Assembly: GCF_000020145.1 (NCBI RefSeq)
Contig: NC_010644.1
Location: 1,488,001-1,552,000, forward strand
Origin: Elusimicrobium minutum Pei191
GTDB taxonomy: Bacteria; Elusimicrobiota; Elusimicrobia; Elusimicrobiales; Elusimicrobiaceae
Reading direction: 5' to 3'
Length of the DNA: 64,000 bases
The notes beneath the pieces are model-generated. The model was not told the origin of the DNA. It saw only the letters and a program-made list of their open reading frames with translations, and did no database searches. Made by a program: the position numbers and the translations under genes. This document shows positions 1 through 64,000 of this stretch, in pieces; positions within the stretch are counted from its first letter, which is position 1, and the number at the start of each line of letters is the position of its first letter.

Positions 1-2
1 CC

Positions 3-1073
3 TTAACATTATTATTAGCTTTTACTGCTGTTTGTTCACATGCGCAGCAGGTTGATTTCAATAAACTGAGCAAAGAAATACAGAAAGAAAAACAGAAAAT
101 ATCTGTTTCCTCTCCTGATTCTTTAGCCTGGTTTGTAAAAGGCTCTAAAGTAAAAAATGAAAGGGAAATAAACGAAGCGTTTGCCGGATACCGGACAATC
201 AAAAAAAACATGTTATCCAAAGATAACATTAATAACGAGCTTGCTTTACTTTTTAACAAATTTGATGTTTTGGTAGCCGGGGAAGACCACACCCATGCCG
301 TACCTCTTGAAAAACTTGCCGAAGCGGTAATTTTTTACAACAAAACGGCCCCCGAAAGCAAAAAAATAAAAATATTCGCTGCGGAAAGGCAGGAAGATCA
401 TTGGACGGAATATATAAATAAACAAAAAAATATTAATCCAAATGATAATAATTTGTGCAAAAACGCAGCCCAATTATTTTATAATGGATACAAAGGAACC
501 AATAAAATTTACAAAACTATTTTAACACATTCTTTTTGCCTGCTTGAACAAAACGGCGTGAAAGTTATTCCCGTTGATCTCCGCTACGATCAAATAAATT
601 GCCCTGAATGTAACAAATCCTCGGCAATATTAAAAAATACTCAGGTTTCGGTTATATCCCATAAAGGTTTAAACATGCGCAATATGAATATGGCGCAACA
701 AACTTTAAAACATATGCCAAAACAAGGAAAAGCGGTTATCTATGTCGGCGCGTTACATATTACCACTGATAATAATTTGTTGGGAGTCCCCGCAATAATA
801 AGAAGTAAAAATCCAAATTTAAAAACAGGCAGTGTGCTTATCTCAGGCGGGAGGGAAACCGTTGATAAGACGCTTTCTTTGACCTGCGGCTGCGCTTTTG
901 AAGATAAACACCTCCATACAATAACTATTGCTTATATCTGCGCGCAAGAAGAAGACAGCTTGTTTAATTATATATTGCATTTTGGCGACGGCAATGAAGA
1001 TACGCACCCTGTAAATTATCTTTTACATTACGATAAATATCAAGACACTTCTTTAAGGCGTTTAATGTATTAG
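3..1073 (+). CDS. Secreted TraB/ChaN/TIKI-like protein, 5' end missing
   Basis: The reading frame is open to the left edge, so the gene starts outside the window; the first internal ATG, at 210, is not the start. The visible N-terminus (LTLLLAFTAVCSHAQQ) reads as the end of a signal peptide with a likely signal peptidase I site after SHA, so the product is exported. Two GxxH motifs, GEDH about 90 residues in and GALH about 245 residues in (VIYVGALH), are the hallmark pair of the TraB/ChaN/TIKI fold, whose members include proteases and haem-binding proteins. Cysteine pairs (CPEC, CGC) between and after the motifs may bind metal or form disulfides. The family call rests on these motifs only; substrate and activity cannot be read from sequence. 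It has no partner on its strand except the prepilin 147 bp downstream. Confidence 0.55.
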   Translation, partial: LTLLLAFTAVCSHAQQVDFNKLSKEIQKEKQKISVSSPDSLAWFVKGSKVKNEREINEAFAGYRTIKKNMLSKDNINNELALLFNKFDVLVAGEDHTHAVPLEKLAEAVIFYNKTAPESKKIKIFAAERQEDHWTEYINKQKNINPNDNNLCKNAAQLFYNGYKGTNKIYKTILTHSFCLLEQNGVKVIPVDLRYDQINCPECNKSSAILKNTQVSVISHKGLNMRNMNMAQQTLKHMPKQGKAVIYVGALHITTDNNLLGVPAIIRSKNPNLKTGSVLISGGRETVDKTLSLTCGCAFEDKHLHTITIAYICAQEEDSLFNYILHFGDGNEDTHPVNYLLHYDKYQDTSLRRLMY

Positions 1074-1220
1074 TTGGCAAGCTGATATAAAATATAATTG
1101 GAAACGCGGCAATATTTATTAAATTTTATCACTAAACGATGAGGTTAAAAAGTACCTTAGAAAAATTATAATAATATATAATATTTAAGAGAGAATTATT
1201 ATTTACAATAAGGAGAGCGC

Positions 1221-1748
1221 ATGAGGTTTTTTTCAATTTTTTATATTAAAAAAAATAACGCTTTTACTCTTATAGAACTGCTTGTTGTTGTGCTCATTAT
1301 AGGCATTTTGGCGGCCATTGCTTTACCACAATATACAAAAGCCGTGGAAAAGAGCCGCGCGGCGGAAACGCTTCTTGTGGGAAGGGCTATTAAAGACGCT
1401 CAGGAAAGGTATTTTTTATCAACAGGTTCATATACCACTAAGTTTGAAGACTTAGATATTGACATACCGGGCACATCTTCTTCAGAAGGTGTTGTATTTA
1501 CTTTAAAAAATTATAAATACAGTTTAAGTAATACCACCCACATTTACAGCGTGCCTAATAAAAACTCTTTTAACCACTGGTTTGATTACTGCTACAATAA
1601 TATAACACCTTATAGTTCTTGCCCGCAGCCGGGCGCGACATATTGTGTTTACAACTACGGAACCGACGGGGAAAGACTTTGTAAAACTTTTGGCACATCC
1701 GCCCCGATAGCAGGCGGAAATTCAACTTCAAGAATAAAAGTTAATTAA
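1221..1748 (+). CDS. PilE-like type IV prepilin, Ala at -1, long leader
   Basis: A 175-residue prepilin/pseudopilin. After a 14-residue basic leader comes AFTLIELLVVV, so prepilin peptidase would cut between Ala and Phe. Mature Phe1 and Glu5 are conserved, followed by the hydrophobic helix and the ALPQYTKAVEKSR continuation typical of the pilin alpha-1 helix. The usual residue at -1 is Gly; Ala is shared with the copy at 22247. The C-terminal domain has several Cys (CYNN, SSCPQ, TYCVY, RLCKTFG) that may form disulfide loops. The product should be an inner membrane subunit for a pilus or type II-like system. A good Shine-Dalgarno (AAGGAG) lies 6 nt before the ATG, and AT-rich -10-like hexamers lie at 1167-1182. 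It is one of five copies in this window; no pilus assembly gene is nearby. Confidence 0.9.
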   Translation: MRFFSIFYIKKNNAFTLIELLVVVLIIGILAAIALPQYTKAVEKSRAAETLLVGRAIKDAQERYFLSTGSYTTKFEDLDIDIPGTSSSEGVVFTLKNYKYSLSNTTHIYSVPNKNSFNHWFDYCYNNITPYSSCPQPGATYCVYNYGTDGERLCKTFGTSAPIAGGNSTSRIKVN

Positions 1749-1922
1749 ATATAAAAAAGGAATCCATTTATAAGGCGATATTCTCTTATAAAATTCGCGA
1801 TATACGTTTGTATCGATAACAAATACGATATCCCCGCCGTTGCGGCAAATCGGAAGAAAAATATAAGCACTGTCCTTATTCCGATTTACACAAGCTGAGT
1901 TCCCTAATATTGCAAATAAAAA
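1749..1922. other. Intergenic stretch, no gene seen
   Basis: About 170 bp between the convergent prepilin and mreB genes. I see no ORF and only weak inverted repeats (CGGAAG near 1850 with TTCCG near 1880) before the shared terminator. Confidence 0.5.
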
Positions 1923-1950
1923 GGCCCGCTCTTACGAGCGGGCCTTTTTA
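1918..1950. terminator. Bidirectional terminator between prepilin and mreB
   Basis: Perfect 9-bp GC-rich stem (GGCCCGCTC, 1923-1931, with GAGCGGGCC, 1936-1944) and a 4-nt loop. It is flanked by an A-run on the left and a T-run on the right, so it can end the ribosomal operon on the minus strand and the prepilin transcript on the plus strand. Confidence 0.9.
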
Positions 1951-1960
1951 TTTGTTAAAA

Positions 1961-2992
1961 CTATTTTCTGCGAATTAAGGTTGAACCTTTAACGGATAAT
2001 TCTTCCAAAAATTTACCGGTACCTAACACAACGCAGCTTAAAGGATCGGCCGCGCGGTGAACGGGAATGTCGGTTTCTTTTCTTATTAAATCCGTAATAC
2101 CTCTTAAAAGTGAGCCGCCGCCTGCCACAACCAAACCTCTGTCAACCAGGTCGGCCGCGAGTTCGGGCGGGGTTTCTTCAAGAGTGCTTTTAACAACGTC
2201 AATTATTAACCTGACAGGCTCCATAAGAGCTTGCCTGATTTCCTCGGAAGATACTGTAAGCGTTCGGGGTAAACCTTGTGTTTGGTCACGCCCTTTAACT
2301 TCCATTGTTTTTTCTTCTTTCAAAGGATAAACCGAGCCTATGTTAATTTTAACGTCTTCAGCGGTTGTTTCGCCTACGATAAGATTATATTTTTTCCTAA
2401 AATACTGGATAATACAATCTGTAAGCTCGTCGCCCGCGACGTCAATTGATTTAGCCACAACCATGCCGCCGAGTGAAATTACAGCGACTTCGGTTGTACC
2501 GCCGCCGATATCAACAATCATGCTGGCATGCGGTTCGGAAATAGGAAGATCAGCACCCATGGCTGAAGCCATAGGCTCTTCAATAAGATATACTTCCCTG
2601 GCGCCGGCCTGACGGGCCGCGTCCTCAACAGCGCGTCTTTCAACGCCTGTAATGCCTGAAGGTATACCTATGATTAATCTTGGGCGGAGAAGGCTTCTTC
2701 TGTTATGTACTTTACGAATAAAGTACCGTATCATTTCTTGCGTAACTTCAAAATCCGCTATAACGCCGTTTCTCAAAGGACGCGCGGCCACAATGTTGGC
2801 AGGCGTTCTGCCTAACATCTGTTTGGCTTTTGAGCCTACTGCGCGCACTTCACCGGTTTCGCGGTCAACCGCGACAACCGACGGTTCTCTAAGAACTATC
2901 CCTTTTTCTTTAATATAGATAAGACAGTTGGCCGTGCCAAGGTCCATACCCATATCCGAAGAAAAAAGCCCGCCCAAGTAATCTATAACCAT
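1961..2992 (-). CDS. mreB: Rod shape-determining protein MreB
   Basis: A 343-residue bacterial actin homologue. It polymerises on the inner membrane and positions the elongasome for lateral wall synthesis. The actin-type ATP site is visible: phosphate-1 motif MDLGTAN (residues 16-22), the connecting [10 protein letters not shown] segment, phosphate-2 motif [12 protein letters not shown] near residue 165, and the adenosine motif [11 protein letters not shown] near 290. Length is standard. The ATG directly abuts the rplQ stop codon with no intergenic base, so translation is probably coupled to L17 and mreB is the last gene of the alpha operon. mreC, mreD and rodA do not follow; the operon ends at the hairpin 1923-1944. 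Confidence 0.97.
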
Positions 2993-3337
2993 TTAATCCA
3001 CCAATTTTATTATGGCAACTTCCGCGTTATCGCCGGGTCTTTTGCCTGCGCGATAAATGCGTGTAAAGCCGCCGGGTCTTTTTTCATATCTGGAAGCCAA
3101 TACTTCAAAAAGTTTTTTATAAGCAACCTTATCTTTCAAGGTGTCTTTTACTTGTAAGTTCTGGCCGTTTTTAGCTAAAGTAACTAAATTATCGACAACT
3201 CTTCTGACTTCTTTGGCTTTGGCTACAGTGGTTTCAACCTGTTCGTGCAAAATAATGCTTGTGGCCATATTGTTTAACATTGCACGTCTGTGTGAACCTG
3301 TTTTGCCAAGTTTTCTATGTCCTGTATTCTTAATCAT
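2993..3337 (-). CDS. rplQ: 50S ribosomal protein L17
   Basis: 114 residues. Starts with the conserved KLGKTGSHRRAMLNNM segment and ends shortly after TRIYRAGKRPGDNAEVA, both diagnostic of L17, which sits near the peptide exit tunnel. It lacks the C-terminal extension seen in some bacteria. It lies 19 bp after rpoA, the usual alpha-operon order, and abuts mreB. No oddities in the coding sequence. Confidence 0.98.
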   Translation of the reverse strand: MIKNTGHRKLGKTGSHRRAMLNNMATSIILHEQVETTVAKAKEVRRVVDNLVTLAKNGQNLQVKDTLKDKVAYKKLFEVLASRYEKRPGGFTRIYRAGKRPGDNAEVAIIKLVD

Positions 3338-3356
3338 AATATCTTACAACCGCTCC

Positions 3357-4346
3357 TTAAAATTTCATACCGAGGGAAAGATTCATTTCCGCAAGTCTTT
3401 CTTTAACCTCATCAAGTGAACGAGTACCAAAGTTCTTTATCATTTTGAGATCATCTTCAGTCTTGCTTACCAAATCTTTAACCGTGTTTACGCCTTCTGA
3501 TTTAAGGCAGTTAATTGAACGTGATGAAAGTTCAATAAACTCAACAGACTGGTTTAAAAGTTCTTCAACTTTGCTGTTAACCGCGCTTACGCCGCTTACG
3601 CTGCCTGTGGTTGACAAAGGCTCAGTTTCAGGCGCCGCAGCGTTAACTTCTTCACCTTCAATCGTGAAAATATGAAGTGATTGTGAAAGAAGGACCGCCG
3701 CTTTATGTAAAGCCTTCGCAGGTTCAAGAGTACCGTCTGTGGTTATTTGTATAACAAGCCTGTCATAATCCGTTTTCTGCCCTACGCGCGCGGGTTCAAC
3801 ATCATAGTGAACCTTAAGAATGGGTGAGAAAATTGCGTCCACGGGAATAAAGCCCGCAGGTCTTTGGATTTTGCTTAAATCTTCCGCAGGAACATAACCT
3901 TTGCCTTGTGAAATTTCAATTTCAAGCTCAAGTTTGCCGCCCTGTTCTAAATTAGCGATTTCCAAATCCTTATTAATGATTTCAACGCCGGATACTTCCG
4001 CAATATCTTTTGCCGTTACTTTGCCGGGTTTAGAAGCAGTTAAATAAACATATTCTCTGTTTTTCCCTTCAAGTTTAACTCTTAATTTTTTAAGGTTGAG
4101 CAAAATATTGATAACATCTTCCTTAACGTTGGGGATTGTGCTGTATTCGTGTACAGCACCCCTAACTCTGACAGCCGTTACAGCCGAACCGTCAAGTCCC
4201 GAAAGTAAAATTCTTCTAAGTGAATTTCCAACAGTATGACCATAGCCGCTTTCATACGGTTCCGCTATTATGCGACCGTAAAACGGGGTTACTGTTTTTT
4301 CATCCAACTGAATTTTTGTCGGTAAAACTAACTGATTAAAAGCCAT
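3357..4346 (-). CDS. rpoA: RNA polymerase alpha subunit
   Basis: 329 residues, the same length as in E. coli. The N-terminal dimerisation domain carries EPYESGYGHTVGNSLRRILLSGL; the C-terminal domain (about 260-329) has the helix-hairpin-helix segment (ELSSRSINCLKSEGVNTVKDL ... GTRSLDEVKERL) that contacts UP elements and activators. A short low-complexity linker rich in Ala, Ser and Val separates them near residues 235-258. It lies 14 bp after rpsD and 19 bp before rplQ. The A/T-rich DNA upstream of the rRNA promoters in this window would suit alpha-CTD binding, but this is inference. Confidence 0.98.
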   Translation of the reverse strand: MAFNQLVLPTKIQLDEKTVTPFYGRIIAEPYESGYGHTVGNSLRRILLSGLDGSAVTAVRVRGAVHEYSTIPNVKEDVINILLNLKKLRVKLEGKNREYVYLTASKPGKVTAKDIAEVSGVEIINKDLEIANLEQGGKLELEIEISQGKGYVPAEDLSKIQRPAGFIPVDAIFSPILKVHYDVEPARVGQKTDYDRLVIQITTDGTLEPAKALHKAAVLLSQSLHIFTIEGEEVNAAAPETEPLSTTGSVSGVSAVNSKVEELLNQSVEFIELSSRSINCLKSEGVNTVKDLVSKTEDDLKMIKNFGTRSLDEVKERLAEMNLSLGMKF

Positions 4347-4360
4347 TTTTCCCTCCGCGA

Positions 4361-4966
4361 CTATTTGGAATAGTGTTCAACTATCAACTGTTCATTAATA
4401 TTTTCAGGAATTTCTGCTCTTTCCGGAATACGAACATATTTGGCGCTAACCGGCTCTTTCCACTCAATCCAAGAATACTTAGCGTGGTCATAACCTTTAA
4501 GATTTACTTCAAACATGCTTAATGATTTAGAGCCTTCGGTTACGCTTATAACCTGACCGGGTTTAACTGAATACGACGGCGTTTTTACAATTTCACCGTC
4601 TACAGTTATGTGCCTGTGTGTAACCAACTGTCTTGCGGCGGCTCTTGTGCGGGCTAACCCCATGCGGTATACGATGTTATCTAATCTGCATTCAAGAAGC
4701 TGCATCAAAACTTCGCCGGTTACGCCGGGTAAGCTGTGAGCTTTTGTAAATAAATTGCTGAACTGTTTTTCTAATAAGCCGTATGTATATTTGGCTTTCT
4801 GCTTTTCAGCAAGCTGAGTTCCGAACACAGACATTTTTTTCTTTCTGGGAGCATGTTTGTTGTTTCCGGCGGCTCTTTCTGATTTAATAAGGCTTTTATC
4901 GGGGCCGAAAATAGGCTCGCCGAACTTACGCGCAATTTTTGTTTTGGGTCCAATATATCTTGCCAT
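4361..4966 (-). CDS. rpsD: 30S ribosomal protein S4
   Basis: 201 residues. A primary 16S-binding protein. The start MARYIGPKTKIARKFGEP and the S4 RNA-binding fold (LECRLDNIVYRMGLARTRAAARQLVTHRHI, about residues 90-120) are clear. There is no four-cysteine zinc motif in the N-terminal region, so this is the zinc-independent form. In many bacteria S4 represses its own operon by binding a leader; no comparable leader is evident immediately upstream here. It lies 5 bp after rpsK and 14 bp before rpoA. Confidence 0.98.
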   Translation of the reverse strand: MARYIGPKTKIARKFGEPIFGPDKSLIKSERAAGNNKHAPRKKKMSVFGTQLAEKQKAKYTYGLLEKQFSNLFTKAHSLPGVTGEVLMQLLECRLDNIVYRMGLARTRAAARQLVTHRHITVDGEIVKTPSYSVKPGQVISVTEGSKSLSMFEVNLKGYDHAKYSWIEWKEPVSAKYVRIPERAEIPENINEQLIVEHYSK

Positions 4967-4971
4967 AAAAA

Positions 4972-5400
4972 CTATACTCTCCTTGCTTTAGGTGGTCTGC
5001 ATCCGTTGTGGGGGATGGGTGTTACGTCTCTTATAGCTGCGACGTTAAGCCCTGCCTGCTGCAAAGCTCTTACCGCGGTTTCTCTGCCCTGGCCGGGACC
5101 GCAAACTCTTACAGTTACTTCCCTCATTCCAAGTGAAACCGCCTTTTCGCCAACTTTGCTGCAGGTAATCTGGGCCGCAAAAGGAGTGCTTTTTTTGCTG
5201 CCTTTGAAACCGTGTGAGCCGGCTGACGACCAAATAAGAGTATTACCCTTATCGTCTGATATTGTAACAATTGTGTTGTTAAAGGAGCAGTAAATATGCG
5301 CCGTGCCGAAAGCAGGCATTTTTGTTCCTTTCTTTTTCGCTTTAACCGCAACCGTCTTTTCCTCAACGGGCGCAGTCTTATTTATTTTTTCTTCTGACAT
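4972..5400 (-). CDS. rpsK: 30S ribosomal protein S11
   Basis: 142 residues, about a dozen more than E. coli S11 because of a charged Lys/Glu-rich N-terminal tail (residues 1-25). The core is typical: [27 protein letters not shown], and the C-terminal [18 protein letters not shown] that lines the mRNA exit platform. It lies 24 bp after rpsM and 5 bp before rpsD. Confidence 0.98.
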
Positions 5401-5424
5401 TTTTAAATACCTAACCTGTTAAAT

Positions 5425-5799
5425 TTATTTTGTCTTTGAACCAACTGTTCTTCTCTTGCCTTTGCGTGTTCTGCTGTTGGTTTTTGTTCTCTGACCGCGG
5501 ACAGGCAATCTCTTGCGATGTCTGTTGCCTCTGTACGAGCCCGTATCAACATACCTCTGTATGTTGCCGGAAATCTCACGTCTGAGTTCACCTTCAACTT
5601 TATACTCTTTTTGTAAGATTGTATTAAGAAGGTTTGCCTGCGCTTCAGTTAAATCTTTAACTCTGGTGGTAGGGTCAATCTGACCATTCGCTTTAGCAAT
5701 AACGTCTTTTGCGTTTCTTTTGCCAATGCCATAAATATATTCGAGAGCAACGTCAATTCTCTTATTTTTAGGTAAATCTATACCTGCAACTCTAGCCAT
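5425..5799 (-). CDS. rpsM: 30S ribosomal protein S13
   Basis: 124 residues. [26 protein letters not shown] is the standard S13 start, and the basic C-terminal tail ([23 protein letters not shown] in part) reaches the P-site tRNA. The head protein S13 also contacts L5 across the subunit bridge. It is 19 bp downstream of rpmJ in the usual infA-rpmJ-rpsM-rpsK-rpsD order. Confidence 0.98.
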
Positions 5800-5818
5800 A
5801 TAACTCTAAGTCTCCTTA

Positions 5819-5932
5819 TTAACCTTGGCGTTGTTTGTGCTTTTTAACATCGCACACAACACGCAATACGCCGTTACGTTTAATAACTTTGCATTTTTGA
5901 CATATCTTTTTTACACTAGCTCTGACTTTCAT
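5819..5932 (-). CDS. rpmJ: 50S ribosomal protein L36, zinc-binding form
   Basis: A 37-residue gene, too short for most ORF filters. It begins [17 protein letters not shown] and ends [11 protein letters not shown]. The C-x2-C ... C ... H pattern is the zinc site of the C+ form of L36. Its ATG (5930-5932) directly follows the infA stop codon, so the two are probably translationally coupled. It precedes rpsM by 19 bp, the normal place for rpmJ. Confidence 0.97.
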
Positions 5933-6145
5933 TTATTTCTCCCGGTAGGTTATTCTGCCCTTAGTTAAATCATATGGGGATAATTCCAGTTTAACTTTAT
6001 CTCCCGGCAAAATTCTTATGTGGTGCACGCGCATCTTTCCAGATATGTGCCCCAGTACAATTCTTCCGCCGTCAATTTCTACTTTAAACATGGCGTTTGG
6101 TAAAGATTCTAATACCTTACCTTCTACTTCTATCTTATCACTCAT
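5933..6145 (-). CDS. infA: Translation initiation factor IF-1
   Basis: 70 residues forming a single OB fold: [20 protein letters not shown], then [18 protein letters not shown] and the terminal KGRITYREK. It binds the ribosomal A site during initiation. An AGGAGG-like element lies more than 20 nt before the ATG, which is further than usual; no better in-frame start is apparent. It abuts rpmJ with no gap and follows map by 87 bp. Confidence 0.97.
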
Positions 6146-6232
6146 ACGTTTGGCTAACTGCCGAACTTCCTCCTTGTTTAGTGCGTCGACAGCGGTTGTT
6201 TAGGACTTCCCTAAATTCCGTTGTCTGTATAT

Positions 6233-6982
6233 TTATTGCGCTGTAAGTATTTCACAGCCGTTTCCTGTAACGGCTACGGTATGCTCAAAATGGGCAGACA
6301 AACTGCCGTCTTGGGTAACCACCGTCCATCCGTCTTGGAGCGTCTTGACTTCATCTTTTCCCGCATTTAACATAGGCTCAATCGCAAGCACATAACCTTC
6401 TTTTAATACAGGCCCCGTGCCTTTCAAACCAAAGTTAGGGATAGCAGGATCCTCGTGTAAATTACGTCCCACGCCATGCCCGCAATATTCCCTTACTATA
6501 CCTAAGTTATTTAGCGTCGCAAGAGTTTCAACCGCGTTTGACACGTCACCTAAACGCGCCCCCGGTCTGACCTGCCCAATAGCTAATTCTAAAGACTTTT
6601 TGGTTAAATCCATAAGTCTTTGGGCAACGCCGGAAACTTTTCCGACACCGATGGTAACAGCGGCGTCCGCATAGAAGCCGTCAAGACGGGCACCCATGTC
6701 AACACTTATAATATCACCATCTCTTAATATTTTACCTTTTTGTGGGATTCCGTGCACGACTTCTTCATTTACCGACGCGCATATCGTCCCAGAAAATCCG
6801 TTATACCCTAAAAACGCGGGTATGGCACCGCGGTCTCTGATTAATTTTTCGGCCGCTTTATCAAGTTCTAAAGTGGAAATACCGGGCTTAACTAATGTTT
6901 GCATAAGCGCCAAAGCTTCGGCAACTATTTTGCCGGCCGCTCTCATTTTTTTTATTTCCTCTTTAGTTTTTATTTCTATCAT
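6233..6982 (-). CDS. map: Methionine aminopeptidase, type I
   Basis: 249 residues. Removes the initiator Met from nascent proteins. The five metal ligands of the pita-bread fold are visible: the Asp of ISVDMGARLDG and of FYADAAVT, the His of YCGHGVGRNLHEDP, the Glu of LAIEPML and the Glu of AHFEHTVAVT. The catalytic His is in EVVHGIPQ. No N-terminal zinc finger extension, so it is the short type Ia form. It lies 1 bp after the DUF3592-like gene, which is wedged between it and adk; map next to adk and infA is standard. Confidence 0.97.
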   Translation of the reverse strand: MIEIKTKEEIKKMRAAGKIVAEALALMQTLVKPGISTLELDKAAEKLIRDRGAIPAFLGYNGFSGTICASVNEEVVHGIPQKGKILRDGDIISVDMGARLDGFYADAAVTIGVGKVSGVAQRLMDLTKKSLELAIGQVRPGARLGDVSNAVETLATLNNLGIVREYCGHGVGRNLHEDPAIPNFGLKGTGPVLKEGYVLAIEPMLNAGKDEVKTLQDGWTVVTQDGSLSAHFEHTVAVTGNGCEILTAQ

Positions 6983-6983
6983 T

Positions 6984-7400
6984 TTACTTTGTTGTAATCC
7001 ATACCGCCGCTGTTATAAGCGGCGTTACCAAACCTAAAAAAATTATTATTCCGCCCCACAACAATCTATTGTTTTTCAAACCGCCTCTCATGGCGTTTTT
7101 CGGATTGCGCGGGTCAAACGTTACACTTATTTCCTGCCCTTCTTCAAGCTCGTTAATTTTAAACAGAAGACGCCCGGCGTCCCACGTGTGAAAAAAATAT
7201 TCCTTACCTTCAAACAAAAATTTTATTTCATATTTATGGTTGCAATTCTTGCAGCCCTGCTTGCTTACTACTTTACCCGGGGTCTCTTTAGCGCCCGGTT
7301 TTAAAGCGCTTAATTTATATCCTTTTGCGGAGTATAAAACTCCTGCGGTTAAAATTAACCACATTAATATTAAACCTGTTACCGGAGTCATAAATTTCAA
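6984..7400 (-). CDS. DUF3592-like membrane protein in the spc operon
   Basis: 138 residues with an N-terminal membrane helix (about 7-24), a soluble middle domain and a C-terminal helix (about 113-133). The middle region, with EIKFLFEGKEYFFHTWDAG, EEGQEISVTFDPRNPKNA and a CKNC pair, resembles DUF3592-type proteins; that is a motif-level resemblance. It sits 41 bp after adk and only 1 bp before map, so it is almost certainly translated from the same mRNA. Proteins like this are not normal members of the spc operon. Function unknown. The Cys pair could be redox-active or bind metal. Confidence 0.65.
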   Translation of the reverse strand: MKFMTPVTGLILMWLILTAGVLYSAKGYKLSALKPGAKETPGKVVSKQGCKNCNHKYEIKFLFEGKEYFFHTWDAGRLLFKINELEEGQEISVTFDPRNPKNAMRGGLKNNRLLWGGIIIFLGLVTPLITAAVWITTK

Positions 7401-7441
7401 CCTCCTTAAAGTTTATTTAGTTAAGCAAATTGCCAAGCGGT

Positions 7442-8086
7442 CTATTTTTTTCTGTTAATAAATTTTGAAATTTCTTCAAAAACTTCTTCTTTGTTTTTGC
7501 TGCCGTCAACTTCTTTATAATAAGTTTTGTTTTTATAAAAACCTACAACAGGTTCAGTCTGCGAGTGGTAAACATTTATCCTGTTTTTGGCGGATTCCTC
7601 ATTATCATCGGCGCGCTGGTAAATATCCGTGCTGCCGCATTTAGGACATTTGCCGTCAAAATTTTTAATAAATCTTAAATTAAAAATATTGCCGCAGTTT
7701 TTGCACTGTCTTCTTAAAACTATTCTTTGCGTAATTTCGTCTTCAGAAAGTTTTATGTTAATTACAGCACTAAGTTTTTCGGCCAGTCCTTTAACTATCG
7801 GGTGCATCATTTCCGCCTGCGAAAGAGTGCGGGGGAAACCGTCCAAAACCACACCTTTGCCTCTGTTTAAAAAAGCGTTTTTTAAAAGACCTAAAATCAT
7901 TTCGTCAGGAACTAAATTGCCGCCGTCAATAAGTTTTTTTGCCTGCTTGCCAAGTTCGGTATTATTTGCAATTTCTTCCCTAAGAAGGTCGCCGGTAGAA
8001 ATATGTTTAAGCCCATATTTCTCAGCCACCAGGACGGACTGCGTTCCTTTACCTGCGCCGGGAGCGCCTAATAAAACTATAATCAT
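7442..8086 (-). CDS. adk: Adenylate kinase, zinc LID form
   Basis: 214 residues. Interconverts ATP and AMP with two ADP. The P-loop is GAPGAGKGT (residues 7-15), the AMP-binding DGFPRTLSQAE segment is near 84, and the LID carries CKNCGNIF with CPKCGS, a four-Cys zinc knuckle that stabilises the lid, as in Gram-positive adenylate kinases. It keeps the normal place downstream of secY, but with a 223-bp gap that may hold its own promoter or a processing site. Confidence 0.97.
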   Translation of the reverse strand: MIIVLLGAPGAGKGTQSVLVAEKYGLKHISTGDLLREEIANNTELGKQAKKLIDGGNLVPDEMILGLLKNAFLNRGKGVVLDGFPRTLSQAEMMHPIVKGLAEKLSAVINIKLSEDEITQRIVLRRQCKNCGNIFNLRFIKNFDGKCPKCGSTDIYQRADDNEESAKNRINVYHSQTEPVVGFYKNKTYYKEVDGSKNKEEVFEEISKFINRKK

Positions 8087-8309
8087 AAAACCCCTTCCTT
8101 AAAGTTTAAACTTATAATTGGCGGGTTGGCCTTTTTTATTAAAAGCCAAAACAACAACCTGCGCTGCAATAATTTTGCAGATGTTTAATTTCACCTGACT
8201 TTGAAATTAAACCGCTAAAACAAAGCGCCTTCAAGGCCTGCTTAAAAAAAGCTTAATTACTTTGTTTGGCAATATTGTCAATAAATTGAAAAATGTTGTA
8301 AAGGATTAA
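8087..8309 (-). other. secY-adk intergenic gap
   Basis: This 223-bp gap is the longest inside the spc operon. It contains several partly self-complementary segments, such as a CCTTTT/AAAAG pair near 8131-8146 and AAGCGCCTTCAAGGC near 8223, but no clear terminator with a T-run on the minus strand. I see no ORF. Confidence 0.4.
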
Positions 8310-9650
8310 TTATTCCCCTACGTTAAACCAACGTCTGTTGCTTAATTTTTTACCGGCTTTCATTAAAGGCTCGTAATCTCTGGCCATCAAATGCGCCTGT
8401 ATCTGGCCTGCGGTGTCAAGCGCAACACCCACAACGATTAATAGTGAGGTTCCGCCAAAGTAAAAAGGAACATTAAATTTGATTCTTGCTATATCAGGCA
8501 TGATGGCGATTAAACAAACAAATATAGCGCCTGAAAGAGTAATCCTGTTTAATACCCATTCAAGGTAATTCTTTGTAGGTTCGCCCGGTCTGATACCAGG
8601 TATAAAACCGCCGTTCTTTTTCATATTTTCAGCCAAATCGGAAGGATTTATTGTCATTGAATTGTAGAAATAGCAGAAGAAAATAATTAAAGAAGCAAAT
8701 ATGGCGAAATAGGCCAAGTGGCCTCTGCCCATAAATTCCGTAATTTTAATAGCCCATGTCGATTCGGGGTTAAAGCCTGCTATCGTTAAAGGCATATAAA
8801 TAATTGATGAGGCGAAAATAACAGCGATAACGCCGCTTTGGTCAATTTTTAAAGGTAAATAACTTGTCTGCCCGCCGTAAACTTTATTGCCGATTTGGCG
8901 TTTTGCGTACTGCACGGGAATTTGCCTTTGGGCTGTTTCAACCCAAACAACTAAAATCATTATTATAATAACAGCCGCAAAAATAGCAATGGAAGAGAAG
9001 AACTGCATTTCGCCCGCTTGCACAAGCTGGACGACTTTCATAACAGCGCTGGGCAATCTGTCAACGATACCCGCAAAGATAATTAAAGAAATACCGTTGC
9101 CGATACCTTTTTCCGTAATCTGTTCGCCAAGCCACATAACAAACATTGTGCCGGTTGCAAGAGTTAAGGTTGTTGTAATATAAAAAGCGATTGAAGGATC
9201 AACGATTGCGGAAATGCCGCCCGGAGCTGACATTTTGCCTAAAGCAAATGTTAAACCGAAACCTTGTACACAGGCAAGAATTAAAGCGAAAACACGCGTA
9301 ATCTGATTTTCTTTTCTTCTGCCGGCTTCGCCTTCTTTATGCATACGGTCAAGCGCGGGAATTAAATGCGCGCCGCGTACCAAACCCATAATAATTGAAG
9401 CGTTAATGTAAGGCATGATACCAAGCGCGAGTATTGAGAACCTGCTCATCGCGCCACCTGAGAAAATATCTAAAAAGCCTAAAACGCCGTGTTGTTGCAT
9501 GGCAAAAATTTGTTTAATAACGTCCGTATTAATACCCGGTATCGGTATCGCCGCCGCTACCCTAAAAACAAATATAGCGCCCAGAACAAAGAGAAGCCTT
9601 TTTTTAAGTTCAGGCGCGTTAAAAATATTAGCAACTGTATTATTAGCCAT
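8310..9650 (-). CDS. secY: Protein translocase subunit SecY
   Basis: 446 residues, the usual size. The channel-forming subunit of the Sec translocon, with ten membrane helices. Family markers include the plug and first-helix area (RVAAAIPIPGINTD), LGIMPYINASIIMG, GIGNGISLIIFAGI, and the cytoplasmic loop RQIPVQYAKRQIG that contacts the ribosome and SecA. It lies 121 bp after rplO, with a perfect 9-bp hairpin (9739-9761) in the gap. Confidence 0.98.
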   Translation of the reverse strand: MANNTVANIFNAPELKKRLLFVLGAIFVFRVAAAIPIPGINTDVIKQIFAMQQHGVLGFLDIFSGGAMSRFSILALGIMPYINASIIMGLVRGAHLIPALDRMHKEGEAGRRKENQITRVFALILACVQGFGLTFALGKMSAPGGISAIVDPSIAFYITTTLTLATGTMFVMWLGEQITEKGIGNGISLIIFAGIVDRLPSAVMKVVQLVQAGEMQFFSSIAIFAAVIIIMILVVWVETAQRQIPVQYAKRQIGNKVYGGQTSYLPLKIDQSGVIAVIFASSIIYMPLTIAGFNPESTWAIKITEFMGRGHLAYFAIFASLIIFFCYFYNSMTINPSDLAENMKKNGGFIPGIRPGEPTKNYLEWVLNRITLSGAIFVCLIAIMPDIARIKFNVPFYFGGTSLLIVVGVALDTAGQIQAHLMARDYEPLMKAGKKLSNRRWFNVGE

Positions 9651-9738
9651 TGTTTGTTTTTCCTTTTAAAGTTAAATAAAGATTAAACATTTGAAAATGT
9701 TTAGTTTGATACATCATTAAAATATATCCAACCAAACA

Positions 9739-9761
9739 CCCGGGCCGCAAAACGGCCCGGG
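9739..9761 (-). other. Intercistronic stem-loop, rplO-secY
   Basis: Perfect 9-bp GC stem (CCCGGGCCG / CGGCCCGGG) with a 5-nt loop. On the minus-strand transcript it is followed by GUGUUUGG rather than a U-run, so it does not look like a simple terminator. It may be an RNA processing or stability element, or a partial attenuator. Confidence 0.7.
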
Positions 9762-9771
9762 ATATTTAAAA

Positions 9772-10227
9772 CTATTTTTTCTCAATTACTGTCACAGAAC
9801 CGCCGGCTTTTTCAATAGCCGCTTTTGCCGTGGCCGAGAAACCGTGCGCGGAAACTTTAAGCCCTTTTTTGAGCTCTCCGTTAGCAAGCACTTTTACTCT
9901 TTTGGCGCATTTAACCAAACCTAAAGTTTTCATCGTTTCAGGTGTGACTTCCTCACCGGCTTTGCAAGCTTTTTCCAAAGAACCGATATTTACATAATCA
10001 AATCTTTTTGCAAATGTCGCATTTGAAAAACCGCTTTTTGGCACTCTTCTGTAAAGGGGCATTTGACCGCCTTCTTTACTTTCTTTCTTTGTATTGCCGG
10101 AGCGTGAGGACTGGCCTTTCATACCTTTCGTGGCGCTGCGGCCCAAGCCGCTGCCTACGCCGAGACCGATTCTTCTTTTTGCTTTTCTAGACCCGTGTTT
10201 AGGGAAAAGTTCATTAAGTTTTACCAT
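9772..10227 (-). CDS. rplO: 50S ribosomal protein L15
   Basis: 151 residues. The N-terminal glycine-rich extension (RRIGLGVGSGLGRSATKGMKG) reaches into 23S rRNA, and the globular end has LVKCAKRVKVLANGELKKGLKVSAHGFS. It follows rpsE by 13 bp: the L30 gene that commonly lies between S5 and L15 is absent. Upstream of secY as expected. Confidence 0.98.
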   Translation of the reverse strand: MVKLNELFPKHGSRKAKRRIGLGVGSGLGRSATKGMKGQSSRSGNTKKESKEGGQMPLYRRVPKSGFSNATFAKRFDYVNIGSLEKACKAGEEVTPETMKTLGLVKCAKRVKVLANGELKKGLKVSAHGFSATAKAAIEKAGGSVTVIEKK

Positions 10228-10240
10228 AGTCTAATCCCCC

Positions 10241-10819
10241 TTATTTGGCTTCCGCAGCTTCGGATTTAATTTCCGCCGCAGGCGTTGTTTTGCCTTTTAA
10301 AGCAAGAACTTCTTCTTTGCTTTTTAAGGTTTTTAACGCTTCCAACGTCGCGTAAACGAGGTTGCAGGCGTTTGTGCTGCCAAGACTCTTTGAAATAATG
10401 TTTTTAATGCCGGCCGCTTCTAATACCAAGCGTGCGCCAGCACCGGCGATAACACCGGAACCGGGCGCTGCGGGCTGCATCCAAACTGAGCTTGCGCCAA
10501 ATTTGCCAATGGTTTCATGGGGAATAGTTTCATTGACAACAGGGAAAGTGATCATATGCTTTCTGGCATGTCCTTCCGCTTTATTAATAGCTAATTGGAC
10601 CTGGTTTGCTTTGCCAATGGCAGCGCCTACTTTGCCGTTGCCGTTGCCGACTACGACGAGCGCTCTAAAACCAAATCTTTTACCGCCTTTAACAACCTTC
10701 GCGGTTCTGGCAACGTTGACTACCGTCATTGTGCCGTCTTCGGGTCTCCTTACTGGAAACTCGGCTCTTCTGCCTTTCGCTTCTTTTTTATTTTCTTTTT
10801 TATTTGTATCAGTAACCAT
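10241..10819 (-). CDS. rpsE: 30S ribosomal protein S5
   Basis: 192 residues, longer than the 167 of E. coli because of an Ala/Glu/Lys C-terminal tail (about 170-192) and a charged N-terminus. The core shows the double-stranded RNA-binding region ([19 protein letters not shown]), [17 protein letters not shown] and the [19 protein letters not shown] segment. It acts in decoding fidelity. Spaced 15 bp from rplR and 13 bp from rplO. Confidence 0.98.
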
Positions 10820-10834
10820 TTTTACTCACCCGAA

Positions 10835-11200
10835 TTAGAATTTTAAGCCCGCTTCTCTTGCAGCGTCAGCGAGGGCTTTAATTCTACCGTGATAAATCCT
10901 GCCACCGCGGTCAAACATAACTTCCGTAACGCCTTTATCAAGCGCTTTTTTAGCTATTATTTCGCCGAGGGCTTTCGCAGCTTCTATGCTTTTGGCTGAA
11001 GATTTAAATTTACCTTCAAGCTCTTTTGATAATGTCGTGGCGGAAACAATTGTTTTGCCTTCATTATCATCAATTACCTGCGCATAGAGATATTTCAAGC
11101 TTCTGTAAACAGAAAGTCTTGGTCTGCGAGCGCCGCCTTCCATAAGGTTTTTGCGGGTTCTTTCTTTGCGATATTGATATCTCTCTTGTTTAGTAGCCAT
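10835..11200 (-). CDS. rplR: 50S ribosomal protein L18
   Basis: 121 residues. Binds 5S rRNA with L5 and L25. [20 protein letters not shown] and the end [27 protein letters not shown] are diagnostic. Basic N-terminal tail. Two bp after rplF and 15 bp before rpsE. Confidence 0.98.
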
Positions 11201-11202
11201 AA

Positions 11203-11757
11203 TTATTTGCCTCCTGCAGCTGTCTTACCGGCTTTTCTGGCGATATGTTCGCCCTGGTATTTAATACCGCTGCCTTTGTAGGGTTCGGGAGGTCTTACTC
11301 TTCTGATTTTAGCCGCAAAATCGCCGACTAAAAACTTGTCGCTGCCTTTGATTTCCAAAGTGTTGGTTTTACCGTCATAAGCGGCTGTTAAACCTTTGGG
11401 AATGTCAAAAATAACGGGGTGTGACAAACCTACTTCAATAGTAAGTTTTGTGCCGGCCACAATCGCTTTATAACCGAGACCATTGATTTCCAAAACTTTT
11501 GAAAAACCTTTATCAACGCCTTCTATAACATTAAAAACATTAGCGCGGGTTGTACCGTGAATGGCGTTTAAAAGTTTTTCTTTGCCTTTTTCTTCAATGC
11601 TGATGTTTAAAATGCCATTATCGATAACAGCTTTTAAACCTGAAGGAAGAGTATAGTTAAGTGAACCTAAAGGGCCTGTTGCCGTAAGTTCGGCGCCTTT
11701 AATGTCAACTTTAACTTTGCCCGGTATCTGAATAGGTTTTTTTCCAATTCTGCTCAT
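11203..11757 (-). CDS. rplF: 50S ribosomal protein L6
   Basis: 184 residues, two repeats of the L6 fold. [15 protein letters not shown] opens the protein and the C-terminal [21 protein letters not shown] is the family signature. It lies near the factor-binding site and contacts the sarcin-ricin loop region. 18 bp after rpsH, 2 bp before rplR. Confidence 0.98.
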
Positions 11758-11775
11758 ATTATTTAACCTCTCCGA

Positions 11776-12168
11776 TTACCAGACTTGGCAAAGAAGCTCG
11801 CCGCCAAGTTTTTTGGCTTTAGCTTCAGCGTCTGTCATAATGCCTTTGGATGTTGATAAAATTGTTATACCAAAAGCGCCGCGAACGCGGGGGATATCAG
11901 CATAAGAGCTGTAAACTCTCTGCCCCGGGCGGGAAACTCTTTTAAGACCGTTAATGATTACGTCATTCTCAGGCGTGTATTTAAGAAAAACTCTTACTAC
12001 TCCGCCTTTTGTTTCATTATGCACGGCTTTGTAGTTGGCTATGTAGCCTTCTTCTTTTAAAACGCGTGCGATTTCTGTCTTAATTTTAGAAAAGGGAATG
12101 TCAACCTTTTCTTTTCTTTTCATATTTGCATTTCTTATTCTTGTTAAGAAATCTGATATAGGATCCAT
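11776..12168 (-). CDS. rpsH: 30S ribosomal protein S8
   Basis: 130 residues from the ATG at 12168 (MDPISDFLTRIRNAN). A TTG 18 nt upstream is in frame, but 130 residues matches the family and GGAAG lies about 10 nt before the ATG. The C-terminal half shows RVYSSYADIPRVRGAFGITILSTSKG and ends GGELLCQVW, the 16S helix-21 binding domain. In E. coli S8 represses the spc operon by binding upstream of rplE; nothing clear of that kind is visible here. Confidence 0.97.
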   Translation of the reverse strand: MDPISDFLTRIRNANMKRKEKVDIPFSKIKTEIARVLKEEGYIANYKAVHNETKGGVVRVFLKYTPENDVIINGLKRVSRPGQRVYSSYADIPRVRGAFGITILSTSKGIMTDAEAKAKKLGGELLCQVW

Positions 12169-12215
12169 TGTGTATTCGGCTTCCAAAAACCATTTTCTGC
12201 ATTTTTAATATTATA

Positions 12216-12233
12216 CGGATTTGTTTAAATCCG
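12216..12233 (-). other. Intercistronic stem-loop, rpsN-rpsH
   Basis: A 7-bp stem (CGGATTT / AAATCCG) with a 4-nt loop in the 107-bp gap between rpsN and rpsH, the widest gap between ribosomal protein genes in this cluster apart from those flanking secY. The minus transcript after the stem reads UAUAAUAUU, not a U-run. Confidence 0.5.
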
Positions 12234-12275
12234 CCTGCAGAGTTAGTTTCCGCTGTGAAGCCTCCTCCTTATAAA

Positions 12276-12461
12276 TTACCAGCTAGACTTTCTAACACCA
12301 GGGATTAAACCTTGGTGGGCCATTTTTCTGAGGCATATTCTGCAAAGACCGAAATCCCTGTAATAACCTCTGGGACGTCCGCAAACCTGACATCTGTTAT
12401 GATATCTGACTGCGAATTTTTGCGGTTTTGCCATTTTTGCAACCCATGCTTTTGTTGCCAT
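12276..12461 (-). CDS. rpsN: 30S ribosomal protein S14, type Z
   Basis: 61 residues, the short zinc form. [22 protein letters not shown] supplies the four-Cys zinc ribbon, and the C-terminus [11 protein letters not shown] is typical of S14. A head protein of the small subunit. 13 bp after rplE, 107 bp before rpsH. Confidence 0.98.
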
Positions 12462-12474
12462 ATAAGACTGCTCC

Positions 12475-13053
12475 TTATTTCTTTTTAAACGGCAAGCCTA
12501 AGTAAGTAAGCAATAATCTGCCGCCGTTATCATCTTTAGCTGTGGTAACGAACGTAATGTTCATACCATGCGGTTTAGGTGATTTTTCAACATCCACTTC
12601 AGGAAAAATGTAATGTTCTTTAATACCTAAGTTAAGGTTGCCTTTGCCGTCGAAGCATTTTTCATTAAACCCCTGGAAGTCCCTTATGCGGGGGCAGGCG
12701 ATTGAAATGAATCTGTCAAAAAAATCATACATTCTGTTACCTCTTAAGGTAACGCGAACGCCTATCGGCATGCCTTCTCTGAGTTTAAAGTTAGAGATTG
12801 ATTTTTTTGCTCTTCTGATCTGCGTGGCCTGGCCTGCGATGCTTGTTAAATCATCTTTGCAGATATCAAGAACTTTTATATCTTCTCTAGCTTCGGGAAC
12901 ACCTATGTTAATAACAATTTTTTCAAGTTTAGGCGCAGCCATAACGCTTTTTAAACCTAAATCTTTCATAAGCGCGGGAAGAACTTTGCCGTTATACAAA
13001 GTTTTTATTCTGGGTTCATAACCCTTTGTTGTTTTCTTAGTTTCTGTTGTCAT
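12475..13053 (-). CDS. rplE: 50S ribosomal protein L5
   Basis: 192 residues, slightly long owing to an N-terminal charged extension (about ten residues). Family marks: [30 protein letters not shown], and [24 protein letters not shown]. Binds 5S rRNA and forms the inter-subunit bridge with S13. 12 bp after rplX. Confidence 0.98.
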
Positions 13054-13065
13054 TTTTACTTAACC

Positions 13066-13371
13066 TTATTTAACGGTTTCTCCGCATTTGCGGCATACTC
13101 TAACCTTGGCACCATCGTTGGCGACAGTGTGTTTAGGCGTCATAGCTTTGTTGCATTTTTTGCATACAATCGCTACGTTAGAAATATGCAAAGGGGCTTC
13201 TACTTTAATAATGCCGCCTTTTTTGTTGCCCGCAGGCTTTTCATGCTTGCTGACAATGTTTACGCCAGAAACGATAACGCGGTTTTTAGAGGCTATTACT
13301 TCTTTAATTTCGCCTTTTTTACCTTTATCTTTGCCTGAGAGGATTACTACTGAATCATTCTTTTTTAACAT
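13066..13371 (-). CDS. rplX: 50S ribosomal protein L24
   Basis: 101 residues. KOW motif at the N-terminus (KNDSVVILSGKDKGKKGEI) and a C-terminal part with CKKCNKAMTPKHTV and VCRKCGETVK. The two C-x2-C pairs may form a zinc ribbon, as in the C+ versions of several ribosomal proteins. An assembly initiator for the large subunit. Its start lies 1 bp after the rplN stop. Confidence 0.97.
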   Translation of the reverse strand: MLKKNDSVVILSGKDKGKKGEIKEVIASKNRVIVSGVNIVSKHEKPAGNKKGGIIKVEAPLHISNVAIVCKKCNKAMTPKHTVANDGAKVRVCRKCGETVK

Positions 13372-13372
13372 A

Positions 13373-13741
13373 TTAGATTACCTCCGGCGCGAGAGAAATA
13401 ATTTTCAAGAAATTTTTGTCTCTGAGTTCTCTGGCTATAGGGCCGAAAACACGGGTGCCTTTAGGTTCGCCGTTTTCGTTGATAATGCAGACTGCGTTTT
13501 CATCGAAACGGATATAGGAACCGTCTTTTCTTCTTTTTTCTCTGGCCACGCGAACTACTACCGCGCGGACAACGTCGCCCTTTTTAATGCTTGATGTAGG
13601 GATCGCATCTCTGACGGAACACATAATAACATCTCCCAAAGTTGCGATATCCCTGTGGTGACCGCCGCGCACTTTAAAGCACTGGACTTTTCTGGCGCCG
13701 CTGTTGTCTGCCACATTGATAATACTTCTTAACTGAATCAT
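13373..13741 (-). CDS. rplN: 50S ribosomal protein L14
   Basis: 122 residues, near-universal length. [19 protein letters not shown] and the terminal [28 protein letters not shown] are diagnostic (cited in part). A beta-barrel protein at the subunit interface and the docking site for silencing factor RsfS in other bacteria. 29 bp after rpsQ. Confidence 0.98.
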
Positions 13742-13770
13742 AAGTTATAACTCCGTAAGGACTTTCCTTA

Positions 13771-14040
13771 TTAATTTATGGCCTTTTCAACAATTTTAGA
13801 GAGTCTCCATCTCTTCATTTTGCTGATAGGTCTGGTGCTCATAATTTCTACTTTGTCACCAATTTTAGCTTCATTACCTTCGTCGTGCGCGTGGAATTTG
13901 GCAGCTCTTTTAAGAGTTTTGCTGTAAAGACCGTGTCTTACAAGTCTTTCAACTTCTACTACGCATGTTTTGTTACCTTTATCGGAAACAACGACGCCGG
14001 ATAAAACTTTTCTTTTTCCACGAGTTTCTTTATTTTCCAT
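13771..14040 (-). CDS. rpsQ: 30S ribosomal protein S17
   Basis: 89 residues with an OB fold: [19 protein letters not shown], then [31 protein letters not shown] in part. Early assembly protein bound to 16S helices 7 and 11. 8 bp after rpmC. Confidence 0.98.
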
Positions 14041-14048
14041 ATTTTCCT

Positions 14049-14252
14049 CTATTTAGCCTCTTGTTTTTCACCGATTAAGGTTTTCAACAGAGCAATCTCG
14101 CGTCTTACAGCCTTAATTTCCAACGGATTGGACAACGGCGTTGTGCTGTGTTTGAAAAGAAGATCAAATTTCTTTTCTTGTGCTTTTACGAGCATATCAG
14201 AAAGCTCTTTAACACTTTTCTTTTTTAAATTTTCTTTTTCTTTGGTCTTCAT
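14049..14252 (-). CDS. rpmC: 50S ribosomal protein L29
   Basis: 67 residues, helical hairpin: [20 protein letters not shown] and [19 protein letters not shown]. Lies at the exit tunnel next to L23, where trigger factor and SRP dock. 3 bp after rplP. Confidence 0.97.
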
Positions 14253-14255
14253 AAA

Positions 14256-14666
14256 CTACCTTCTGGATACCAGTTTAGTTTTTATCGGCAATTTGTCAGA
14301 AGCCATTCTCATAGCTCGTTTGGTTGTATCAAGGTCTAAACCTTCTACTTCAAACAAAATATGTCCGGGCTTAACAACTGCTACCCAATGATCTGGGGCG
14401 CCTTTACCTTTACCCATTCTGGTTTCAGCAGGGTGTTTGGTTATTGCTTTATCGGGGAAAACTCTTGTCCACATTTTACCCTTCTTTTTAGCATAACGCG
14501 AAATTACGATACGAGCAGCTTCAATCTGTCTTGCCGTAACCCATTTAGGCTCAAGTGCTTTAAGACCGTATTCGCCGAAGGAGACTGTAGCGCCTCTTTT
14601 GGCAACGCCCTTAATGCGCGGAGCGGAAAACGGTTTTCTATACTTTACTCTTTTAGGCATCAACAT
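14256..14666 (-). CDS. rplP: 50S ribosomal protein L16
   Basis: 136 residues. [35 protein letters not shown] in part, and the [17 protein letters not shown] segment with RMGKGKG. A good AGGAGAGG lies before the first ATG. Contacts the A-site tRNA elbow. 14 bp after rpsC. Confidence 0.98.
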
Positions 14667-14680
14667 AGTTATTCCTCTCC

Positions 14681-15400
14681 TTATTTAGCCTCGGTAACAG
14701 TTTCAGCTGAACCTGAGGGTGTTTCTGTAACTTCTCTGTGCTTTCTGAGCTCATGCAAAATCTCTTTAGGGGATTTAGCGAAGTGTGTTTTTTTGAAAAT
14801 CCAGACTTTGCAGCCTATTTTACCGCTAATCGTCATAGCTTCGGCTGTGCCGTAATCAATTTCCGCGCAGAGTGTATGTAAAGGAACTCTTCCTTCACGT
14901 TTCCATTCCGTACGGGCGATTTCCGCGCCGCCTAGTCTACCTGAAACCATAATCTTAATACCGAGCGCTTTACCTGCTAAAGCTTTTTCTATGGCCTTTT
15001 TCATCGCCGCGCCGTAGTGCGCGCGTTTCTCAATCTGCATGCAGATTGACTGGGCCACTAAGCTAGCGTCAGTTTCAGGATTTTTGATTTCAACGACATT
15101 GACAAATGTTTTGCTGCCTGTCATTTTTTCTAAATCTTTTCTGAGCTGCTCAATATCAGCGCCTTTTTTACCGATAACAACACCCGGTCTGGCCGTATGT
15201 ATGTTGATTCTTAAAAATGCGCCGGCTCTTTCAATACCTACAAAGCTTATCGCAGCCATTTTAAAGCGTTCTTCAATAAGCTCTCTAATGCGTTTATCCT
15301 CAATGATTAAGGCAGGCATATTTTTGGGAGCAAACCATCTGCTCTGCCAATCCTGGGTATAACCTAACCTTAGACCCTTGGGGTTAATCTTATGTCCCAT
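14681..15400 (-). CDS. rpsC: 30S ribosomal protein S3
   Basis: 239 residues. The KH domain carries [19 protein letters not shown] near residue 75, and the C-terminal domain has [24 protein letters not shown] in part. Forms the mRNA entry channel and has helicase-assisting basic residues. 3 bp after rplV. Confidence 0.98.
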
Positions 15401-15403
15401 AAG

Positions 15404-15760
15404 TTAACGTCCTCCCTTTTCGTCTGATACAACCACGGTTAGATGACACATGCTCTTTTTGTAGGGCATTGCTCTGCCTTGCGGGCCGGGCTGAATCCTT
15501 CTTAAATTGCTCATCGGGCCGATGTTAGCATAAGCTTCTTTAATATAAACTTTGCTAAGATCAAGCTTTTTGCCCGATTTAACCTCTAAGTTAGCTGCTG
15601 CGCTATGAACGGTTTTGTAGACAAGCTCGGCTGTTCTTTTTTCAATAAAAGGCAACATTTCTTCCGCTTTTTTAACGTTTTTGCCTCTGATTTGATCAAG
15701 CACTAAGCCTACTTTTCTGCTTCCGTGTCTTTGAAATTTTGCTATTGCAAAAGCTTCCAT
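15404..15760 (-). CDS. rplV: 50S ribosomal protein L22
   Basis: 118 residues. [22 protein letters not shown] and the hairpin loop [22 protein letters not shown] in part, which lines the exit tunnel. The loop has no insertion of the kind seen in macrolide-resistant mutants. 17 bp after rpsS. Confidence 0.98.
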
Positions 15761-15777
15761 ATCTTATAACCTCTCAA

Positions 15778-16062
15778 TTACTTTAAGGCGGTGGATTCTT
15801 TCGTCATGCCACCATGTGTCTTAAATACTCTTGTGAAAGAAAATTCGCCGAGTTTATGGCCAACCATTCTTTCAGTGATGTATACAGGAAGGAATTTTTT
15901 GCCGTTATGCACCATAAATGTGTGTCCGATAAATTCCGGCACTATCGTGCATGCCCTTGCCCATGTTTTAATGGGTTTCTTTTCGCTGGAAGTATTCATT
16001 TTTTGAACCTTTTCCAACAGATTATTGTCTATAAAAGGACCTTTCTTTGTAGATCTTCCCAT
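15778..16062 (-). CDS. rpsS: 30S ribosomal protein S19
   Basis: 94 residues. [42 protein letters not shown] and [17 protein letters not shown] are family signatures. A head protein paired with S13. 2 bp after rplB. Confidence 0.98.
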
Positions 16063-16064
16063 AA

Positions 16065-16904
16065 TTATTTACCAGCCTTATTTTTTCTTCTATCGCTTAC
16101 AATCATCCAATCCCATGACTTTTTGGGTCTGGTTTTTAAACCGCGGGAAGGCTGATTCCAAGGAGAGCGCGGTATGTTACCGCCCTTGCTGTGACCGCGG
16201 CCGCCGCCCATAGGGTGGTCAACTGCGTTCATTGCACTGCCGCGAACCGTAGGTTTTACGCCGCGATGTCTTTTTCTGCCCGCGTTGCCAATAACGATGT
16301 TATTGTGCTCGACGTTGCCAACCTGACCTATGCTCGCACAGCAAGCTATAGGAACAAGTCTTATTTCGCCGGACGGCATTTTGACGTGTGCATAGTCATT
16401 TTCTTTAGCCATAAGCTGGGCTTGTGAGCCGGCGCTTCTTACAAGCTGAGCGCCTTTGCCAACTTTAAGCTCTAATGCGTGGATAAAAGTACCTTCAGGT
16501 ATATTTTTCAAAGGAAGGCAGTTACCCACTTTAATTTCTGCGTTGGGACCGGACATAACTTCATCGCCGATTTTTAAACCGACAGGGTGAATGATATATC
16601 TTTTATCTCCGTCTGCATAATGCAAAAGACAAATTCTTGCGTTTCTGTTCGGATCGTATTCAATGGTAGCCACTTTCGCGGGAACACCATATTTTTCTCT
16701 CTTGAAATCAATTTGTCTGTAAGCTCTTTTATGTCCGCCGCCGATGTGGCGTACCATAATCATACCGGTGTTATTGCGTCCGCCGGTTTTTCTTAAACCT
16801 TTAACAAGCCTCTTTTCAGGAGTTTTGGTTGTGATTTCAGAGAAATCGGCAACCGTAATGGTTCTCCTGGAAGGGGTGTAAGGTCTGAATGTCTTAATAG
16901 GCAT
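16065..16904 (-). CDS. rplB: 50S ribosomal protein L2
   Basis: 279 residues. [17 protein letters not shown], and the peptidyl transferase-proximal stretch [21 protein letters not shown] with its conserved His. Essential for subunit association and tRNA binding. The C-terminal tail is basic. 16 bp after rplW. Confidence 0.98.
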
Positions 16905-16920
16905 AGTTTATAGTTTCTCC

Positions 16921-17217
16921 TTACTTCGCCGTCGCTTCAACGACGTCTATTTTGTCGCCTTTTTTGAGGGTTACGACCGCTTTTTTATAGTCGGCTCTTT
17001 TGCCGGCAAAGCGTCCCATACGATGTACTTTGCCTTTAATCGCGCAGGTGTTAATTTTTTCAACGGTAACGTTAAAAAACTTTTCTACCGCTGTAACAAT
17101 TTCGCCTTTGCTCGCGTTTTTGGCAACTACAAAGCTGTATTTATTTTGTTCGTCTCTTAAAATTAAGCTCTTTTCTGTCAAAAGAGGCTTTTTTATGACT
17201 TCATATATCGTTTTCAT
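16921..17217 (-). CDS. rplW: 50S ribosomal protein L23
   Basis: 98 residues. YEVIKKPLLTEKSLILRDEQ, then VEKFFNVTVEKINTCAIKGK. Exit-tunnel docking protein for trigger factor and SRP. Its ATG overlaps the rplD stop by one base (TAATG), so translation is coupled. Confidence 0.98.
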   Translation of the reverse strand: MKTIYEVIKKPLLTEKSLILRDEQNKYSFVVAKNASKGEIVTAVEKFFNVTVEKINTCAIKGKVHRMGRFAGKRADYKKAVVTLKKGDKIDVVEATAK

Positions 17218-17852
17218 TATTTTGCCTCCCCTGCAAAAGTGCTTTTGAGTGTTTCAAGAGCGTCTTTTGTGATAATGATTTTGCTGCTGTTAAGAACAAC
17301 ATAAGCATTAACGTCGGATGCAGGTATTAAGGAAAGACCGGCGATGTTTCTTGCTGACAAGAAAACTTTATTATCCGTCTTTTCTGTTGTTAAAACCAAA
17401 GGTTTTCTGCCTGCTTCCATGGCTTTTAAAGCCGTAGCTAAAACTTTTGTTTTGCTTTCTTTGATTCCGCCGTCGTTAAAAACAATAACGTTACCTTCTG
17501 CGTATTTCGCGGATAAAGCCTGTATTAAGGCAGCTCTGCGTTTCTGCGCGGGTAAGTACTGTCTGAAAGAGCGGGGGGTGGGGCCGAACGCGACGCCGCC
17601 GTGTCTCCAAATAGGAGAGCGCATGCTGCCGTGTCTGGCGCGGCCTGTACCTTTTTGCTTCCACGGTTTTTTGCCTGTGCCGGAGACTTCAGCCCTTGTC
17701 TTAACATCGGCTGTGCCTCTGCGCTGGTTGGCCAAAAACGCGGTTACGACTTCGTGCAAGAATGTCGGGTTAGGTTTTGCGGAAAAAAGAACTTCGGGCA
17801 ATGCCGTTGTGCCTTCTTCTTTACCTTGAATATTAAAAACTTTTGTTTCCAT
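17217..17852 (-). CDS. rplD: 50S ribosomal protein L4
   Basis: 211 residues. The tunnel loop (KTRAEVSGTGKKPWKQKGTG in part, then RARHGSMRSPIWRHGG) is present. In proteobacteria L4 also represses the S10 operon through the leader; whether it does so here is unknown, though a structured leader precedes rpsJ. 19 bp after rplC; overlaps rplW by one base. Confidence 0.98.
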   Translation of the reverse strand: METKVFNIQGKEEGTTALPEVLFSAKPNPTFLHEVVTAFLANQRRGTADVKTRAEVSGTGKKPWKQKGTGRARHGSMRSPIWRHGGVAFGPTPRSFRQYLPAQKRRAALIQALSAKYAEGNVIVFNDGGIKESKTKVLATALKAMEAGRKPLVLTTEKTDNKVFLSARNIAGLSLIPASDVNAYVVLNSSKIIITKDALETLKSTFAGEAK

Positions 17853-17871
17853 ATATTATCTTAGCTCCCTA

Positions 17872-18651
17872 TTACTTCTTGTTAGCAGCTTTAGAGGCAG
17901 ATATTTTCTGCACTATAGGAGCCACAATGTGTTTTCTAGTTTTGGAAGTTTCTAAAACAGATACGATTGTACCCTTTGCACCGGGAACTGAACCTTTTAA
18001 GAAAATAAGGTTATTTTCAGAATCTACTTTAATTACTTCGATTTTGGCCACTGTCTGGGTTGTGTTGCCGTAATGGCCCGCCATTCTCTGGCCGGAAAGA
18101 ACTTTACCTAAAGATCTTCTGGAAGCAAGACCGCCCGGGGCTCTTTCTCTGTCCGAAGCGCCGTGTGACGCAGGCTGACCGGCAAAGCCGTGTCTTTTCA
18201 TTGCGCCGGCAAAACCGCGGCCTTTTATTTTACCCTGGACGTCAACATAATCGCCGGGTTTAAAAATTTTATCGAGTGAAACGACTTGGCCTACTTCAAA
18301 ACCTGTAACATCAGATACCCTGTGTTCTTTCATATGTCTGACGGGGGCCTGTGTTGTTTTCTTAAAAAAGCCAAGTTCCGGTTTATTAAGGGCTTTTTCC
18401 TTCACTTCGCCAAAACCAAGGCAGACAGCCGTATAACCGTCTTTTTCCTGTGTTCTGACACGTACAACTTTACAAGGACCTGCTTTTACTACAGATACTG
18501 CGTGTAAGTTGCCTTTTTCATCAAAGAGCTGGGTCATCCCCATTTTTTCTCCCAAAACGAACCTGAATGTTGCGGGAGTTTCTTTGACAGTTTCTGCGTT
18601 AGCTTGTGTTTCCACAGCGGCATTAGCAGCGTTTTGTGTGTTTTCTGTCAT
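17872..18651 (-). CDS. rplC: 50S ribosomal protein L3
   Basis: 259 residues, about 50 longer than E. coli L3. The extra length is partly an Ala/Glu/Thr-rich N-terminal tail (residues 1-27) before FVLGEKMGMTQLFDEKG and partly a C-terminal tail. The KGRGFAGAMKRHGFAG loop that approaches the peptidyl transferase centre is intact. 64 bp after rpsJ. Confidence 0.98.
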   Translation of the reverse strand: MTENTQNAANAAVETQANAETVKETPATFRFVLGEKMGMTQLFDEKGNLHAVSVVKAGPCKVVRVRTQEKDGYTAVCLGFGEVKEKALNKPELGFFKKTTQAPVRHMKEHRVSDVTGFEVGQVVSLDKIFKPGDYVDVQGKIKGRGFAGAMKRHGFAGQPASHGASDRERAPGGLASRRSLGKVLSGQRMAGHYGNTTQTVAKIEVIKVDSENNLIFLKGSVPGAKGTIVSVLETSKTRKHIVAPIVQKISASKAANKK

Positions 18652-18715
18652 TTATTTTATTCCTTATTGTTTTCAACTTGCGCCTTACTTATATATAAGA
18701 CGCGTAAATTTTTGC

Positions 18716-19069
18716 TTAGTTGCTTTTAATTGCAACGTCTACGCCCGCGGGAAGATCAAGCTTCATAAGCTCGTCAACCGTCTTGGCTGTAGGGCTTTTA
18801 AGGTCAATTAATCTTTTGTGAATGCGCATTTCAAACTGCTCTCTGGATTTTTTGTCTGTATGAGGTGAGCGGAGCAATGTGTACTTTTTAATTCTTACGG
18901 GAAGAAGTACGGGACCGGAAACTATTGCGCCTGTTTTTTTGGCAGTGTCAACAATTCTGCTTACGCTTTGGTCTAACATCCTGTGGTCATAAGAACGAAG
19001 TTTAATACGAATTCTTTCCTGGCTGATAAGCTGTTTTGCAGCTTTTTTTTCTACATTTTTTTCTGACAT
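18716..19069 (-). CDS. rpsJ: 30S ribosomal protein S10
   Basis: 117 residues, about 14 more than E. coli owing to a charged N-terminal tail. The core begins [19 protein letters not shown] and includes the [31 protein letters not shown] region (quoted in pieces). Also known as NusE, it links ribosomes to RNA polymerase through NusG and NusB. First gene of the large operon, with a leader of about 170 nt and an extended -10 promoter. Confidence 0.98.
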
Positions 19070-19243
19070 TTTTTTTCCTTATTTAAGTTCGTACCTGCAA
19101 TATTTAGCACCGTCAAAAATCATGCTAAATTTCCCAGGATTACGACGACAATTTTAAACAAAATATTTTCGGTAGAAAAGCCCTTCGAGGACACAATTTT
19201 ACCTTGTCCCCGTGGAAATTTCTGCCGAGTAATTACTTATTTA
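19070..19243 (-). promoter_or_regulatory. Structured leader of the S10 operon
   Basis: Between the predicted start site and rpsJ lie several helices: TTTAGCA/TGCTAAA (19103-19129), a GGGGACA/TGTCC-type stem (about 19196-19211) and an enclosing CGG-AGAAA/TTTCT-CCG pairing (about 19170-19227). This could be an L4- or other r-protein-responsive leader; no known leader family is recognised. Confidence 0.45.
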
Positions 19244-19250
19244 CTCTAAA

Positions 19251-19259
19251 ATTATAGCA
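19251..19259 (-). promoter_or_regulatory. Extended -10 promoter of the S10 operon
   Basis: Minus strand reads TGCTATAAT: a perfect -10 hexamer (19251-19256) with the TGn extension. No convincing -35. The same nonamer precedes rplJ and the ribbon-helix-helix gene at 62492. Confidence 0.75.
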
Positions 19260-19535
19260 AAATATTTTGGCTTTGTATATACAAACAACTTTTATACGGT
19301 TTCAAAACATCCGCTATTTGAAATCTATGTTTATATTATATATTATTTTTGGCCGCTGAGGCAAAAGCATAAAAGTTATTTAGGCCCATACGCGAAATAG
19401 GTCCTAAGACCCTTGTTTAACCGGACAACTCTTTAATAATATCTAAGACAAAAGTTATTTAGGTTGCAAATTACAATTTCCGCAAAAAAGCCGCAATGTA
19501 ACAAAAATAACAATAAATTATCTCGTATTTTTTTT
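19260..19535. other. Divergent intergenic region with a 14-bp direct repeat
   Basis: No gene seen. The sequence AAAAGTTATTTAGG occurs at 19371-19384 and again at 19450-19463, 79 bp apart, between two divergent promoters. It may be a regulator-binding site. Confidence 0.4.
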
Positions 19536-19543
19536 GATATACT
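19536..19543 (+). promoter_or_regulatory. Extended -10 promoter, probably leaderless
   Basis: TGATATACT, with TATACT at 19538-19543, ends 8 nt before the ATG at 19552. There is no Shine-Dalgarno, so the mRNA of the lipoprotein gene probably starts at or next to its ATG. The same nonamer precedes the prepilin at 22247. Confidence 0.6.
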
Positions 19544-19551
19544 AATTGAAT

Positions 19552-22164
19552 ATGATTAAAAAAAGCGTTTTTTTTCTTATGATTATCAGCCTTTTTTGCG
19601 GCTGTTTTTTTGACGCCCCCCCAAACCCCCGAAATGAAGAGGAACGCCAGCTTTTTGTTCAAACCGATAAAAATTTCAATCTTTCCTTTCTTTCAATGGA
19701 TAAATATGTAAACCGATACGGCAGCCCTACAGACCAAAAAATTTATATAAAATTAAGAACTGACTTTGTTAATTCCATAAAAAAAGCCCTGCAAAAAGAT
19801 TCTGAGGAAGATAAAATCGACGCTTTGCAAAAAGCGGATATGGTTTATGTACCTGCTTTAAATGATTTACAAAACAAGATAAAAGTAAGGCAGTTAAATT
19901 CATATTTACCGCTGCTTGAAGCCAAACACAAAAAAGCTTTGGCGGAAACAACCTCTTTGTTTGGCGAGGTTGCGGCAGAACAGGTATCCTCCGCGCAAAA
20001 CAAAATGACCGAAGGATTAAAAAGGTCTTTACAAATTCAGGACCCTGCTTCAATGCAATACCAGATAGCGGGCGTTAACAGTATATTTTTTAAAGAGTTA
20101 ACTTCAATATTAAATACACAATCTAGTTTAAAAAAAACGTCCCCAACGCAAACTAATGAAATTTTAAACATTTACGCTCATCATGAAAGAGTTGCGAGGG
20201 TTACAGAAGGCTCCGCGCAAGAACTGCCGCCCAATCATTTTATCGCAAAAAAACCTAAAGAAAAAAGAAAAAGACCGCAATTGGCTAAATTAGAAACAAA
20301 GGAAGCTTCTTTTGTTTTCGGCAAACGTCCGCGATTGAAAACGCAAAAAGATAAACAGGAACTCATAGCAAAAGCGCCCATGGCGCAAAATGTTAAAGAA
20401 AAACAAGCGCCGACTGTAAAAAAAATCCCCATGCCAAAAGAGGAAAAAAAATCAGGAATAACCGCAAAAAAAACTGCGACGCAAAATCTTGAAAAAAAAG
20501 AAGCCGTTACTAAAGAAATCTCCACACCCGTAACAGAAGAAAAGAAAGGATTGTTTGCGAGATTTTTTGCGGCATCAAAATCTGAAGAGAAAAAAGAAAC
20601 GGATGTTAAAACACAACCTTCCGCCGAACCGGTTATAAAAGAAGAAACAAAAACGCCCGCGGCGCCTGCTACACCTGAAATTTCTTTTGGCAAAAGACCC
20701 GGCGTTATTATCCAATCCGAAGAACCCTCCAAAATTATTGAAGCGGGAAAACCCGCCGGAACTGCGCCAGTAAAAGAAATACCGCAGGCGAAAAATAATG
20801 AAGTAAAAGAAATAAACACGGAAGACAAAGAATCCGCCGCCCCTAAAAAAGAGGACAGCCAAAATGCGCTTTTAGACGCAGCGATTAACACTTCCTTGGT
20901 GCCAAACAATGTAGCGCAAATAATAGCGGGAAAAAGAAAAAAGCTTGATCCGTTTTCCGAAATAGCGCGCAATATACAACCTTTTTTCGGTGATATCCCA
21001 GGAAACAACGGGCTTGCCTCCGCTAAGGAAGGAATGGCCTTTATTCCTACACAGAAAATTGACGAAATTAATACGGAACTTAACAATCTTATAGAAGACT
21101 CGGCCCAAAAAATAGAAAAAATTTTCGACAGTAAAACAGCAGCTGAATATAACACAAAAATGCAGCCGGTAAAAAAAGAATTTTTAGACTATATTTCGGA
21201 ACCGCACCCGGCTGGCGAATACCCCAACAAATATCTGGGGCTTGCCACAAAATTTCAAGACACAACTGAAATATTTATGGCGACGAAATTAAAAGATATC
21301 GTAACGGCTGATATAAAATCTAATTACAATCGTATGAAAAACCAAATGCCTGAGTTGGCCCCGCAATTTACATCTTTTGAAACCGGCGCTATAAATGAAA
21401 TTACCGAAAACTACGCAAGATTAAGCGTATATAAACCCAAAGGGAATATTTCTAAACAGGATTATTTTAATAATGTTGTACAATCAATATTAAAAAAATA
21501 TGACGCGAAAACAAACGCCGCCGTAACAGAATATAACGAGCAAAAAAAGCGCGCCATGCTTGCTAAAGCTAATTCCGAATTTGACTATAATATTTCCAAT
21601 GTTTCCAAACAAATAAAAAGCCAGTTTGGCAGATTGGCGGGCAATGAATATGAAAAGATGATGAACTCTTACCGCAAGGAATATTTAAGCGTATTATCTA
21701 CAGCCAACGACGAAGAACGCAAATCAAAGGAAAGCGCTTTAACAGCTAAAATAAACAATGAAAGCGATAAATTTATGTTAAAAAACACAAAGATACAGCT
21801 CTTTGGTTCGGCCTCCTTGGACTTTCAAAAAGTAGATCATATTCTGCCTGCCGGAGAAGCCAGAAAAATGCAGATAGCTTATGAAAAAGAGATTGATTTT
21901 ATAGAACAGAAATGTATTTCCGACGCTCCTTTAGGAAAGAAAACGGAAACATTTGTTAAAGCCACAAAGCCCGTGATTGAAAGACATAATTTAGCTATAA
22001 GAAAAATTTTAAATGATTATTATACAAACTCATACAACCCTGCAAAAAATGTGGCTGACGCAATATCCGCCGCAAAATCGTCACCCTCGGAAAACGGAGC
22101 CAAAACGCAGCAGCAAAACACCCCCTCCCTAACGCTTGAACAAAGATCTGCGGTAGTCAAATAA
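19552..22164 (+). CDS. Large lipoprotein with Lys/Glu/Pro-rich centre, function unknown
   Basis: 870 residues from the ATG at 19552; a TTG six bases earlier is in frame but less likely. The N-terminus (MIKKSVFFLMIISLFCGC) is a signal peptide ending in a lipobox-like FCGC, so Cys18 is probably lipidated. Residues about 30-210 are helical and charged; about 220-460 are low complexity, rich in Lys, Glu, Pro and Ala, and contain two FGKRP motifs in similar contexts; the C-terminal 400 residues are predominantly helical with Lys/Asn/Glu-rich stretches. I recognise no domain. It stands alone, followed by a prepilin 82 bp downstream with its own promoter, and interrupts the space between the S10 and rif/str clusters. 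A periplasmic or surface structural role is possible but unsupported. Confidence 0.8.
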   Translation: MIKKSVFFLMIISLFCGCFFDAPPNPRNEEERQLFVQTDKNFNLSFLSMDKYVNRYGSPTDQKIYIKLRTDFVNSIKKALQKDSEEDKIDALQKADMVYVPALNDLQNKIKVRQLNSYLPLLEAKHKKALAETTSLFGEVAAEQVSSAQNKMTEGLKRSLQIQDPASMQYQIAGVNSIFFKELTSILNTQSSLKKTSPTQTNEILNIYAHHERVARVTEGSAQELPPNHFIAKKPKEKRKRPQLAKLETKEASFVFGKRPRLKTQKDKQELIAKAPMAQNVKEKQAPTVKKIPMPKEEKKSGITAKKTATQNLEKKEAVTKEISTPVTEEKKGLFARFFAASKSEEKKETDVKTQPSAEPVIKEETKTPAAPATPEISFGKRPGVIIQSEEPSKIIEAGKPAGTAPVKEIPQAKNNEVKEINTEDKESAAPKKEDSQNALLDAAINTSLVPNNVAQIIAGKRKKLDPFSEIARNIQPFFGDIPGNNGLASAKEGMAFIPTQKIDEINTELNNLIEDSAQKIEKIFDSKTAAEYNTKMQPVKKEFLDYISEPHPAGEYPNKYLGLATKFQDTTEIFMATKLKDIVTADIKSNYNRMKNQMPELAPQFTSFETGAINEITENYARLSVYKPKGNISKQDYFNNVVQSILKKYDAKTNAAVTEYNEQKKRAMLAKANSEFDYNISNVSKQIKSQFGRLAGNEYEKMMNSYRKEYLSVLSTANDEERKSKESALTAKINNESDKFMLKNTKIQLFGSASLDFQKVDHILPAGEARKMQIAYEKEIDFIEQKCISDAPLGKKTETFVKATKPVIERHNLAIRKILNDYYTNSYNPAKNVADAISAAKSSPSENGAKTQQQNTPSLTLEQRSAVVK

Positions 22165-22210
22165 TACGATACAAAGACTTACACATTTTAAATAATTTAT
22201 AAATAAATTT

Positions 22211-22218
22211 GATATACT
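22211..22218 (+). promoter_or_regulatory. Extended -10 promoter of prepilin
   Basis: TGATATACT with the hexamer at 22213-22218, 29 nt before the ATG, followed by AAAGGAG. It matches the promoter at 19536, so the two plus-strand genes have near-identical core promoters. Confidence 0.6.
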
Positions 22219-22246
22219 ACCACAAATATATAAAGGAGATAAAAAC

Positions 22247-22765
22247 ATGCAGCGAAAACACTCTTTTTTCCGCTCTGCGTATCCGCGTTATTCTTACATT
22301 AAAAACAAAGCCTTTACATTAATTGAGCTATTGGTTGTTGTTCTTATTATAGGCATACTTGCCGCTATCGCTTTACCGCAATATACTAAAGCCGTGGACA
22401 GAGCAAGACTCTCTGAAAGTATTTTGCTCGCAAGGGCATTTTCTGACGCAAACCAGCGTTATATGCTTGCTGTCGGGGAATGTACTCCGTCATTGGATGA
22501 TTTAGATATTGAATTACCGTTAAACCCTAAAAAGTATGCCCTGTCATATGATAAAAATAATAATTGCTTATTATCAATAGATATTCCTAATAAAAATTTT
22601 AGAATCAGGGCTTGGGGAACGCCTGTCGCCGCAGCCAACTGCCCTAACGGTGACTGCATATATTGTAACGGAGCTAATGAGGAAGGGGAAAAACTTTGCC
22701 AAACATTCGGCGCTTATGATTTTACGGGCAACCCAAGCAATACCAAATATTATAGGATTAAATAA
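22247..22765 (+). CDS. PilE-like type IV prepilin, Ala at -1, long leader
   Basis: 172 residues. An unusually long 22-residue basic leader ends in Ala before FTLIELLVVV; Phe1 and Glu5 of the mature form are intact. The variable domain has Cys in MLAVGECTPS, NNNCLLS and a cluster ANCPNGDCIYCNGANEEGEKLCQ that could form several disulfides. A strong AAAGGAG lies 9 nt before the ATG, supporting the long-leader start. It resembles the copy at 1221 more than the short-leader Gly copies. No assembly genes nearby. Confidence 0.9.
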   Translation: MQRKHSFFRSAYPRYSYIKNKAFTLIELLVVVLIIGILAAIALPQYTKAVDRARLSESILLARAFSDANQRYMLAVGECTPSLDDLDIELPLNPKKYALSYDKNNNCLLSIDIPNKNFRIRAWGTPVAAANCPNGDCIYCNGANEEGEKLCQTFGAYDFTGNPSNTKYYRIK

Positions 22766-22935
22766 CAGTTTCTTTAAATTAGCACGTAAAACAAAGATAT
22801 CAAGCGAAGTTGTTTTGTATATAGAAAATATTTTTAAAAACACTGCTGTTCTTATATCAGAAAAAGTTGTGCCACAAAATAAAAAGTATTAAATACAGAT
22901 AAAAAAATTTGCGAAATACAAAATATTTTTACATA

Positions 22936-23445
22936 TTAAAAAACAAAATGATCGCCGTTTGCGTTTGTAAAAGTGGGGCTGCTTTTGCCGCTGATAGATT
23001 TACATACCGAAAGGTACCTGTCTCTGTTTTCGATACCCGCGCCTACACCGCAAACAAAATGCCCCCTTAAATTCACAAAGCTGCTGTTATTATCATAATA
23101 CGCTATTTCAAAACCGGGAACGCTCACCCGGTAGCCTGAGACAGCCGTATCAAACAATCCGTACATATACATTTTTGTGGCCTTACAATCTTTGGGATTA
23201 TGTGGCGGTGATGAACAGGCTGCCCCGGGAATGTCAATATCAAGCTCATCAAAAGTTGAAGGCATTTTCCCGGTTGCGAGGAAGTAGCGGTCTCTGGCGT
23301 CTTTTATCGCTTTAACCATAATAAAAGCTTCCGCCGCGCGGGATTTTTCTACCGCTTTATTATACTGCGGCAAAGCGATAGCGGCAAGTATGCCTATAAT
23401 AAGAACAACAACCAATAGCTCAATTAACGTAAAGCCTTTTTTCAT
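22936..23445 (-). CDS. PilE-like type IV prepilin, short leader
   Basis: 169 residues starting MKKGFTLIELLVVV at the ATG at 23445, with AAGAGG just before it; upstream in-frame codons up to 23478 are not needed. Gly at -1, Phe1 and Glu5 are canonical. The variable domain contains CSSPPHNPKDC, VCGVGAG and SVCKSI. It lies just downstream of the tuf terminator, in the same direction as tuf, with no T-run of its own seen. Confidence 0.9.
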   Translation of the reverse strand: MKKGFTLIELLVVVLIIGILAAIALPQYNKAVEKSRAAEAFIMVKAIKDARDRYFLATGKMPSTFDELDIDIPGAACSSPPHNPKDCKATKMYMYGLFDTAVSGYRVSVPGFEIAYYDNNSSFVNLRGHFVCGVGAGIENRDRYLSVCKSISGKSSPTFTNANGDHFVF

Positions 23446-23493
23446 AAATCCTCTTATAAATATTTTCCAGTTTAGCATATTTTTTTGATAAAA

Positions 23494-23522
23494 AACCCCG
23501 CTCCTGCTATAGGCGCGGGGTT
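23494..23522 (-). terminator. Terminator of the tuf-ended operon
   Basis: On the minus strand, AACCCCGC pairs with GCGGGGTT around a loop, followed by TTTTTT. It lies 25 bp after the tuf stop and closes the rplJ-to-tuf transcription unit before the prepilin. Confidence 0.85.
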
Positions 23523-23546
23523 CTCTTTCCTTCTTTTCTTAAACTC

Positions 23547-24734
23547 TTACTCGATAACTTTTGTTACTACGCCGGCGCCTACTGTCCTGCCGCCTTCTCT
23601 TATCGCGAATCTTAAGCCTTCTTCCATCGCCACAGGCGTAATCAACGTTACTTCTATCTCCGCGTTATCTCCAGGCATTATCATATCGCCCGCAAATTTC
23701 AATTCGCCAGTAACGTCCGTTGTTCTAAAGTAAAACTGAGGTTTATATCCTGGTGTCAACGGCGTATGTCTGCCACCTTCATCCTTCTTCAAAATATATA
23801 CCTGACCTTTGAACTTTGTGTGCGGTTTGATTGACTTAGGAGCCGCTAATACCTGACCTCTTTCAATCTGGTTCTTTTCTACGCCTCTAAGCAATACCCC
23901 TACGTTATCGCCAGCCTCTCCCTGATCTAATAACTTACGGAACATTTCTATACCCGTAGCTACCGTGTTCATCGTGTCTCTAAAACCGATTATCTCTATC
24001 GTATCGCCTACTTTTACCACACCTCTTTCAATTCTGCCCGTAGCCACTGTTCCGCGCCCCGTAATCGAAAATACGTCTTCTACCGCCATCAAAAACGGCT
24101 TGTCCGTTTCTCTCTTCGGCTCAGGTATCCATGTGTCAAGCGCTTCCAATAATGCTTTTATCGAAGGTTCCCCTATAGGTGAACTGTCCCCTTCTATCGC
24201 TTTTAACGCGGATCCTCTGATTATCGGCGTATTGTCTCCGTCAAATTCATATTTGCTTAACAAATCTCTGATTTCCATTTCAACTAAGTCCAATAACTCC
24301 GCGTCCGCTAAGTCTACTTTGTTTAAAAATACCACAAGCTTTGGTACGTTAACCTGTTTCGCTAACAATACGTGCTCTCTCGTCTGCGGCATAGGACCGT
24401 CTTGCGCCGATACTACCAATATCGCACCGTCCATCTGCGCCGCTCCCGTTATCATGTTCTTAATATAATCAGCGTGTCCCGGACAGTCTATGTGCGCATA
24501 ATGCCTTTTGTCCGATTCATATTCTACGTGTGATACCGCCACCGTAACAATCTTTGAAGCGTCTCTTACTACGCCCCCTTTCGCTATGTCAGCATATCCC
24601 ATCTCTTTAGCTTTCCCTTCTTTCGCTAATACCTTCGTCAATGCTGTCGTCAATGTCGTTTTACCGTGGTCAACGTGACCGATCGTGCCTACGTTAACGT
24701 GCGGCTTTGTTCTTACAAACTTTTCTTTAGCCAT
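23547..24734 (-). CDS. tuf: Elongation factor Tu
   Basis: 395 residues. Delivers aminoacyl-tRNA to the ribosome. GTPase motifs: G1 GHVDHGKT, G3 [13 protein letters not shown]4 NKVD, G5 SALK. Switch I contains the conserved KARGITI-type region in altered form ([18 protein letters not shown]): the usual ERARGITI motif is replaced by [13 protein letters not shown], which is atypical and worth checking. C-terminal domains are standard. It is preceded by a strong hairpin and fusA. Its stop is followed by a terminator. Confidence 0.95.
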
Positions 24735-24758
24735 TTTAATTTTCCTCTTAAACTATAT

Positions 24759-24779
24759 GCGGGCGGACATGCCGCCCGC
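24759..24779 (-). other. Intercistronic stem-loop, fusA-tuf
   Basis: Perfect 8-bp GC stem (GCGGGCGG / CCGCCCGC) with a 5-nt loop in the 55-bp gap. The minus transcript continues AUAUAG, so there is no U-run. Could be a processing site that separates tuf mRNA from fusA. Confidence 0.7.
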
Positions 24780-24789
24780 TATGCTAGAT

Positions 24790-26892
24790 TTATTTAGAAG
24801 CACCAGCTTCTGTTTTCTTTTCAATGATTGCTTTCGCAACATTGGCAGGAACTTCAGCGTATTCGCTGGGTTCCATTGTAAAGCTGGCTCTGCCCTGTGA
24901 AAGGGAACGCACCGTTGTAGCGTAACCGAACATTTCGGCAAGCGGAACTTGCGCTCTTACAAAGCGAACATTGCTTCTCATGCCCATTTCGCCGATTTGC
25001 GCTCTGCGGGAGCTAAGATCGCCGATAATGTCGCCCAAGTTGGCTTCGGGAGCAACAACTTCGACTTTCATGATAGGTTCCAAAAGAACCGCGCCGGCTT
25101 TTTTGGCGCCTTCTTTTAAACACATTGAAGCGGCGATTTTAAAGGCCATTTCGGAGGAGTCAACTTCGTGGAAGGACCCGTCTGTAACGGCAACTTTAAT
25201 ATCAACAAGCGGATAACCTGCTAGCGCGCCTGAATCAAGAGCTTCTTTACAACCTTTTTCAATAGCGGGGATGTATTCTTTAGGAATACGGCCCTGGGTA
25301 ATTTCGTTAAGGAAGGTAAAACCTTTACCTTTTTCGTTAGGTTCAATTCTTAAAATAACGTGACCGTATTGACCTCTACCGCCGGACTGTCTGATATATT
25401 TTGTTTCATTGCTGACGGATCTGGTAACTGTTTCCCTGTAAGCGACCTGGGGTTTACCGACGTTAGCCTGAACGTTGAACTCTCTTTTCAAACGGTCAAC
25501 GATAATGTCAAGATGAAGTTCACCCATACCGGAAATAACGGTTTGGTTTGTTTCTTCATCTGTTTTAATGCGGAAAGTCTGGTCTTCTTCAGCCAAACGT
25601 GAAAGCGCGTTGCCCATCTTTTCTTCGTCTTCTTTAGATTTAGGCTCAACCGCGATTTGGATAACAGGTTCAGGGAAAGTAATGCTTTCCAAGATAATCG
25701 GTTTATCAGGCGAACAAATTGTCTGCCCGACCTGCGCGTTTTTTAACGCTACCGTTGCGGCGATTTCACCCGCTTCAAGATATTTAACCTCTTCACGTTT
25801 ATCGGCGTGCATGCGCATGATACGGCCCACGCGTTCGCTTGCATTTTTGCCCGGGAAATACACTGTGTCGCCCGCGCTTAACGTGCCGGAATAAATACGG
25901 AAAAATGTCAATTTCCCGACAAATGGATCGGTTTGAATTTTAAAAAGAAGCGCGCTGAAGGGTTCCGTTTTAACAAGTTTTCTTTCTTCCGGTTCACCTG
26001 TATCGGGGTTTGTGCCTTTAACGGGCGGCAAATCGTTAGGTGAGGGAAGATAATATGTAACGGCATCTAACAAAGGCTGCACGCCTTTGTTTTTATAAGA
26101 AGAACCGCACACTACGGGAAAAAATTTACCCGTTAAGGTGGCTTTTCTTATAGCGGATCTGATTTCTTCAACGGAAAATTCCGTTTCTCCGCCTAAATAG
26201 CGTTCCATAACAGACTCATCAAAATCGGCGATTTTTTCAATCATTTCCGTTCTTAATTTTTCGCAAATATCTTTGACATCGGCGGGAATTTCATGTTCGT
26301 TAAATTTTGCGCCGTTTTGGTCGCCTTCCCAAATTAAAGCTTTCATGGTAACTAAATCAACCATGCCTTTAAATTCATCTTCAGCGCCGATAGGGTACTG
26401 AATGGGGCAGGCGTTCGCGCCAAGCTTTTCTCTTATAGACTTATAAGATTTGTCAAAGCTCGCGCCGATTCTGTCCATCTTATTAATATAAGCAATTCTG
26501 GGAACATGGTATTTATCAGCCTGTCTCCAAACGGTTTCAGACTGGGGCTCAACGCCCTGCACGCCGTCAAAACAGGTGACAGCTCCGTCCAAAACGCGCA
26601 AAGAGCGCTCTACTTCAGCCGTAAAGTCCACGTGTCCGGGAGTGTCAATAATGTTTAACTGACAGTCTTTCCAAACACAATATACAGCCGCTGCGGTAAT
26701 TGTAATACCTCTTTCCCTTTCCTGTTCCATCCAGTCGGTAACGGAAGCGCCGTCATGTGTTTCGCCGATTTTATGAACTTTACCTGTGTAAAACAAAATA
26801 CGTTCAGATGTAGTTGTTTTACCAGCGTCAATGTGGGCGATAATACCGATGTTTCTAATCTTTTCTACTGGGTATGTTTTAAATTCAGCCAT
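24790..26892 (-). CDS. fusA: Elongation factor G
   Basis: 700 residues. Translocase GTPase: G1 AHIDAGKTT, switch I with [13 protein letters not shown]3 [13 protein letters not shown]4 NKMDR. Domain III-V regions ([52 protein letters not shown] in part) are complete, consistent with the canonical translocating EF-G rather than the EF-G2 paralogue. 12 bp after rpsG. Confidence 0.98.
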
Positions 26893-26904
26893 TGTCGCTA
26901 TTCC

Positions 26905-27384
26905 TTACCATTTAAAGTGGGCAAAAGCTCTGTTGGCTTCGGCCATTCTGTGGGTATCTTCTCTTTTCTTAAAAGCAGCGCCTTCTTTTTTAGAACCTAA
27001 AATGATTTCTTCGGCAAGCTTTTCCGCCATAGGGCGGCCTTTGCGTGAGCGGGCCGCGTCTAAAAGCCAGCACATCGCGAGCGAGGTGCTTCTAAGAGGT
27101 TTTACTTCAACCGGTACCTGATAGGTGGCGCCGCCGACTCTTCTTGCTTTAAGCTCAAGTAAAGGGCGCACTGTTTCGATACAGCGGTTAAACACTGTCA
27201 TAGCGTCTTCTTTGGTTTTATCAGCAATGATGACCATGCTGTCCGCAACAATTTTTTCAGCTGTTGCTTTTTTACCTTCGAAATTTATTTTATTTACAAA
27301 CCTTGCTACCAATACCGAATCATACTTATAATCGGCTTCGGGCAAAGCTCTTCTGTCTCTGGGTCTTAATCCTTTTCTAGGCAT
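26905..27384 (-). CDS. rpsG: 30S ribosomal protein S7
   Basis: 159 residues. [20 protein letters not shown], then [14 protein letters not shown] and [20 protein letters not shown]. Primary binder of the 16S 3' domain. 15 bp after rpsL. Confidence 0.98.
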
Positions 27385-27399
27385 TTATATTACTCCTGT

Positions 27400-27780
27400 C
27401 TATTTAGCGGCCTTAGGTCTCTTAACACCGTAAAGAGAGCGGCCCTGTTTTCTGTTTTCTACGCCTGATGCGTCTAACGCACCGCGGATAATGTGATACC
27501 TTACACCCGGCAAGTCTTTTACACGGCCGCCTCTTACTAAGACGATGCTGTGTTCTTGCAAGTTATGTCCCACGCCGGGAATATAAGCGGTGACTTCAAC
27601 TTTTGATGTTAATTTAACACGGGCAACCTTTCTTAAAGCAGAGTTAGGCTTTTTAGGGGTTGTGGTATAGACACGAGTACAGACGCCGCGTCTTTGCGGA
27701 CACGACATAAGAGCAGGTGACTTTGTTTTAGTCTTGTTCATTGTTCTGCCCTGTCTGACTAATTGATTTACTGTTGGCAT
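27400..27780 (-). CDS. rpsL: 30S ribosomal protein S12
   Basis: 126 residues. [12 protein letters not shown], the [16 protein letters not shown] loop and [29 protein letters not shown] in part. The Lys residues associated with streptomycin sensitivity (PKKPNS and RVKDLPG) are wild type. First of the str genes, 169 bp after rpoC. Confidence 0.98.
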
Positions 27781-27910
27781 TAACTATTTTTCTCCTATTG
27801 TTTATAATACGCGGGTGAACACTCCGGCAGCGTAAGCGGCCTTAACATTCCCGCCCGCGCGTATCATTTATGCTCCTCCATTTACCGCAAGGAAACACAA
27901 AATCTGTTTT

Positions 27911-27940
27911 ACTCTGTACTCTTACGCAAGAGTACAGAGT
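27911..27940 (-). other. Intercistronic stem-loop, rpoC-rpsL
   Basis: A perfect 13-bp stem (ACTCTGTACTCTT / AAGAGTACAGAGT) with a 4-nt loop, just after the rpoC stop. Neither strand has a T-run after it, so readthrough into rpsL is expected. It could be an RNase III site or a 3' stabiliser for rpoC mRNA. Confidence 0.75.
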
Positions 27941-27949
27941 ATTAAAAAT

Positions 27950-30900
27950 TTACTTCTTTTTAGCCGCTTCGAATTCTTTTGTGAATTCTCTCGCGGAAAT
28001 ACCCGTACCTGCAGGTATTAAATGGCCCACGATAACGTTCTCTTTTAAGCCTTGTAATGTGTCTACCTGGCCCGTGATAGCCGCGTCTGTTAAGACTTTG
28101 GTCGTTTCTTGGAAGCTGGCCGCGGAGATGAAAGAATCAGACGCGAGTGAAGCCTTGCTGATACCTAAAAGTATCGGGTCTCCAACCGCAATCTTTTTGC
28201 CTTCTTTTTCCGCCTGCGCATTATGTTTTAACAATGTCGCGCGGCTTACAATTTCGCCTTTTAATAAAGGCGTGTCGCCAGCGTCAACGATTTTTACGTT
28301 GCCCAACATCTGGCGGACAATAACTTCAATATGTCTGTCGTTAATCGTAACGCCCTGTAAGCGGTAAACTTCCTGAATAGCGTTAAGTAAAAATTCCTGT
28401 ACTTCTTTAATACCTTTTACGCGTAATACGTCGTGCGGGTCAATGGCGCCGTCTGTTAGAGCTTCGCCTACGCCCACATGGTCGCCTTCGTAAACAACTA
28501 AATGTTTACCTTGGGGAACCGCGTATTGTTTAACCTGGCCGGTTTCTTCGCTTCTTACAACGATTTCAACCAAACCTTTCGGTGATGTTTCTAAGCTGAC
28601 TACACCGGCGAACTCAGACATAATAGCCGCGTTCCTCGGCTTGCGGGCTTCAAAAAGCTCCGCGATTCTGGGAAGGCCGCTGGTGATATCCTTTGTACCG
28701 CCTGACGCTTTGGCGATTTTAGCCAAAATGTCGCCGGCAAGAACATCTTCACCGTTTTCAACTAATAAAATTGTATCTACAGGCAACGGCAAACTTACTT
28801 TTTTGCCGCCTTTACCTTCGATAACGATTCTGGGGTTCTTTTTGCCCATACGGCTGGCAGTGATTTTTCTTTCAATAACACCGGTAACTTTGTTTCTTTC
28901 TTCTTGTAAGGTAATACCTTCGGAAACGTCAGTAAGCCTGGCTGTACCTTCCGTTTCGGAAAGCACGGGTATTGAGTGCGGATCCCATTCTGCCATTAAA
29001 GTGCCTTTTTCTACAGTCACTTTATCGGCAATATGCAATGTGGCGCCGTATTGAATCTTGTATTCTTTAATTGTACCATTTGCGGCCTCTACAAAGATAG
29101 CCCCGTTTCTTGAAATACAAATTTTATTATCAAACCTGTTGGTAATAACTTTAATATCTTTAAAAGTTACTTTACCGCCGAGTTCGGCAACGGCTTGTGA
29201 CTGGCTTAACATACGTGAAGCCGCGCCGCCGATGTGGAAGGTTCTGAGCGTAAGCTGCGTACCCGGCTCGCCGATTGACTGAGCCGCGATAATACCTACG
29301 GAATCGCCCACGTTAGAAATATTGCCTGAAACCAAGCTCACGCCGTAACATTTACCGCAAACGCCGTTTTTGGATTCGCAGGTAAGCACTGAACGGATAC
29401 GCAGGTTTTGCACGCCGTATTTTTTAACAAGCTTAGATTGTTCTAACGTAATAGAATCGCCTTCTTTAATAATTGTTTTTTCTTCTTCTTTGCCGTCAGC
29501 TTTTTTGATTTTTACAATAACGTCTTCCAAGCTGGTGCGGCCTAAAATTCTTTCTTCAATAGGTTCAACAACTTCCTCGCCGCTCATAAGTGAGGAAACC
29601 ACAACGCCGTTTGTTGTGCCGCAGTCTTCTTCCATAACCACAAGATTGTGCGCCACGTCAATAAGACGGCGGGTTAAGTAACCGGCTTCAGCTGTTTTAA
29701 GAGCTGTGTCCGACAAACCTTTACGGCCACCGTGAGTGGAAATAAAGTATTCCAATACGGACAAGCCCTCTCTAAAGTTTGAGGTAATGGGGGATTCAAT
29801 AATTTCGCCCTGACCGCCGGTAAGTTTCTTTTGCGGTTTAGCCATCAAACCTCTCATGCCGGCAAGCTGTCTAACCTGTTGTCTGGAACCTCTGGCCCCT
29901 GAGTCAGCCATTAAGAAAACAGAGTTAAACCTCTGCCCTTCACCTGAATAAGGAGCCTCTTCAAACTTTTTCATTTCTTTAAACTGTTCTACAGCAACGT
30001 CGTCGGTAACGCGGGTCCAGATATCAATAACTTTATTGTATCTTTCGCCTTCGGTGATGATACCGGCTTCGGCCTGGCCCTGAATTTCTTTAATTCTCTT
30101 TTTAGCCGCGTCAATGTATTTCTGTTTCGCCGCGGGAACAATCATATCAGCGATAGAGATTGAAAGACCTGAACGCGTGGCGTAATTGTAACCAAGCTTC
30201 ATAATTCTGTCTAAAAGTTGAACAGTTTCATATTTGCCGTATTTTTTGCTCTTATAGCATTCGTCTATAATAGCGGCAAGTTCTTTTTTGCCTACGGCAC
30301 CGTTAACATAGGGCCAGCCTTCGGGCAAGTTATTATTAAAAATAATTTTACCCACGGTTGTATAATCTTTCCATGTGTTAACATTTTTTAAATCTTTTTC
30401 ATTCATGCCGTCTTCTTTAATAGCCGTAATTCCGCGCACTTTAATTCTTGCGTGCAGCGAAACTTTGCCGTAAGCATACGCCATTAAAGCTTCTTCCATG
30501 CTGCCGAAAACAGCCCCTTCGCCGAAGTCGTTGAGTTTAACTTTTGTTAAAAAGCTGATACCCATAACAATATCATGCGACGGCGCCGCTATAGGGCGGC
30601 CTGAAGCGGGTGATAAAATATTGTTTGTGGCAAGCATCAATGTGCGGGCCTCAAGCTGCGCTTCAAGCGACAACGGAACGTGAACAGCCATCTGGTCACC
30701 GTCGAAGTCAGCGTTGAAGGCGGCGCAGGTTAACGGGTGAAGCTGAATAGCTTTACCTTCAATTAAAACCGGCTCGAAAGCCTGTATACCAAGCCTGTGA
30801 AGCGTTGGCGCGCGGTTTAACATTACAGGATGGTTTTTTGTAACCTGTTCTAAAATATCCCAAATTTCGGGTCTTACCCTTTCTAACATCTTTTTGGCGG

Positions 30901-32107
30901 CTTTAAGAGTAACGCCTTCTTTTTTCATAAGTTCGCCGATGATAAAAGGTTTAAAAAGTTCAAGAGCCATTAACTTAGGCAAACCGCACTGGTGAAGTTT
31001 AAGGCTGGGGCCTACCACAATAACAGAACGGCCTGAATAGTCAACGCGTTTACCTAAAAGGTTCTGTCTGAAACGGCCGTGTTTACCTTTAATAACGTCG
31101 GATAAAGATTTAAGCGGTCTGCCGCCAGCGCCTATAAAGAACTTGCCTCTGGCGCCGTTTTCGATTAAAGCGTCAACAGCTTCCTGAAGGAGTCTTTTTT
31201 CATTATAAATCATTACTTCGGGCGCTCTTAAACTTTCAATATGTTTAAGACGGTTGTTTCTGTTAATGATTCTTCTGTATAAATCATTTAAGTCAGACGC
31301 GGCAAAACGTCCGCCGTCGAGCGGAACTAAAGGTCTTAAATCCGGCGGAATAACGGGCAGTACGGATAAAATCATCCATTCGGGCCTGTTGCCGCTGGCT
31401 TTAAATTCTTCCATGGTTTTAATGCGTCTTATAAGTTTGGTTCTTTCAAGTTCGGACTGCGTTTCAGCCAACTGAACGTGAAGAGTCGGTATTTCTTTGT
31501 CAAAATCAATGTCGGACAAAAGTTTTTTAACGGCGGGAGCGCCAATATCAACTTTCAAGCGCGAACCGTGTTTTTTGCGGGCTTCTCTAACCTGGACGTC
31601 AGTAAGAAGTTCGCCTTTTTTATAATCTGTTCTGCCGGTAACGGAGTCAATACAGTCTTCAACCACTACGTAGCTTGCGTAATAAACAACCCTTTCAAGG
31701 TCGGTTATTCTCATGTCAAGCATGATGCCGATTCTGGATGGATTTTTGCGTAAAAACCAAACGTGCGCCACGGGAACCGCAAGTTCCAAATGGCCCATAC
31801 GCTCGCGCCTTACTTTAGCTTCGGTAATTTCAACGCCGCAACGGTCGCACTGCATGCCTTTGTATTTTACCCAGCGGTATTTGCCGCAGGAACATTCATA
31901 ATCTTTGGTAGGGCCGAAAATGCGTTCACAGAAAAGGCCGTCTCTCTCCGGTTTAAGCGTGCGGTAGTTAATTGTTTCGGGCTTTTTAACTTCGCCGTGG
32001 GACCAGGCCATAATCTGTTCAGGGCTGGCGATGCCGAGTTTAATGGCATCAAAGTCAAAAAAGTTTAAGTCATCTAATCTTTTTGTTTTTTTCGTTTTTT
32101 CTGACAT
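27950..32107 (-). CDS. rpoC: RNA polymerase beta-prime subunit
   Basis: 1385 residues. The catalytic [16 protein letters not shown] holds the three Asp that bind Mg2+. The N-terminal zinc ribbon ([20 protein letters not shown]) and the second zinc site ([13 protein letters not shown]) are intact; trigger-loop and bridge-helix regions ([22 protein letters not shown] in part, [19 protein letters not shown]) are present. The ATG overlaps the rpoB stop by one base. Confidence 0.99.
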
Positions 32108-35100
32108 TATAAATTCTCCGTTTCTTCAGAAACAATTTCCTTAGCTATAGAGGCTACGGTCATTTCTTCAACCGCCTGGCCCTGGTTGTCCTTAAGAAGC
32201 TCAACGCTTAAACCGAGCGCCTGTAATTCTTTAACTAAAACTTTAAAGGATTCCGGCACGCCGGGTTGCTGCGGCGCCTCACCGCGGACGATAGATTCAT
32301 ACATTTTCGTTCTGCCTGTAAAGTCGTCGGACTTAACGGTAAGAAATTCTTGCAATGTGTATGTAGCGCCGTAACCTTCAATGGCCCATACTTCCATTTC
32401 GCCGAATCTCTGTCCGCCGAATTGTGCTTTACCGCCTAAAGGCTGTCTTGTGATTAAGCTGTAAGGCCCGGTGGAACGCGCGTGAACTTTATCTTCAACC
32501 AAGTGGATAAGCTTCATGATATACATGTAACCTATGGTCACTTTTTCCTCAAAAGGCTGTCCGGTTCTGCCGTCGTATAATGTTATACGGCAGTAGTCAT
32601 CGGGCAAGTGCTTTTCGGGCACGCCTTTTTCTATAAGTGCTTTTTTAGCTTTTTTAATTTCTTCTCTGACCGTTTCTTCGGTAGGGCCATCAAATACAGG
32701 CGTCGCGGCATTATAACCCAAGTTCTTGGCCGCCCAGCCTAACATTGTTTCAAACAACTGGCCCACGTTCATACGAGAAGGAATACCTAAAGGTGAAAGA
32801 ACGATATCTAAAGGGGTGCCGTCCGGAAGGAAAGGCATATCTTCTTCCGGTAAAATTTTAGCTACAACACCTTTGTTACCGTGGCGTCCGGAAAGTTTGT
32901 CGCCAACCATTAACTTGCGTTTGCTGGCAATAAAAACTTTTACGGATTTGTTAACCGTTACGGCAAGCTCGTCACCTTGTTTGGAGAATTCCATTTCTCT
33001 TTCAAAATCTTCCAAAACTCTCTTTTCAAGTTTTTTGTAAAGAGCGTTAATTCTTTCTTCTTCTTTTTTAGCGTCTTTAACGTTAGAATCTTTAATGTTG
33101 GTAAGAGCGAGCTTGCGTTGTTCTTTTAACGTTTCAAGATTCGTTGTTTTTTCATCTTCCAAAGCTTTGATTCTGGCTTTTTCTTCGGCTTTTGTAAGTT
33201 TTTCTTTTCTTACAAATACTCTTGTGCCGATTACTTTGCCGCTTGTGCCCGGAGGTACGCGTAAAGAAGCGTCAACAACGTCGTCGGCTTTTTTGCCGAA
33301 TATTACTTTTAAAAGCCTTTCTTCAGGCGTAAGCTGCTGTTCGCCCTTAGGTGTAACTTTACCGACTAAAATATCACCCGGTTCAACTACCGTGGAAGGA
33401 ATAACAATACCGTCCGCGTCAAGATGCGCCAATGCTTCCGCGCCTATATTGGGGATATCTCTTGTTATTTCTTCGGCGCCGAGTTTTGTGTTTCTGGCGT
33501 CTATGCTAAATTCGTGCAAATGCACTGAGGTAAAAACGTCTTCCTTAACGAGCTTATGGGAAACTAAAATAGCGTCTTCATAGTTATAACCTTCCCAGCT
33601 CATAAAACCGACTAGCAGATTTTTGCCTAAAGCCAAAAAGCCGTCTTTCATGGCGGGGCCGTCGGCCAAAACCGTGCCTTTTTTAACAATATCGCCGGCT
33701 TTAACTAAAGGTCTTTGGTTAATACAGGTATCCTGGTTGGAACGTTTGTATTTAATAAGGTCGTAAATCTCCGGAGCGCCGCCTTCTAAAGGTTCAACAG
33801 CGATTTTATCGGCCGCGGCAAAAACAACTCTGCCGGGTTTAGCGGCGGAAATCGTGGCGCCGGAATCGCGCGCTACTTCATGCTCGATACCTGTGCCCAC
33901 CAAAGGAGCTTCCGTTAACAACAAAGGAACGCCCTGGCGTTGCATGTTACAACCCATGAGAGCGCGGTTAGCGTCGTCATGTTCAAGGAAAGGAATTAAA
34001 GCCGCTGAAACGCTGATAACCTGTAACGGGGAAACGTCCATATAGTCGACCTCTGAAGGAGAAACTATAGGATAGTCGCTTCTTACACGGCAAGAAACCA
34101 TATCTGTATTGATTTTGCCGCTATCCGTAAGAGGAGTGTTTGACTGCGCTACCATTAAATCGTCTTCCTGGTCGGCTGTTAAGTATTCAAAATTATCCGT
34201 TACTTTGCCTGAGTTAACCTTTCTGTACGGGGTTTCAATAAGACCGTATTTGTTAACTTTAGAATAGCACGCTAATGACGTGATAAGACCGATGTTCGGA
34301 CCTTCGGGCGTTTCAATGGGGCAAACGCGGCCGTAATGCGTGTGGTGAACGTCGCGGACTTCAAAGCCCGCTCTCTTTCTGTTCAAACCACCGGGACCTA
34401 AGGCTGAAAGTCTGCGTTTATGCGTAAGTTCTGATAAAGGATTAATCTGGTCCATAAACTGTGAAAGCTGTGATGTACCAAAAAACTTCTTTATAATAGC
34501 CTGAACGGGCTGGGCGTTAACTAAAGCGCGCGGCGTATGAGAGGCTAATTCCTTGTTCATTCTGTCGCGGGCTGTTTTAGCCATTTGTGAAAGGCCTACA
34601 CGGATTTGGTTTTCCAACAATTCGCCGATGCCTCTTACACGTCTATTGCCCAAATGGTCAATATCGTCGGTTTTAAAAATAATTTCTTCACCGTACATTT
34701 TTTGCGCGTCTTCGCCGGCGTTTAAAGCTAAAAGATATTTAACTGTTACTATAATATCCTCGGCGGAAAGTGTTCTGCGTTTATCTGTAGGTTTTGTGAA
34801 TTTTTTAAATTTAAGGTTTTCAACAATGTCAAACAAAGAAGCGAACTTTTTATTGATTTTATAGCGGCCTACATAGCTCAAATCATATCTTCTGATATTA
34901 TCAAAAATAAGATTATCCAAAAATGCTTCGGCCTGTTCTTTAACTACAAAGTCCTGCCCTCTCATCTTTTTATAGATGTCGGCTTGGGCTTCTTTTGATG
35001 TTCTGATTTGGTCTTTTCGGTTTTCTAATGTGGCTAAAATACCGGGATCGTCCTGTCTGGGGTTGCCGGAAATAATTTTAACTTTTTTAATTTTGCGTTC

Positions 35101-35919
35101 AACCATTTCTTTAAAAATTTTGTCGTCCATAGGCATAGCGGCTTTGTCGTCAAGATTCCAAAGCACTTCACCCGTGGCGGGGTCAACGATATCATCAGCT
35201 GCGTAACGGCCCACGACGTTATCAATTTCAGCGGGTTTGACTTCAACATCCTCAACGTCGTAAAAGGCCTGTATTATCTGGGCGTTTGTTTCTAAGCCAC
35301 AAGCGCGTAAGAACGTGGTGGCAAGCACCTTTTTCTTACGATCAATGCGTACCCATAACGCGTTCATAATATCAAATGAAAATTCTATCCACGCGCCTCT
35401 GTAAGGAATAATGCGCGCGACATAAAGCTTTTTACCTAAAGTAGACTGTTTCTTTTCTTCGTCTTCTTCAAAAATAATACCGGGTGAACGGTGCAACTGG
35501 CTGACTACAACGCGTTCAGCGCCGTTAAAAACAAAGCAGCCCGCATCCGTCATTAAAGGAAGATCACAAAGCGTAACATCCTGCTCGGAAGCTTCTTTAA
35601 GTTTCCCGTCTCTTTTTTTAACTGAAAGCCTCATTACCGCTTTCATGGGAGCGCTGTAAGTGCCGTCCCTTAAAGCCGCCTGCTGCGGCGTGGAATATCT
35701 GGGAGCGCCGAGCTCGTATTTAACGAACTCAAGTTTCATGCTGCCGTCCGGAGCTTCTATGGGGAACACGTCTTCAAACGCGGCTTGTAAGCCTTTAAGT
35801 TCTCTCTTTGTCGGGGCAACGTCAAGCTGCAAAAAGTCAACAAAAGACTCTTTTTGCATATCCAATAAATCGGGCAAGGACAATTTAGATGAAATTTGAC
35901 CAAAGTTTGTTTGTTTCAT
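32107..35919 (-). CDS. rpoB: RNA polymerase beta subunit
   Basis: 1270 residues. The rifampicin region [21 protein letters not shown] with LSALGPGGL matches sensitive sequences at the positions equivalent to E. coli D516, H526 and S531. Other marks: [37 protein letters not shown] and [23 protein letters not shown] in part. A lysine-rich coiled-coil insertion lies around [18 protein letters not shown]. Preceded by a 214-bp gap with a strong hairpin. Confidence 0.99.
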
Positions 35920-36079
35920 TTCTGTTTTATTCTCGTCGGTATTTCAACGCATTTGGCAAATTATCTTTATACCCGCTAAGGATAAAGGTAATACGCCAAA
36001 TTGTTTTGCACAACCGGTCTCAAATATTTAATTTTATGACCCAAGTGCTTAAAGGAAGATTTTCTTTTTTGATTTTATT

Positions 36080-36107
36080 CCCGCTCCGCCGTTTAAGGCG
36101 GAGCGGG
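36080..36107 (-). other. Intercistronic stem-loop, rplL-rpoB
   Basis: Perfect 11-bp GC stem (CCCGCTCCGCC / GGCGGAGCGGG) with a 6-nt loop, 26 bp after the rplL stop. Without a U-run it is not a standard terminator. In E. coli the same junction holds an attenuator and an RNase III site, so a similar role is plausible. Confidence 0.75.
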
Positions 36108-36133
36108 TAAAACTTGCAACGTTTAACTCTTAA

Positions 36134-36514
36134 TTATTTAAGTGTAACAACGCCGCCGGCTTCAGTAACTTTCTTTTTCATTTCTTCAGCTTCGGCTTTT
36201 GCAACGTTTTCTTTTATAACTTTAGGCGCGCCGTCTACTAAGTCTTTTGCTTCTTTAAGACCTAAGCCTGTAATTTCGCGGACAACTTTAATTACAGCGA
36301 TTTTTTTGTCTGCGGCTGCGCTTGTGAGCTCAACGTTAAATTCTGTTTTTTCTTCGGCGGCTGCTGCTGCAGGTGCTGCGGCGGCTACTGCTACTGCGGG
36401 AGCTGCGGCTTTAACGCCAAATTTGTCTTCTACGGCTTTAACGAGTTCGGAAAGTTCCAAAACCGTCATGCCGGCTATTGCTTCAAGTATTTCTTCTTGT
36501 GTAAGTTTTGCCAT
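36134..36514 (-). CDS. rplL: 50S ribosomal protein L7/L12
   Basis: 126 residues. The N-terminal dimer domain ([35 protein letters not shown] in pieces), an Ala-rich hinge (residues about 35-52) and the factor-binding C-terminal domain ([38 protein letters not shown] in pieces). Recruits translational GTPases. 144 bp after rplJ. Confidence 0.98.
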
Positions 36515-36555
36515 TTTCTTTCTTTTCCTTTTTATTTATCGGGTAGCTGCCTTCT

Positions 36556-36574
36556 GCTTAAGCCGAGCTTAAGC
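36556..36574 (-). other. Stem-loop in the rplJ-rplL gap
   Basis: GCTTAAG / CTTAAGC with a 5-nt loop. A second short stem, CCGC / GCGG, lies near 36603-36617. No U-run. It may set the L7/L12 to L10 ratio by favouring rplL translation or mRNA stability. Confidence 0.4.
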
Positions 36575-36658
36575 CCGTACATTTATCCCTTTCGGGACTA
36601 CCACCGCTCTTTGGCGGGTTTGAGTTTTTGCCCTTAACAACCGTGAAGATTACAAAAT

Positions 36659-37180
36659 TTATTTTTTGGAATCTTCAACGGCTTTAAGCACGTACGCAAA
36701 ATCTCTGATAGGAGCTTGCAAGACCTGTGCAGATTGGGCGACTGCGCTGTAAAGCGCGCCGGCAAGCTTGGACAAATTATCTTCTTTGCTGCCGATGGAA
36801 GCAAGTTGTTTAATTTGCGCTTCGCTGTACCATGTGCCGTCACTGAAACATGATCTGAGCTTTAAAGCCTCAAACTTCTTTGAGAAATCAACAAGCTCTT
36901 TCGCTACAGCGGCTACATCTCCGCCTAATGCTATAGCTGTGGGTCCTTTGAAAAGCTTTTCGTCAGCTCCTTCAATGCCCGCCTGTTTTATCGCGTGGCC
37001 TACAATAGAATTCCTTTCCACACGGAATTTAGCGCCCGTGGGAATAAGGGATTTTCTAAGGTCGGCCATGTCTACGAATTTCAAGCCCTGGTAGGACACG
37101 AAAAACAAGACGCCCGCGTCTTTGATTTCTTTAGATAAGTTTTGTGACTTTTCTACTTTTTGTTCTTTTGTCAGGTTCAT
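36659..37180 (-). CDS. rplJ: 50S ribosomal protein L10
   Basis: 173 residues. MNLTKEQKVEKSQNLSKEIKDAG, GLKFVDMADLRKSLIPTGAKFRVERN in part, and the C-terminal helix that carries L12 dimers. First gene of the rif cluster; rplK, rplA, nusG and secE, which often precede it, are not here. It has a structured leader and a strong extended -10 promoter. Confidence 0.97.
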   Translation of the reverse strand: MNLTKEQKVEKSQNLSKEIKDAGVLFFVSYQGLKFVDMADLRKSLIPTGAKFRVERNSIVGHAIKQAGIEGADEKLFKGPTAIALGGDVAAVAKELVDFSKKFEALKLRSCFSDGTWYSEAQIKQLASIGSKEDNLSKLAGALYSAVAQSAQVLQAPIRDFAYVLKAVEDSKK

Positions 37181-37476
37181 TTTTACCTTGTGGCAAAAAG
37201 CTGTTTTTTAAGTTTATACTTAAAAAGTTAAGCGTAAGCCCGTAAAATTACAGGCCTTTTTTGCCTTTATTTTATTGGCGACTTTATTATTTTCTTGTCA
37301 TTTTTTCAGAAAAGAAAACGACAGCACAAGATGCTTTCCGTTTTAATATTTCCGACGGAAAACTCCTTGCTGTACAAAGTACCAAAAACTAAAATAAACT
37401 TCTCTGTTATTATTTTATCAAATTAAGGCCGTTAAAAGCAAGCGTTAAAAATGCTTTTTAACAGTGTCCTTTATCT
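37181..37476 (-). promoter_or_regulatory. L10-type autoregulatory leader candidate
   Basis: The region between promoter and rplJ is about 295 nt. On the minus strand around 37310-37380, ACAGCAAG pairs with CTTGTGCTGT and encloses a TTTTCCGT/ACGGAAA stem. That nested, internally looped helix resembles the L10 leader that binds the L10(L12) complex to repress rplJL; the match is by eye. Confidence 0.5.
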
Positions 37477-37482
37477 ATGGAA

Positions 37483-37491
37483 ATTATAGCA
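37483..37491 (-). promoter_or_regulatory. Extended -10 promoter of rplJ
   Basis: TGCTATAAT on the minus strand (hexamer 37483-37488), identical to the rpsJ promoter core. No good -35. Confidence 0.75.
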
Positions 37492-37518
37492 TATTCGCGT
37501 TGTTTTGGCAGGCGCATA

Positions 37519-37546
37519 AAAAAAGCGGCTTTTTAGGCCGCTTTTT
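37519..37546. terminator. Terminator between the EFR1 operon and rplJ
   Basis: AAAAAGCGGC / GCCGCTTTTT with a short loop and T-runs on both sides. It ends the minus-strand operon of 37550-40326 just before the rplJ promoter. Confidence 0.85.
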
Positions 37547-37549
37547 ATG

Positions 37550-38344
37550 CTACTTTTTCATTTTATCAAAAACATATCTGTCTCTTTTACTGCAGCGGCT
37601 TAAAGCGTCAAGCTGGGTAATGGCTTTTGACGGGCAGATATTAAAGCAAAGTTCGCATTGTTGGCAGCCCTCGTGCCAATGCGGGCGGCCGCCTTCCATT
37701 GTAATCGCTTTTACCGGACAGGAAGATGCGCATAACCCGCAGGAAATACACGCTTCGGACACTTTCCACCACTTCCAGCCGCGCGGTATCATAATTTTTC
37801 TGAAAAATTTAAATAATATTCTATAGTGCAGTTTTAAAAACCAAGGCGTTTTAAAGCTACGCATATTTGACTTGCCCGCCACGATATCTTGCGCCATTCT
37901 TGCCATTGTTCGGTCCGCAATGGCAACAAGCCTTTTAGCCGTTTCGGGCGGGGTAGGCGGGGTATAAACGGTAAAACTGCTGGGCATAAGAATTGTGGTA
38001 GCCGTCATAATATTATATTTTTTGCGCCACAATATTTTTTTAGCTTTTGAAAGCGCCCAACCGACATGCAGTTTATTTGCGAAAGTGGTAAAAATGCAAA
38101 TCTTTTTATTGTTTAACCGAGGCATGGCTTCCAGCCATTTTTGCACTGAAGGAGGCATGCCGAAACCGTAAATAGGATAACAAAAGATAAACATTGAGTA
38201 TGCTTCGAGCTTAGCGTAGTCATACCCTAAAATCTTATCCAAATCGGCCTGCTGGCCTGCTTTAATAAGATTAGCTTGCAGGACCTCGGCAATATGTTTT
38301 GTGTTGCCGCTGCCCGTAAAATACAGTATTATTGTTTTTTCCAT
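37550..38344 (-). CDS. EFR1-type flavodoxin-ferredoxin fusion
   Basis: 264 residues. The N-terminus (IILYFTGSGNTKHIAEVLQ) is a flavodoxin FMN-phosphate loop; the C-terminus has two 4Fe-4S motifs, CISCGLCASSCPVKAI and CQQCELCFNICPSKAI. This architecture is the EFR1 family of putative electron carriers common in anaerobes; partners are not known. It is the last gene of a five-gene minus-strand run, but a TAAAAT hexamer at 38351-38356 lies 6 nt before its ATG with no Shine-Dalgarno, so it may also be made from a leaderless transcript. Followed by a strong terminator. Confidence 0.9.
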   Translation of the reverse strand: MEKTIILYFTGSGNTKHIAEVLQANLIKAGQQADLDKILGYDYAKLEAYSMFIFCYPIYGFGMPPSVQKWLEAMPRLNNKKICIFTTFANKLHVGWALSKAKKILWRKKYNIMTATTILMPSSFTVYTPPTPPETAKRLVAIADRTMARMAQDIVAGKSNMRSFKTPWFLKLHYRILFKFFRKIMIPRGWKWWKVSEACISCGLCASSCPVKAITMEGGRPHWHEGCQQCELCFNICPSKAITQLDALSRCSKRDRYVFDKMKK

Positions 38345-38350
38345 ATATAT

Positions 38351-38356
38351 ATTTTA
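38351..38356 (-). promoter_or_regulatory. Possible leaderless promoter of the EFR1 gene
   Basis: TAAAAT on the minus strand, 6 nt before the ATG at 38344. It lacks the TG extension, so support is weaker than for the other leaderless candidates. Confidence 0.4.
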
Positions 38357-38393
38357 TCTTTTTTAAAAAAGTTTTTTAAGGGAAATATTAATA

Positions 38394-38849
38394 TTAAAGG
38401 ATTATTTGTTTTAACGCGCCTTTAATAACCTCAAAATTGCCGTTATAAAATTTATATTCAAACGCTTCAAAACGTATTACGGCGTAATCGCCGCCGTCCC
38501 TGCCGCCCTTATAATAAATTTTCCAGCTGTCATGCCAAAGGGCGTCTTTAATGTTTTTATCGGTTTCAATATATGCATTACCCGTAAGAAGGAGCCCCTG
38601 GAAACTTTGCGGCAAAGAAAAATAAACGGACGCATTTTTATTTTTTTCTATCTGCTCTATTTTTGACGAGCTTTTATTTGTTGAAAAATAAATGGTTTCA
38701 AACGACTCAAACTTTCCTTTAAGATGCGGGGCAATGTTTTCATTACGCAAATTTAGCATCGCGCGCGTTTCAGGATAACCTTGTTTATTGATTGTTGTAA
38801 GTTCAATATTAGAACAGTTTTGTAGGAATTTTTTTATTGTTTTTTCCAT
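38394..38849 (-). CDS. Pyridoxamine 5'-phosphate oxidase-like flavin protein
   Basis: 151 residues. The pattern NIELTTINKQGYPETRAMLNL, then FSTNKSSSKIEQIEKNKNASVYF and LLLTGNAYIETD, matches the general stress/PNPOx-like split-barrel family that binds FMN or F420. It is shorter than true PNPOx and probably not a vitamin B6 enzyme. It starts 3 bp after the surface repeat gene, so translation may be coupled. Confidence 0.75.
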   Translation of the reverse strand: MEKTIKKFLQNCSNIELTTINKQGYPETRAMLNLRNENIAPHLKGKFESFETIYFSTNKSSSKIEQIEKNKNASVYFSLPQSFQGLLLTGNAYIETDKNIKDALWHDSWKIYYKGGRDGGDYAVIRFEAFEYKFYNGNFEVIKGALKQIIL

Positions 38850-38852
38850 AAA

Positions 38853-39458
38853 TTAAAACCTGAAGTTAGCCCCCGCCATAAAAGGCAAAACGCCGTTATA
38901 GGCTATATTAACAACACCGATTTGCACGCCTTTTAATGTTTTAGCGTAATTTACAATACCTATTTGAAGGCCGGTCATCTCCCCGTAATTTAAATTAACA
39001 AGCCCTATATGAAGGCCGGTAACGCTTTCACTAAAGCTTAAACCGCTGACCAGCACGCCCGCCGTAGCTCCGCTTGAACCTTTAGCGAGCGCCAAATCAA
39101 GCCCCACGGTATAATTTAAATTTAAAAGACCTGCCGAAACTCCTGTGACATCCCCCGAAACGCAGGGTGAAATTTGTAAACCTTTAACATCGCCTTTCGC
39201 GCCCAAGCCCGCCGCCTGTATACCCCACAAGTCATCAGACACCGCCGAAAGAGCGCCTATCTGCAAACCGAAAACGTGCGGAGTTGTAGTACCTAAAATA
39301 CCAATATCTAAACCCATAACTGTGTTAACGTTATAAGGCAAAGAATCTGTCCGCGTCCCGTTGCCGAAAAACGCTATTTTAAAAGGCGTTGTAATACCTT
39401 GCGAAAAACAGGTTGCGGAAAACAAAGCAAGAAGCGCGGCCAAAATAATTTTTTTCAT
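38853..39458 (-). CDS. Secreted GLQIG-repeat surface protein
   Basis: 201 residues. A signal peptide (MKKIILAALLALFSATCFSQG) with a cleavage site after CFS or SQG. The mature part is a string of imperfect repeats: GLQIGALS, GIQAAGLG, GLQISPCV, VSAGLLNLNY, GLHIGLVNLNY, GLQIGIVNYA, GVQIGVVNIAY. This resembles the LA_2272-type surface repeat family and probably folds as a beta-helix or barrel; it ends AGANFRF, with a terminal Phe as in outer membrane beta-barrels. An AAGGGACAC Shine-Dalgarno lies upstream. Function unknown. Confidence 0.75.
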   Translation of the reverse strand: MKKIILAALLALFSATCFSQGITTPFKIAFFGNGTRTDSLPYNVNTVMGLDIGILGTTTPHVFGLQIGALSAVSDDLWGIQAAGLGAKGDVKGLQISPCVSGDVTGVSAGLLNLNYTVGLDLALAKGSSGATAGVLVSGLSFSESVTGLHIGLVNLNYGEMTGLQIGIVNYAKTLKGVQIGVVNIAYNGVLPFMAGANFRF

Positions 39459-39468
39459 TTAGTGTCCC

Positions 39469-39924
39469 TTAATTTTCAAGTTTATATCTTATTCTTAAAC
39501 GTCCGTTTTCATAGTCCCAGGTTGTTATTTTAAACCTTCCTATTTCGGCTGTGTTTTTAACATGTTTGCCGATACATGGGCAAACATCATAATCCCCCAC
39601 AAAAATAACCCTCAACATATCCCCGGCGCTTTCGGGCAATTTGCTTATATCTGCTATTTTCGACACTTCGGCGCGCGGCATAAATTTTTCGATAACGTCT
39701 AAATTTTCAGCTATTATTTTGTTTACTATTTTTTCAATTTCGGCAATTTGTTCCGCAGCCGGGGCAGATGGCAGAAAGTAATCGCACTTTGATTTTGATT
39801 TTTCTATATGCGCGTTTTTACTTCGAGCGCAGCCAAAAGCGTTAACCATTGTACGGTTTAAAATATGCTCGGCCGTGTGCATAGGCTCAAAATAATCTTT
39901 TGTAGGTGTAAAATCAGTATTCAT
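39469..39924 (-). CDS. AlaX-like stand-alone tRNA editing domain
   Basis: 151 residues. It has the two zinc half-motifs of the alanyl/threonyl-tRNA synthetase editing domain: HTAEH (HxxxH, residues 17-21) and CPCIGKH (CxxxH, near residue 117). Free-standing AlaX proteins hydrolyse mischarged Ser-tRNA-Ala or Gly-tRNA-Ala. It is smaller than most AlaX proteins, which often carry an extra N-terminal domain. Starts 6 bp after the membrane-protein gene; same operon. Confidence 0.8.
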   Translation of the reverse strand: MNTDFTPTKDYFEPMHTAEHILNRTMVNAFGCARSKNAHIEKSKSKCDYFLPSAPAAEQIAEIEKIVNKIIAENLDVIEKFMPRAEVSKIADISKLPESAGDMLRVIFVGDYDVCPCIGKHVKNTAEIGRFKITTWDYENGRLRIRYKLEN

Positions 39925-39930
39925 ATTTTT

Positions 39931-40326
39931 TTATTTAATTTTAGCGGCGTTAATTAAATTCCCGGTAAAAGCGGTTAAGGCACCGGAATAAAAAGCTATG
40001 GCCGCAGCGCATAAATCCACCGCCAAAAACACAAGTATTATGTTTTTTATCACGCCGCCAAACAAGATTTTATACATTAAACTTTTTATTAAAGAAAGGG
40101 CAAAAAATAAAACCAAATACCAATTATAATTTAAATTGCCGCGGTATATTAAAGTTACGCCAAAAAGCAAAATAACATATTGGAAAAAAGAAAATAAAAA
40201 AACAAAAATACCCGAAGTTAATTTTAATTCCTTTTTGTATTTTAAAAAAAACAGGCATATAATATTAGGCGTTAAATAAACCGCCGCTCCTGTTAAGAAC
40301 CAATTAAACAACTCTGACTTTATCAT
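39931..40326 (-). CDS. Small membrane protein, function unknown
   Basis: 131 residues with about four hydrophobic helices (near 8-28, 38-60, 68-88, 92-118) and Lys-rich loops. No family recognised. It is probably the first gene of the 40326-37550 operon. A TATACT hexamer lies 7 nt before the ATG and there is no Shine-Dalgarno, so it is another leaderless candidate. Confidence 0.65.
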   Translation of the reverse strand: MIKSELFNWFLTGAAVYLTPNIICLFFLKYKKELKLTSGIFVFLFSFFQYVILLFGVTLIYRGNLNYNWYLVLFFALSLIKSLMYKILFGGVIKNIILVFLAVDLCAAAIAFYSGALTAFTGNLINAAKIK

Positions 40327-40328
40327 GA

Positions 40329-40346
40329 TTTATAGTATAATATTTT
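40329..40346. promoter_or_regulatory. Back-to-back promoter, copy 1
   Basis: TTTATAGTATAATATTTT contains TATAAT on the plus strand (40336-40341, toward the prepilin) and TATACT on the minus strand (40334-40339, toward the membrane protein), sharing four base pairs. An identical 18-bp sequence is at 41734-41751. Confidence 0.6.
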
Positions 40347-40364
40347 AATCAAAAGGGGTAAAAT

Positions 40365-40880
40365 ATGAAAAGAGGTTTTACATTAATAGAATTGTTAGTA
40401 GTGGTGCTTATTATAGGCATTTTGGCGGCAATAGCTTTGCCGCAATACACCAAATCAGTTGAAAAAAGCAGGTTCAGCCAGGCTTTTATTTTAGTTTCAG
40501 CCTTAGGCCGCGCGCAGGAAAGATATGTTTTAGCTGCCGGAACTCCCGCTTTTACATTTGATGACTTCGATGTGGACCTTCCCACAAAAGCCGTACCGGG
40601 AACTGTAACCGGCAACCTTTCCCACAAGGCGGGCGGCGCTCTTACAGACAACCTTTTTGATTATGTTATAGATTCCGTTAATTCGCCCGTTTGGTACGGA
40701 ACACCTACTGTGGTACGAAACAGCGGTAACTATAAAGGCGGCGGCTTTATATATTCGCAAGGCAGAATTTATTGCGTTGAAGGGGCCGGCAGCACAAAGC
40801 AGTTTTGTAAAAAGTTCTATAATGGAACCCTTTATCTTCCTTCTCAGTCCGGGTGGGATATTTATACAATTCCTTATTAA
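40365..40880 (+). CDS. PilE-like type IV prepilin, short leader
   Basis: 171 residues. MKRGFTLIELLVVV with canonical Gly -1, Phe1 and Glu5. An AAGGGGT Shine-Dalgarno precedes the ATG. The C-terminal part has only two Cys (YCVEGAG and FCKKFYNG), typical of a single C-terminal disulfide loop. Ends just before a bidirectional terminator. Its promoter is shared back to back with 40326. Confidence 0.92.
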   Translation: MKRGFTLIELLVVVLIIGILAAIALPQYTKSVEKSRFSQAFILVSALGRAQERYVLAAGTPAFTFDDFDVDLPTKAVPGTVTGNLSHKAGGALTDNLFDYVIDSVNSPVWYGTPTVVRNSGNYKGGGFIYSQGRIYCVEGAGSTKQFCKKFYNGTLYLPSQSGWDIYTIPY

Positions 40881-40881
40881 A

Positions 40882-40909
40882 AAAAAGCCCTTTAAAAGGG
40901 CTTTTTTTT
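40882..40909. terminator. Bidirectional terminator
   Basis: AAAAAAGCCC / GGGCTTTTTT with a short loop. It serves the prepilin on the plus strand and the DUF805-like gene on the minus strand, whose stop codon overlaps the end of the element. Confidence 0.85.
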
Positions 40910-41201
40910 ATCTCTTACCTGCTGCTAAATATATAATCCACGTAAGCGGCGCCACTAAAAGCGCAAGCAAAACCGTCCACACCCACCAAACATGAATAGT
41001 GTGCCCTCTTTTAACAAACAAAGCAAGCCACATCCATAAAAAAATAAGCCCTACAAAGCCGCCCGGAGCCATAAAAGCGCCCGAAAGCCGGCTGCCAAAT
41101 AAAAATGCAAAAAGAAACGCTAGTACGACTAAAACAAGCGAATATTTAAAAAAAGTTCCTCTGTCTAAATTACCTTTAAAAGAAAATAAAGTTGATAGCA
41201 T
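40908..41201 (-). CDS. DUF805-like small membrane protein
   Basis: 97 residues from the ATG at 41201 (MLSTLFSFKGNLDRGTFFKYS). A strong AAAGGAGG lies 7 nt upstream, so an in-frame ATG 24 nt earlier reads through the Shine-Dalgarno and is not the start. Three hydrophobic helices; the opening FSFKGNLDRGTFF and the VKRGHTIHVWWVW loop recall DUF805 inner membrane proteins, in low detail. Function unknown. Confidence 0.7.
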   Translation of the reverse strand: MLSTLFSFKGNLDRGTFFKYSLVLVVLAFLFAFLFGSRLSGAFMAPGGFVGLIFLWMWLALFVKRGHTIHVWWVWTVLLALLVAPLTWIIYLAAGKR

Positions 41202-41239
41202 AGTAAATCCTCCTTTGGTATTCAATATGTATACATTAC

Positions 41240-41268
41240 AAAAAAAGGGCCCTTAAAGGCCCTTTTTT
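41240..41268. terminator. Terminator after the CxC peptide gene
   Basis: AAAAAAGGGCC / GGCCCTTTTTT with a CTTAAA loop, flanked by runs of A and T. It ends the minus-strand transcript of 41391-41284. Confidence 0.85.
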
Positions 41269-41283
41269 GTCATGCTTAATAAA

Positions 41284-41391
41284 TTAACCGCATTTGCACG
41301 GCTTCCCATCAAAGCAACCGCAATGATTTTGCGGGGTACATTTACAATTAGGTGAATGTTTTATTTCTTTTTTATTGCATCCGCAACCCAT
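41284..41391 (-). CDS. Four-CxC metallothionein-like peptide
   Basis: A 35-residue ORF with GGGGGTGG just before its ATG. It contains eight Cys arranged as four CxC pairs (residues 3/5, 16/18, 24/26, 32/34), plus two His, and many Lys. This spacing is what metallothioneins use to bind Zn, Cd or Cu(I), but the sequence matches no family I recognise. A candidate TGTATACT promoter lies in the 52-bp gap to the zinc ribbon gene, and a terminator follows, so it may be its own transcription unit. Confidence 0.6.
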   Translation of the reverse strand: MGCGCNKKEIKHSPNCKCTPQNHCGCFDGKPCKCG

Positions 41392-41443
41392 ATCAGCCAC
41401 CCCCTTTTTTAATATACCCATAGTATACATCTTTTTAGACTTA

Positions 41444-41707
41444 TTATCTATTCTCTTTCCAGCGTTTTAAGCGCTTTATATTCTTTGCAAGAAACCATGC
41501 CAAAATTCCGGGCGTGCCCTGGTCTTTCATATGCTGTTTGCATATTTCTTGGAATTCTTTTAAATCCCCTATGAAAGTAAAATTACCGCCTTTATAGCAA
41601 TAGCTGCAGTATTCGGTATTTTTTGTCATATCAAAATTGGTGCCGCCCCCTTGCGGGTCCTTATCCATAGGCATGCCGCAGCTTTGACAAAATTTATTTT
41701 CAGACAT
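41444..41707 (-). CDS. Zinc ribbon domain protein
   Basis: 87 residues. CQSCGMPMDKDPQGGG ... YCSYCYKGG is the four-Cys putative zinc ribbon found in small bacterial proteins, sometimes fused to AraC-type regulators. The C-terminal helix (LAWFLAKNIKRLKRW) is basic. An AAGAGGAG precedes the ATG. Just upstream of the CxC peptide; both may handle metals. Confidence 0.85.
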   Translation of the reverse strand: MSENKFCQSCGMPMDKDPQGGGTNFDMTKNTEYCSYCYKGGNFTFIGDLKEFQEICKQHMKDQGTPGILAWFLAKNIKRLKRWKENR

Positions 41708-41733
41708 ATATGGCTCCTCTTTAAAAACATTAA

Positions 41734-41751
41734 TTTATAGTATAATATTTT
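41734..41751. promoter_or_regulatory. Back-to-back promoter, copy 2
   Basis: Identical to the 18 bp at 40329-40346. Drives the FKBP lipoprotein rightward (TATAAT) and probably the zinc ribbon gene leftward (TATACT). Confidence 0.55.
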
Positions 41752-41794
41752 TATATTAATTTATGCGATTTTTTAAATATACGGGGTAAACACT

Positions 41795-42259
41795 ATGCGA
41801 AAACTATTTTTTTTATTGCCGATTATCGTTTTATTTACAGCTTGTAACGACGTAAACACAAATACAAATACCGGAGCTAATATGAACGAAACAGAAAAAT
41901 TTATTGAAGCGTTTAAAAAACTGCCAAATGTTAAAGAACTGCCGGGAGGCGTTTTGATACAAACAATAACCGAAGGCCGCGGAGTATCCCCCATATCAAC
42001 CGACACGGTAAAAGTACATTATACAGGCACATTGGTTAACGGCAAAGTTTTTGACAGCTCCGTAGTAAGAGGGGAACCTGCGGAATTTGGATTAAACCAA
42101 GTCATCCCTTGTTGGACAATGGGCGTTGCCCAAATGCGTAAAGGCGGCAAAGCAAAACTTGTTTGTCCACCGGCTACGGCCTACGGCAGCAGGGCTTTAC
42201 GTGAAATACCCGCTAACTCAACTTTAGTTTTTGAAATAGAACTTTTAGATATAAAATAA
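41795..42259 (+). CDS. FKBP-type peptidyl-prolyl isomerase lipoprotein
   Basis: 154 residues. Signal peptide with lipobox FTAC (Cys17), then a short Asn/Thr linker and an FKBP domain: VKVHYTGTLVNGKVFDSSVVRGEPAEFGLNQVIPCW in pieces, RKGGKAKLVCPPATAYGS and PANSTLVFEIELLDI. It probably assists folding in the periplasm, anchored to a membrane. The Trp of the FK506 site (GWxEG) reads CWTMG here. Ends at a strong terminator. Confidence 0.93.
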   Translation: MRKLFFLLPIIVLFTACNDVNTNTNTGANMNETEKFIEAFKKLPNVKELPGGVLIQTITEGRGVSPISTDTVKVHYTGTLVNGKVFDSSVVRGEPAEFGLNQVIPCWTMGVAQMRKGGKAKLVCPPATAYGSRALREIPANSTLVFEIELLDIK

Positions 42260-42277
42260 GTCTTATATTTTAAATAT

Positions 42278-42309
42278 AACACCCTTTGCTTTACCAGAGG
42301 GTGTTTTTT
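42278..42309 (+). terminator. Terminator of the FKBP gene
   Basis: AACACCCT (42278-42285) pairs with AGGGTGTT (42298-42305), followed by a T-run. Confidence 0.85.
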
Positions 42310-42752
42310 ATGCAAAAGTGTTAACTTGTTGGAAGTAAAAAATAATATTAATTTATAAAAAACTTAATAATTGCAAATTTTTTAAATATCCCAAGCTTTT
42401 ACTTGCTAAATTATAAAAATACCCTCTGCGGCATTAGAGCCGCTTCCCCAAATATAAACCAAGAGGATAAAGGTTCTTTTATGTTTTTTCATCAGCTCCC
42501 AAAACAAACCTCCTGATATTCCAAAAAGATAAAATAATACGAAAAACAGTCCCTTATCGGCAATTTGTATTACATAAAAGACATTAAAGAATTAATGAAA
42601 CTTCCCAAGTCCACCCCTGAGGTTTTTTTCAAAGAGTTGCTTTGCGGTTTCACTCAACAACACCTTCGTCTTGCTGCTGCGTAGGTATTGTGAAATCAGA
42701 AGAGTAAGGAACACTCCCCTTTTACGCAGGGGGGCCGTACTCTTATAAATAA
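42310..42752. other. Non-coding or decayed region
   Basis: No intact gene. It holds a possible gene remnant (42481-42684) and a two-level inverted repeat near 42700-42742: an AAGAGTA/TACTCTT outer stem around CTCCCC/GGGGGG. The latter could be a small structured RNA end. Confidence 0.4.
42481..42684 (+). pseudogene. Possible decayed small gene with two in-frame stops
   Basis: An AGAGGATAAAGG precedes an ATG that starts MFFHQLPKQTS, then meets TGA, YSKKIK, TAA, and continues in the same frame for 48 codons (YEKQSLIGNLYYIKD ... KLPKSTPEVFFKELLCG ... LRLAAA) to a TAG. The reading is protein-like and stays in frame, which suggests a dead gene. It could equally be chance. Confidence 0.3.
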
Positions 42753-42783
42753 AAAAAGCCGCTACAAAAAGTAGCGGCTTTTT
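42753..42783. terminator. Terminator of cspA
   Basis: AAAAAGCCGCTAC / GTAGCGGCTTTTT with an A5 loop, 16 bp after the cspA stop. Symmetric, so it could act both ways. Confidence 0.9.
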
Positions 42784-42798
42784 CTATATCAAAAAAAT

Positions 42799-43002
42799 TT
42801 AAATTTTTCTAACATTGGTTGCTTTCGGGCCTTTTTCAGACTTAGCAACGTCAAATTCAACTGCTTGTCCTTCCGCTAAGGTTTTAAAACCTTCGCCTTG
42901 AATTTCCTGATAGTGAACAAAAAGATCGGCTGAGCCGTCTTCGGGGGTTACAAAACCGTAACCTTTTTGGTCGTTAAACCATTTAATCTTACCTTGTGCC
43001 AT
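42799..43002 (-). CDS. Cold shock protein CspA family
   Basis: 67 residues, a single cold shock domain. RNP1 (KGYGFVTPE) and RNP2 (DLFVHYQEI) bind single-stranded RNA and DNA. A 138-nt upstream region with a short AAGGTTT/AAACCTT hairpin may be a temperature-responsive leader as in other csp mRNAs. It is immediately downstream of the rRNA operon in the same direction. Confidence 0.95.
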
Positions 43003-43112
43003 GTGTATATATACTTCCTTGTGTTTATATTAAGGTTTTTTTCAAAACCTTTTTTATTGATTACTTCCAATAAATTCTAAAAATCTGTTTCTAAGATATT
43101 TTTTATATCAAA

Positions 43113-43133
43113 ATTTGTAAAATTTTTACAAAT
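43113..43133. repeat. Perfect 10-bp inverted repeat upstream of cspA
   Basis: ATTTGTAAAA T TTTTACAAAT. It lies just upstream of a TGATATAAA-like extended -10 on the minus strand, where a repressor of the csp gene would bind. Alternatively it adds to the rRNA operon terminator. Confidence 0.5.
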
Positions 43134-43162
43134 ATTTTTTATAAAAAAAGGGAACCTATAAG

Positions 43163-43280
43163 ACTGACGACGATCTACTCTGACAACACCGAATTGGGTG
43201 TTACTACCATCGACCCTAACGAGCTTAACTGCCGTGTTCGGAATGGGAACGGGTGTGGCCTCGTTGGAATTATCATCAGT
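43163..43280 (-). rRNA. rrf: 5S ribosomal RNA
   Basis: 118 nt with the conserved core CCACACCCGTTCCCATTCCG and AACACGGCAGTTAAGC. Outside the mature ends the flanks pair (GGGAACCTAT / ATAGGTTCCC) and the minus transcript continues into a T-run, so this outer stem probably serves as both the processing helix and the operon terminator. Ends are approximate. Confidence 0.95.
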
Positions 43281-43496
43281 CTAATAGGTTCCCCGTAATT
43301 TCTTAGGAAAACCAGACATAACTTAAATTTGGGGTGGAGAAGGACCGCCTCATCAAGCAATTACTCTACGCGGTTTGCTCCTTCTCACGGGTTACCTACT
43401 ACATCATAGGCAACTTAAAACTTTTTTTAGAAAAACCAAGCTCACTTACTTTAGTTTTGAAAATGTCTCAAAGCCAAAATTGTGTGTTGATTAAAG
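43281..43496 (-). other. 23S-5S spacer with a long stem-loop
   Basis: 216 bp, no tRNA. GAGAAGG (43337-43343) pairs with CCTTCTC (43380-43386), with an inner ACCGC/GCGGT pairing. Probably a processing signal. Confidence 0.45.
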
Positions 43497-46542
<3,046 letters not shown>

Positions 46543-46856
46543 TTTAATCCGACCTTTAAGATCGAACAAAATTTTGGTCTTTGAGTTTTTGCTAGATAAC
46601 AATCTATATGATTATTTTCGTTTTACTAATTTGTTTAACTATTAATTGTGTAAGTGCTGTGTATTTCCCTGCGCGGGAAATATACAGACGCTTGGTTTTC
46701 TAAAAGTATAATATCTTTTTCCGCACTGCCGACGCCTACTCGCTCCTAAAAGCTTTCACCGTACTAGTGGAGATTTACCGGAAAAGATTAATTATAAGTT
46801 ATATCTAATTTTCAAAGAACTACAAATTTGACGCAACATTTGCACTATGACATTAT

Positions 46857-46929
46857 TGGAGCTGATCGGGATCGAACCGACGACCTCCTGCTTGCAAAGC
46901 AGGCGCTCTCCCAGCTGAGCTACAGCCCC
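46857..46929 (-). tRNA. tRNA-Ala(UGC)
   Basis: 73 nt. Acceptor GGGGCTG/CAGCTCC has the G3-U70 wobble that identifies alanine tRNA; anticodon TGC in CTGCTTTGCAAGCAG. CCA is not encoded after A73. Between 23S and tRNA-Ile. Confidence 0.97.
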
Positions 46930-46947
46930 TTAATAAAAAACATAAAA

Positions 46948-47021
46948 TGGGCCCGGGTGGGATCGAACCACCGACCTCACGCTTATCAAGCGTGCGCTCT
47001 AACCAGCTGAGCTACGAGCCC
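46948..47021 (-). tRNA. tRNA-Ile(GAU)
   Basis: 74 nt. Acceptor GGGCTCG/CGGGCCC, anticodon GAT in ACGCTTGATAAGCGT. In the 16S-23S spacer, the common bacterial Ile-Ala pair. Confidence 0.97.
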
Positions 47022-47186
47022 ATGCTTAGAATTTAAGGTTAGATTCCATCATAGAAACTAACATTTCTAGATAATCGTTGTCATATTTAATGTGCGAGTG
47101 GCCAACCTGAAACAAATAGTGCTCTAAGCACTCCACCATCAAGTTACCGACCTATTCTTAATTTTATATTGCTATAAAAAAAGAAT

Positions 47187-48700
<1,514 letters not shown>

Positions 48701-49032
48701 TAATAACCCTTAAACAGCAAGGCTGCTTAAAGATTACCAATCGTTACAGTTAGCTTGTTTGACTTTTGACTCTATACTATTGAATTAACATTGGACCTAT
48801 ATATAAGGTAATTATATATAAGCTCTTGTATGTTCTACTTCGTTATTACTTTGTTTCGTTTGAGAAACTTGATATTGTCTAATACTGATGTATTAGTCTG
48901 TTTCAAGTTGCCCATTCGCACATTGCATCAAATTTTCAGAGAGCGAAATTTCCTCTCCGCTATCCTCCTCTTTAGAGGAAGCCAAGGAAATTTTACTTTA
49001 CTTCTTATTAGTTGCTATTGAACTATAAGAAT
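48701..49032 (-). promoter_or_regulatory. rRNA operon leader
   Basis: About 330 nt between promoter P1 and 16S. Contains an AAATTTCC/GGAAATTT pairing around a CCTCTTTAGAGG inner hairpin (48946-48997). No ORF seen. Confidence 0.5.
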
Positions 49033-49061
49033 ATTGTAACAAAAGTTTTAAAGCTTGTCAA
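49033..49061 (-). promoter_or_regulatory. rRNA promoter P1
   Basis: TTGACA, 17-bp spacer, TACAAT, with TG extension. Closest to 16S. Confidence 0.8.
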
Positions 49062-49156
49062 GCGTTATTTTTCATTTCCTTTTGATTATATTCAAAAGGG
49101 TTTTACTTTTTACAACGCTTTTCAAAATTTAACTTCTTTATTTATTGCTTTTAAAT

Positions 49157-49186
49157 ATTATAACAAAAAAACTTTGAGTTTGTCAA
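49157..49186 (-). promoter_or_regulatory. rRNA promoter P2
   Basis: TTGACA, 18-bp spacer, TATAAT, TGT extension. Confidence 0.8.
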
Positions 49187-49272
49187 CTGCTTTTTATTTT
49201 AGAGTTAAAACAACTTCTTTTTTTGTAAATTTAAAAATCTGTTTTCAATCCGTCTTTTTCAAGCACCTATAT

Positions 49273-49301
49273 ATTATAACAAAACTAATTTAATTTGTCA
49301 A
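49273..49301 (-). promoter_or_regulatory. rRNA promoter P3
   Basis: TTGACA, 17-bp spacer, TATAAT, TGT extension: a consensus match at every element. Confidence 0.85.
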
Positions 49302-49416
49302 CCTTATTTTTCTTAGCCTCATAAGCTCATATTAATTTGGCCGGGCTTAAGTATATATAAGATATATACAATTTTTTTATTTTAAAAAGATCAAGTGTTT
49401 TGCTTGGTACTTATAT

Positions 49417-49446
49417 ATTATATAAAAGAGCAGAAAAAAATGTCAA
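49417..49446 (-). promoter_or_regulatory. rRNA promoter P4
   Basis: TTGACA, 18-bp spacer, TATAAT. No TG extension. Confidence 0.75.
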
Positions 49447-49560
49447 GCCTTTTCTTTTACTTTCTTAACTGCTTGCAACTTTTGTTGCAGAGGCAATTTG
49501 AAAAGGTTTATTTTTTAGTTAATACTAGTTCAGCAATAAGCTGTTTTAAAGTACCTATAA

Positions 49561-49589
49561 AGTATAACAAAAGTTTTTTACTTTTGCAA
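49561..49589 (-). promoter_or_regulatory. rRNA promoter P5
   Basis: TTGCAA, 17-bp spacer, TATACT, TGT extension. Farthest from 16S. Confidence 0.65.
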
Positions 49590-49707
49590 CTCTTTTTATT
49601 TTTAACGTCTGAGAAAATCCTTATTTGCTTTGCTTGTTTTTTTGCGCAAACAATATTTTAGCACTAATTTAAAGACTCTAAAAAACAATTTGGTTCTTTT
49701 AGTATAT

Positions 49708-49740
49708 AAAAAAACTCCGTGTTTTTCACACGGAGTTTTT
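49708..49740. terminator. Terminator of the prepilin at 49909
   Basis: AAAAAACTCCGTG / CACGGAGTTTTTT with a 7-nt loop. It isolates the prepilin-terC transcript from the rRNA promoters downstream on the same strand. The 168 bp between it and the prepilin stop show no gene. Confidence 0.9.
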
Positions 49741-49908
49741 TGTTTTGTTATATCTATTTAAGTCCGTTGGTGAATTAAAGGGAGTAAAAATCTCGCCCAT
49801 AGTTTCTTTAAAAAAAATCTTTAAGAGGTTCTCTAAACATTGGAGAATAAATATTCCTATATGCATATCCAAAATTTTTCGCAAACAAAATCCCGGCAAC
49901 AGTTTCCT

Positions 49909-50376
49909 TTATAATATATACCTTTTGAACGGCATTCCGCTAGAGTCAGTTCCTTGATCATGGAATTGCCCTCCCAAAGTTTTGCAAATATCATCATATT
50001 TGCCCAAAAAAGATACACAAGTAAATTTGTTCGCAAGACCTGAGCCTGAGTTGTAAGTAGAGCGAACAAACTCAAACCTGCTAGGGTTTGCCGCCCCCTT
50101 TTTTACGGCGAGTATGCCGTTAATCCCTACCGAATATACAAAATCCCGCGTTTCGGAAATAATCTCAATAGAAAGTTCATCTAAGTTTGTGGGCCAGGAA
50201 CCTGTTTCTAAAAGGAAAACCTCGGCCGCGTTTCTTAAAGCTTTTACATTAAGCAGCGCTTCCGCCGCGCGACTTTTTTCTACAGATTTATTATACTGCG
50301 GCAAAGCTATGGCTGCCAGTATACCTATTATTAAAACAACTACCAATAATTCTATTAACGTAAATCCTTTTTTCAT
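49909..50376 (-). CDS. PilE-like type IV prepilin, short leader
   Basis: 155 residues from the ATG at 50376 (MKKGFTLIELLVVV); upstream in-frame codons lie inside the end of terC. Gly -1, Phe1 and Glu5 canonical. The variable domain includes TCVSFLGKYDDICKTLGG, a two-Cys C-terminal loop. Its coding DNA over the first 35 codons is close to that of the copy at 23445, which suggests recent duplication. It begins 19 bp after the terC stop without a clear Shine-Dalgarno, so it is probably co-transcribed with terC. Confidence 0.9.
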   Translation of the reverse strand: MKKGFTLIELLVVVLIIGILAAIALPQYNKSVEKSRAAEALLNVKALRNAAEVFLLETGSWPTNLDELSIEIISETRDFVYSVGINGILAVKKGAANPSRFEFVRSTYNSGSGLANKFTCVSFLGKYDDICKTLGGQFHDQGTDSSGMPFKRYIL

Positions 50377-50395
50377 AAAGCCGCCATGGAAAATA

Positions 50396-51313
50396 TTATT
50401 TTTCCTGTGGTTTCCAAATATAATTTGCACCGATAGAAAACGCCAGCACAGAAACTATAACGCCTAAAGATAATAATGTGGGGACATGAAACCAATGCGC
50501 CGCTATCATTTTAGCGCCTACAAAAGCAAGTATAACCGCTATACCGTATTTAAGATACGGGAATTTGCCCGCCATTCCGGAAAGCAGAAAGTATAAAGAA
50601 CGAAGCCCGATAATAGCAAAAATATTAGAAGTATAAACGATAAAAGTGTCTTGCGTTATTGATAAAACCGCCGGTATAGAGTCGATAGCGAAAACCAGGT
50701 CCGACATTTCGACAACCACTACCGCTGCGAAAAGCGGCGTTGCGAAAAGTTTGCCCGCATCTCTTACAAAAAAGTTGTTGCCGTGGTAATCATCCTTAAG
50801 CGGCATTATTTTTTTAAGCATTTTATAAGCTATGTTTTGGCCGGGGTCAAAATCTTCCTCCCCTTTGGCAACCATTTTAACAGCAGTAAAAATTAAAATG
50901 CCGCCGAAGATAAGCATCATCCACCAAAATGAAGTAATTAATTTTACGCCGGCGAAAATAAAAATAAACCTCATAACCACGGCGCCTAAAATACCCCATA
51001 ATAAGACGGTGGGCTGGTTTTCAGCCGGGATAGCGAAATAAGTAAAAATCATAATAAACACAAACATATTATCTATTGATAACGAGTATTCAACAACATA
51101 TCCCGTAAGATACTCAACGCCTTTAGCCGAGCCCAAAGTCAGGAATATGGCTAACCCAAATAAAAGCGCCAGTCCTACCCAGCAAGACACCATTGTAAGA
51201 GCTTCTTTAATGGTAACCTTACCATGATGTTTGTTCATTATGGCAAGATCAATAAAAAGGGCAACCGCCACGATTACCCAAAATGCAATCCACATTATTA
51301 TATGTACGTTCAT
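50396..51313 (-). CDS. TerC/Alx family membrane protein
   Basis: 305 residues with eight or so hydrophobic helices. The family's acidic helix motifs are present: EYSLSIDNMFVF and EMSDLVFAIDSIPAV, then SNIFAIIGLRSLYFLL. Members export or buffer Mn2+ during metalation of secreted proteins, or confer tellurite resistance. No yybP-ykoY riboswitch fits in the 94-bp upstream gap. A TGATAAAAT promoter ends 7 nt before the ATG without a Shine-Dalgarno, a leaderless candidate. Confidence 0.93.
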   Translation of the reverse strand: MNVHIIMWIAFWVIVAVALFIDLAIMNKHHGKVTIKEALTMVSCWVGLALLFGLAIFLTLGSAKGVEYLTGYVVEYSLSIDNMFVFIMIFTYFAIPAENQPTVLLWGILGAVVMRFIFIFAGVKLITSFWWMMLIFGGILIFTAVKMVAKGEEDFDPGQNIAYKMLKKIMPLKDDYHGNNFFVRDAGKLFATPLFAAVVVVEMSDLVFAIDSIPAVLSITQDTFIVYTSNIFAIIGLRSLYFLLSGMAGKFPYLKYGIAVILAFVGAKMIAAHWFHVPTLLSLGVIVSVLAFSIGANYIWKPQEK

Positions 51314-51320
51314 ATATTAA

Positions 51321-51329
51321 ATTTTATCA
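51321..51329 (-). promoter_or_regulatory. Extended -10 promoter of terC, probably leaderless
   Basis: TGATAAAAT on the minus strand (hexamer 51321-51326); gap of 7 nt to the ATG at 51313. Confidence 0.6.
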
Positions 51330-51352
51330 ATTATTAGGTTTGTTGTATTAAA

Positions 51353-51378
51353 AAATCCCCGCGCAATTACGGGGATTT
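51353..51378 (-). terminator. Terminator of the thioesterase gene
   Basis: AAATCCCCG / CGGGGATTT with an 8-nt loop, followed by T-run on the minus strand. Confidence 0.85.
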
Positions 51379-51407
51379 AAATTTTATGTATTAAAAGATT
51401 TCTTATA

Positions 51408-51797
51408 TCAGGCGCCAAGCGCGTCCGAAACTTCTTTCGGCATATAAGTGGGAACGCCCATCTTGTTTACGCAAACTAAAGTTGTTTTGCCCTTGGTTGT
51501 AATTTTGCCGTTTTGGTTTGTGATAATATTTTCAAAAACTATTTTTATGGGCGATATTTCCAAAAGTTTTGTTTCAACGCTAAGTTCGTCCTGGTAAAGC
51601 GCGGGATATTTATATTCAACTTCCTGCCTGGCTACAACAAAAAATATCCCTTTTTCCATAAGATTTTTTAAATCAAACCCTTTACTGGCTATATATTCCG
51701 TACGGGCCATTTCAAAATATTTTAAATAATTGGCGTAATAAACAACATTACCGCAGTCCGTATCGTGATAATAAATTTTTACTTTAATAGCGTGCAT
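51408..51797 (-). CDS. YbgC-type acyl-CoA thioesterase
   Basis: 129 residues, hot-dog fold. YYHDTDCGNVVYYANYLKYFEMARTEY carries the catalytic Asp of the YbgC/4-hydroxybenzoyl-CoA thioesterase family. Probably hydrolyses short or aromatic acyl-CoA in the cytoplasm; not next to tol-pal genes, where ybgC often lies. It follows the YjbQ gene by 1 bp with an AGGAGAG overlapping that gene. Confidence 0.9.
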   Translation of the reverse strand: MHAIKVKIYYHDTDCGNVVYYANYLKYFEMARTEYIASKGFDLKNLMEKGIFFVVARQEVEYKYPALYQDELSVETKLLEISPIKIVFENIITNQNGKITTKGKTTLVCVNKMGVPTYMPKEVSDALGA

Positions 51798-51798
51798 C

Positions 51799-52215
51799 TT
51801 ACTCTCCTATAATTTTTATTAAAACTTTTTTGTTCCTTTGTCCGTCAAATTCACCGTAAAAGACTTCTTCCCAAGGCCCGAAATCAAAACGACCGTTTGT
51901 AACGGCGATAACAACTTCCCGGCCCATAATGGTGCGTTTTAAATGCGCGTCGCCGTTATCTTCCCCGGTAAGATTATGGTCGTAACCGTTGATATCATAA
52001 GGGGCAAGCTTTTCCACCCATTTAATGAAATCTCTGTGTAGGCCCAGCTCATTATCGTTAATAAAAACGCTTGAAGTTATGTGCATGGAGTTTATCAAAC
52101 ACAAACCTTCTTTTATACCGCTTTTTTTAAGGGCCAGCTCAGTCTGCTCTGTTATATTTATAATTTGGTACCGTTTTTCCGTGTTAATTATTAAATACTC
52201 TGTATATGATTTCAT
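51799..52215 (-). CDS. YjbQ/UPF0047 family protein
   Basis: 138 residues from the ATG at 52215 ([18 protein letters not shown]). An in-frame TTG 51 nt upstream would give a longer protein, but it lies inside the divergent gene. Family marks: [36 protein letters not shown] and [20 protein letters not shown]. YjbQ proteins have thiamine phosphate synthase activity in vitro; their real role is unsettled. Leaderless promoter upstream. Confidence 0.92.
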
Positions 52216-52221
52216 AAAAAC

Positions 52222-52242
52222 ATGATAGCAATTTGTTAAAAT
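52222..52242. promoter_or_regulatory. Divergent leaderless promoter pair in 33 bp
   Basis: TGCTATCAT on the minus strand (hexamer 52222-52227, 6 nt before the ATG at 52215) and TGTTAAAAT on the plus strand (hexamer 52237-52242, 6 nt before the ATG at 52249). The whole intergenic space is 33 bp and neither side has a Shine-Dalgarno. Confidence 0.6.
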
Positions 52243-52248
52243 ATAAAC

Positions 52249-52992
52249 ATGAATGATGAAATGCAAAAAAAGGTAATCCTTTCCATGGCGGCGCTTTTCG
52301 TGGCTGTGCTGTTAATGTTGCCTATGGCTTACTATGTCAAAAAAGCCAGGAATATCGACGGCGCCCTTGACCCTAAAATAATAGAAGATCTTAAATCCGA
52401 CGTTGTTGTGGTAGATTCCAGAAGAAACCTTTTTTCAAGCGAAATTGTTCTTGAAGGAAGCCGCAGCGTAGCTTATGAAAACGTAGGCGCTTCCATTGTT
52501 ACGCCGGCAAGATATAACATAAAAACATTCTCAGACAAGGATTTTAAAATTTTGGGCGAAGCTCCCTGGGGCCTTTTAAATACCGTGCATTCTAATTTAG
52601 ACGACCCTATGCTTGTTAAATATGTTTTTAACAATAAAATTGTTAATGATTCTTTTATGGACAGGAAAGACGTTGCCAAAATAATAAGTGACCCTAAAGA
52701 GTTGTACCGTATAGCCCAGTCCGAAGAAGAATTAAGTAAATTTTTTAATTACGCCGCCGTAAAAGCCGCTTTAGGCAACCAGAAGATAGTTGAAACTATC
52801 GGCGCCAGCAGAATAATGGATTCGGTTTTACGCGCTCCTGCCGCGCAGTATTTTATTAAAAACCCTAAAAGCAGCGCGCAGCTTATTAACAAAAGCCCTA
52901 CTCTTTCAGCCTTAAAAAAGAACCCCGGAATTGTAAACGCTGTGAAGGCAAACCGTAACACGAAAGATATAGCCTCTACAATTTTAAAATAA
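52249..52992 (+). CDS. Membrane-anchored periplasmic protein, unknown
   Basis: 247 residues. An N-terminal membrane helix (about residues 9-29, [21 protein letters not shown]) without a cleavage site, then a soluble, mostly helical domain. No family recognised. Repeated short helical segments with Asn, Lys and Pro near the end ([21 protein letters not shown]) suggest an alpha-helical repeat. Leaderless candidate; followed by tRNA-Gly. Confidence 0.75.
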
Positions 52993-52999
52993 AATTTGT

Positions 53000-53005
53000 T
53001 ATAAT
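53000..53005 (+). promoter_or_regulatory. tRNA-Gly promoter
   Basis: TGTTATAAT (hexamer 53000-53005), 27 bp before the tRNA. Confidence 0.7.
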
Positions 53006-53032
53006 ATTTGGGTAGTGATTAAAAAGATTTCC

Positions 53033-53103
53033 GCGGGCGTGGTTCAATGGTAGAACATAACCTTGCCAAGGTTGAGACGAGGGTTCGATTCCCTTCGCCC
53101 GCT
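53033..53103 (+). tRNA. tRNA-Gly(GCC), integration site
   Basis: 71 nt plus: acceptor GCGGGCG/CGCCCGC, anticodon GCC in ACCTTGCCAAGGT, discriminator T. No CCA encoded. Its last 41 bases form the left att repeat of the mobile element; the gene remains intact because the element brings the same 3' end. Confidence 0.97.
53063..53103 (+). mobile_element. attL, 41-bp direct repeat
   Basis: Identical to 63723-63763. Runs from the anticodon loop of tRNA-Gly to its discriminator base, the standard target for tyrosine integrases. Confidence 0.95.
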
Positions 53104-53109
53104 AAGTTT

Positions 53110-53139
53110 AAAAGGCTTCCTGGAAAGGAAGCCTTTTTT
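53110..53139 (+). terminator. Terminator after tRNA-Gly
   Basis: AAAGGCTTCC / GGAAGCCTTTTTT, just inside the element. It replaces the chromosomal one, now at 63770. Confidence 0.85.
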
Positions 53140-53171
53140 GCATTTATACGACGTAAGTTTAAGTGTCTGCA

Positions 53172-53194
53172 TTCTCCCATTGAACCACGCCCGC
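53172..53194 (-). repeat. Inverted copy of the tRNA-Gly 5' half
   Basis: On the minus strand 22 of 23 bases match the first 23 of tRNA-Gly (GCGGGCGTGGTTCAATGG, then one mismatch, then AGAA). The rest cannot fold as a tRNA. Confidence 0.75.
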
Positions 53195-53228
53195 AAAAAT
53201 CTGGTGTTTCTTGGGTTTGTGTAAATGA

Positions 53229-53259
53229 GGTAAGGTTTGGGAAGGTTTTGGTAAGGTTA
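53229..53259. repeat. Left arm-type repeats
   Basis: Three near-tandem copies of GGTAAGGTTT-like decamers at 53229, 53239 and 53250. TGGGAAGGTTTTGGTAAG (53238-53255) recurs exactly at 63628-63645 near the right end. Probably integrase arm sites. Confidence 0.6.
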
Positions 53260-53270
53260 TATCTTTGTAA

Positions 53271-53299
53271 AACCGGCTGCAAGGTAATAACAGCCGGTT
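53271..53299 (-). terminator. Terminator of the 53327 gene
   Basis: AACCGGCTG / CAGCCGGTT, followed by TTTTACA on the minus strand (the last two T belong to the stem), a weak T-run. Confidence 0.6.
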
Positions 53300-53326
53300 C
53301 TATCACTCATATTTCCAGCGTAGATG

Positions 53327-53746
53327 TTATATTTTTCCCAAACTTTTATCTACTTCTGTCCAAAAAGACTGGTTTTTAAACTTTGAGAAACCTCCGCTCT
53401 CTACCAATTTTGATGGAAGGCTTGCAGTCATCCCTATCCAATGCTTTGTTATGTGTATTTCAAGAAATCCTGCTTCTACTATGGGTAGAAATATTTCTTC
53501 ATGTCCATCCATCTGTAAATATGACAAATCGTAAACCAAGATGGCATTTGGCAAATTTTTAGCCAGAGATGTCATGCAAGCCACATCATACAGCAAGGCA
53601 GCTTTATTTTCATCTGTAATCTCAACTTGTCCAACTACTGTCATATTTATATTAGCAGCGTATTTTAACGCCTCTTGTACTTCTTTATTGGCAGCTATGA
53701 CATTATTGTCACCCAGGGCTGTTTTATATAAGATTAGTGCATTCAT
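53327..53746 (-). CDS. Resolvase-fold-like protein without catalytic Ser, uncertain
   Basis: 139 residues. The order ALILYKTALGDNNVIAANKEVQEAL ... VVGQVEITDENKAALLYDVACM ... NAILVYDLSYL (quoted in pieces) follows the beta-alpha pattern of serine recombinase N-terminal domains (YxRvS ... Q ... vv ... ll ... D.lsR). However the catalytic Ser and the Arg residues are missing and there is no DNA-binding domain. It could be a catalytically dead regulator, or an unrelated fold. A GAGGAG Shine-Dalgarno is present. 85 bp after the Rep gene, same strand. Confidence 0.5.
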   Translation of the reverse strand: MNALILYKTALGDNNVIAANKEVQEALKYAANINMTVVGQVEITDENKAALLYDVACMTSLAKNLPNAILVYDLSYLQMDGHEEIFLPIVEAGFLEIHITKHWIGMTASLPSKLVESGGFSKFKNQSFWTEVDKSLGKI

Positions 53747-53831
53747 TTTTTTATCTCCTCAGCTGTAAGAGCCTGTTTTAAATATAAATATATCGGAGCT
53801 GTAAACAATTCACAGCCCCGTACTAATGAGA

Positions 53832-54986
53832 CTACTTATCTGTATCTATATCAGACACTAAGTTAAGCGGTTGCCATGCAGCAAGCGTTTCACGTATATG
53901 CTCAACAGCTTTACTGATAGGTTCAGCCGCAATATTAGACTTGTGCCTGTCTACACTTTTTAAAATATAGCGCACTTTATTTGCATCGGCAAGCTTGCGG
54001 AGCAAACGTTTTATTTCGGGGCGTTTCATATCTCGCTCAAGTATTGAAAGCGCAAAGGAATTTAAAATATGTGACAAGGATTTTTTGGGACTTGCCGCAG
54101 CTATCTCATGCAAAAGTTGAGTGTCAGAGTAATCTTTATCCGCATATTGTTTTGGCACAGCATTTACCAAATTATTAAATTCACGGTTTAACAGTTCCTT
54201 TGCAAAATCAGCGTTGAAAACATCATGTATTGTAGGGTTTTTGACACCTATTTTCGCAAATTCGCCACGAATACTCTGTGTTTTAGTCAGCCTTACCTCT
54301 ATACGCATAAGTGCAATTTTTCTTTCAATCAGGGCTGTAATATAGTCGGGTATCGGTCTTTTATTATTACGGCATTCTTTTAGAATGTCATCAATTTTAT
54401 TATAAAGGCACAGCATACGGCTGTTATTGGCACTTGCAAGACCTTCACCACCACCATTATAACGGACATTTCCAATCTCCCGCCTATATTTAACTTCAGC
54501 ATTTTGCAAATAATTAAGAATGTTGGCGACGGTTACATTATGCGGTAGCAGTACATTTTTGGCATAGTCAATTCTTAAAATTGTACTGTCAAGAGACCAC
54601 CTTTTGTGTAGTTTAATCTTAATGGCCAAAAAATCTTCTTCTATTTTTTTGAGGATTTTCTCTTTGTCTGCTTCTGTGATTTCGTATAGATTGGTTCCCT
54701 TGTAGCATTTAGGCAAAGAAGCCTCATAAATAAAGTACCAGTCCCCTGCATAAATCACAGGCTTAAAAATGCCTTGTTTCCTGTCCGCTGCATACGTTTT
54801 AGATAAGCAGCCGCGCGAAGTGAAAGACTTGTCAGCAAGAACTTTAGGTATTAAGATTTTAATACTATCCACGCAAACACTCTTTTTGGCAAGTTCAGCG
54901 AGAGCCTCTGCACTTAACTCTTTAACGACAACGTCTTCTAAAAAGACGGGGAATTCTTTTATTATTTCATTCTCTTCATTCTTCAT
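53832..54986 (-). CDS. Gene II/X-like replication initiator
   Basis: 384 residues. The pattern IDYAKNVLLPHNVTVANIL, RREIGNVRYNGGGEGLASAN, RMLCLYNKIDDIL and ALMRIEVRLTKTQSIRG resembles phage/plasmid replication proteins of the gene II/X (Phage_CRI) type: a YNK-like segment followed by an LRxExRL-like segment. Such proteins nick the plus strand to start rolling-circle replication. The catalytic Tyr cannot be assigned by eye. An AAGGAG precedes the ATG. It gives the element the means to replicate after excision. Confidence 0.55.
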   Translation of the reverse strand: MKNEENEIIKEFPVFLEDVVVKELSAEALAELAKKSVCVDSIKILIPKVLADKSFTSRGCLSKTYAADRKQGIFKPVIYAGDWYFIYEASLPKCYKGTNLYEITEADKEKILKKIEEDFLAIKIKLHKRWSLDSTILRIDYAKNVLLPHNVTVANILNYLQNAEVKYRREIGNVRYNGGGEGLASANNSRMLCLYNKIDDILKECRNNKRPIPDYITALIERKIALMRIEVRLTKTQSIRGEFAKIGVKNPTIHDVFNADFAKELLNREFNNLVNAVPKQYADKDYSDTQLLHEIAAASPKKSLSHILNSFALSILERDMKRPEIKRLLRKLADANKVRYILKSVDRHKSNIAAEPISKAVEHIRETLAAWQPLNLVSDIDTDK

Positions 54987-54999
54987 TTCTACTTTCTCC

Positions 55000-55311
55000 T
55001 TTTCATCATTTTTTATGTGTGGGAACTCATTACCACATATCCCATATAAATGATGAAGTCAGGAAAATTGGCAAAATACTGAATTTTAGGCTGTTTTTTA
55101 TGCTTTTGGCTCTCTTTCGGGGCCTTTTTATATATAAGGGGTATATATTTACCGCGACAGGCAGAAAGTCCCTTAAAAACAGTAATTGGGTGCGGAAAAC
55201 GGATTTAGAAACAAAAGAGCCCCGCACATTGGTTGAATGCAAGGGGTAGTAGGGATTTCAGGATATTGGCATGACAATCGTTTTTTATTGTCTTTTTTCT
55301 AAAAAACAACA
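55000..55311. other. Upstream region of the Rep gene
   Basis: No convincing gene. A 76-codon plus-strand frame exists (55019-55249) but lacks a Shine-Dalgarno and protein-like features. Confidence 0.4.
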
Positions 55312-55345
55312 AATTTTTATATCAATATATATAGTAATACTATAT
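55312..55345 (+). repeat. Palindromic element repeat, copy A (GTAATAC version)
   Basis: TATATCAATATATATAGTAA with palindrome TATAGTAATACTATA at 55330-55344. Not obviously at the end of a gene. Confidence 0.8.
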
Positions 55346-55479
55346 GGATAGTGAAGGAGTGATTGCGGTTTTTTGAAACGCGAGTGCAGTAAGTAGGCTG
55401 AATTAGTTGTGGGGGATACTTTTTTGCCGCAACAAAACAAAAGTTTTTTTAATATGATAATGGGCAGTTATGGTACAAA

Positions 55480-55706
55480 TTCACGAGAAAAATTATAAAA
55501 TATATCTAGACGTACTAAAATTTATGTTGCATTAGATTGTTTTTGGACCCGTGCCGAAAGGGTACGGATTAGCCTAGACGTTTTAGGTTTTCTTATCACT
55601 CCAAGAATAATCGCTCGCTTTATCGGCATATCCTAGTGATGTGCCGAGGGCGGCGGTTATCTATGGGAATGTGATAAGACTCATAGCATAGTTCGCCGCC
55701 TTTTTT
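55480..55706 (+). ncRNA. Possible structured RNA ending in a terminator
   Basis: Contains a CCGTGCC-GAAA-GGGTACGG hairpin with a GNRA loop near 55550-55568, a CTAGAC repeat, and a final long hairpin: GGCGGCG (55649-55655) with CGCCGCC (55694-55700) enclosing CTATG/CATAG, followed by a T6 run. It ends 58 bp before the 55765 gene. It could be a small RNA, or an attenuator that controls that gene. Confidence 0.35.
55649..55706 (+). terminator. Long-stem terminator
   Basis: 7-bp GC stem with an internal second stem and T6; see the structured RNA entry. Confidence 0.65.
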
Positions 55707-55764
55707 ATTGGTAAATTGGGCGCGGATTAAAAGTAGACTAATCAAATAAAAAAGCGAGGTAATT

Positions 55765-56154
55765 ATGGCATTAATAAAATGTAACGAATGCGCCAAAGAA
55801 CATTCAGATGTAGCGGTAAGCTGTCCGCATTGCGGATACAGCAGCAAAGCAGAAGTCCAAAAAGTTAATTCAGCAGGAAACAGGGCGAGGAAAAAGAAAA
55901 TACTTTTTTGGCTCCTTTCCTTAATAATCTGCCTTGTGATATTCGGCATAGCGTTATTTATAGATAACGCGATAGTCAGTCATAACAGAGGGGTATATGC
56001 AAGTGCGGGGCCTTTGGCAACCGGAACGATAAGTAGAGGGATGGGGTTCAGTATTTATTGTGTTATTTCGCTTACCATAGGTATTTTAGGCGGATTTATT
56101 TCTGCATTAATGGTTGTGATAAAAATCATATCCTACTGGATTAATAAAAATTAA
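55765..56154 (+). CDS. Zinc ribbon membrane protein
   Basis: 129 residues. CNECAKEHSDVAVSCPHCG is a four-Cys zinc ribbon of the zinc-ribbon_2 type; a Lys/Arg stretch and two membrane helices (about 46-66, 94-122) follow. The ribbon lies in the cytoplasm by the positive-inside rule. Similar proteins occur in many mobile elements. A GAGGT Shine-Dalgarno is present; 18 bp before the next gene, so operonic. Confidence 0.75.
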   Translation: MALIKCNECAKEHSDVAVSCPHCGYSSKAEVQKVNSAGNRARKKKILFWLLSLIICLVIFGIALFIDNAIVSHNRGVYASAGPLATGTISRGMGFSIYCVISLTIGILGGFISALMVVIKIISYWINKN

Positions 56155-56172
56155 GTTAACGGAGAATAAAAA

Positions 56173-57081
56173 ATGAAAAAAATTATAATACCCTTAATAT
56201 GCTTAGCCGTTTGTTTATGTGCCTGTGGTAATAAGGAAGAAAGTTTATATAAAAAAGCAACTAATTTAGAAAAAGCTTTTGAATATGAGCAAGCGGGTAT
56301 AGAATATAAAAAATTTATTTATACTTTTCCCGAATCCGCTCTTTTGCCACAAATTAAAGATAGCTTGGAGAGTGTCGAAAACAAGCAAAAAGAAATCAAT
56401 AAAAATATTTCAGAGGTAGAAGCTTTTAATGAAGTTGGTAATTATGATAATGCATTGAGAAACTTGGAAATTGTATCTTCTGGTTCAATTTCGGTGAATA
56501 CAAAGAAAAAACTAGCAACCATAAAAGCTGATATTTTAAAAAATCAAAAAGAAAATAAACTTGGCGGTGGCTATCAAGACGCTAAATGGGGGATGTCAAA
56601 ATCTGAAGTCAAAAAGGTGCTCGGATATAGGGTTAAAGAGGAGGGCTCCAACTGGATAACATTTAATCTAGGCAACAGAAAAGAATTAGACGCTGTGTTC
56701 TTTAATGGGAAATTATATTTAGCAAGATTGTCGCCAAAAATAGAAACTGAAAAAGAATATAAGGGTTTATTGCTTGGTCTGGTGTCAAAGTTTGGAGAAG
56801 GCACTCCACAAAGCAATATGACACGCTCATATTTACATACTCTTGAGATACCTGTTGTAACTATTGTTTGGGAAGATGCCAACACGAATATTACTTGGTC
56901 TGCGTGGGATAATACAAGCAGGGATGTGCAAAACTTTTCTTATGATGAAAGCTTTGTAAGAGACTCCGTCATGATAGAATATTCAAGCAAAAGAATTGAA
57001 GAAGAGAAAAGATTGTCAGGAATTCAAAAAGATGGAGAGGTATTAAAAAAAGAGGCGGACAAAGTTTCATCTTACCTTTAA
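56173..57081 (+). CDS. Lipoprotein with helical N-terminal region
   Basis: 302 residues. Signal peptide with lipobox LCAC (Cys17 or 18). Residues about 25-130 look like TPR-type helical hairpins (YKKATNLEKAFEYEQAGIEY, EVGNYDNALRNLEIV). The C-terminal domain starts GGGYQDAKWGMSKSEVKKVLG, a motif common in small secreted proteins, and is probably beta-rich. Function unknown. A GGAG precedes the ATG. Its transcript ends at a hairpin (57114-57154). It is the second gene of a two-gene operon. Confidence 0.75.
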   Translation: MKKIIIPLICLAVCLCACGNKEESLYKKATNLEKAFEYEQAGIEYKKFIYTFPESALLPQIKDSLESVENKQKEINKNISEVEAFNEVGNYDNALRNLEIVSSGSISVNTKKKLATIKADILKNQKENKLGGGYQDAKWGMSKSEVKKVLGYRVKEEGSNWITFNLGNRKELDAVFFNGKLYLARLSPKIETEKEYKGLLLGLVSKFGEGTPQSNMTRSYLHTLEIPVVTIVWEDANTNITWSAWDNTSRDVQNFSYDESFVRDSVMIEYSSKRIEEEKRLSGIQKDGEVLKKEADKVSSYL

Positions 57082-57113
57082 AACCTTAAACTAAGAAGAA
57101 ACAAGGTGACCTT

Positions 57114-57154
57114 AACAAACACTTCGTATTTTTTTAATGCGGGGTGTTTGTTTT
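57114..57154 (+). terminator. Terminator of the lipoprotein operon
   Basis: AACAAACAC / GTGTTTGTT with TCG/GCG-type extension and a T-run. Confidence 0.7.
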
Positions 57155-57182
57155 GATGGAGAGAACCTGCTATATTTAAATA

Positions 57183-57950
57183 TTACAGAGCTGTTGTTCT
57201 TCTACAAATTGTTTTAATTATATTATTTGCTAAGGTTCTCACTTCTTCAAAGGCTAATGGTGGGTAGCATCTATCCTCATTAACCACGCTGAGGTATTTG
57301 GTGAGTCTGCTCTTTTCTTTAGAGCGGTTATAAGCAAAACCAACGCCAATCCTAAAAAGCTGACTGTTACGCTCACCCTCTCTAAAAATATTATTCTTTA
57401 CTTGCCTTAAAATCACTTCTAAGAGGTTTGCAGGTATGTCGGCTATGGTTATATCATTATGCATTTTATAAGCGGCTCCGCTGATGTGGATAGATGGCGG
57501 TATTATTACATAACCGCCGTTTGCCTTAAAATCTACGCCTTGAAGTAAGTTTATTTTTGAGGCAAGATATTGGTATTGCATCGGCAACTTAAAATAATAG
57601 TGAAAGCCATTGCCTGTTGATACTGTGTAGGTAGAGGGCAGGTTATATGGGGCAATAGATTTGTCGCCGTCTTTTCTAAAATCAATATCAACCACTACAA
57701 TATTGCTCGGCTTGCCTGTGGCTACGGCCCAGTTGCAGCTTTCTTTTATTGACGTTGTCCAATTTTTTATTTGGCTGATGTTGGAGGAGGCTATTTTGTG
57801 TCCGCCTTTAAACATCGGGTGTTTGGCAGGGCAATTGCAGCTTGCGTTAAAGCATGCGCATTTCTTTTCTTTTGGATACCACACAGGAAATACTTTAAAG
57901 CCACGCCTTAATTGTTTTGCAAGAACGGGGTTAATTGTTTCTATCGTCAT
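57183..57950 (-). CDS. Primase-polymerase (prim-pol domain)
   Basis: 255 residues. The archaeo-eukaryotic prim-pol fold: VVVDIDFRKDGD (DxD metal site, near residue 93), STGNGFHYYFKLP (His of the sTGxGxHxyf motif, near 118) and GVDFKANGGYVIIPPS. A C-terminal helical part starting REGERNSQLFRIG resembles the PriCT domain. No helicase is fused or adjacent. The unusual Cys-rich CACFNASCNCPAKHP near residue 31 is typical of the family's insertion. Together with Rep it forms a replication module. AGAGGAG precedes the ATG. Confidence 0.85.
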   Translation of the reverse strand: MTIETINPVLAKQLRRGFKVFPVWYPKEKKCACFNASCNCPAKHPMFKGGHKIASSNISQIKNWTTSIKESCNWAVATGKPSNIVVVDIDFRKDGDKSIAPYNLPSTYTVSTGNGFHYYFKLPMQYQYLASKINLLQGVDFKANGGYVIIPPSIHISGAAYKMHNDITIADIPANLLEVILRQVKNNIFREGERNSQLFRIGVGFAYNRSKEKSRLTKYLSVVNEDRCYPPLAFEEVRTLANNIIKTICRRTTAL

Positions 57951-58540
57951 AATCTCCTCTCAATTTTGATTAATTATATATCAGACATGAGGACGTGTAA
58001 ATGGTTATTAAGACGACAAAGCGCTTTTCATTCTTTCTGTTCTTTCTCTGGTATTGGTAGAAAATGGCTGCTGTATATTGCAAGCTGCACTTTCAGAATT
58101 TTTTAAATTTTCTGGTTTTACTGATGGTGGTTTATTGTGGCTAAAGTAAAAATGAGTTCGTTTGGTGTCGTGCTTATTTATTTAAAAAATATATATTTGC
58201 AAAACATCTTTAATATCTTTTTATAAGGGGTTTGCGCGTATTGATAGTAATTTATACGGCAGGCAACAAATAAATTAAAACAAGGGATTATAAGGAGGAA
58301 TAATATAATTTTAAGGATTAGTGGCAATGAAAACCATCATTTTTGACCAAAATATAATAAAAAACAAATTTTATATGTACATTTACGACATTTTATTGCT
58401 TTTTAATTATTTGACCACACCATTTTAGACATTTTTTATTTTATTTTTTATTTTACCCCTTGACTTTTTAATATTTTTAACCTATACTAACAATATAAGG
58501 TATCAAAAAATCGTATTTTTACCACCAAGGAAGAGTTAAT
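57951..58540. other. 590-bp gene-free region, possible origin
   Basis: No gene recognised. Very AT-rich from 58360 on, with GACATTTT repeated near 58388 and 58429. A strong AAGGAGG near 58291 has no start codon at the right distance; a 33-codon frame begins at 58327. Could hold a replication origin; unproven. Confidence 0.35.
58460..58488 (+). promoter_or_regulatory. Promoter of the beta-protein gene
   Basis: TTGACT, 17-bp spacer, TATACT. About 50 bp before the ATG. Confidence 0.75.
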
Positions 58541-59620
58541 ATGATAAATAGCACAACATATGTTCCCATACTTAAATGGAAGCAGGGCGAATATCAAGCC
58601 CTTTTAAAATTGGACGAACGAATTAAAGATAGAATCATCCCTTTAATCGAAATTACGCCTCCGGGTTATGACTATGAAACAAAAACCGCAAGGAATATTA
58701 ACGAGCATATATCTGACCTTGCCTCTCGTTTAAAAACAAAATGGGGCAGAGAGGCGTTAATTGACATTGACCCTATCGGATTAACTACGGACAAACCAGA
58801 ATATATATTAAAGATATTTGAAATGTATAGAGTTGGCGGGTGCACAGTAACCCCTGTAGTAAAGCTGGACGAAACTGCAGGAGCCTTGGCCGCATACACA
58901 GCAGTAATAAAAACAGACAAAAGGGGTGCTGTTCTCCGTATTAAGACAAATAATTTTGCAAGCCAATCAGAAATTGAGGCGAACATAACAAGGGTCTGCA
59001 AATCACTCGGCTTAGGGAAGCCAGATATTGACCTGGTTATTGATTTTGAAAAGGTTTCTATTGTGGTTAATGAAGAGTCCACTTTTGAAACTATGCAGGG
59101 ATTCTTTCATAAAATACCCGATATAAATTTTTGGCGTTCCTTTACGGTCGCAGGCAGCTCTATGGCAGAAAGCAACCAGGACATCAATCTTTATAAAAGG
59201 GCAGAGTGGTTATTCTATAAATATTGCGTAAGTAAGTTTAGAAACTCTTTCCGTCTACCTGCTTTTTCTGACTACGCCATAGGCACACCAAAGCACGCCG
59301 CTCCAAACTTGGATATGCGAACCTTTACTCCTATGGCAAAGGTTAGGTATACATTTGATTCTGAATGGTATTATTATACTGGAGCACCTGTTAAGGGTAG
59401 AAAATCGCAAGGGTTCGGGCAGTATAAAAAACTTTGCGAAGACCTTGTAAAGCGAGACGAGTATCGCGGTGAGGAGTTTTCTGCTGGGGATAAGTATATA
59501 AAAGAGTGCGCAGGTGGAAAGGGTACGGGAAATTTAAGTACTTGGATATGGGTTGCAACAAATCAGCACCTAACTAAGGTTGCATCTGACCTCTCCAATT
59601 TGTACGGTTTTTCAATATAG
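58541..59620 (+). CDS. Beta-family protein, defence candidate
   Basis: 359 residues. The opening YVPILKWKQGEYQALLKLDE, then RIIPLIEITPPG, is the signature of the phage/island beta-protein family; a related family (sce7725) is often found beside sce7726-type genes. The middle has alternating beta strands and helices (LIDIDPIGL, TPVVKLDE, IDLVIDFEKV), suggesting a TIM-barrel-like fold. Ends CAGGKGTGNLSTWIWVATNQHLTKV. No catalytic residue can be named. It overlaps the convergent sce7726 gene by 47 bp at the 3' end. Shine-Dalgarno AAGGAAGAG. Confidence 0.75.
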   Translation: MINSTTYVPILKWKQGEYQALLKLDERIKDRIIPLIEITPPGYDYETKTARNINEHISDLASRLKTKWGREALIDIDPIGLTTDKPEYILKIFEMYRVGGCTVTPVVKLDETAGALAAYTAVIKTDKRGAVLRIKTNNFASQSEIEANITRVCKSLGLGKPDIDLVIDFEKVSIVVNEESTFETMQGFFHKIPDINFWRSFTVAGSSMAESNQDINLYKRAEWLFYKYCVSKFRNSFRLPAFSDYAIGTPKHAAPNLDMRTFTPMAKVRYTFDSEWYYYTGAPVKGRKSQGFGQYKKLCEDLVKRDEYRGEEFSAGDKYIKECAGGKGTGNLSTWIWVATNQHLTKVASDLSNLYGFSI

Positions 59621-60167
59621 TTCTTGTCAGCGACTTTAATTTAGCAAGAGAAATATTTTCGGTAAGCATCTTATATAAAGTAGCCTTAGGATATCGCAAG
59701 TCTTTTGGGGCAAAACCTAATTGTTCTAATAAAGAAACGACTTCATCCTTCCATAATAGTTGGACTAATGATGAAGCGTCAATATTATAATTTACAAGGC
59801 CAGGTCTATATTTTTTTATAGATAAGACGTGCTTTTTATTAGGATAAGCGACTTTGATTTCCCACCAAGTTGGAACAAGAGCTATTGCCTTTTGTAAGTG
59901 CCTTTTGGCAACAACCAAAGTAACTCTGTCCAATATTTTGCTATATGCTTCGGCTTGCAAGGGTAGACGGGCTAGGGTGTCGACATCACTTTTGATTTCG
60001 TATCCATGCATTTTGCCGTTTATAACAGCAATGTCTACACGATGAAGACCCTGCATAACCCCCATCTCGTCAAGAATAAGGGTATCGTCATCATTTGAGT
60101 ATTTCTTTAAGTCGTTGTTATACAAAGCCTGCCTGATATCAACGTCTCTAAATAATGCTGTGCCCAT
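59574..60167 (-). CDS. sce7726-family PD-(D/E)XK protein
   Basis: 197 residues. RDVDIRQAL near the N-terminus and HRVDIAVINGKMHGYEIKSDVDTLARLPLQ match the sce7726 family. Glu34, Asp45 and Glu57-x-Lys59 give a PD-(D/E)XK nuclease site, and VPTWWEIKVAYP is the conserved Trp motif. A nuclease role is inferred. Convergent with the beta protein, 3' ends overlapping. GGGGAG precedes the ATG; a 39-codon ORF lies 50 bp upstream. Confidence 0.8.
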   Translation of the reverse strand: MGTALFRDVDIRQALYNNDLKKYSNDDDTLILDEMGVMQGLHRVDIAVINGKMHGYEIKSDVDTLARLPLQAEAYSKILDRVTLVVAKRHLQKAIALVPTWWEIKVAYPNKKHVLSIKKYRPGLVNYNIDASSLVQLLWKDEVVSLLEQLGFAPKDLRYPKATLYKMLTENISLAKLKSLTRTILKNRTNWRGQMQP

Positions 60168-60217
60168 AATTTCTCCCCGATATTATTATAACCTTTTTTC
60201 TCCTTTTTAACAGCCCC

Positions 60218-60337
60218 TTAGATTAGGCTCTTTGTTATTGACGGGTATTTGCAGGCTAAAACTTTACAGGCTGTAACAAAAGAATCTTCTTTTGCAGTTT
60301 GAGCAGTTGAGGCAATGAGGTAAAATAACTGTGGCAT
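60218..60337 (-). CDS. Possible 39-residue gene upstream of sce7726
   Basis: MPQLFYLIASTAQTAKEDSF and on to ...SITKSLI. An AAGGAG lies 11 nt before its ATG and it precedes sce7726 on the same strand. About 25 of 28 bases around ACTGCAAAAGAAGAT match the ribbon-helix-helix gene at 62492 in the same frame, so it may be a decayed relative or chance. Confidence 0.35.
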   Translation of the reverse strand: MPQLFYLIASTAQTAKEDSFVTACKVLACKYPSITKSLI

Positions 60338-60437
60338 ATAATTATGGTCTCCTTTTTATTTTGAGTATAAAAATATAATTGAGGATTTAGACGGTTATGC
60401 TAGCGCAGCAACGAAACTCTAAAAAAAATGAAAAGTA

Positions 60438-60474
60438 ATAAAATTTAATATCAATATATATACTAATAGTATAG
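60438..60474 (+). repeat. Palindromic element repeat, copy B (CTAATAG version)
   Basis: ATAAAATTTAATATCAATAT and on, with TATACTAATAGTATA at 60459-60473. It lies 67 bp before the Abi gene. Confidence 0.85.
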
Positions 60475-60541
60475 TGGGCTATTTGAGGTGTTTGGTTTTA
60501 ACCTCTAATCAATATCAGGTATAATTTAGTTAGAGGACTTT

Positions 60542-61429
60542 ATGGAAACATACGAAATTACCGAGATTACAAGACGTGCGATTATAGACGAATTCATGTT
60601 AACTCCGCAACCATATCATGGGAAACTTGAAGAGGTTGACTTTCTAGAAAGATTGTATCCTCTTGCAAAAATGCCTTCTACTGATGGAAGGTTTTCAAAT
60701 GCAGGAGGAGATATTTATCAGCACAGAATAAATAATTTTGACTGGCCTGACGAATGGATTTGGAGCGATAGCCGTTTTAATCTTTTGCGTACATCTGACC
60801 AAGTATTTACTAGATTCATTTGTGAAATGTTGCATCCTGTAGTTAGGCATGAGAATGATGTTGCCCCATTGTTGGCAGCTTTTAATAGACAGCTTGCAAA
60901 TGATAATTGGGAAATATATAGAGAACGGGAAATATCCAAGCGACCAGTTTTTGCTGCTCGTAAAATAGGTAGCAAGCCTCCTCTTATTAAAAAGATTAAA
61001 AACATAGACCACGATTTTATTGCAGAGCAAATTAAAAAATCAGAAGAGAAGTTGGATAAAAACGATTTTGATGGAGCGATAACTAATGCTCGTTCTTTGG
61101 TTGAAGCTATCTTATGTTATATTGCAAAAAACTTAGATATAAAATTGCCCGAGTATGATGGGGATTTATTTAAATTATATAAAACAATAAGAAAAGACCT
61201 TAAACTAGAAATAACTGATGATATGGATAATATTTTAAAACAAATTATAACAGGGCTTTCGTCTATCATATCAGGGTTAAGTGGCTTAAGCAATAAAATG
61301 GGGGACAGGCATGTCAGGCAATATAAACCTAATAAACATCATGCGAAGCTAGCAGTAAATGTATCTCAAATTTTTTGCGAGTTTTTATTGGACAGCTATG
61401 AATATCAAAAGACGAGGCAAAAACAATAA
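60542..61429 (+). CDS. Abortive infection protein (Abi C-terminal domain)
   Basis: 295 residues. The C-terminal third matches the Abi_C family: helices from IAEQIKKSEEKLDKNDFDGAI through NARSLVEAILCYIAKNLDIKL, then SNKMGDRHVRQY and HHAKLAVNVSQIFCEFLLDSY. Such proteins protect populations from phage by stopping growth of infected cells; the trigger and target are not readable. The N-terminal 150 residues match nothing I know. TATAAT at about 60521 and AGAGGA precede the ATG. Its stop codon lies inside repeat copy C. Confidence 0.75.
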   Translation: METYEITEITRRAIIDEFMLTPQPYHGKLEEVDFLERLYPLAKMPSTDGRFSNAGGDIYQHRINNFDWPDEWIWSDSRFNLLRTSDQVFTRFICEMLHPVVRHENDVAPLLAAFNRQLANDNWEIYREREISKRPVFAARKIGSKPPLIKKIKNIDHDFIAEQIKKSEEKLDKNDFDGAITNARSLVEAILCYIAKNLDIKLPEYDGDLFKLYKTIRKDLKLEITDDMDNILKQIITGLSSIISGLSGLSNKMGDRHVRQYKPNKHHAKLAVNVSQIFCEFLLDSYEYQKTRQKQ

Positions 61430-61462
61430 AATTTAATATCAATATATATACTAATAGTATAG
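61419..61462 (+). repeat. Palindromic element repeat, copy C (CTAATAG version)
   Basis: Begins AAAAACAATAAAATTTAATA and ends TATAG. The TAA of the Abi gene (61427-61429) is part of it. A 43-bp span matches copy E with one mismatch. Confidence 0.85.
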
Positions 61463-61493
61463 CGAAGTAGATTTGCGAAACAAAGGAGGGCGT

Positions 61494-62120
61494 ATGAAGA
61501 AATTAATTTTTATCTTGCCTATTATTTTTTTGGGTTGTGCTACCGCATCTACACAATCGGCGCGTGAACGCAATGAAAAGTGTTCAGAGTTTGAAGAGGT
61601 GGAAGTTTTCCAAACTTTCAATGACGGCGGACTTGCGTATGTTTGTGAACGAAAATCTTATGACAATTGTGCAATGGGAATGACTGTTGCCGTTTTAAAA
61701 GAAAGAGGAGAAGACCTCTGGGATAGCAAACGGATTAAAGCACCAAAGGGTAAATGCTTTGCATATGACGGCGTTTATAAATATATAAGCAAAGATGAGA
61801 GAGGTAGAACTGTTCCAATCGTTCGCTTAGATTATGCTTATGCCCCTTCATCTGAAAAAGAAGCTTTAGAAAGGGTGGAAGATTTGAGAGTCCATCTATA
61901 TCACGAATGTCTAGATGAAGCCAATGCAGAGTTTATTAATGAAAAAGAGACGAATACAAATAAATGTAAATGTTTTGCCGATTTAACTGTTGAAAAATTG
62001 ATAAATATTGCTTCTATGGATAATCAAACGCAGGACACAGTGGCAAAAACGTTTGGTAAAAGCTTCATAACAGAAGCAGAAAAAGCATGTGGCAAAATGC
62101 CGAAGAACATTAAAATTTAA
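61494..62120 (+). CDS. Lipoprotein, unknown function
   Basis: 208 residues from the ATG at 61494 (MKKLIFILPIIFLGCATAST), which has AAAGGAGGG just before it; an in-frame ATG at 61473 would translate the Shine-Dalgarno. Lipobox FLGC (Cys15). The mature protein has many Cys (EKCSEF, YVCERKSYDNCAMG, GKCFAYDG, HECLDEA, NKCKCFADL, KACGK), unusual for a lipoprotein in this genome segment and suggesting disulfides. Its TAA stop lies inside repeat copy D. Confidence 0.75.
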   Translation: MKKLIFILPIIFLGCATASTQSARERNEKCSEFEEVEVFQTFNDGGLAYVCERKSYDNCAMGMTVAVLKERGEDLWDSKRIKAPKGKCFAYDGVYKYISKDERGRTVPIVRLDYAYAPSSEKEALERVEDLRVHLYHECLDEANAEFINEKETNTNKCKCFADLTVEKLINIASMDNQTQDTVAKTFGKSFITEAEKACGKMPKNIKI

Positions 62121-62146
62121 TATCAATATATATAGTAATACTATAG
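62110..62146 (+). repeat. Palindromic element repeat, copy D (GTAATAC version)
   Basis: TAAAATTTAATATCAATATA and on, with TATAGTAATACTATA at 62131-62145. Overlaps the stop of the lipoprotein gene. Confidence 0.85.
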
Positions 62147-62286
62147 CGGAGCGGACAGAGCGGCTTTTAACAGCCTTATTTTATTAGTGCAACAACAGCT
62201 TATATTCTGCGGTGTTTGTAAATGGTTTGCGGAGTAGCAATTTACATCTATACTATCTCTTCAAATCTGCGTCTAAATGTATTTTT
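62147..62286. other. Empty interval between repeats D and E
   Basis: 140 bp bounded by oppositely oriented repeats. No gene seen. Confidence 0.5.
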
Positions 62287-62329
62287 TATACTATTAGTAT
62301 ATATATTGGTATTAAATTTTATTGTTTTT
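62287..62329 (-). repeat. Palindromic element repeat, copy E, inverted
   Basis: Minus-strand copy beginning AAAAACAATAAAATTTAATA. It sits at the 3' end of the ribbon-helix-helix gene, the same position relative to the gene as copies C and D. Confidence 0.85.
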
Positions 62330-62492
62330 ATTTAACCCTTAGATATTGCTCTAACGCCTTCCTAATAACCCAAGATACACTCCTATCTTCTTTTGCAGTA
62401 TGAGCATTGAGTGCTTTAAGCAGCTTTTCATTAAGAACAAAGCTGACTGTTATATTATTATTTTCTGAACTTTCTTTAGTTGTTTTTGCCAT
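62328..62492 (-). CDS. Ribbon-helix-helix DNA-binding protein
   Basis: 54 residues from the ATG at 62492 (MAKTTKESSENNNITVSFVLN). The segment ITVSFVLNEKLLKALNAHTAKEDRSVSWVIRKALEQYL (in pieces) is a CopG/Arc ribbon-helix-helix: a beta strand and two helices, acting as a dimer on palindromic DNA. Divergent from the integrase by 99 bp, so a likely regulator of excision. It may also bind the element palindromes. The promoter TGCTATAAT ends 6 nt before the ATG: leaderless. Confidence 0.8.
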   Translation of the reverse strand: MAKTTKESSENNNITVSFVLNEKLLKALNAHTAKEDRSVSWVIRKALEQYLRVK

Positions 62493-62498
62493 ATATTT

Positions 62499-62507
62499 AT
62501 TATAGCA
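62499..62507 (-). promoter_or_regulatory. Extended -10 promoter of the RHH gene, leaderless
   Basis: TGCTATAAT (hexamer 62499-62504); gap of 6 nt to the ATG. Confidence 0.65.
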
Positions 62508-62556
62508 CAAAAGATAATGATAGATATTGAAAGCTATTTACTAATAGTTATCAATA

Positions 62557-62565
62557 TGTTATAAT
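62557..62565 (+). promoter_or_regulatory. Integrase promoter
   Basis: TGTTATAAT with hexamer 62560-62565. The DNA just before it (CTAATAG, then TATCAATAT) reuses parts of the element repeat in a different order. Confidence 0.65.
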
Positions 62566-62591
62566 AGTGTATATTGCTATAGAGGTCAGAA

Positions 62592-63605
62592 ATGGGCGTT
62601 TTTGAAACAGAAAACGGAACATGGGGTATTGATTACAGATATAAAAGCAAGCGTTATAAAAGAGTTGTTGCTATAACCAGAAAGCTTGCCTTAGACATTG
62701 AGCGTAAAATACTAACAGATATTAAAGAAGGCAAGTTTTTCCCTGATTTAGATAAGCAAGATGTTACATTCGCCGAAATAGCAGAGAGATATTGGTCTCT
62801 TCACGGCAGAAAAACTAGAGGCGCACAAACTTTTAAATATACCTTTGACATAATTCTTTCACGTTTCGGACATATGAAAGTTGCCGATATAACGACAGAA
62901 GACATACAAAAATTTTATAATGACACTTGGGAAAGGACATCTCCTTCAACTGCAAACCGCCACTTTTCTTTATTCCGCGCCATAATTAATAAAGCATTAA
63001 ACCTCAAATTATATAAAGGACAGAATCCTTGTATTGGAGTAGTGCGACAACGTGACAATCCACCCAGAGACAAATATTTTACAAAGGAAGACATCAAAAG
63101 CCTTTTAGTAACGGCAGAGAACAGGCTTAAACCTATTATTGCTTTTGCAGTATTAACGGGCTGTCGTAAAATGGAAATCCTTAATCTTCGCTGGAAAGAT
63201 GTAGATTTTTACGGCGGTATTATTAGAATTACAATGTCTAAGTCAGGCAAACCGAGAGAAATCCCATTAGCAAACGATTTAAGACCAATACTACTAGCCA
63301 TGCATACTAATCCACAAGATAAAGTATTTAACATTACAGTGCCCGCATTAAAATATTCTTTTAATAAACTGCTAAAGAAACTTGGCTTTGAAGGCTACTG
63401 TTTCCACACCTGCCGTCATACATTTGCCAGTCTGTATATGCAAAACGATGGCAATATTACCGATTTACAGCGTATATTAGGCCATGCAACAATAGAGCTA
63501 ACCATGCGATATTCACATTTTAGCCCCCAATACATTCAGCAAACCATTAAAGTTATGGATGGAATTATTGCTTTATCTGAAAATAAGCTTTTAGAGCTAA
63601 CCTAA
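62592..63605 (+). CDS. Tyrosine integrase
   Basis: 337 residues. An N-terminal arm-binding domain (WGIDYRYKSKRYKRV), a SAM-like core-binding domain (about 60-150) and the catalytic domain with Arg in TGCRKMEIL, Lys in SKSGKPREIPL, HTCRH (His and Arg), LGHATIELT (His) and the nucleophile Tyr in MRYSHFS. Complete and probably active. It integrates at tRNA-Gly: the right att repeat begins 117 bp after its stop. AGAGGT precedes the ATG. Confidence 0.95.
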   Translation: MGVFETENGTWGIDYRYKSKRYKRVVAITRKLALDIERKILTDIKEGKFFPDLDKQDVTFAEIAERYWSLHGRKTRGAQTFKYTFDIILSRFGHMKVADITTEDIQKFYNDTWERTSPSTANRHFSLFRAIINKALNLKLYKGQNPCIGVVRQRDNPPRDKYFTKEDIKSLLVTAENRLKPIIAFAVLTGCRKMEILNLRWKDVDFYGGIIRITMSKSGKPREIPLANDLRPILLAMHTNPQDKVFNITVPALKYSFNKLLKKLGFEGYCFHTCRHTFASLYMQNDGNITDLQRILGHATIELTMRYSHFSPQYIQQTIKVMDGIIALSENKLLELT

Positions 63606-63627
63606 AAACATCGTTTCTGAGACATTA

Positions 63628-63650
63628 TGGGAAGGTTTTGGTAAGATTTC
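63628..63650. repeat. Right arm-type repeats
   Basis: Two decamer copies (63629 and 63640), in the same orientation as those at 53229-53259; TGGGAAGGTTTTGGTAAG is identical. Confidence 0.6.
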
Positions 63651-63722
63651 ACTATTTCAAATTTGACTCGTCGTCGTACATAAGACGATAATATCTTATT
63701 TTTATTAAATTCAATCAAAATT

Positions 63723-63763
63723 TTGCCAAGGTTGAGACGAGGGTTCGATTCCCTTCGCCCGCT
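63723..63763 (+). mobile_element. attR, 41-bp direct repeat
   Basis: Identical to the tRNA-Gly 3' portion at 53063-53103. The 5' half of the tRNA is absent here. Confidence 0.95.
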
Positions 63764-63769
63764 CCATTT

Positions 63770-63798
63770 AAACCCTTCATTTTTAGTGAAGGGTTTTT
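63770..63798 (+). terminator. Original chromosomal terminator of tRNA-Gly
   Basis: AAACCCTTCA / TGAAGGGTTT followed by T5, just outside attR. Before integration it would have followed the tRNA. Confidence 0.8.
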
Positions 63799-63808
63799 CT
63801 ATTAGTAT

Positions 63809-63928
63809 ACTATCAGGTATGTTCACTAATCGCCGCAATATATTAAACAAACAACAAAAGTTATGGATGGCGTTATTAGTTTCCCAGAGGGTAGCAACAT
63901 CCCCCTTTTAGAAAATCCGCCGAAATAA
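63809..63928 (+). pseudogene. Tail of a second tyrosine integrase
   Basis: Translates TIRYVH, stop, SPQYIKQTTKVMDGVISFPEG and on to NIPLLENPPK. The complete integrase ends TMRYSHFSPQYIQQTIKVMDG, so 18 of 23 aligned positions agree from the catalytic Tyr region onward. One in-frame TAA and no upstream part: a relic of an older related element. Confidence 0.75.
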
Positions 63929-63932
63929 ATCT

Positions 63933-64000
63933 TTATCTCTGCTTGGGTTCCATATAAATAGGCATAATGATTCCATTTTCTGATTCTTTTTGCGGCTTCA
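63933..64000 (-). CDS. C-terminus of a gene running off the right edge
   Basis: Minus-strand frame ending KPQKESENGIIMPIYMEPKQR then TAA. Protein-like, but too short for a family call. Confidence 0.4.
   Translation of the reverse strand, partial: KPQKESENGIIMPIYMEPKQR

What the first reader, a model, noticed from the sequence alone, without database searches (positions are those of the whole stretch)
58541..60167. Beta-family protein convergent and overlapping with an sce7726-type PD-(D/E)XK protein
Seen: two genes facing each other with 3' ends overlapping by 47 bp; the second has Glu34-Asp45-Glu57-x-Lys59. Known: sce7726 and sce7725/beta-like families recur as neighbours in bacterial islands. 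Inference: a two-gene nuclease-based defence module. The tail-to-tail orientation rather than an operon is unusual and may give antisense control.
Basis: partly seen in the sequence, partly recalled or inferred. Interest (0 to 1): 0.7.

Follow-up and report, generated by a model that had tools for sequence, protein, structure and literature searches.

The report
Interlocked nuclease and barrel gene pair
Two genes that face each other and share their last 47 bases encode a DNA-cutting-type enzyme and a barrel-shaped partner; they match two parts of a known virus-defence system, and the tail-to-tail overlap, far from being odd, is kept across many bacterial phyla, so the two genes appear to be inherited as one unit.

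Summary
A PF14350 beta protein (58541-59620, +) and an sce7726-family PD-(D/E)XK protein (59574-60167, -) converge and overlap by 47 bp inside a 10.7-kb integrase element at tRNA-Gly. The pair is not unknown: phage P4 beta and cII, two parts of the tested anti-phage system gop-beta-cII, belong to the same two families and are also convergent. Gop is absent here, and so are the other PD-lambda-2 genes. The 'unusual' orientation is the rule. Of 80 bacterial/archaeal loci found through sce7726, 77 carry a convergent beta and 73 of these overlap. In 92 of 112 mappable non-redundant pairs the conserved Trp codon of sce7726 lies exactly 30 bp from the conserved His codon of beta on the other strand. 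Synonymous sites in the overlap are constrained, and a forced A-ending Arg codon (45/45 in GC-rich loci against 25% elsewhere) shows dual coding. An Elusimicrobiota MAG shares only this 2.4-kb two-gene cassette (91% identity), in another place. Best reading: a nuclease effector controlled by a TIM-barrel beta, a minimal relative of gop-beta-cII. Defence by the bare pair, and antisense control, are unproven. Novelty: new variant of a known kind.

The parts
58541..59620 (+). beta-family protein, 359 aa (PF14350; PADLOC PD-Lambda-2_C and P4 'beta'); predicted (beta/alpha)8 TIM barrel
   Evidence: model pLDDT 93.9; fold matches
59574..60167 (-). sce7726-family PD-(D/E)XK protein, 197 aa (NF033832; PADLOC 'cll' = P4 cII); E34 D45 E57 K59 Q71 Y75 conserved
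   Evidence: model pLDDT 92.8; nuclease-fold matches
59574..59620 (.). 47-bp antisense coding overlap of the two 3' ends; sce7726 Trp191 codon at 59597-59595, 30 bp from beta His343 codon at 59567-59569
57986..60378 (.). 2.4-kb stretch shared at 91% DNA identity with an unrelated place in an Elusimicrobiota MAG (L109): the two genes plus their upstream regions
60542..61429 (+). neighbouring AbiJ_NTD3 + Abi_C protein (abortive-infection type); not part of the shared cassette
   Evidence: absent from L109
53063..53103 (+). attL: 3' part of tRNA-Gly (41-bp exact repeat)
63723..63763 (+). attR: 41-bp copy of the tRNA-Gly 3' part
62592..63605 (+). tyrosine integrase of the element
53832..54986 (-). 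replication protein with G2P (Phage_CRI) domain
57183..57950 (-). Prim-Pol primase
58460..58488 (+). candidate sigma-70 promoter of beta (TTGACT-17-TATACT)
   Evidence: consensus match only

Best explanation
The pair is a minimal two-gene relative of the beta-cII core of P4 gop-beta-cII. Shown: the two families, the convergent dual-coded overlap, the predicted folds (PD-(D/E)XK nuclease; TIM barrel), co-inheritance, and movement as a two-gene cassette on mobile elements. Inferred: sce7726 is a metal-dependent DNA nuclease effector, and beta is a ligand- or protein-binding barrel that controls it and is needed for its action. In some lineages beta also serves an added toxin module (Gop in P4; DUF6932 plus Xre-peptidase in PD-lambda-2-like operons). 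On infection the pair cuts phage DNA or kills the host cell. The interlocked 3' ends keep the two genes together; any antisense control of expression is conjecture.
For: P4 record: gop, beta (+) then cII (-), with cII named sce7726 family. P0001 and P0002 match PADLOC PD-Lambda-2_C/beta and cll, and the beta and cll models are P4 beta and P4 cII (8e-188, 3e-113). gop-beta-cII blocks lambda and P1 (PMC9122126). PD-lambda-2C is required for defence (PMC9519451). Catalytic residues invariant 120/120; nuclease fold. Convergent pair in 77/80 genome loci and 76/80 viral loci. Locked register and dual coding. Co-inheritance: Mantel r 0.85, 0 of 2000 permutations. Cassette transfer. Beta without an Xre-peptidase upstream in 71 of 107 pairs with enough upstream sequence. 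Five loci with missing or broken beta keep an intact nuclease motif, which argues that the nuclease is not lethal without beta.
Against: No experiment on the bare pair was found. Gop, the proven toxin of P4, is absent here. Canonical enterobacterial PD-lambda-2 loci have beta without sce7726 (6 of 16 beta loci), so beta can work without this nuclease. Substrate and nuclease activity are not shown. Enrichment near defence genes was not measured against a background.
Confidence: 0.55

Rival explanations
1. Classical toxin-antitoxin pair: sce7726 is a constitutively toxic nuclease and beta its antitoxin, as beta neutralises Gop in P4.
For: [quoted passage not shown] tight two-gene linkage and mobility.
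Against: Intact sce7726 motifs survive where beta is missing or broken in Xenorhabdus (L146, L151), Acinetobacter plasmids (L022, IS30 at the 5' end), Paracoccus (L028, IS3) and Brevundimonas (L160). In PD-lambda-2 the beta protein is not needed to neutralise the toxin (PMC9519451). Convergent, not operonic, genes are unlike usual TA pairs.
Confidence: 0.2
2. Housekeeping function of mobile elements: the pair processes or protects element DNA (replication, repair, exclusion of a rival element) and is not an anti-phage defence.
For: Lies in an integrase/Rep/primase element and in prophages and plasmids. Nearest solved fold 3dnx is a protein of unknown function, and other matches are repair nucleases.
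Against: The three-gene P4 form protects against phages and is not needed by P4 ('non-essential genes', PMC9122126). The pair also moves without integrase or Rep genes (L109).
Confidence: 0.17
3. On the overlap itself (independent of the function question): the convergent overlap is a frozen accident, an ancient overlap kept only because each tail is now needed as protein, with no regulatory role.
For: Constraint is explained by dual coding. Some lineages have no overlap or another register (P4 gap 27 bp; register 69, 33, 35, 70, 72, 74) yet are still convergent. No terminator found in the window overlap.
Against: Orientation stays convergent even in lineages with little or no overlap (P4; L157; L235), so something besides the overlap may favour it.
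Confidence: 0.5

Closest known systems
gop-beta-cII of satellite phage P4 (NC_001609)
   Same: beta (PF14350) and cII (sce7726 family) side by side, convergent, on a mobile element; the P4 proteins are hit by the same PADLOC models
   Different: no gop here; 47-bp overlap instead of a 27-bp gap; cII is 264 aa in P4 and 197 aa here; P0001 is far closer to PD-Lambda-2_C than to the P4 beta model (1e-45 against 3e-7)
PD-lambda-2 (Vassallo 2022)
   Same: beta-type third component; some PD-lambda-2-like operons (Sinorhizobium, Agrobacterium, many Sphingomonadales) end in a convergent overlapping sce7726
   Different: no HigB-like/DUF6932 gene and no Xre-peptidase next to the window pair; the canonical enterobacterial loci lack sce7726
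sce7726 family (NF033832), PD-(D/E)XK nucleases
   Same: full-length match over cut-off; motif E-D-ExK with QxxxY
   Different: other members (e.g. Myxococcus phage Mx4, Paenibacillus plasmid) have no beta partner
beta-sce7726 pair of E. coli prophage Rac-SA53 and 93 of 5426 complete E. coli genomes
   Same: two genes only, convergent, 41-bp overlap, same 30-bp register
   Different: 42% (sce7726) and 27% (beta) identity; a different host phylum

Membership tests
PF14350 Beta_protein | profile match above the gathering score | tested here: met
   332.5 bits against cut-off 27, positions 1-341 of 342
NF033832 sce7726 family | profile match above the curated cut-off | tested here: met
   168.6 bits against 70
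PD-(D/E)XK nuclease superfamily | catalytic motif and fold | tested here: met
   E34, D45, E57-x-K59 and Q71xxxY75 invariant in 120/120; model matches 3dnx Z 9.7 (128 aligned, 4.5 A), PaqCI Z 8.2, NucS/EndoMS Z 7.6
PD-(D/E)XK nuclease superfamily | nuclease activity | not testable with these tools
   needs purified protein
gop-beta-cII system | gop toxin gene upstream of beta | tested here: not met
   no ORF of 70 aa or more ends within 250 bp upstream of beta; only small ORFs in 57950-58541
gop-beta-cII system | beta and cII adjacent and convergent | tested here: met
PD-lambda-2 system | HigB-like A and Xre-peptidase B upstream of C | tested here: not met
   neither gene lies upstream of 58541
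PD-lambda-2 system | C component (beta type) | tested here: met
   PDLC03983 at 1.3e-45
anti-phage defence system | protection of cells against phage | not testable with these tools
   shown for gop-beta-cII and PD-lambda-2 (PMC9122126, PMC9519451), not for the bare pair
toxin-antitoxin pair | toxin cannot be kept without antitoxin | tested here: inconclusive
   intact sce7726 with missing or broken beta in five loci speaks against it; activity and expression unknown

The most novel reading that the evidence does not exclude
Beta and sce7726 form their own self-contained two-gene defence system, with the published gop-beta-cII and many PD-lambda-2-like operons being this core plus an added toxin module. 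The two genes have been held together across many bacterial phyla, and shared with archaea, by an antisense coding overlap in which each gene's conserved C-terminus constrains the other.
Probability: 0.4. Interest if true: 0.75.

Novelty: new variant of a known kind. Interest (0 to 1): 0.58.

Why it matters
It points to the common core behind two separately published phage-defence systems (gop-beta-cII and PD-lambda-2-like operons) and names a nuclease that often accompanies the second but is not counted in it. It also gives an unusually clear case of a conserved antiparallel coding overlap in cellular genomes: register fixed to the base, an Arg codon choice kept by the other strand. Its purpose, linkage or regulation, can be tested directly by separating the two genes without changing either protein.

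Tried and rejected
Single-protein scans of viral contigs found almost nothing; alignments were needed. No PDB sequence relatives. A distinct enzyme function for beta: rejected as unsupported, since many TIM barrels tie at Z 11-13 (TGT, tryptophan synthase alpha, aldolase, a designed barrel; KDO8P synthase leads in Foldseek). Identity of Gop with a HigB-like toxin: rejected by eye, since P4 Gop (133 aa) has two hydrophobic N-terminal stretches. Terminator or regulatory element in the overlap: none found. Overlap synonymy was computed on pairs of related sequences, so pair counts are not independent.

Full report
OBSERVATION. The first is a full-length PF14350 Beta_protein (4.9e-99), the second an sce7726-family protein (NF033832, 1.3e-49). 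The first does not match sce7725. In PADLOC the first matches PD-Lambda-2_C (1.3e-45) and, weakly, 'beta' (3e-7); the second matches 'cll' (4e-33).

SETTING. The genome is a single contig of 1,643,562 bases; from memory this is the size of Elusimicrobium minutum Pei191, not verified here. The pair lies in a 10.7-kb element between the 3' part of a tRNA-Gly (53063-53103) and a 41-bp copy of it (63723-63763); a 30-base core of this repeat occurs only twice in the genome. The element holds a tyrosine integrase, a G2P-type replication protein, a Prim-Pol and an AbiJ_NTD3/Abi_C protein; beyond attR core genes such as a methionyl-tRNA synthetase follow (by eye).

WHAT IT IS. Phage P4 carries gop (247-648 +), beta (651-1718 +) and cII (1746-2540 -); RefSeq names the last two 'beta family protein' and 'sce7726 family protein'. 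PADLOC's models 'beta' and 'cll' are the P4 proteins (8e-188, 3e-113). So the window pair corresponds to beta and cII of P4, in the same convergent arrangement, without gop. gop-beta-cII was shown to protect E. coli against lambda and P1, and gop is toxic without beta (PMC9122126). [quoted passage not shown]

THE ORIENTATION IS THE RULE. Starting from sce7726 relatives (not from beta), 77 of 80 loci in GTDB genomes have a convergent beta next to sce7726; none has the two on one strand. Of the other three, two contigs end within 190 bp and one (Xenorhabdus, L146) truly lacks it. Among viral contigs 76 of 80 do; three of the rest end at sce7726 and the fourth is the same Xenorhabdus sequence. 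Hosts include Elusimicrobiota, Pseudomonadota, Bacillota, Actinomycetota, Myxococcota, Gastranaerophilales, Verrucomicrobia, Sumerlaeota, Hydrogenedentota, Nitrospirae, Acidobacteria, Brocadiaceae and the archaeon Methanosuratincola (and plasmid/phage records). Of the 77, 73 overlap, 72 of these by a length of 2 modulo 3. Searching the other way, from beta: in 199 Elusimicrobiota genomes 6 have beta and 5 of them a convergent sce7726; in 295 Enterobacteriaceae genomes 16 have beta, 10 with a convergent sce7726 (9 overlapping), and 6 without. These 6 are the canonical PD-lambda-2 loci.

LOCKED REGISTER AND DUAL CODING. The distance from the conserved Trp codon of sce7726 (W191) to the conserved His codon of beta (H343) on the opposite strand is exactly 30 bp in 92 of 112 non-redundant mapped pairs, though the stop codons move freely (overlaps of 23-140 bp); 13 enterobacterial-type pairs have 69, the rest 33, 35, 70, 72 or 74. 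In this register sce7726 'Trp-Arg' lies opposite beta 'Leu-Ala/Ser'. The base that is third in the Arg codon is second in the beta Leu codon. Accordingly the Arg codon ends in A in 89 of 92 (CGA 65, AGA 24); in loci above 58% GC it does so in 45 of 45, against 25% of Arg codons elsewhere in the same genes. The beta-less homologue of phage Mx4 keeps Trp-Arg but uses AGG (one case). Synonymous differences inside the overlap are clearly fewer than outside for both genes, e.g. 0.26 against 0.45 for sce7726 and 0.08 against 0.36 for beta at 80-90% protein identity (pairs not independent). The two families' identity matrices correlate with r = 0.85, with 0 of 2000 permutations as high.

A MOBILE TWO-GENE CASSETTE. 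The nearest relative, in an Elusimicrobiota MAG (L109), shares with our element only window 57986-60378, 91% identical: the two genes and their upstream regions, near a tRNA-Leu with unrelated neighbours. dN/dS is 0.10 for beta and 0.19 for sce7726, so both are under purifying selection.

CONTEXTS OF THE PAIR. Of 107 non-redundant pairs with enough upstream sequence, 36 have an Xre-peptidase gene tightly upstream of beta (the PD-lambda-2_B type), mostly in Alphaproteobacteria, and 71 do not. Sinorhizobium and Agrobacterium plasmids show the four-gene form: HigB-like/DUF6932-type gene, Xre-peptidase, beta, convergent sce7726 with 47-bp overlap. The window pair belongs to the bare form, as do Rac-SA53 and 93 of 5426 complete E. 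coli genomes; P4-type gop-beta-cII is in 39.

STRUCTURE. sce7726: pLDDT 92.8, nuclease fold in residues 1-126 with a helical C-terminal part; motif residues invariant in 120 of 120. Beta: pLDDT 93.9, (beta/alpha)8 barrel with invariant polar residues such as D168, R220, D244, Y245 and H343. Neither has a sequence relative of known structure.

MECHANISM. Most likely a nuclease effector controlled by beta. Against simple toxin-antitoxin logic, five loci keep an intact nuclease gene although beta is missing or broken (L146, L151, L022, L028, L160), so I favour beta as a licensing or sensing partner. That step is inference. The overlap may simply be an ancient interlock; no terminator or antisense element was found in it. 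Defence enrichment was not measured: an AbiJ-like gene is the next gene here and Gabija-, Septu- and other defence-type hits occur among 115 flanking proteins, without a background for comparison.

LIMITS. Loci were found by similarity to this sce7726 branch; more distant sce7726 members lack beta. Start codons and gene calls in fetched loci are automatic. The literature library is open-access only, so earlier notice of this overlap in subscription papers cannot be excluded.

Noticed in passing
window 55317-55344, 60446-60473, 61434-61461, 62118-62145 (+), 62287-62314 (-): Five near-identical 28-nt elements with a palindrome (ATACTAATAGTAT type), only in this element and nowhere else in the genome; they lie before the AbiJ-like gene, the lipoprotein-like gene and the ribbon-helix-helix gene 62328-62510, so they may be operators of that regulator. 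The beta-sce7726 pair has none.
   Followed up: partly
window 60542-61429: AbiJ_NTD3 + Abi_C protein as the neighbouring cargo gene, a probable abortive-infection gene.
   Followed up: no
window 63833-63882: Just outside attR a 50-bp stretch 78% identical to the 3' end of the integrase gene (63525-63574), perhaps a remnant of an earlier element.
   Followed up: no
L019, L020, L021, L120-L188 (36 loci): PD-lambda-2-like operons that end in a convergent, overlapping sce7726 gene; DUF6932 (PF22014) is a frequent flanking family and may be their first gene.
   Followed up: partly
L151 (Xenorhabdus vietnamensis): The truncated beta ends near VAQHTSL, a stretch also present in the neighbouring sce7726 protein; possible rearrangement at the overlap.
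   Followed up: no

What the first reader, a model, noticed from the sequence alone, without database searches (positions are those of the whole stretch)
60438..62329. Cassette-like arrangement: genes end inside copies of a shared repeat
Seen: copies C, D and E of an AT-rich repeat sit at the 3' ends of the Abi, lipoprotein and ribbon-helix-helix genes, each in the orientation of its gene; the stop codons of the first two lie inside the repeat. C and E share 43 bp with one mismatch. Known: integron cassettes and pdif modules also carry a recombination site at gene ends. One half-site (ATTTAATATCA) is similar to a XerD arm of dif, 9 of 11 by eye. Inference: an exchange system for small accessory genes.
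Basis: partly seen in the sequence, partly recalled or inferred. Interest (0 to 1): 0.8.

Follow-up and report, generated by a model that had tools for sequence, protein, structure and literature searches.

The report
Palindromic repeat on a bacterial island
A small mobile DNA island in one bacterium carries five near-identical copies of a short AT-rich sequence, three of them where a gene ends; they look more like docking sites for a regulatory protein than parts of a proven gene-swapping system, and they were found in no other genome searched.

Summary
The repeat is real: five copies of 43 bp (36-42 of 43 identical pairwise), the only ones found in the 1.64-Mb genome, all inside a 10.7-kb element integrated at tRNA-Gly. 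Copies C, D and E lie at gene 3' ends in the gene's orientation (P about 0.001-0.002, post hoc); A and B do not. Every copy ends in a perfect 15-bp palindrome, in two compensated forms, which suggests a dimer-bound site. The XerD-arm resemblance is chance level: 62 of 281 equally AT-rich 43-mers of this genome match as well. No integron integrase over cut-off, no attC-like fold and no dif site was found, and the element's integrase probably uses other arm sites. No convincing copy appeared in 339 other phylum genomes, 84,980 species genomes (exact pattern) or viral contigs, so exchange could not be tested. Best reading (0.4): dispersed binding sites for the element's ribbon-helix-helix (RHH) protein; the int promoter holds the palindrome core beside TATCAATAT, though general word-sharing there is unremarkable for AT-rich DNA. 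The outermost copies bracket accessory genes, so cassette or module-boundary roles stay open (0.2 each).

The parts
53033..53103 (+). tRNA-Gly(GCC), attachment site; its 3' part is the left att core
   Evidence: ARAGORN and Rfam; 41-bp core identical to 63723-63763
53240..53255 (+). candidate integrase arm site GGAAGGTTTTGGTAAG (left end; role inferred)
   Evidence: exactly two copies in the 64-kb window, one near each end of the element, none in 400 kb of the same genome
53832..54986 (-). replication protein, Phage_CRI/G2P type
   Evidence: PF05144, E 3e-8
55302..55344 (+). repeat copy A (palindrome TATAGTAATACTATA); not at a gene end; left edge of the accessory block
55765..57081 (+). two accessory genes: zinc-ribbon protein (55765-56154; Pfam matches just below cut-off) and a probable lipoprotein (56173-57081; weak matches only)
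57183..57950 (-). Prim-Pol primase/polymerase
   Evidence: PF09250, E 3e-31
58541..59620 (+). Beta protein / PD-Lambda-2_C (defence-type)
   Evidence: PF14350, E 5e-99; PADLOC E 1e-45
59574..60167 (-). sce7726 family protein (PADLOC 'cll')
   Evidence: NF033832, over its cut-off; PADLOC
60431..60473 (+). repeat copy B; 68 bp upstream of Abi
60542..61429 (+). AbiJ-type abortive infection gene; its last codons lie in copy C
   Evidence: PF18860 E 2e-52 and PF14355 E 4e-20; PADLOC AbiJ
61419..61461 (+). repeat copy C, 3' end of Abi, 32 bp before the next gene
61494..62120 (+). lipoprotein-like gene of unknown function (by its N-terminus); its last codons lie in copy D
   Evidence: no Pfam or NCBIfam match; homologues in 9 other of 334 phylum genomes
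62103..62145 (+). repeat copy D (palindrome TATAGTAATACTATA)
62287..62329 (-). repeat copy E, 3' end of the RHH gene; right edge of the accessory block
62328..62510 (-). ribbon-helix-helix (CopG/Arc type) regulator, divergent from int; proposed binder of the repeats
   Evidence: PF01402, E 5e-9; PHROGs Arc-like and CopG-like repressor models
62511..62591 (.). RHH-int intergenic region: promoter-like TTTACT-17-TATAAT, palindrome core ACTAATAGT (62540-62548) directly followed by TATCAATAT (62549-62557)
62592..63605 (+). tyrosine integrase of the element
   Evidence: PF00589, E 4e-25; far below XerC, XerD and integron-integrase cut-offs
63630..63645 (+). candidate integrase arm site (right end; role inferred)
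63723..63763 (+). right att core (copy of the tRNA-Gly 3' part)

Best explanation
The five copies are dispersed protein-binding sites of a tRNA-integrated mobile element, most likely bound by the element's own RHH protein. A dimer recognises the 15-bp palindrome (TATACTAATAGTATA or its compensated form TATAGTAATACTATA), perhaps helped by the neighbouring TATCAATAT. The same protein would act at the divergent RHH/int promoter, where both words recur side by side, and would bind between and behind the accessory genes, in the direction of transcription, to damp stray transcription through the defence genes, much as stoperators are proposed to do in mycobacteriophages. Shown: the repeat, the palindrome with its compensated change, confinement to the element, the RHH-int pairing and its occurrence in relatives, both words in the int promoter region. 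Inferred: binding by RHH, repression, any effect on transcription.
For: Palindrome perfect in 5 of 5 copies, with one pair switched on both sides, C-G in B, C, E and G-C in A, D. In the libraries searched, RHH is the only gene of the element that matches repressor-type families (the integrase and Rep bind DNA too). An RHH homologue sits beside and divergent from int in 10 of 20 related loci. In the window's own 81-bp RHH-int gap the core ACTAATAGT (core forms: 3 in a 453-kb sample) lies directly before TATCAATAT; a core form plus TATCAATA occurs together in 0 of 22,566 sampled windows. ATCAATAT also lies in the promoter-like sequence before Abi (60508; promoter 60498-60525); outside the repeats the element has it 3 times, 0.66 expected, the third inside the Prim-Pol gene. 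Over whole related loci of about 19 kb the best match of the repeat falls in the RHH-int gap in L077-L080 and L083-L084, 6 of the 10 loci with RHH (gap coordinates); these fall into two groups of similar sequences, so about two independent cases. Four copies (B, C, D before or after + genes, E after a - gene) are oriented with transcription as the gene layout implies. The integrase is a poor candidate binder: its likely arm sites have another sequence.
Against: A general measure of words shared between the repeat and the RHH-int gap is not remarkable: 435 of 22,566 sampled windows (1.9%) score as high, but 194 of 2,981 (6.5%) at AT 68-78% and 158 of 891 (18%) at AT >= 75% (gap AT 77%), and 43 of 331 AT-rich windows at k=9. 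The 9-mer core test was chosen after looking. Scored against pooled AT-rich windows, the related RHH-int gaps reach only the top 4-28%, and the covariance model gives only E = 2.6 in the L079/L080 gaps. The shuffle control reaches the covariation in 49 of 500. A degenerate palindrome (13 of 15) overlaps the -10 of the promoter-like site before the Beta gene (58483), but at that looseness the pattern is no commoner in the genome (49) than its reversed control (55), so this may be chance; a perfect palindrome with A-T in place of C-G also occurs once elsewhere in the genome (1204888). Self-comparison of the 20 related loci shows no family of this kind spread among genes (the 3-copy families in L077 and L078 lie just past int and at one distant place, as att repeats would), so the arrangement is not conserved with RHH. 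A 43-bp conserved unit is longer than an RHH dimer should need. D and E lie in a convergent 3' region where an operator has no promoter to block.
Confidence: 0.4

Rival explanations
1. Site-specific recombination cassettes: B-Abi-C and C-lipoprotein-D are single-gene cassettes, each gene followed by a 43-bp site, exchanged by an unidentified recombinase.
For: Three gene ends with stop codons in or at the repeat, all in gene orientation; B, C, D in the same orientation with one gene each; flanks mostly unlike while the 43-bp core is 36-42 of 43 identical; A and E enclose genes without homologues in 20 related loci, but for one zinc-ribbon hit.
Against: XerD-arm match at chance level (62 of 281 comparably AT-rich 43-mers), full dif 18-19 of 28, no dif found; no integron integrase over the cut-off; single-strand fold weak, -1.9 to -2.5 kcal/mol on the repeat strand, z-scores -0.4 to -1.0, so not attC-like; own integrase has tRNA att cores and probably other arm sites; no second genome with the site; A-B holds five genes in both orientations.
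Confidence: 0.2
2. Module boundaries: the repeat is a passive patch of shared sequence at which accessory genes were added or lost by ordinary homologous or illegitimate recombination.
For: Repeats bracket the accessory block between Rep and RHH-int, which lie 282-770 bp apart in the nine related loci where both were found. A published parallel: mycobacteriophage LRRHood, a 1.35-kb segment, thought acquired, flanked by 29-bp direct repeats; the single copy in a relative lies at the extreme 3' end of a gene (PMC3029335, passages read).
Against: Does not explain the compensated palindrome or why the shared unit is confined to 43 bp; Rep is also inverted relative to those relatives, so the history is more complex.
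Confidence: 0.2
3. Miniature mobile repeat (MITE- or REP-like) that inserted several times in the element, by chance next to stop codons.
For: Near-identical copies in mostly unlike flanks.
Against: No terminal inverted repeats or evident target duplications in the flanks shown (by eye only); all five copies found lie in 10.6 kb of a 1.64-Mb genome; the Abi_C domain match (positions 2-83 of 83) ends before the repeat, so that gene is not visibly truncated.
Confidence: 0.1
4. RNA-level signal (mRNA 3' end, processing or termination).
For: Three copies at gene 3' ends in the sense direction.
Against: Weak AT-rich hairpin (DNA parameters); none of 16 terminator-like sites in the element overlaps a copy; no Rfam match at the copies up to E 1; A and B are not 3' ends.
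Confidence: 0.07

Closest known systems
Stoperators of cluster A mycobacteriophages (L5, Bxb1)
   Same: Many copies of one repressor site, primarily intergenic and oriented one way relative to transcription (PMC3029335, passages read).
   Different: There 13-bp asymmetric sites, 24 and 34 copies, HTH repressor, phage; here 43 bp with a palindrome, five copies, RHH protein, no phage structural gene seen; binding untested.
pdif (dif) modules of Acinetobacter plasmids
   Different: There sites are akin to chromosomal dif, with XerC and XerD arms (arms recalled); here arm resemblance is chance level and no dif was found.
Integron gene cassettes
   Same: One gene followed by a site, same orientation, short 5' leader (feature list recalled).
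   Different: No integron integrase over the cut-off, no foldable attC-like site.
tRNA-integrated mobile elements with a tyrosine integrase
   Same: tRNA-Gly att cores, arm-like sites, integrase at the end, Rep gene, defence cargo.
   Different: In the nine related loci with both genes Rep lies next to RHH-int, and self-comparison of 20 loci shows no such dispersed repeat.

Membership tests
Integron cassette array | integron-type integrase (IntI) in the genome | tested here: not met
   TIGR02249 over the whole genome: 7 matches, 0 over the 265-bit cut-off; the element's integrase 66 bits
Integron cassette array | attC site with a stable folded single strand | tested here: not met
   MFE -1.6 to -2.5 kcal/mol, z -0.35 to -1.03 for 7 folds
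Integron cassette array | different genes between copies in other genomes | tested here: inconclusive
   no other genome with the repeat:
pdif / Xer module | 28-bp site with XerC and XerD arms similar to host dif | tested here: not met
   18-19 of 28 to a recalled consensus; arm match found in 62 of 281 comparable 43-mers. Host dif itself not located, so a divergent dif cannot be excluded
Repressor / dispersed-operator system | repressor-type gene in the same element | tested here: met
   RHH_1 E 5e-9; PHROGs Arc/CopG repressor models E 3e-5 to 3e-4
Repressor / dispersed-operator system | site recurs in the repressor's own promoter region | tested here: inconclusive
   core 9-mer plus TATCAATAT present (0 of 22,566 windows have both a core form and TATCAATA) but general word-sharing unremarkable
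Repressor / dispersed-operator system | protein binds the sites | not testable with these tools
   needs a binding assay
tRNA-integrated mobile element | tyrosine integrase plus duplicated att core in a tRNA | tested here: met

The most novel reading that the evidence does not exclude
A previously undescribed cassette system: the 43-bp site, with a TAATA-centred palindrome conserved through a compensated change, is acted on by an element-encoded enzyme (for example the Phage_CRI/G2P-type Rep as a rolling-circle nickase) that releases and reinserts single-gene units such as B-Abi-C and C-lipoprotein-D, shuffling defence genes on a small mobile element.
Probability: 0.1. Interest if true: 0.78.

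Novelty: new variant of a known kind. Interest (0 to 1): 0.4.

Why it matters
If the copies are RHH operators, a small mobile element uses dispersed sites to keep its defence cargo and integrase under one regulator, a layout known from mycobacteriophage stoperators. If instead they are recombination sites, it would be a kind of gene cassette beside integrons and dif modules, loaded with anti-phage genes, in what is probably a little-studied phylum (Elusimicrobiota, recalled from genome size).

Tried and rejected
XerC/D or pdif reading: arm match chance level, no dif-like site (one search scanned only 400 kb plus the window with relaxed scoring). Integron reading. Integrase arm-site reading: the candidate arm site GGAAGGTTTTGGTAAG near both ends has another sequence. 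Rolling-circle nick site: no TAATA-centred hairpin with a perfect 6-bp stem within 1.2 kb upstream of rep in 18 related loci; 3 such hairpins in all, two of them (similar loci L083, L084) in the RHH-int gap (gap coordinates). Terminator or structured RNA. Literal search for the repeat: 6 of 339 other phylum genomes match at 2-3 mismatches and the reversed control hits 6 genomes, so chance; 0 exact in viral contigs and in genome contigs, 84,980 species; no blastn match of a 101-bp stretch around copy C in plasmids or phages; the covariance model finds 4 of 333 other phylum genomes at E 0.03-0.07 and none better. Records near the own genome may be left out of some of these collections. Relatives through the integrase in genome contigs and viral contigs: one distant hit and none. 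A possible RHH remnant at 60218-60337 (-): exact shared 15-mer and in-frame TAKED, but 10 of 1074 reading-frame fragments (the intact RHH gene and the remnant itself among them) score as high against RHH, so weak at protein level. Homologues of the lipoprotein (L107-L116) and Abi (L118) were found but their neighbourhoods were not examined. The closest solved structure to RHH by sequence is CdbA at E 0.025, too weak to use. Literature: six searches. For Elusimicrobium minutum with integrase (2 papers, both listed) and with genome and mobile (13 papers, 10 listed), no listed title or abstract start was about this element; those texts were not read.

Full report
What is there. The finding lies in a mobile element of about 10.7 kb inserted at tRNA-Gly(GCC): a 41-bp core of the tRNA 3' part is repeated without mismatch at the other end, a tyrosine integrase sits at the right end, and a 16-bp sequence, GGAAGGTTTTGGTAAG, occurs once inside each end and not at all in 400 kb sampled from the genome; I take it for the integrase arm site (inference).

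The repeat. Five copies of 43 bp: A 55302-55344 (+), B 60431-60473 (+), C 61419-61461 (+), D 62103-62145 (+), E 62287-62329 (-), pairwise 36-42 identities of 43, with flanks that are mostly unlike (C and D still share 7 of the next 10 bases). BLAST, a pattern with up to 3 mismatches and a covariance model find these five in the genome and no others. Each ends in a perfect 15-bp palindrome, TATACTAATAGTATA in B, C, E and TATAGTAATACTATA in A, D: a switch on both sides of one pair. With five sequences this is one pair, and the shuffle control reaches it in 49 of 500, so it is suggestive, not conclusive. An A-T form of the palindrome occurs once elsewhere in the genome. The single-strand fold is weak, so a double-stranded site for a dimer is the likelier meaning.

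Gene ends. C, D and E lie at the 3' ends of Abi, the lipoprotein gene and the RHH gene, in the gene's orientation; A and B do not lie at gene ends. Random placement gives 3 or more of 5 with P 0.0009 (anywhere) or 0.002 (intergenic only) (tolerance chosen after looking). The genes between A and E look accessory: Prim-Pol, Beta protein, sce7726, AbiJ and both lipoprotein genes have no homologue in any of 20 related loci at phmmer E <= 0.01, and the zinc-ribbon gene in 1 of 20; the same holds, though, for the 53327-53746 gene outside A. Rep has a homologue in 16, Int in 18, RHH in 10 of the 20. The loci were picked for Rep or Int hits, so only the RHH count is free of selection. In all 10 loci with RHH it is beside and divergent from int, and in the nine that also have Rep the two lie 282-770 bp apart; here Rep is inverted and separated from RHH by the block that A and E bracket.

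Tests of the Xer and integron readings. B, C and D match the recalled XerD arm at 9 of 11, but so do 62 of 281 (22%) 43-mers with AT >= 85% in a 453-kb sample of the genome. The best 28-bp dif score is 18-19 of 28, and a dif consensus with up to 3 mismatches finds nothing in the genome. The integron-integrase model gives 7 matches, none over the cut-off. The claim of exchange could not be tested. In 339 other phylum genomes the pattern hits no more than its reversed control, 6 genomes each. With the covariance model the best of 333 other phylum genomes is E 0.034. There was no exact match in 84,980 species genomes or in viral contigs, and no blastn match of a 101-bp stretch around copy C in plasmids and phages. 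Records near the own genome may be left out of some of these collections.

The operator reading. The RHH protein is the element's only match to a repressor-type family in the libraries searched. The 81-bp gap between rhh and int holds a promoter-like TTTACT-17-TATAAT with ACTAATAGT, the palindrome core, directly followed by TATCAATAT, both words of the repeat. The core forms occur 3 times in a 453-kb sample, and none of 22,566 sampled windows holds both a core form and TATCAATA. ATCAATAT also lies in the promoter-like sequence before Abi. In related loci the best match to the repeat over about 19 kb is in this same gap in L077-L080 and L083-L084, 6 of 10 loci with RHH, about two independent groups. 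Against it: general word-sharing between repeat and gap is not special for AT-rich DNA, 6.5% of windows at AT 68-78% and 18% at AT >= 75%; against pooled AT-rich windows the relatives' gaps rank only in the top 4-28%; the model score in relatives is insignificant (E 2.6); self-comparison finds no such dispersed family in the 20 loci. A degenerate palindrome at the promoter-like site before the Beta gene (58483) is at chance level, the loose pattern having 49 hits in the genome against 55 for its reversed control. I therefore give 0.4.

Comparison. The nearest published layout known to me is the stoperator system (PMC3029335, passages), where sites are primarily intergenic and oriented with respect to transcription. 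The same paper describes 29-bp direct repeats flanking a segment thought to be acquired, the single copy in a relative lying at a gene's extreme 3' end; it is the model for the module-boundary rival. dif modules (PMC6449649, abstract) are the model for the cassette rival; the defining arms are not met here.

Verdict. A real, element-specific palindromic repeat with a gene-end bias in 3 of 5 copies; the Xer inference is not supported, the exchange inference is untested, and a regulatory binding site is the most economical reading. Interest 0.4; the boldest reading not excluded is a new cassette system (0.1).

Noticed in passing
window 63833-63910: A second, diverged copy of the integrase 3' end lies beyond the right att site (50 bp at 78%; sequences compared), suggesting remains of an earlier element at the same tRNA.
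   Followed up: partly
window 53172-53202: Inverted copy (90% over 31 nt) of the 5' part of tRNA-Gly and its leader (53025-53055), just inside the left end.
   Followed up: no
window 60218-60337 (-): Possible remnant of a second RHH gene beside copy B and divergent from Abi, mirroring the RHH-int layout; DNA match short but good, protein match weak.
   Followed up: partly
window 55440-55700: Non-coding-looking stretch with possible hairpins (by eye) between copy A and the zinc-ribbon gene; no Rfam family there up to E 1.
   Followed up: no
window 58541-61429: Three defence-type genes in a row (Beta/PD-Lambda-2_C, sce7726/cll, AbiJ) on one small element.
   Followed up: partly
L069-L088: A family of small integrated elements in this bacterial family: Phage_CRI-type Rep, small HTH or RHH gene, tyrosine integrase.
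   Followed up: partly
L074, L078-L080 RHH-int gaps: RHH-int gaps of these relatives are rich in TATTGA/TATTGG words (4-5 per gap), a candidate operator motif; the gaps of L082-L086 are not (0-1), and for L077 the coordinates used missed the gap.
   Followed up: partly
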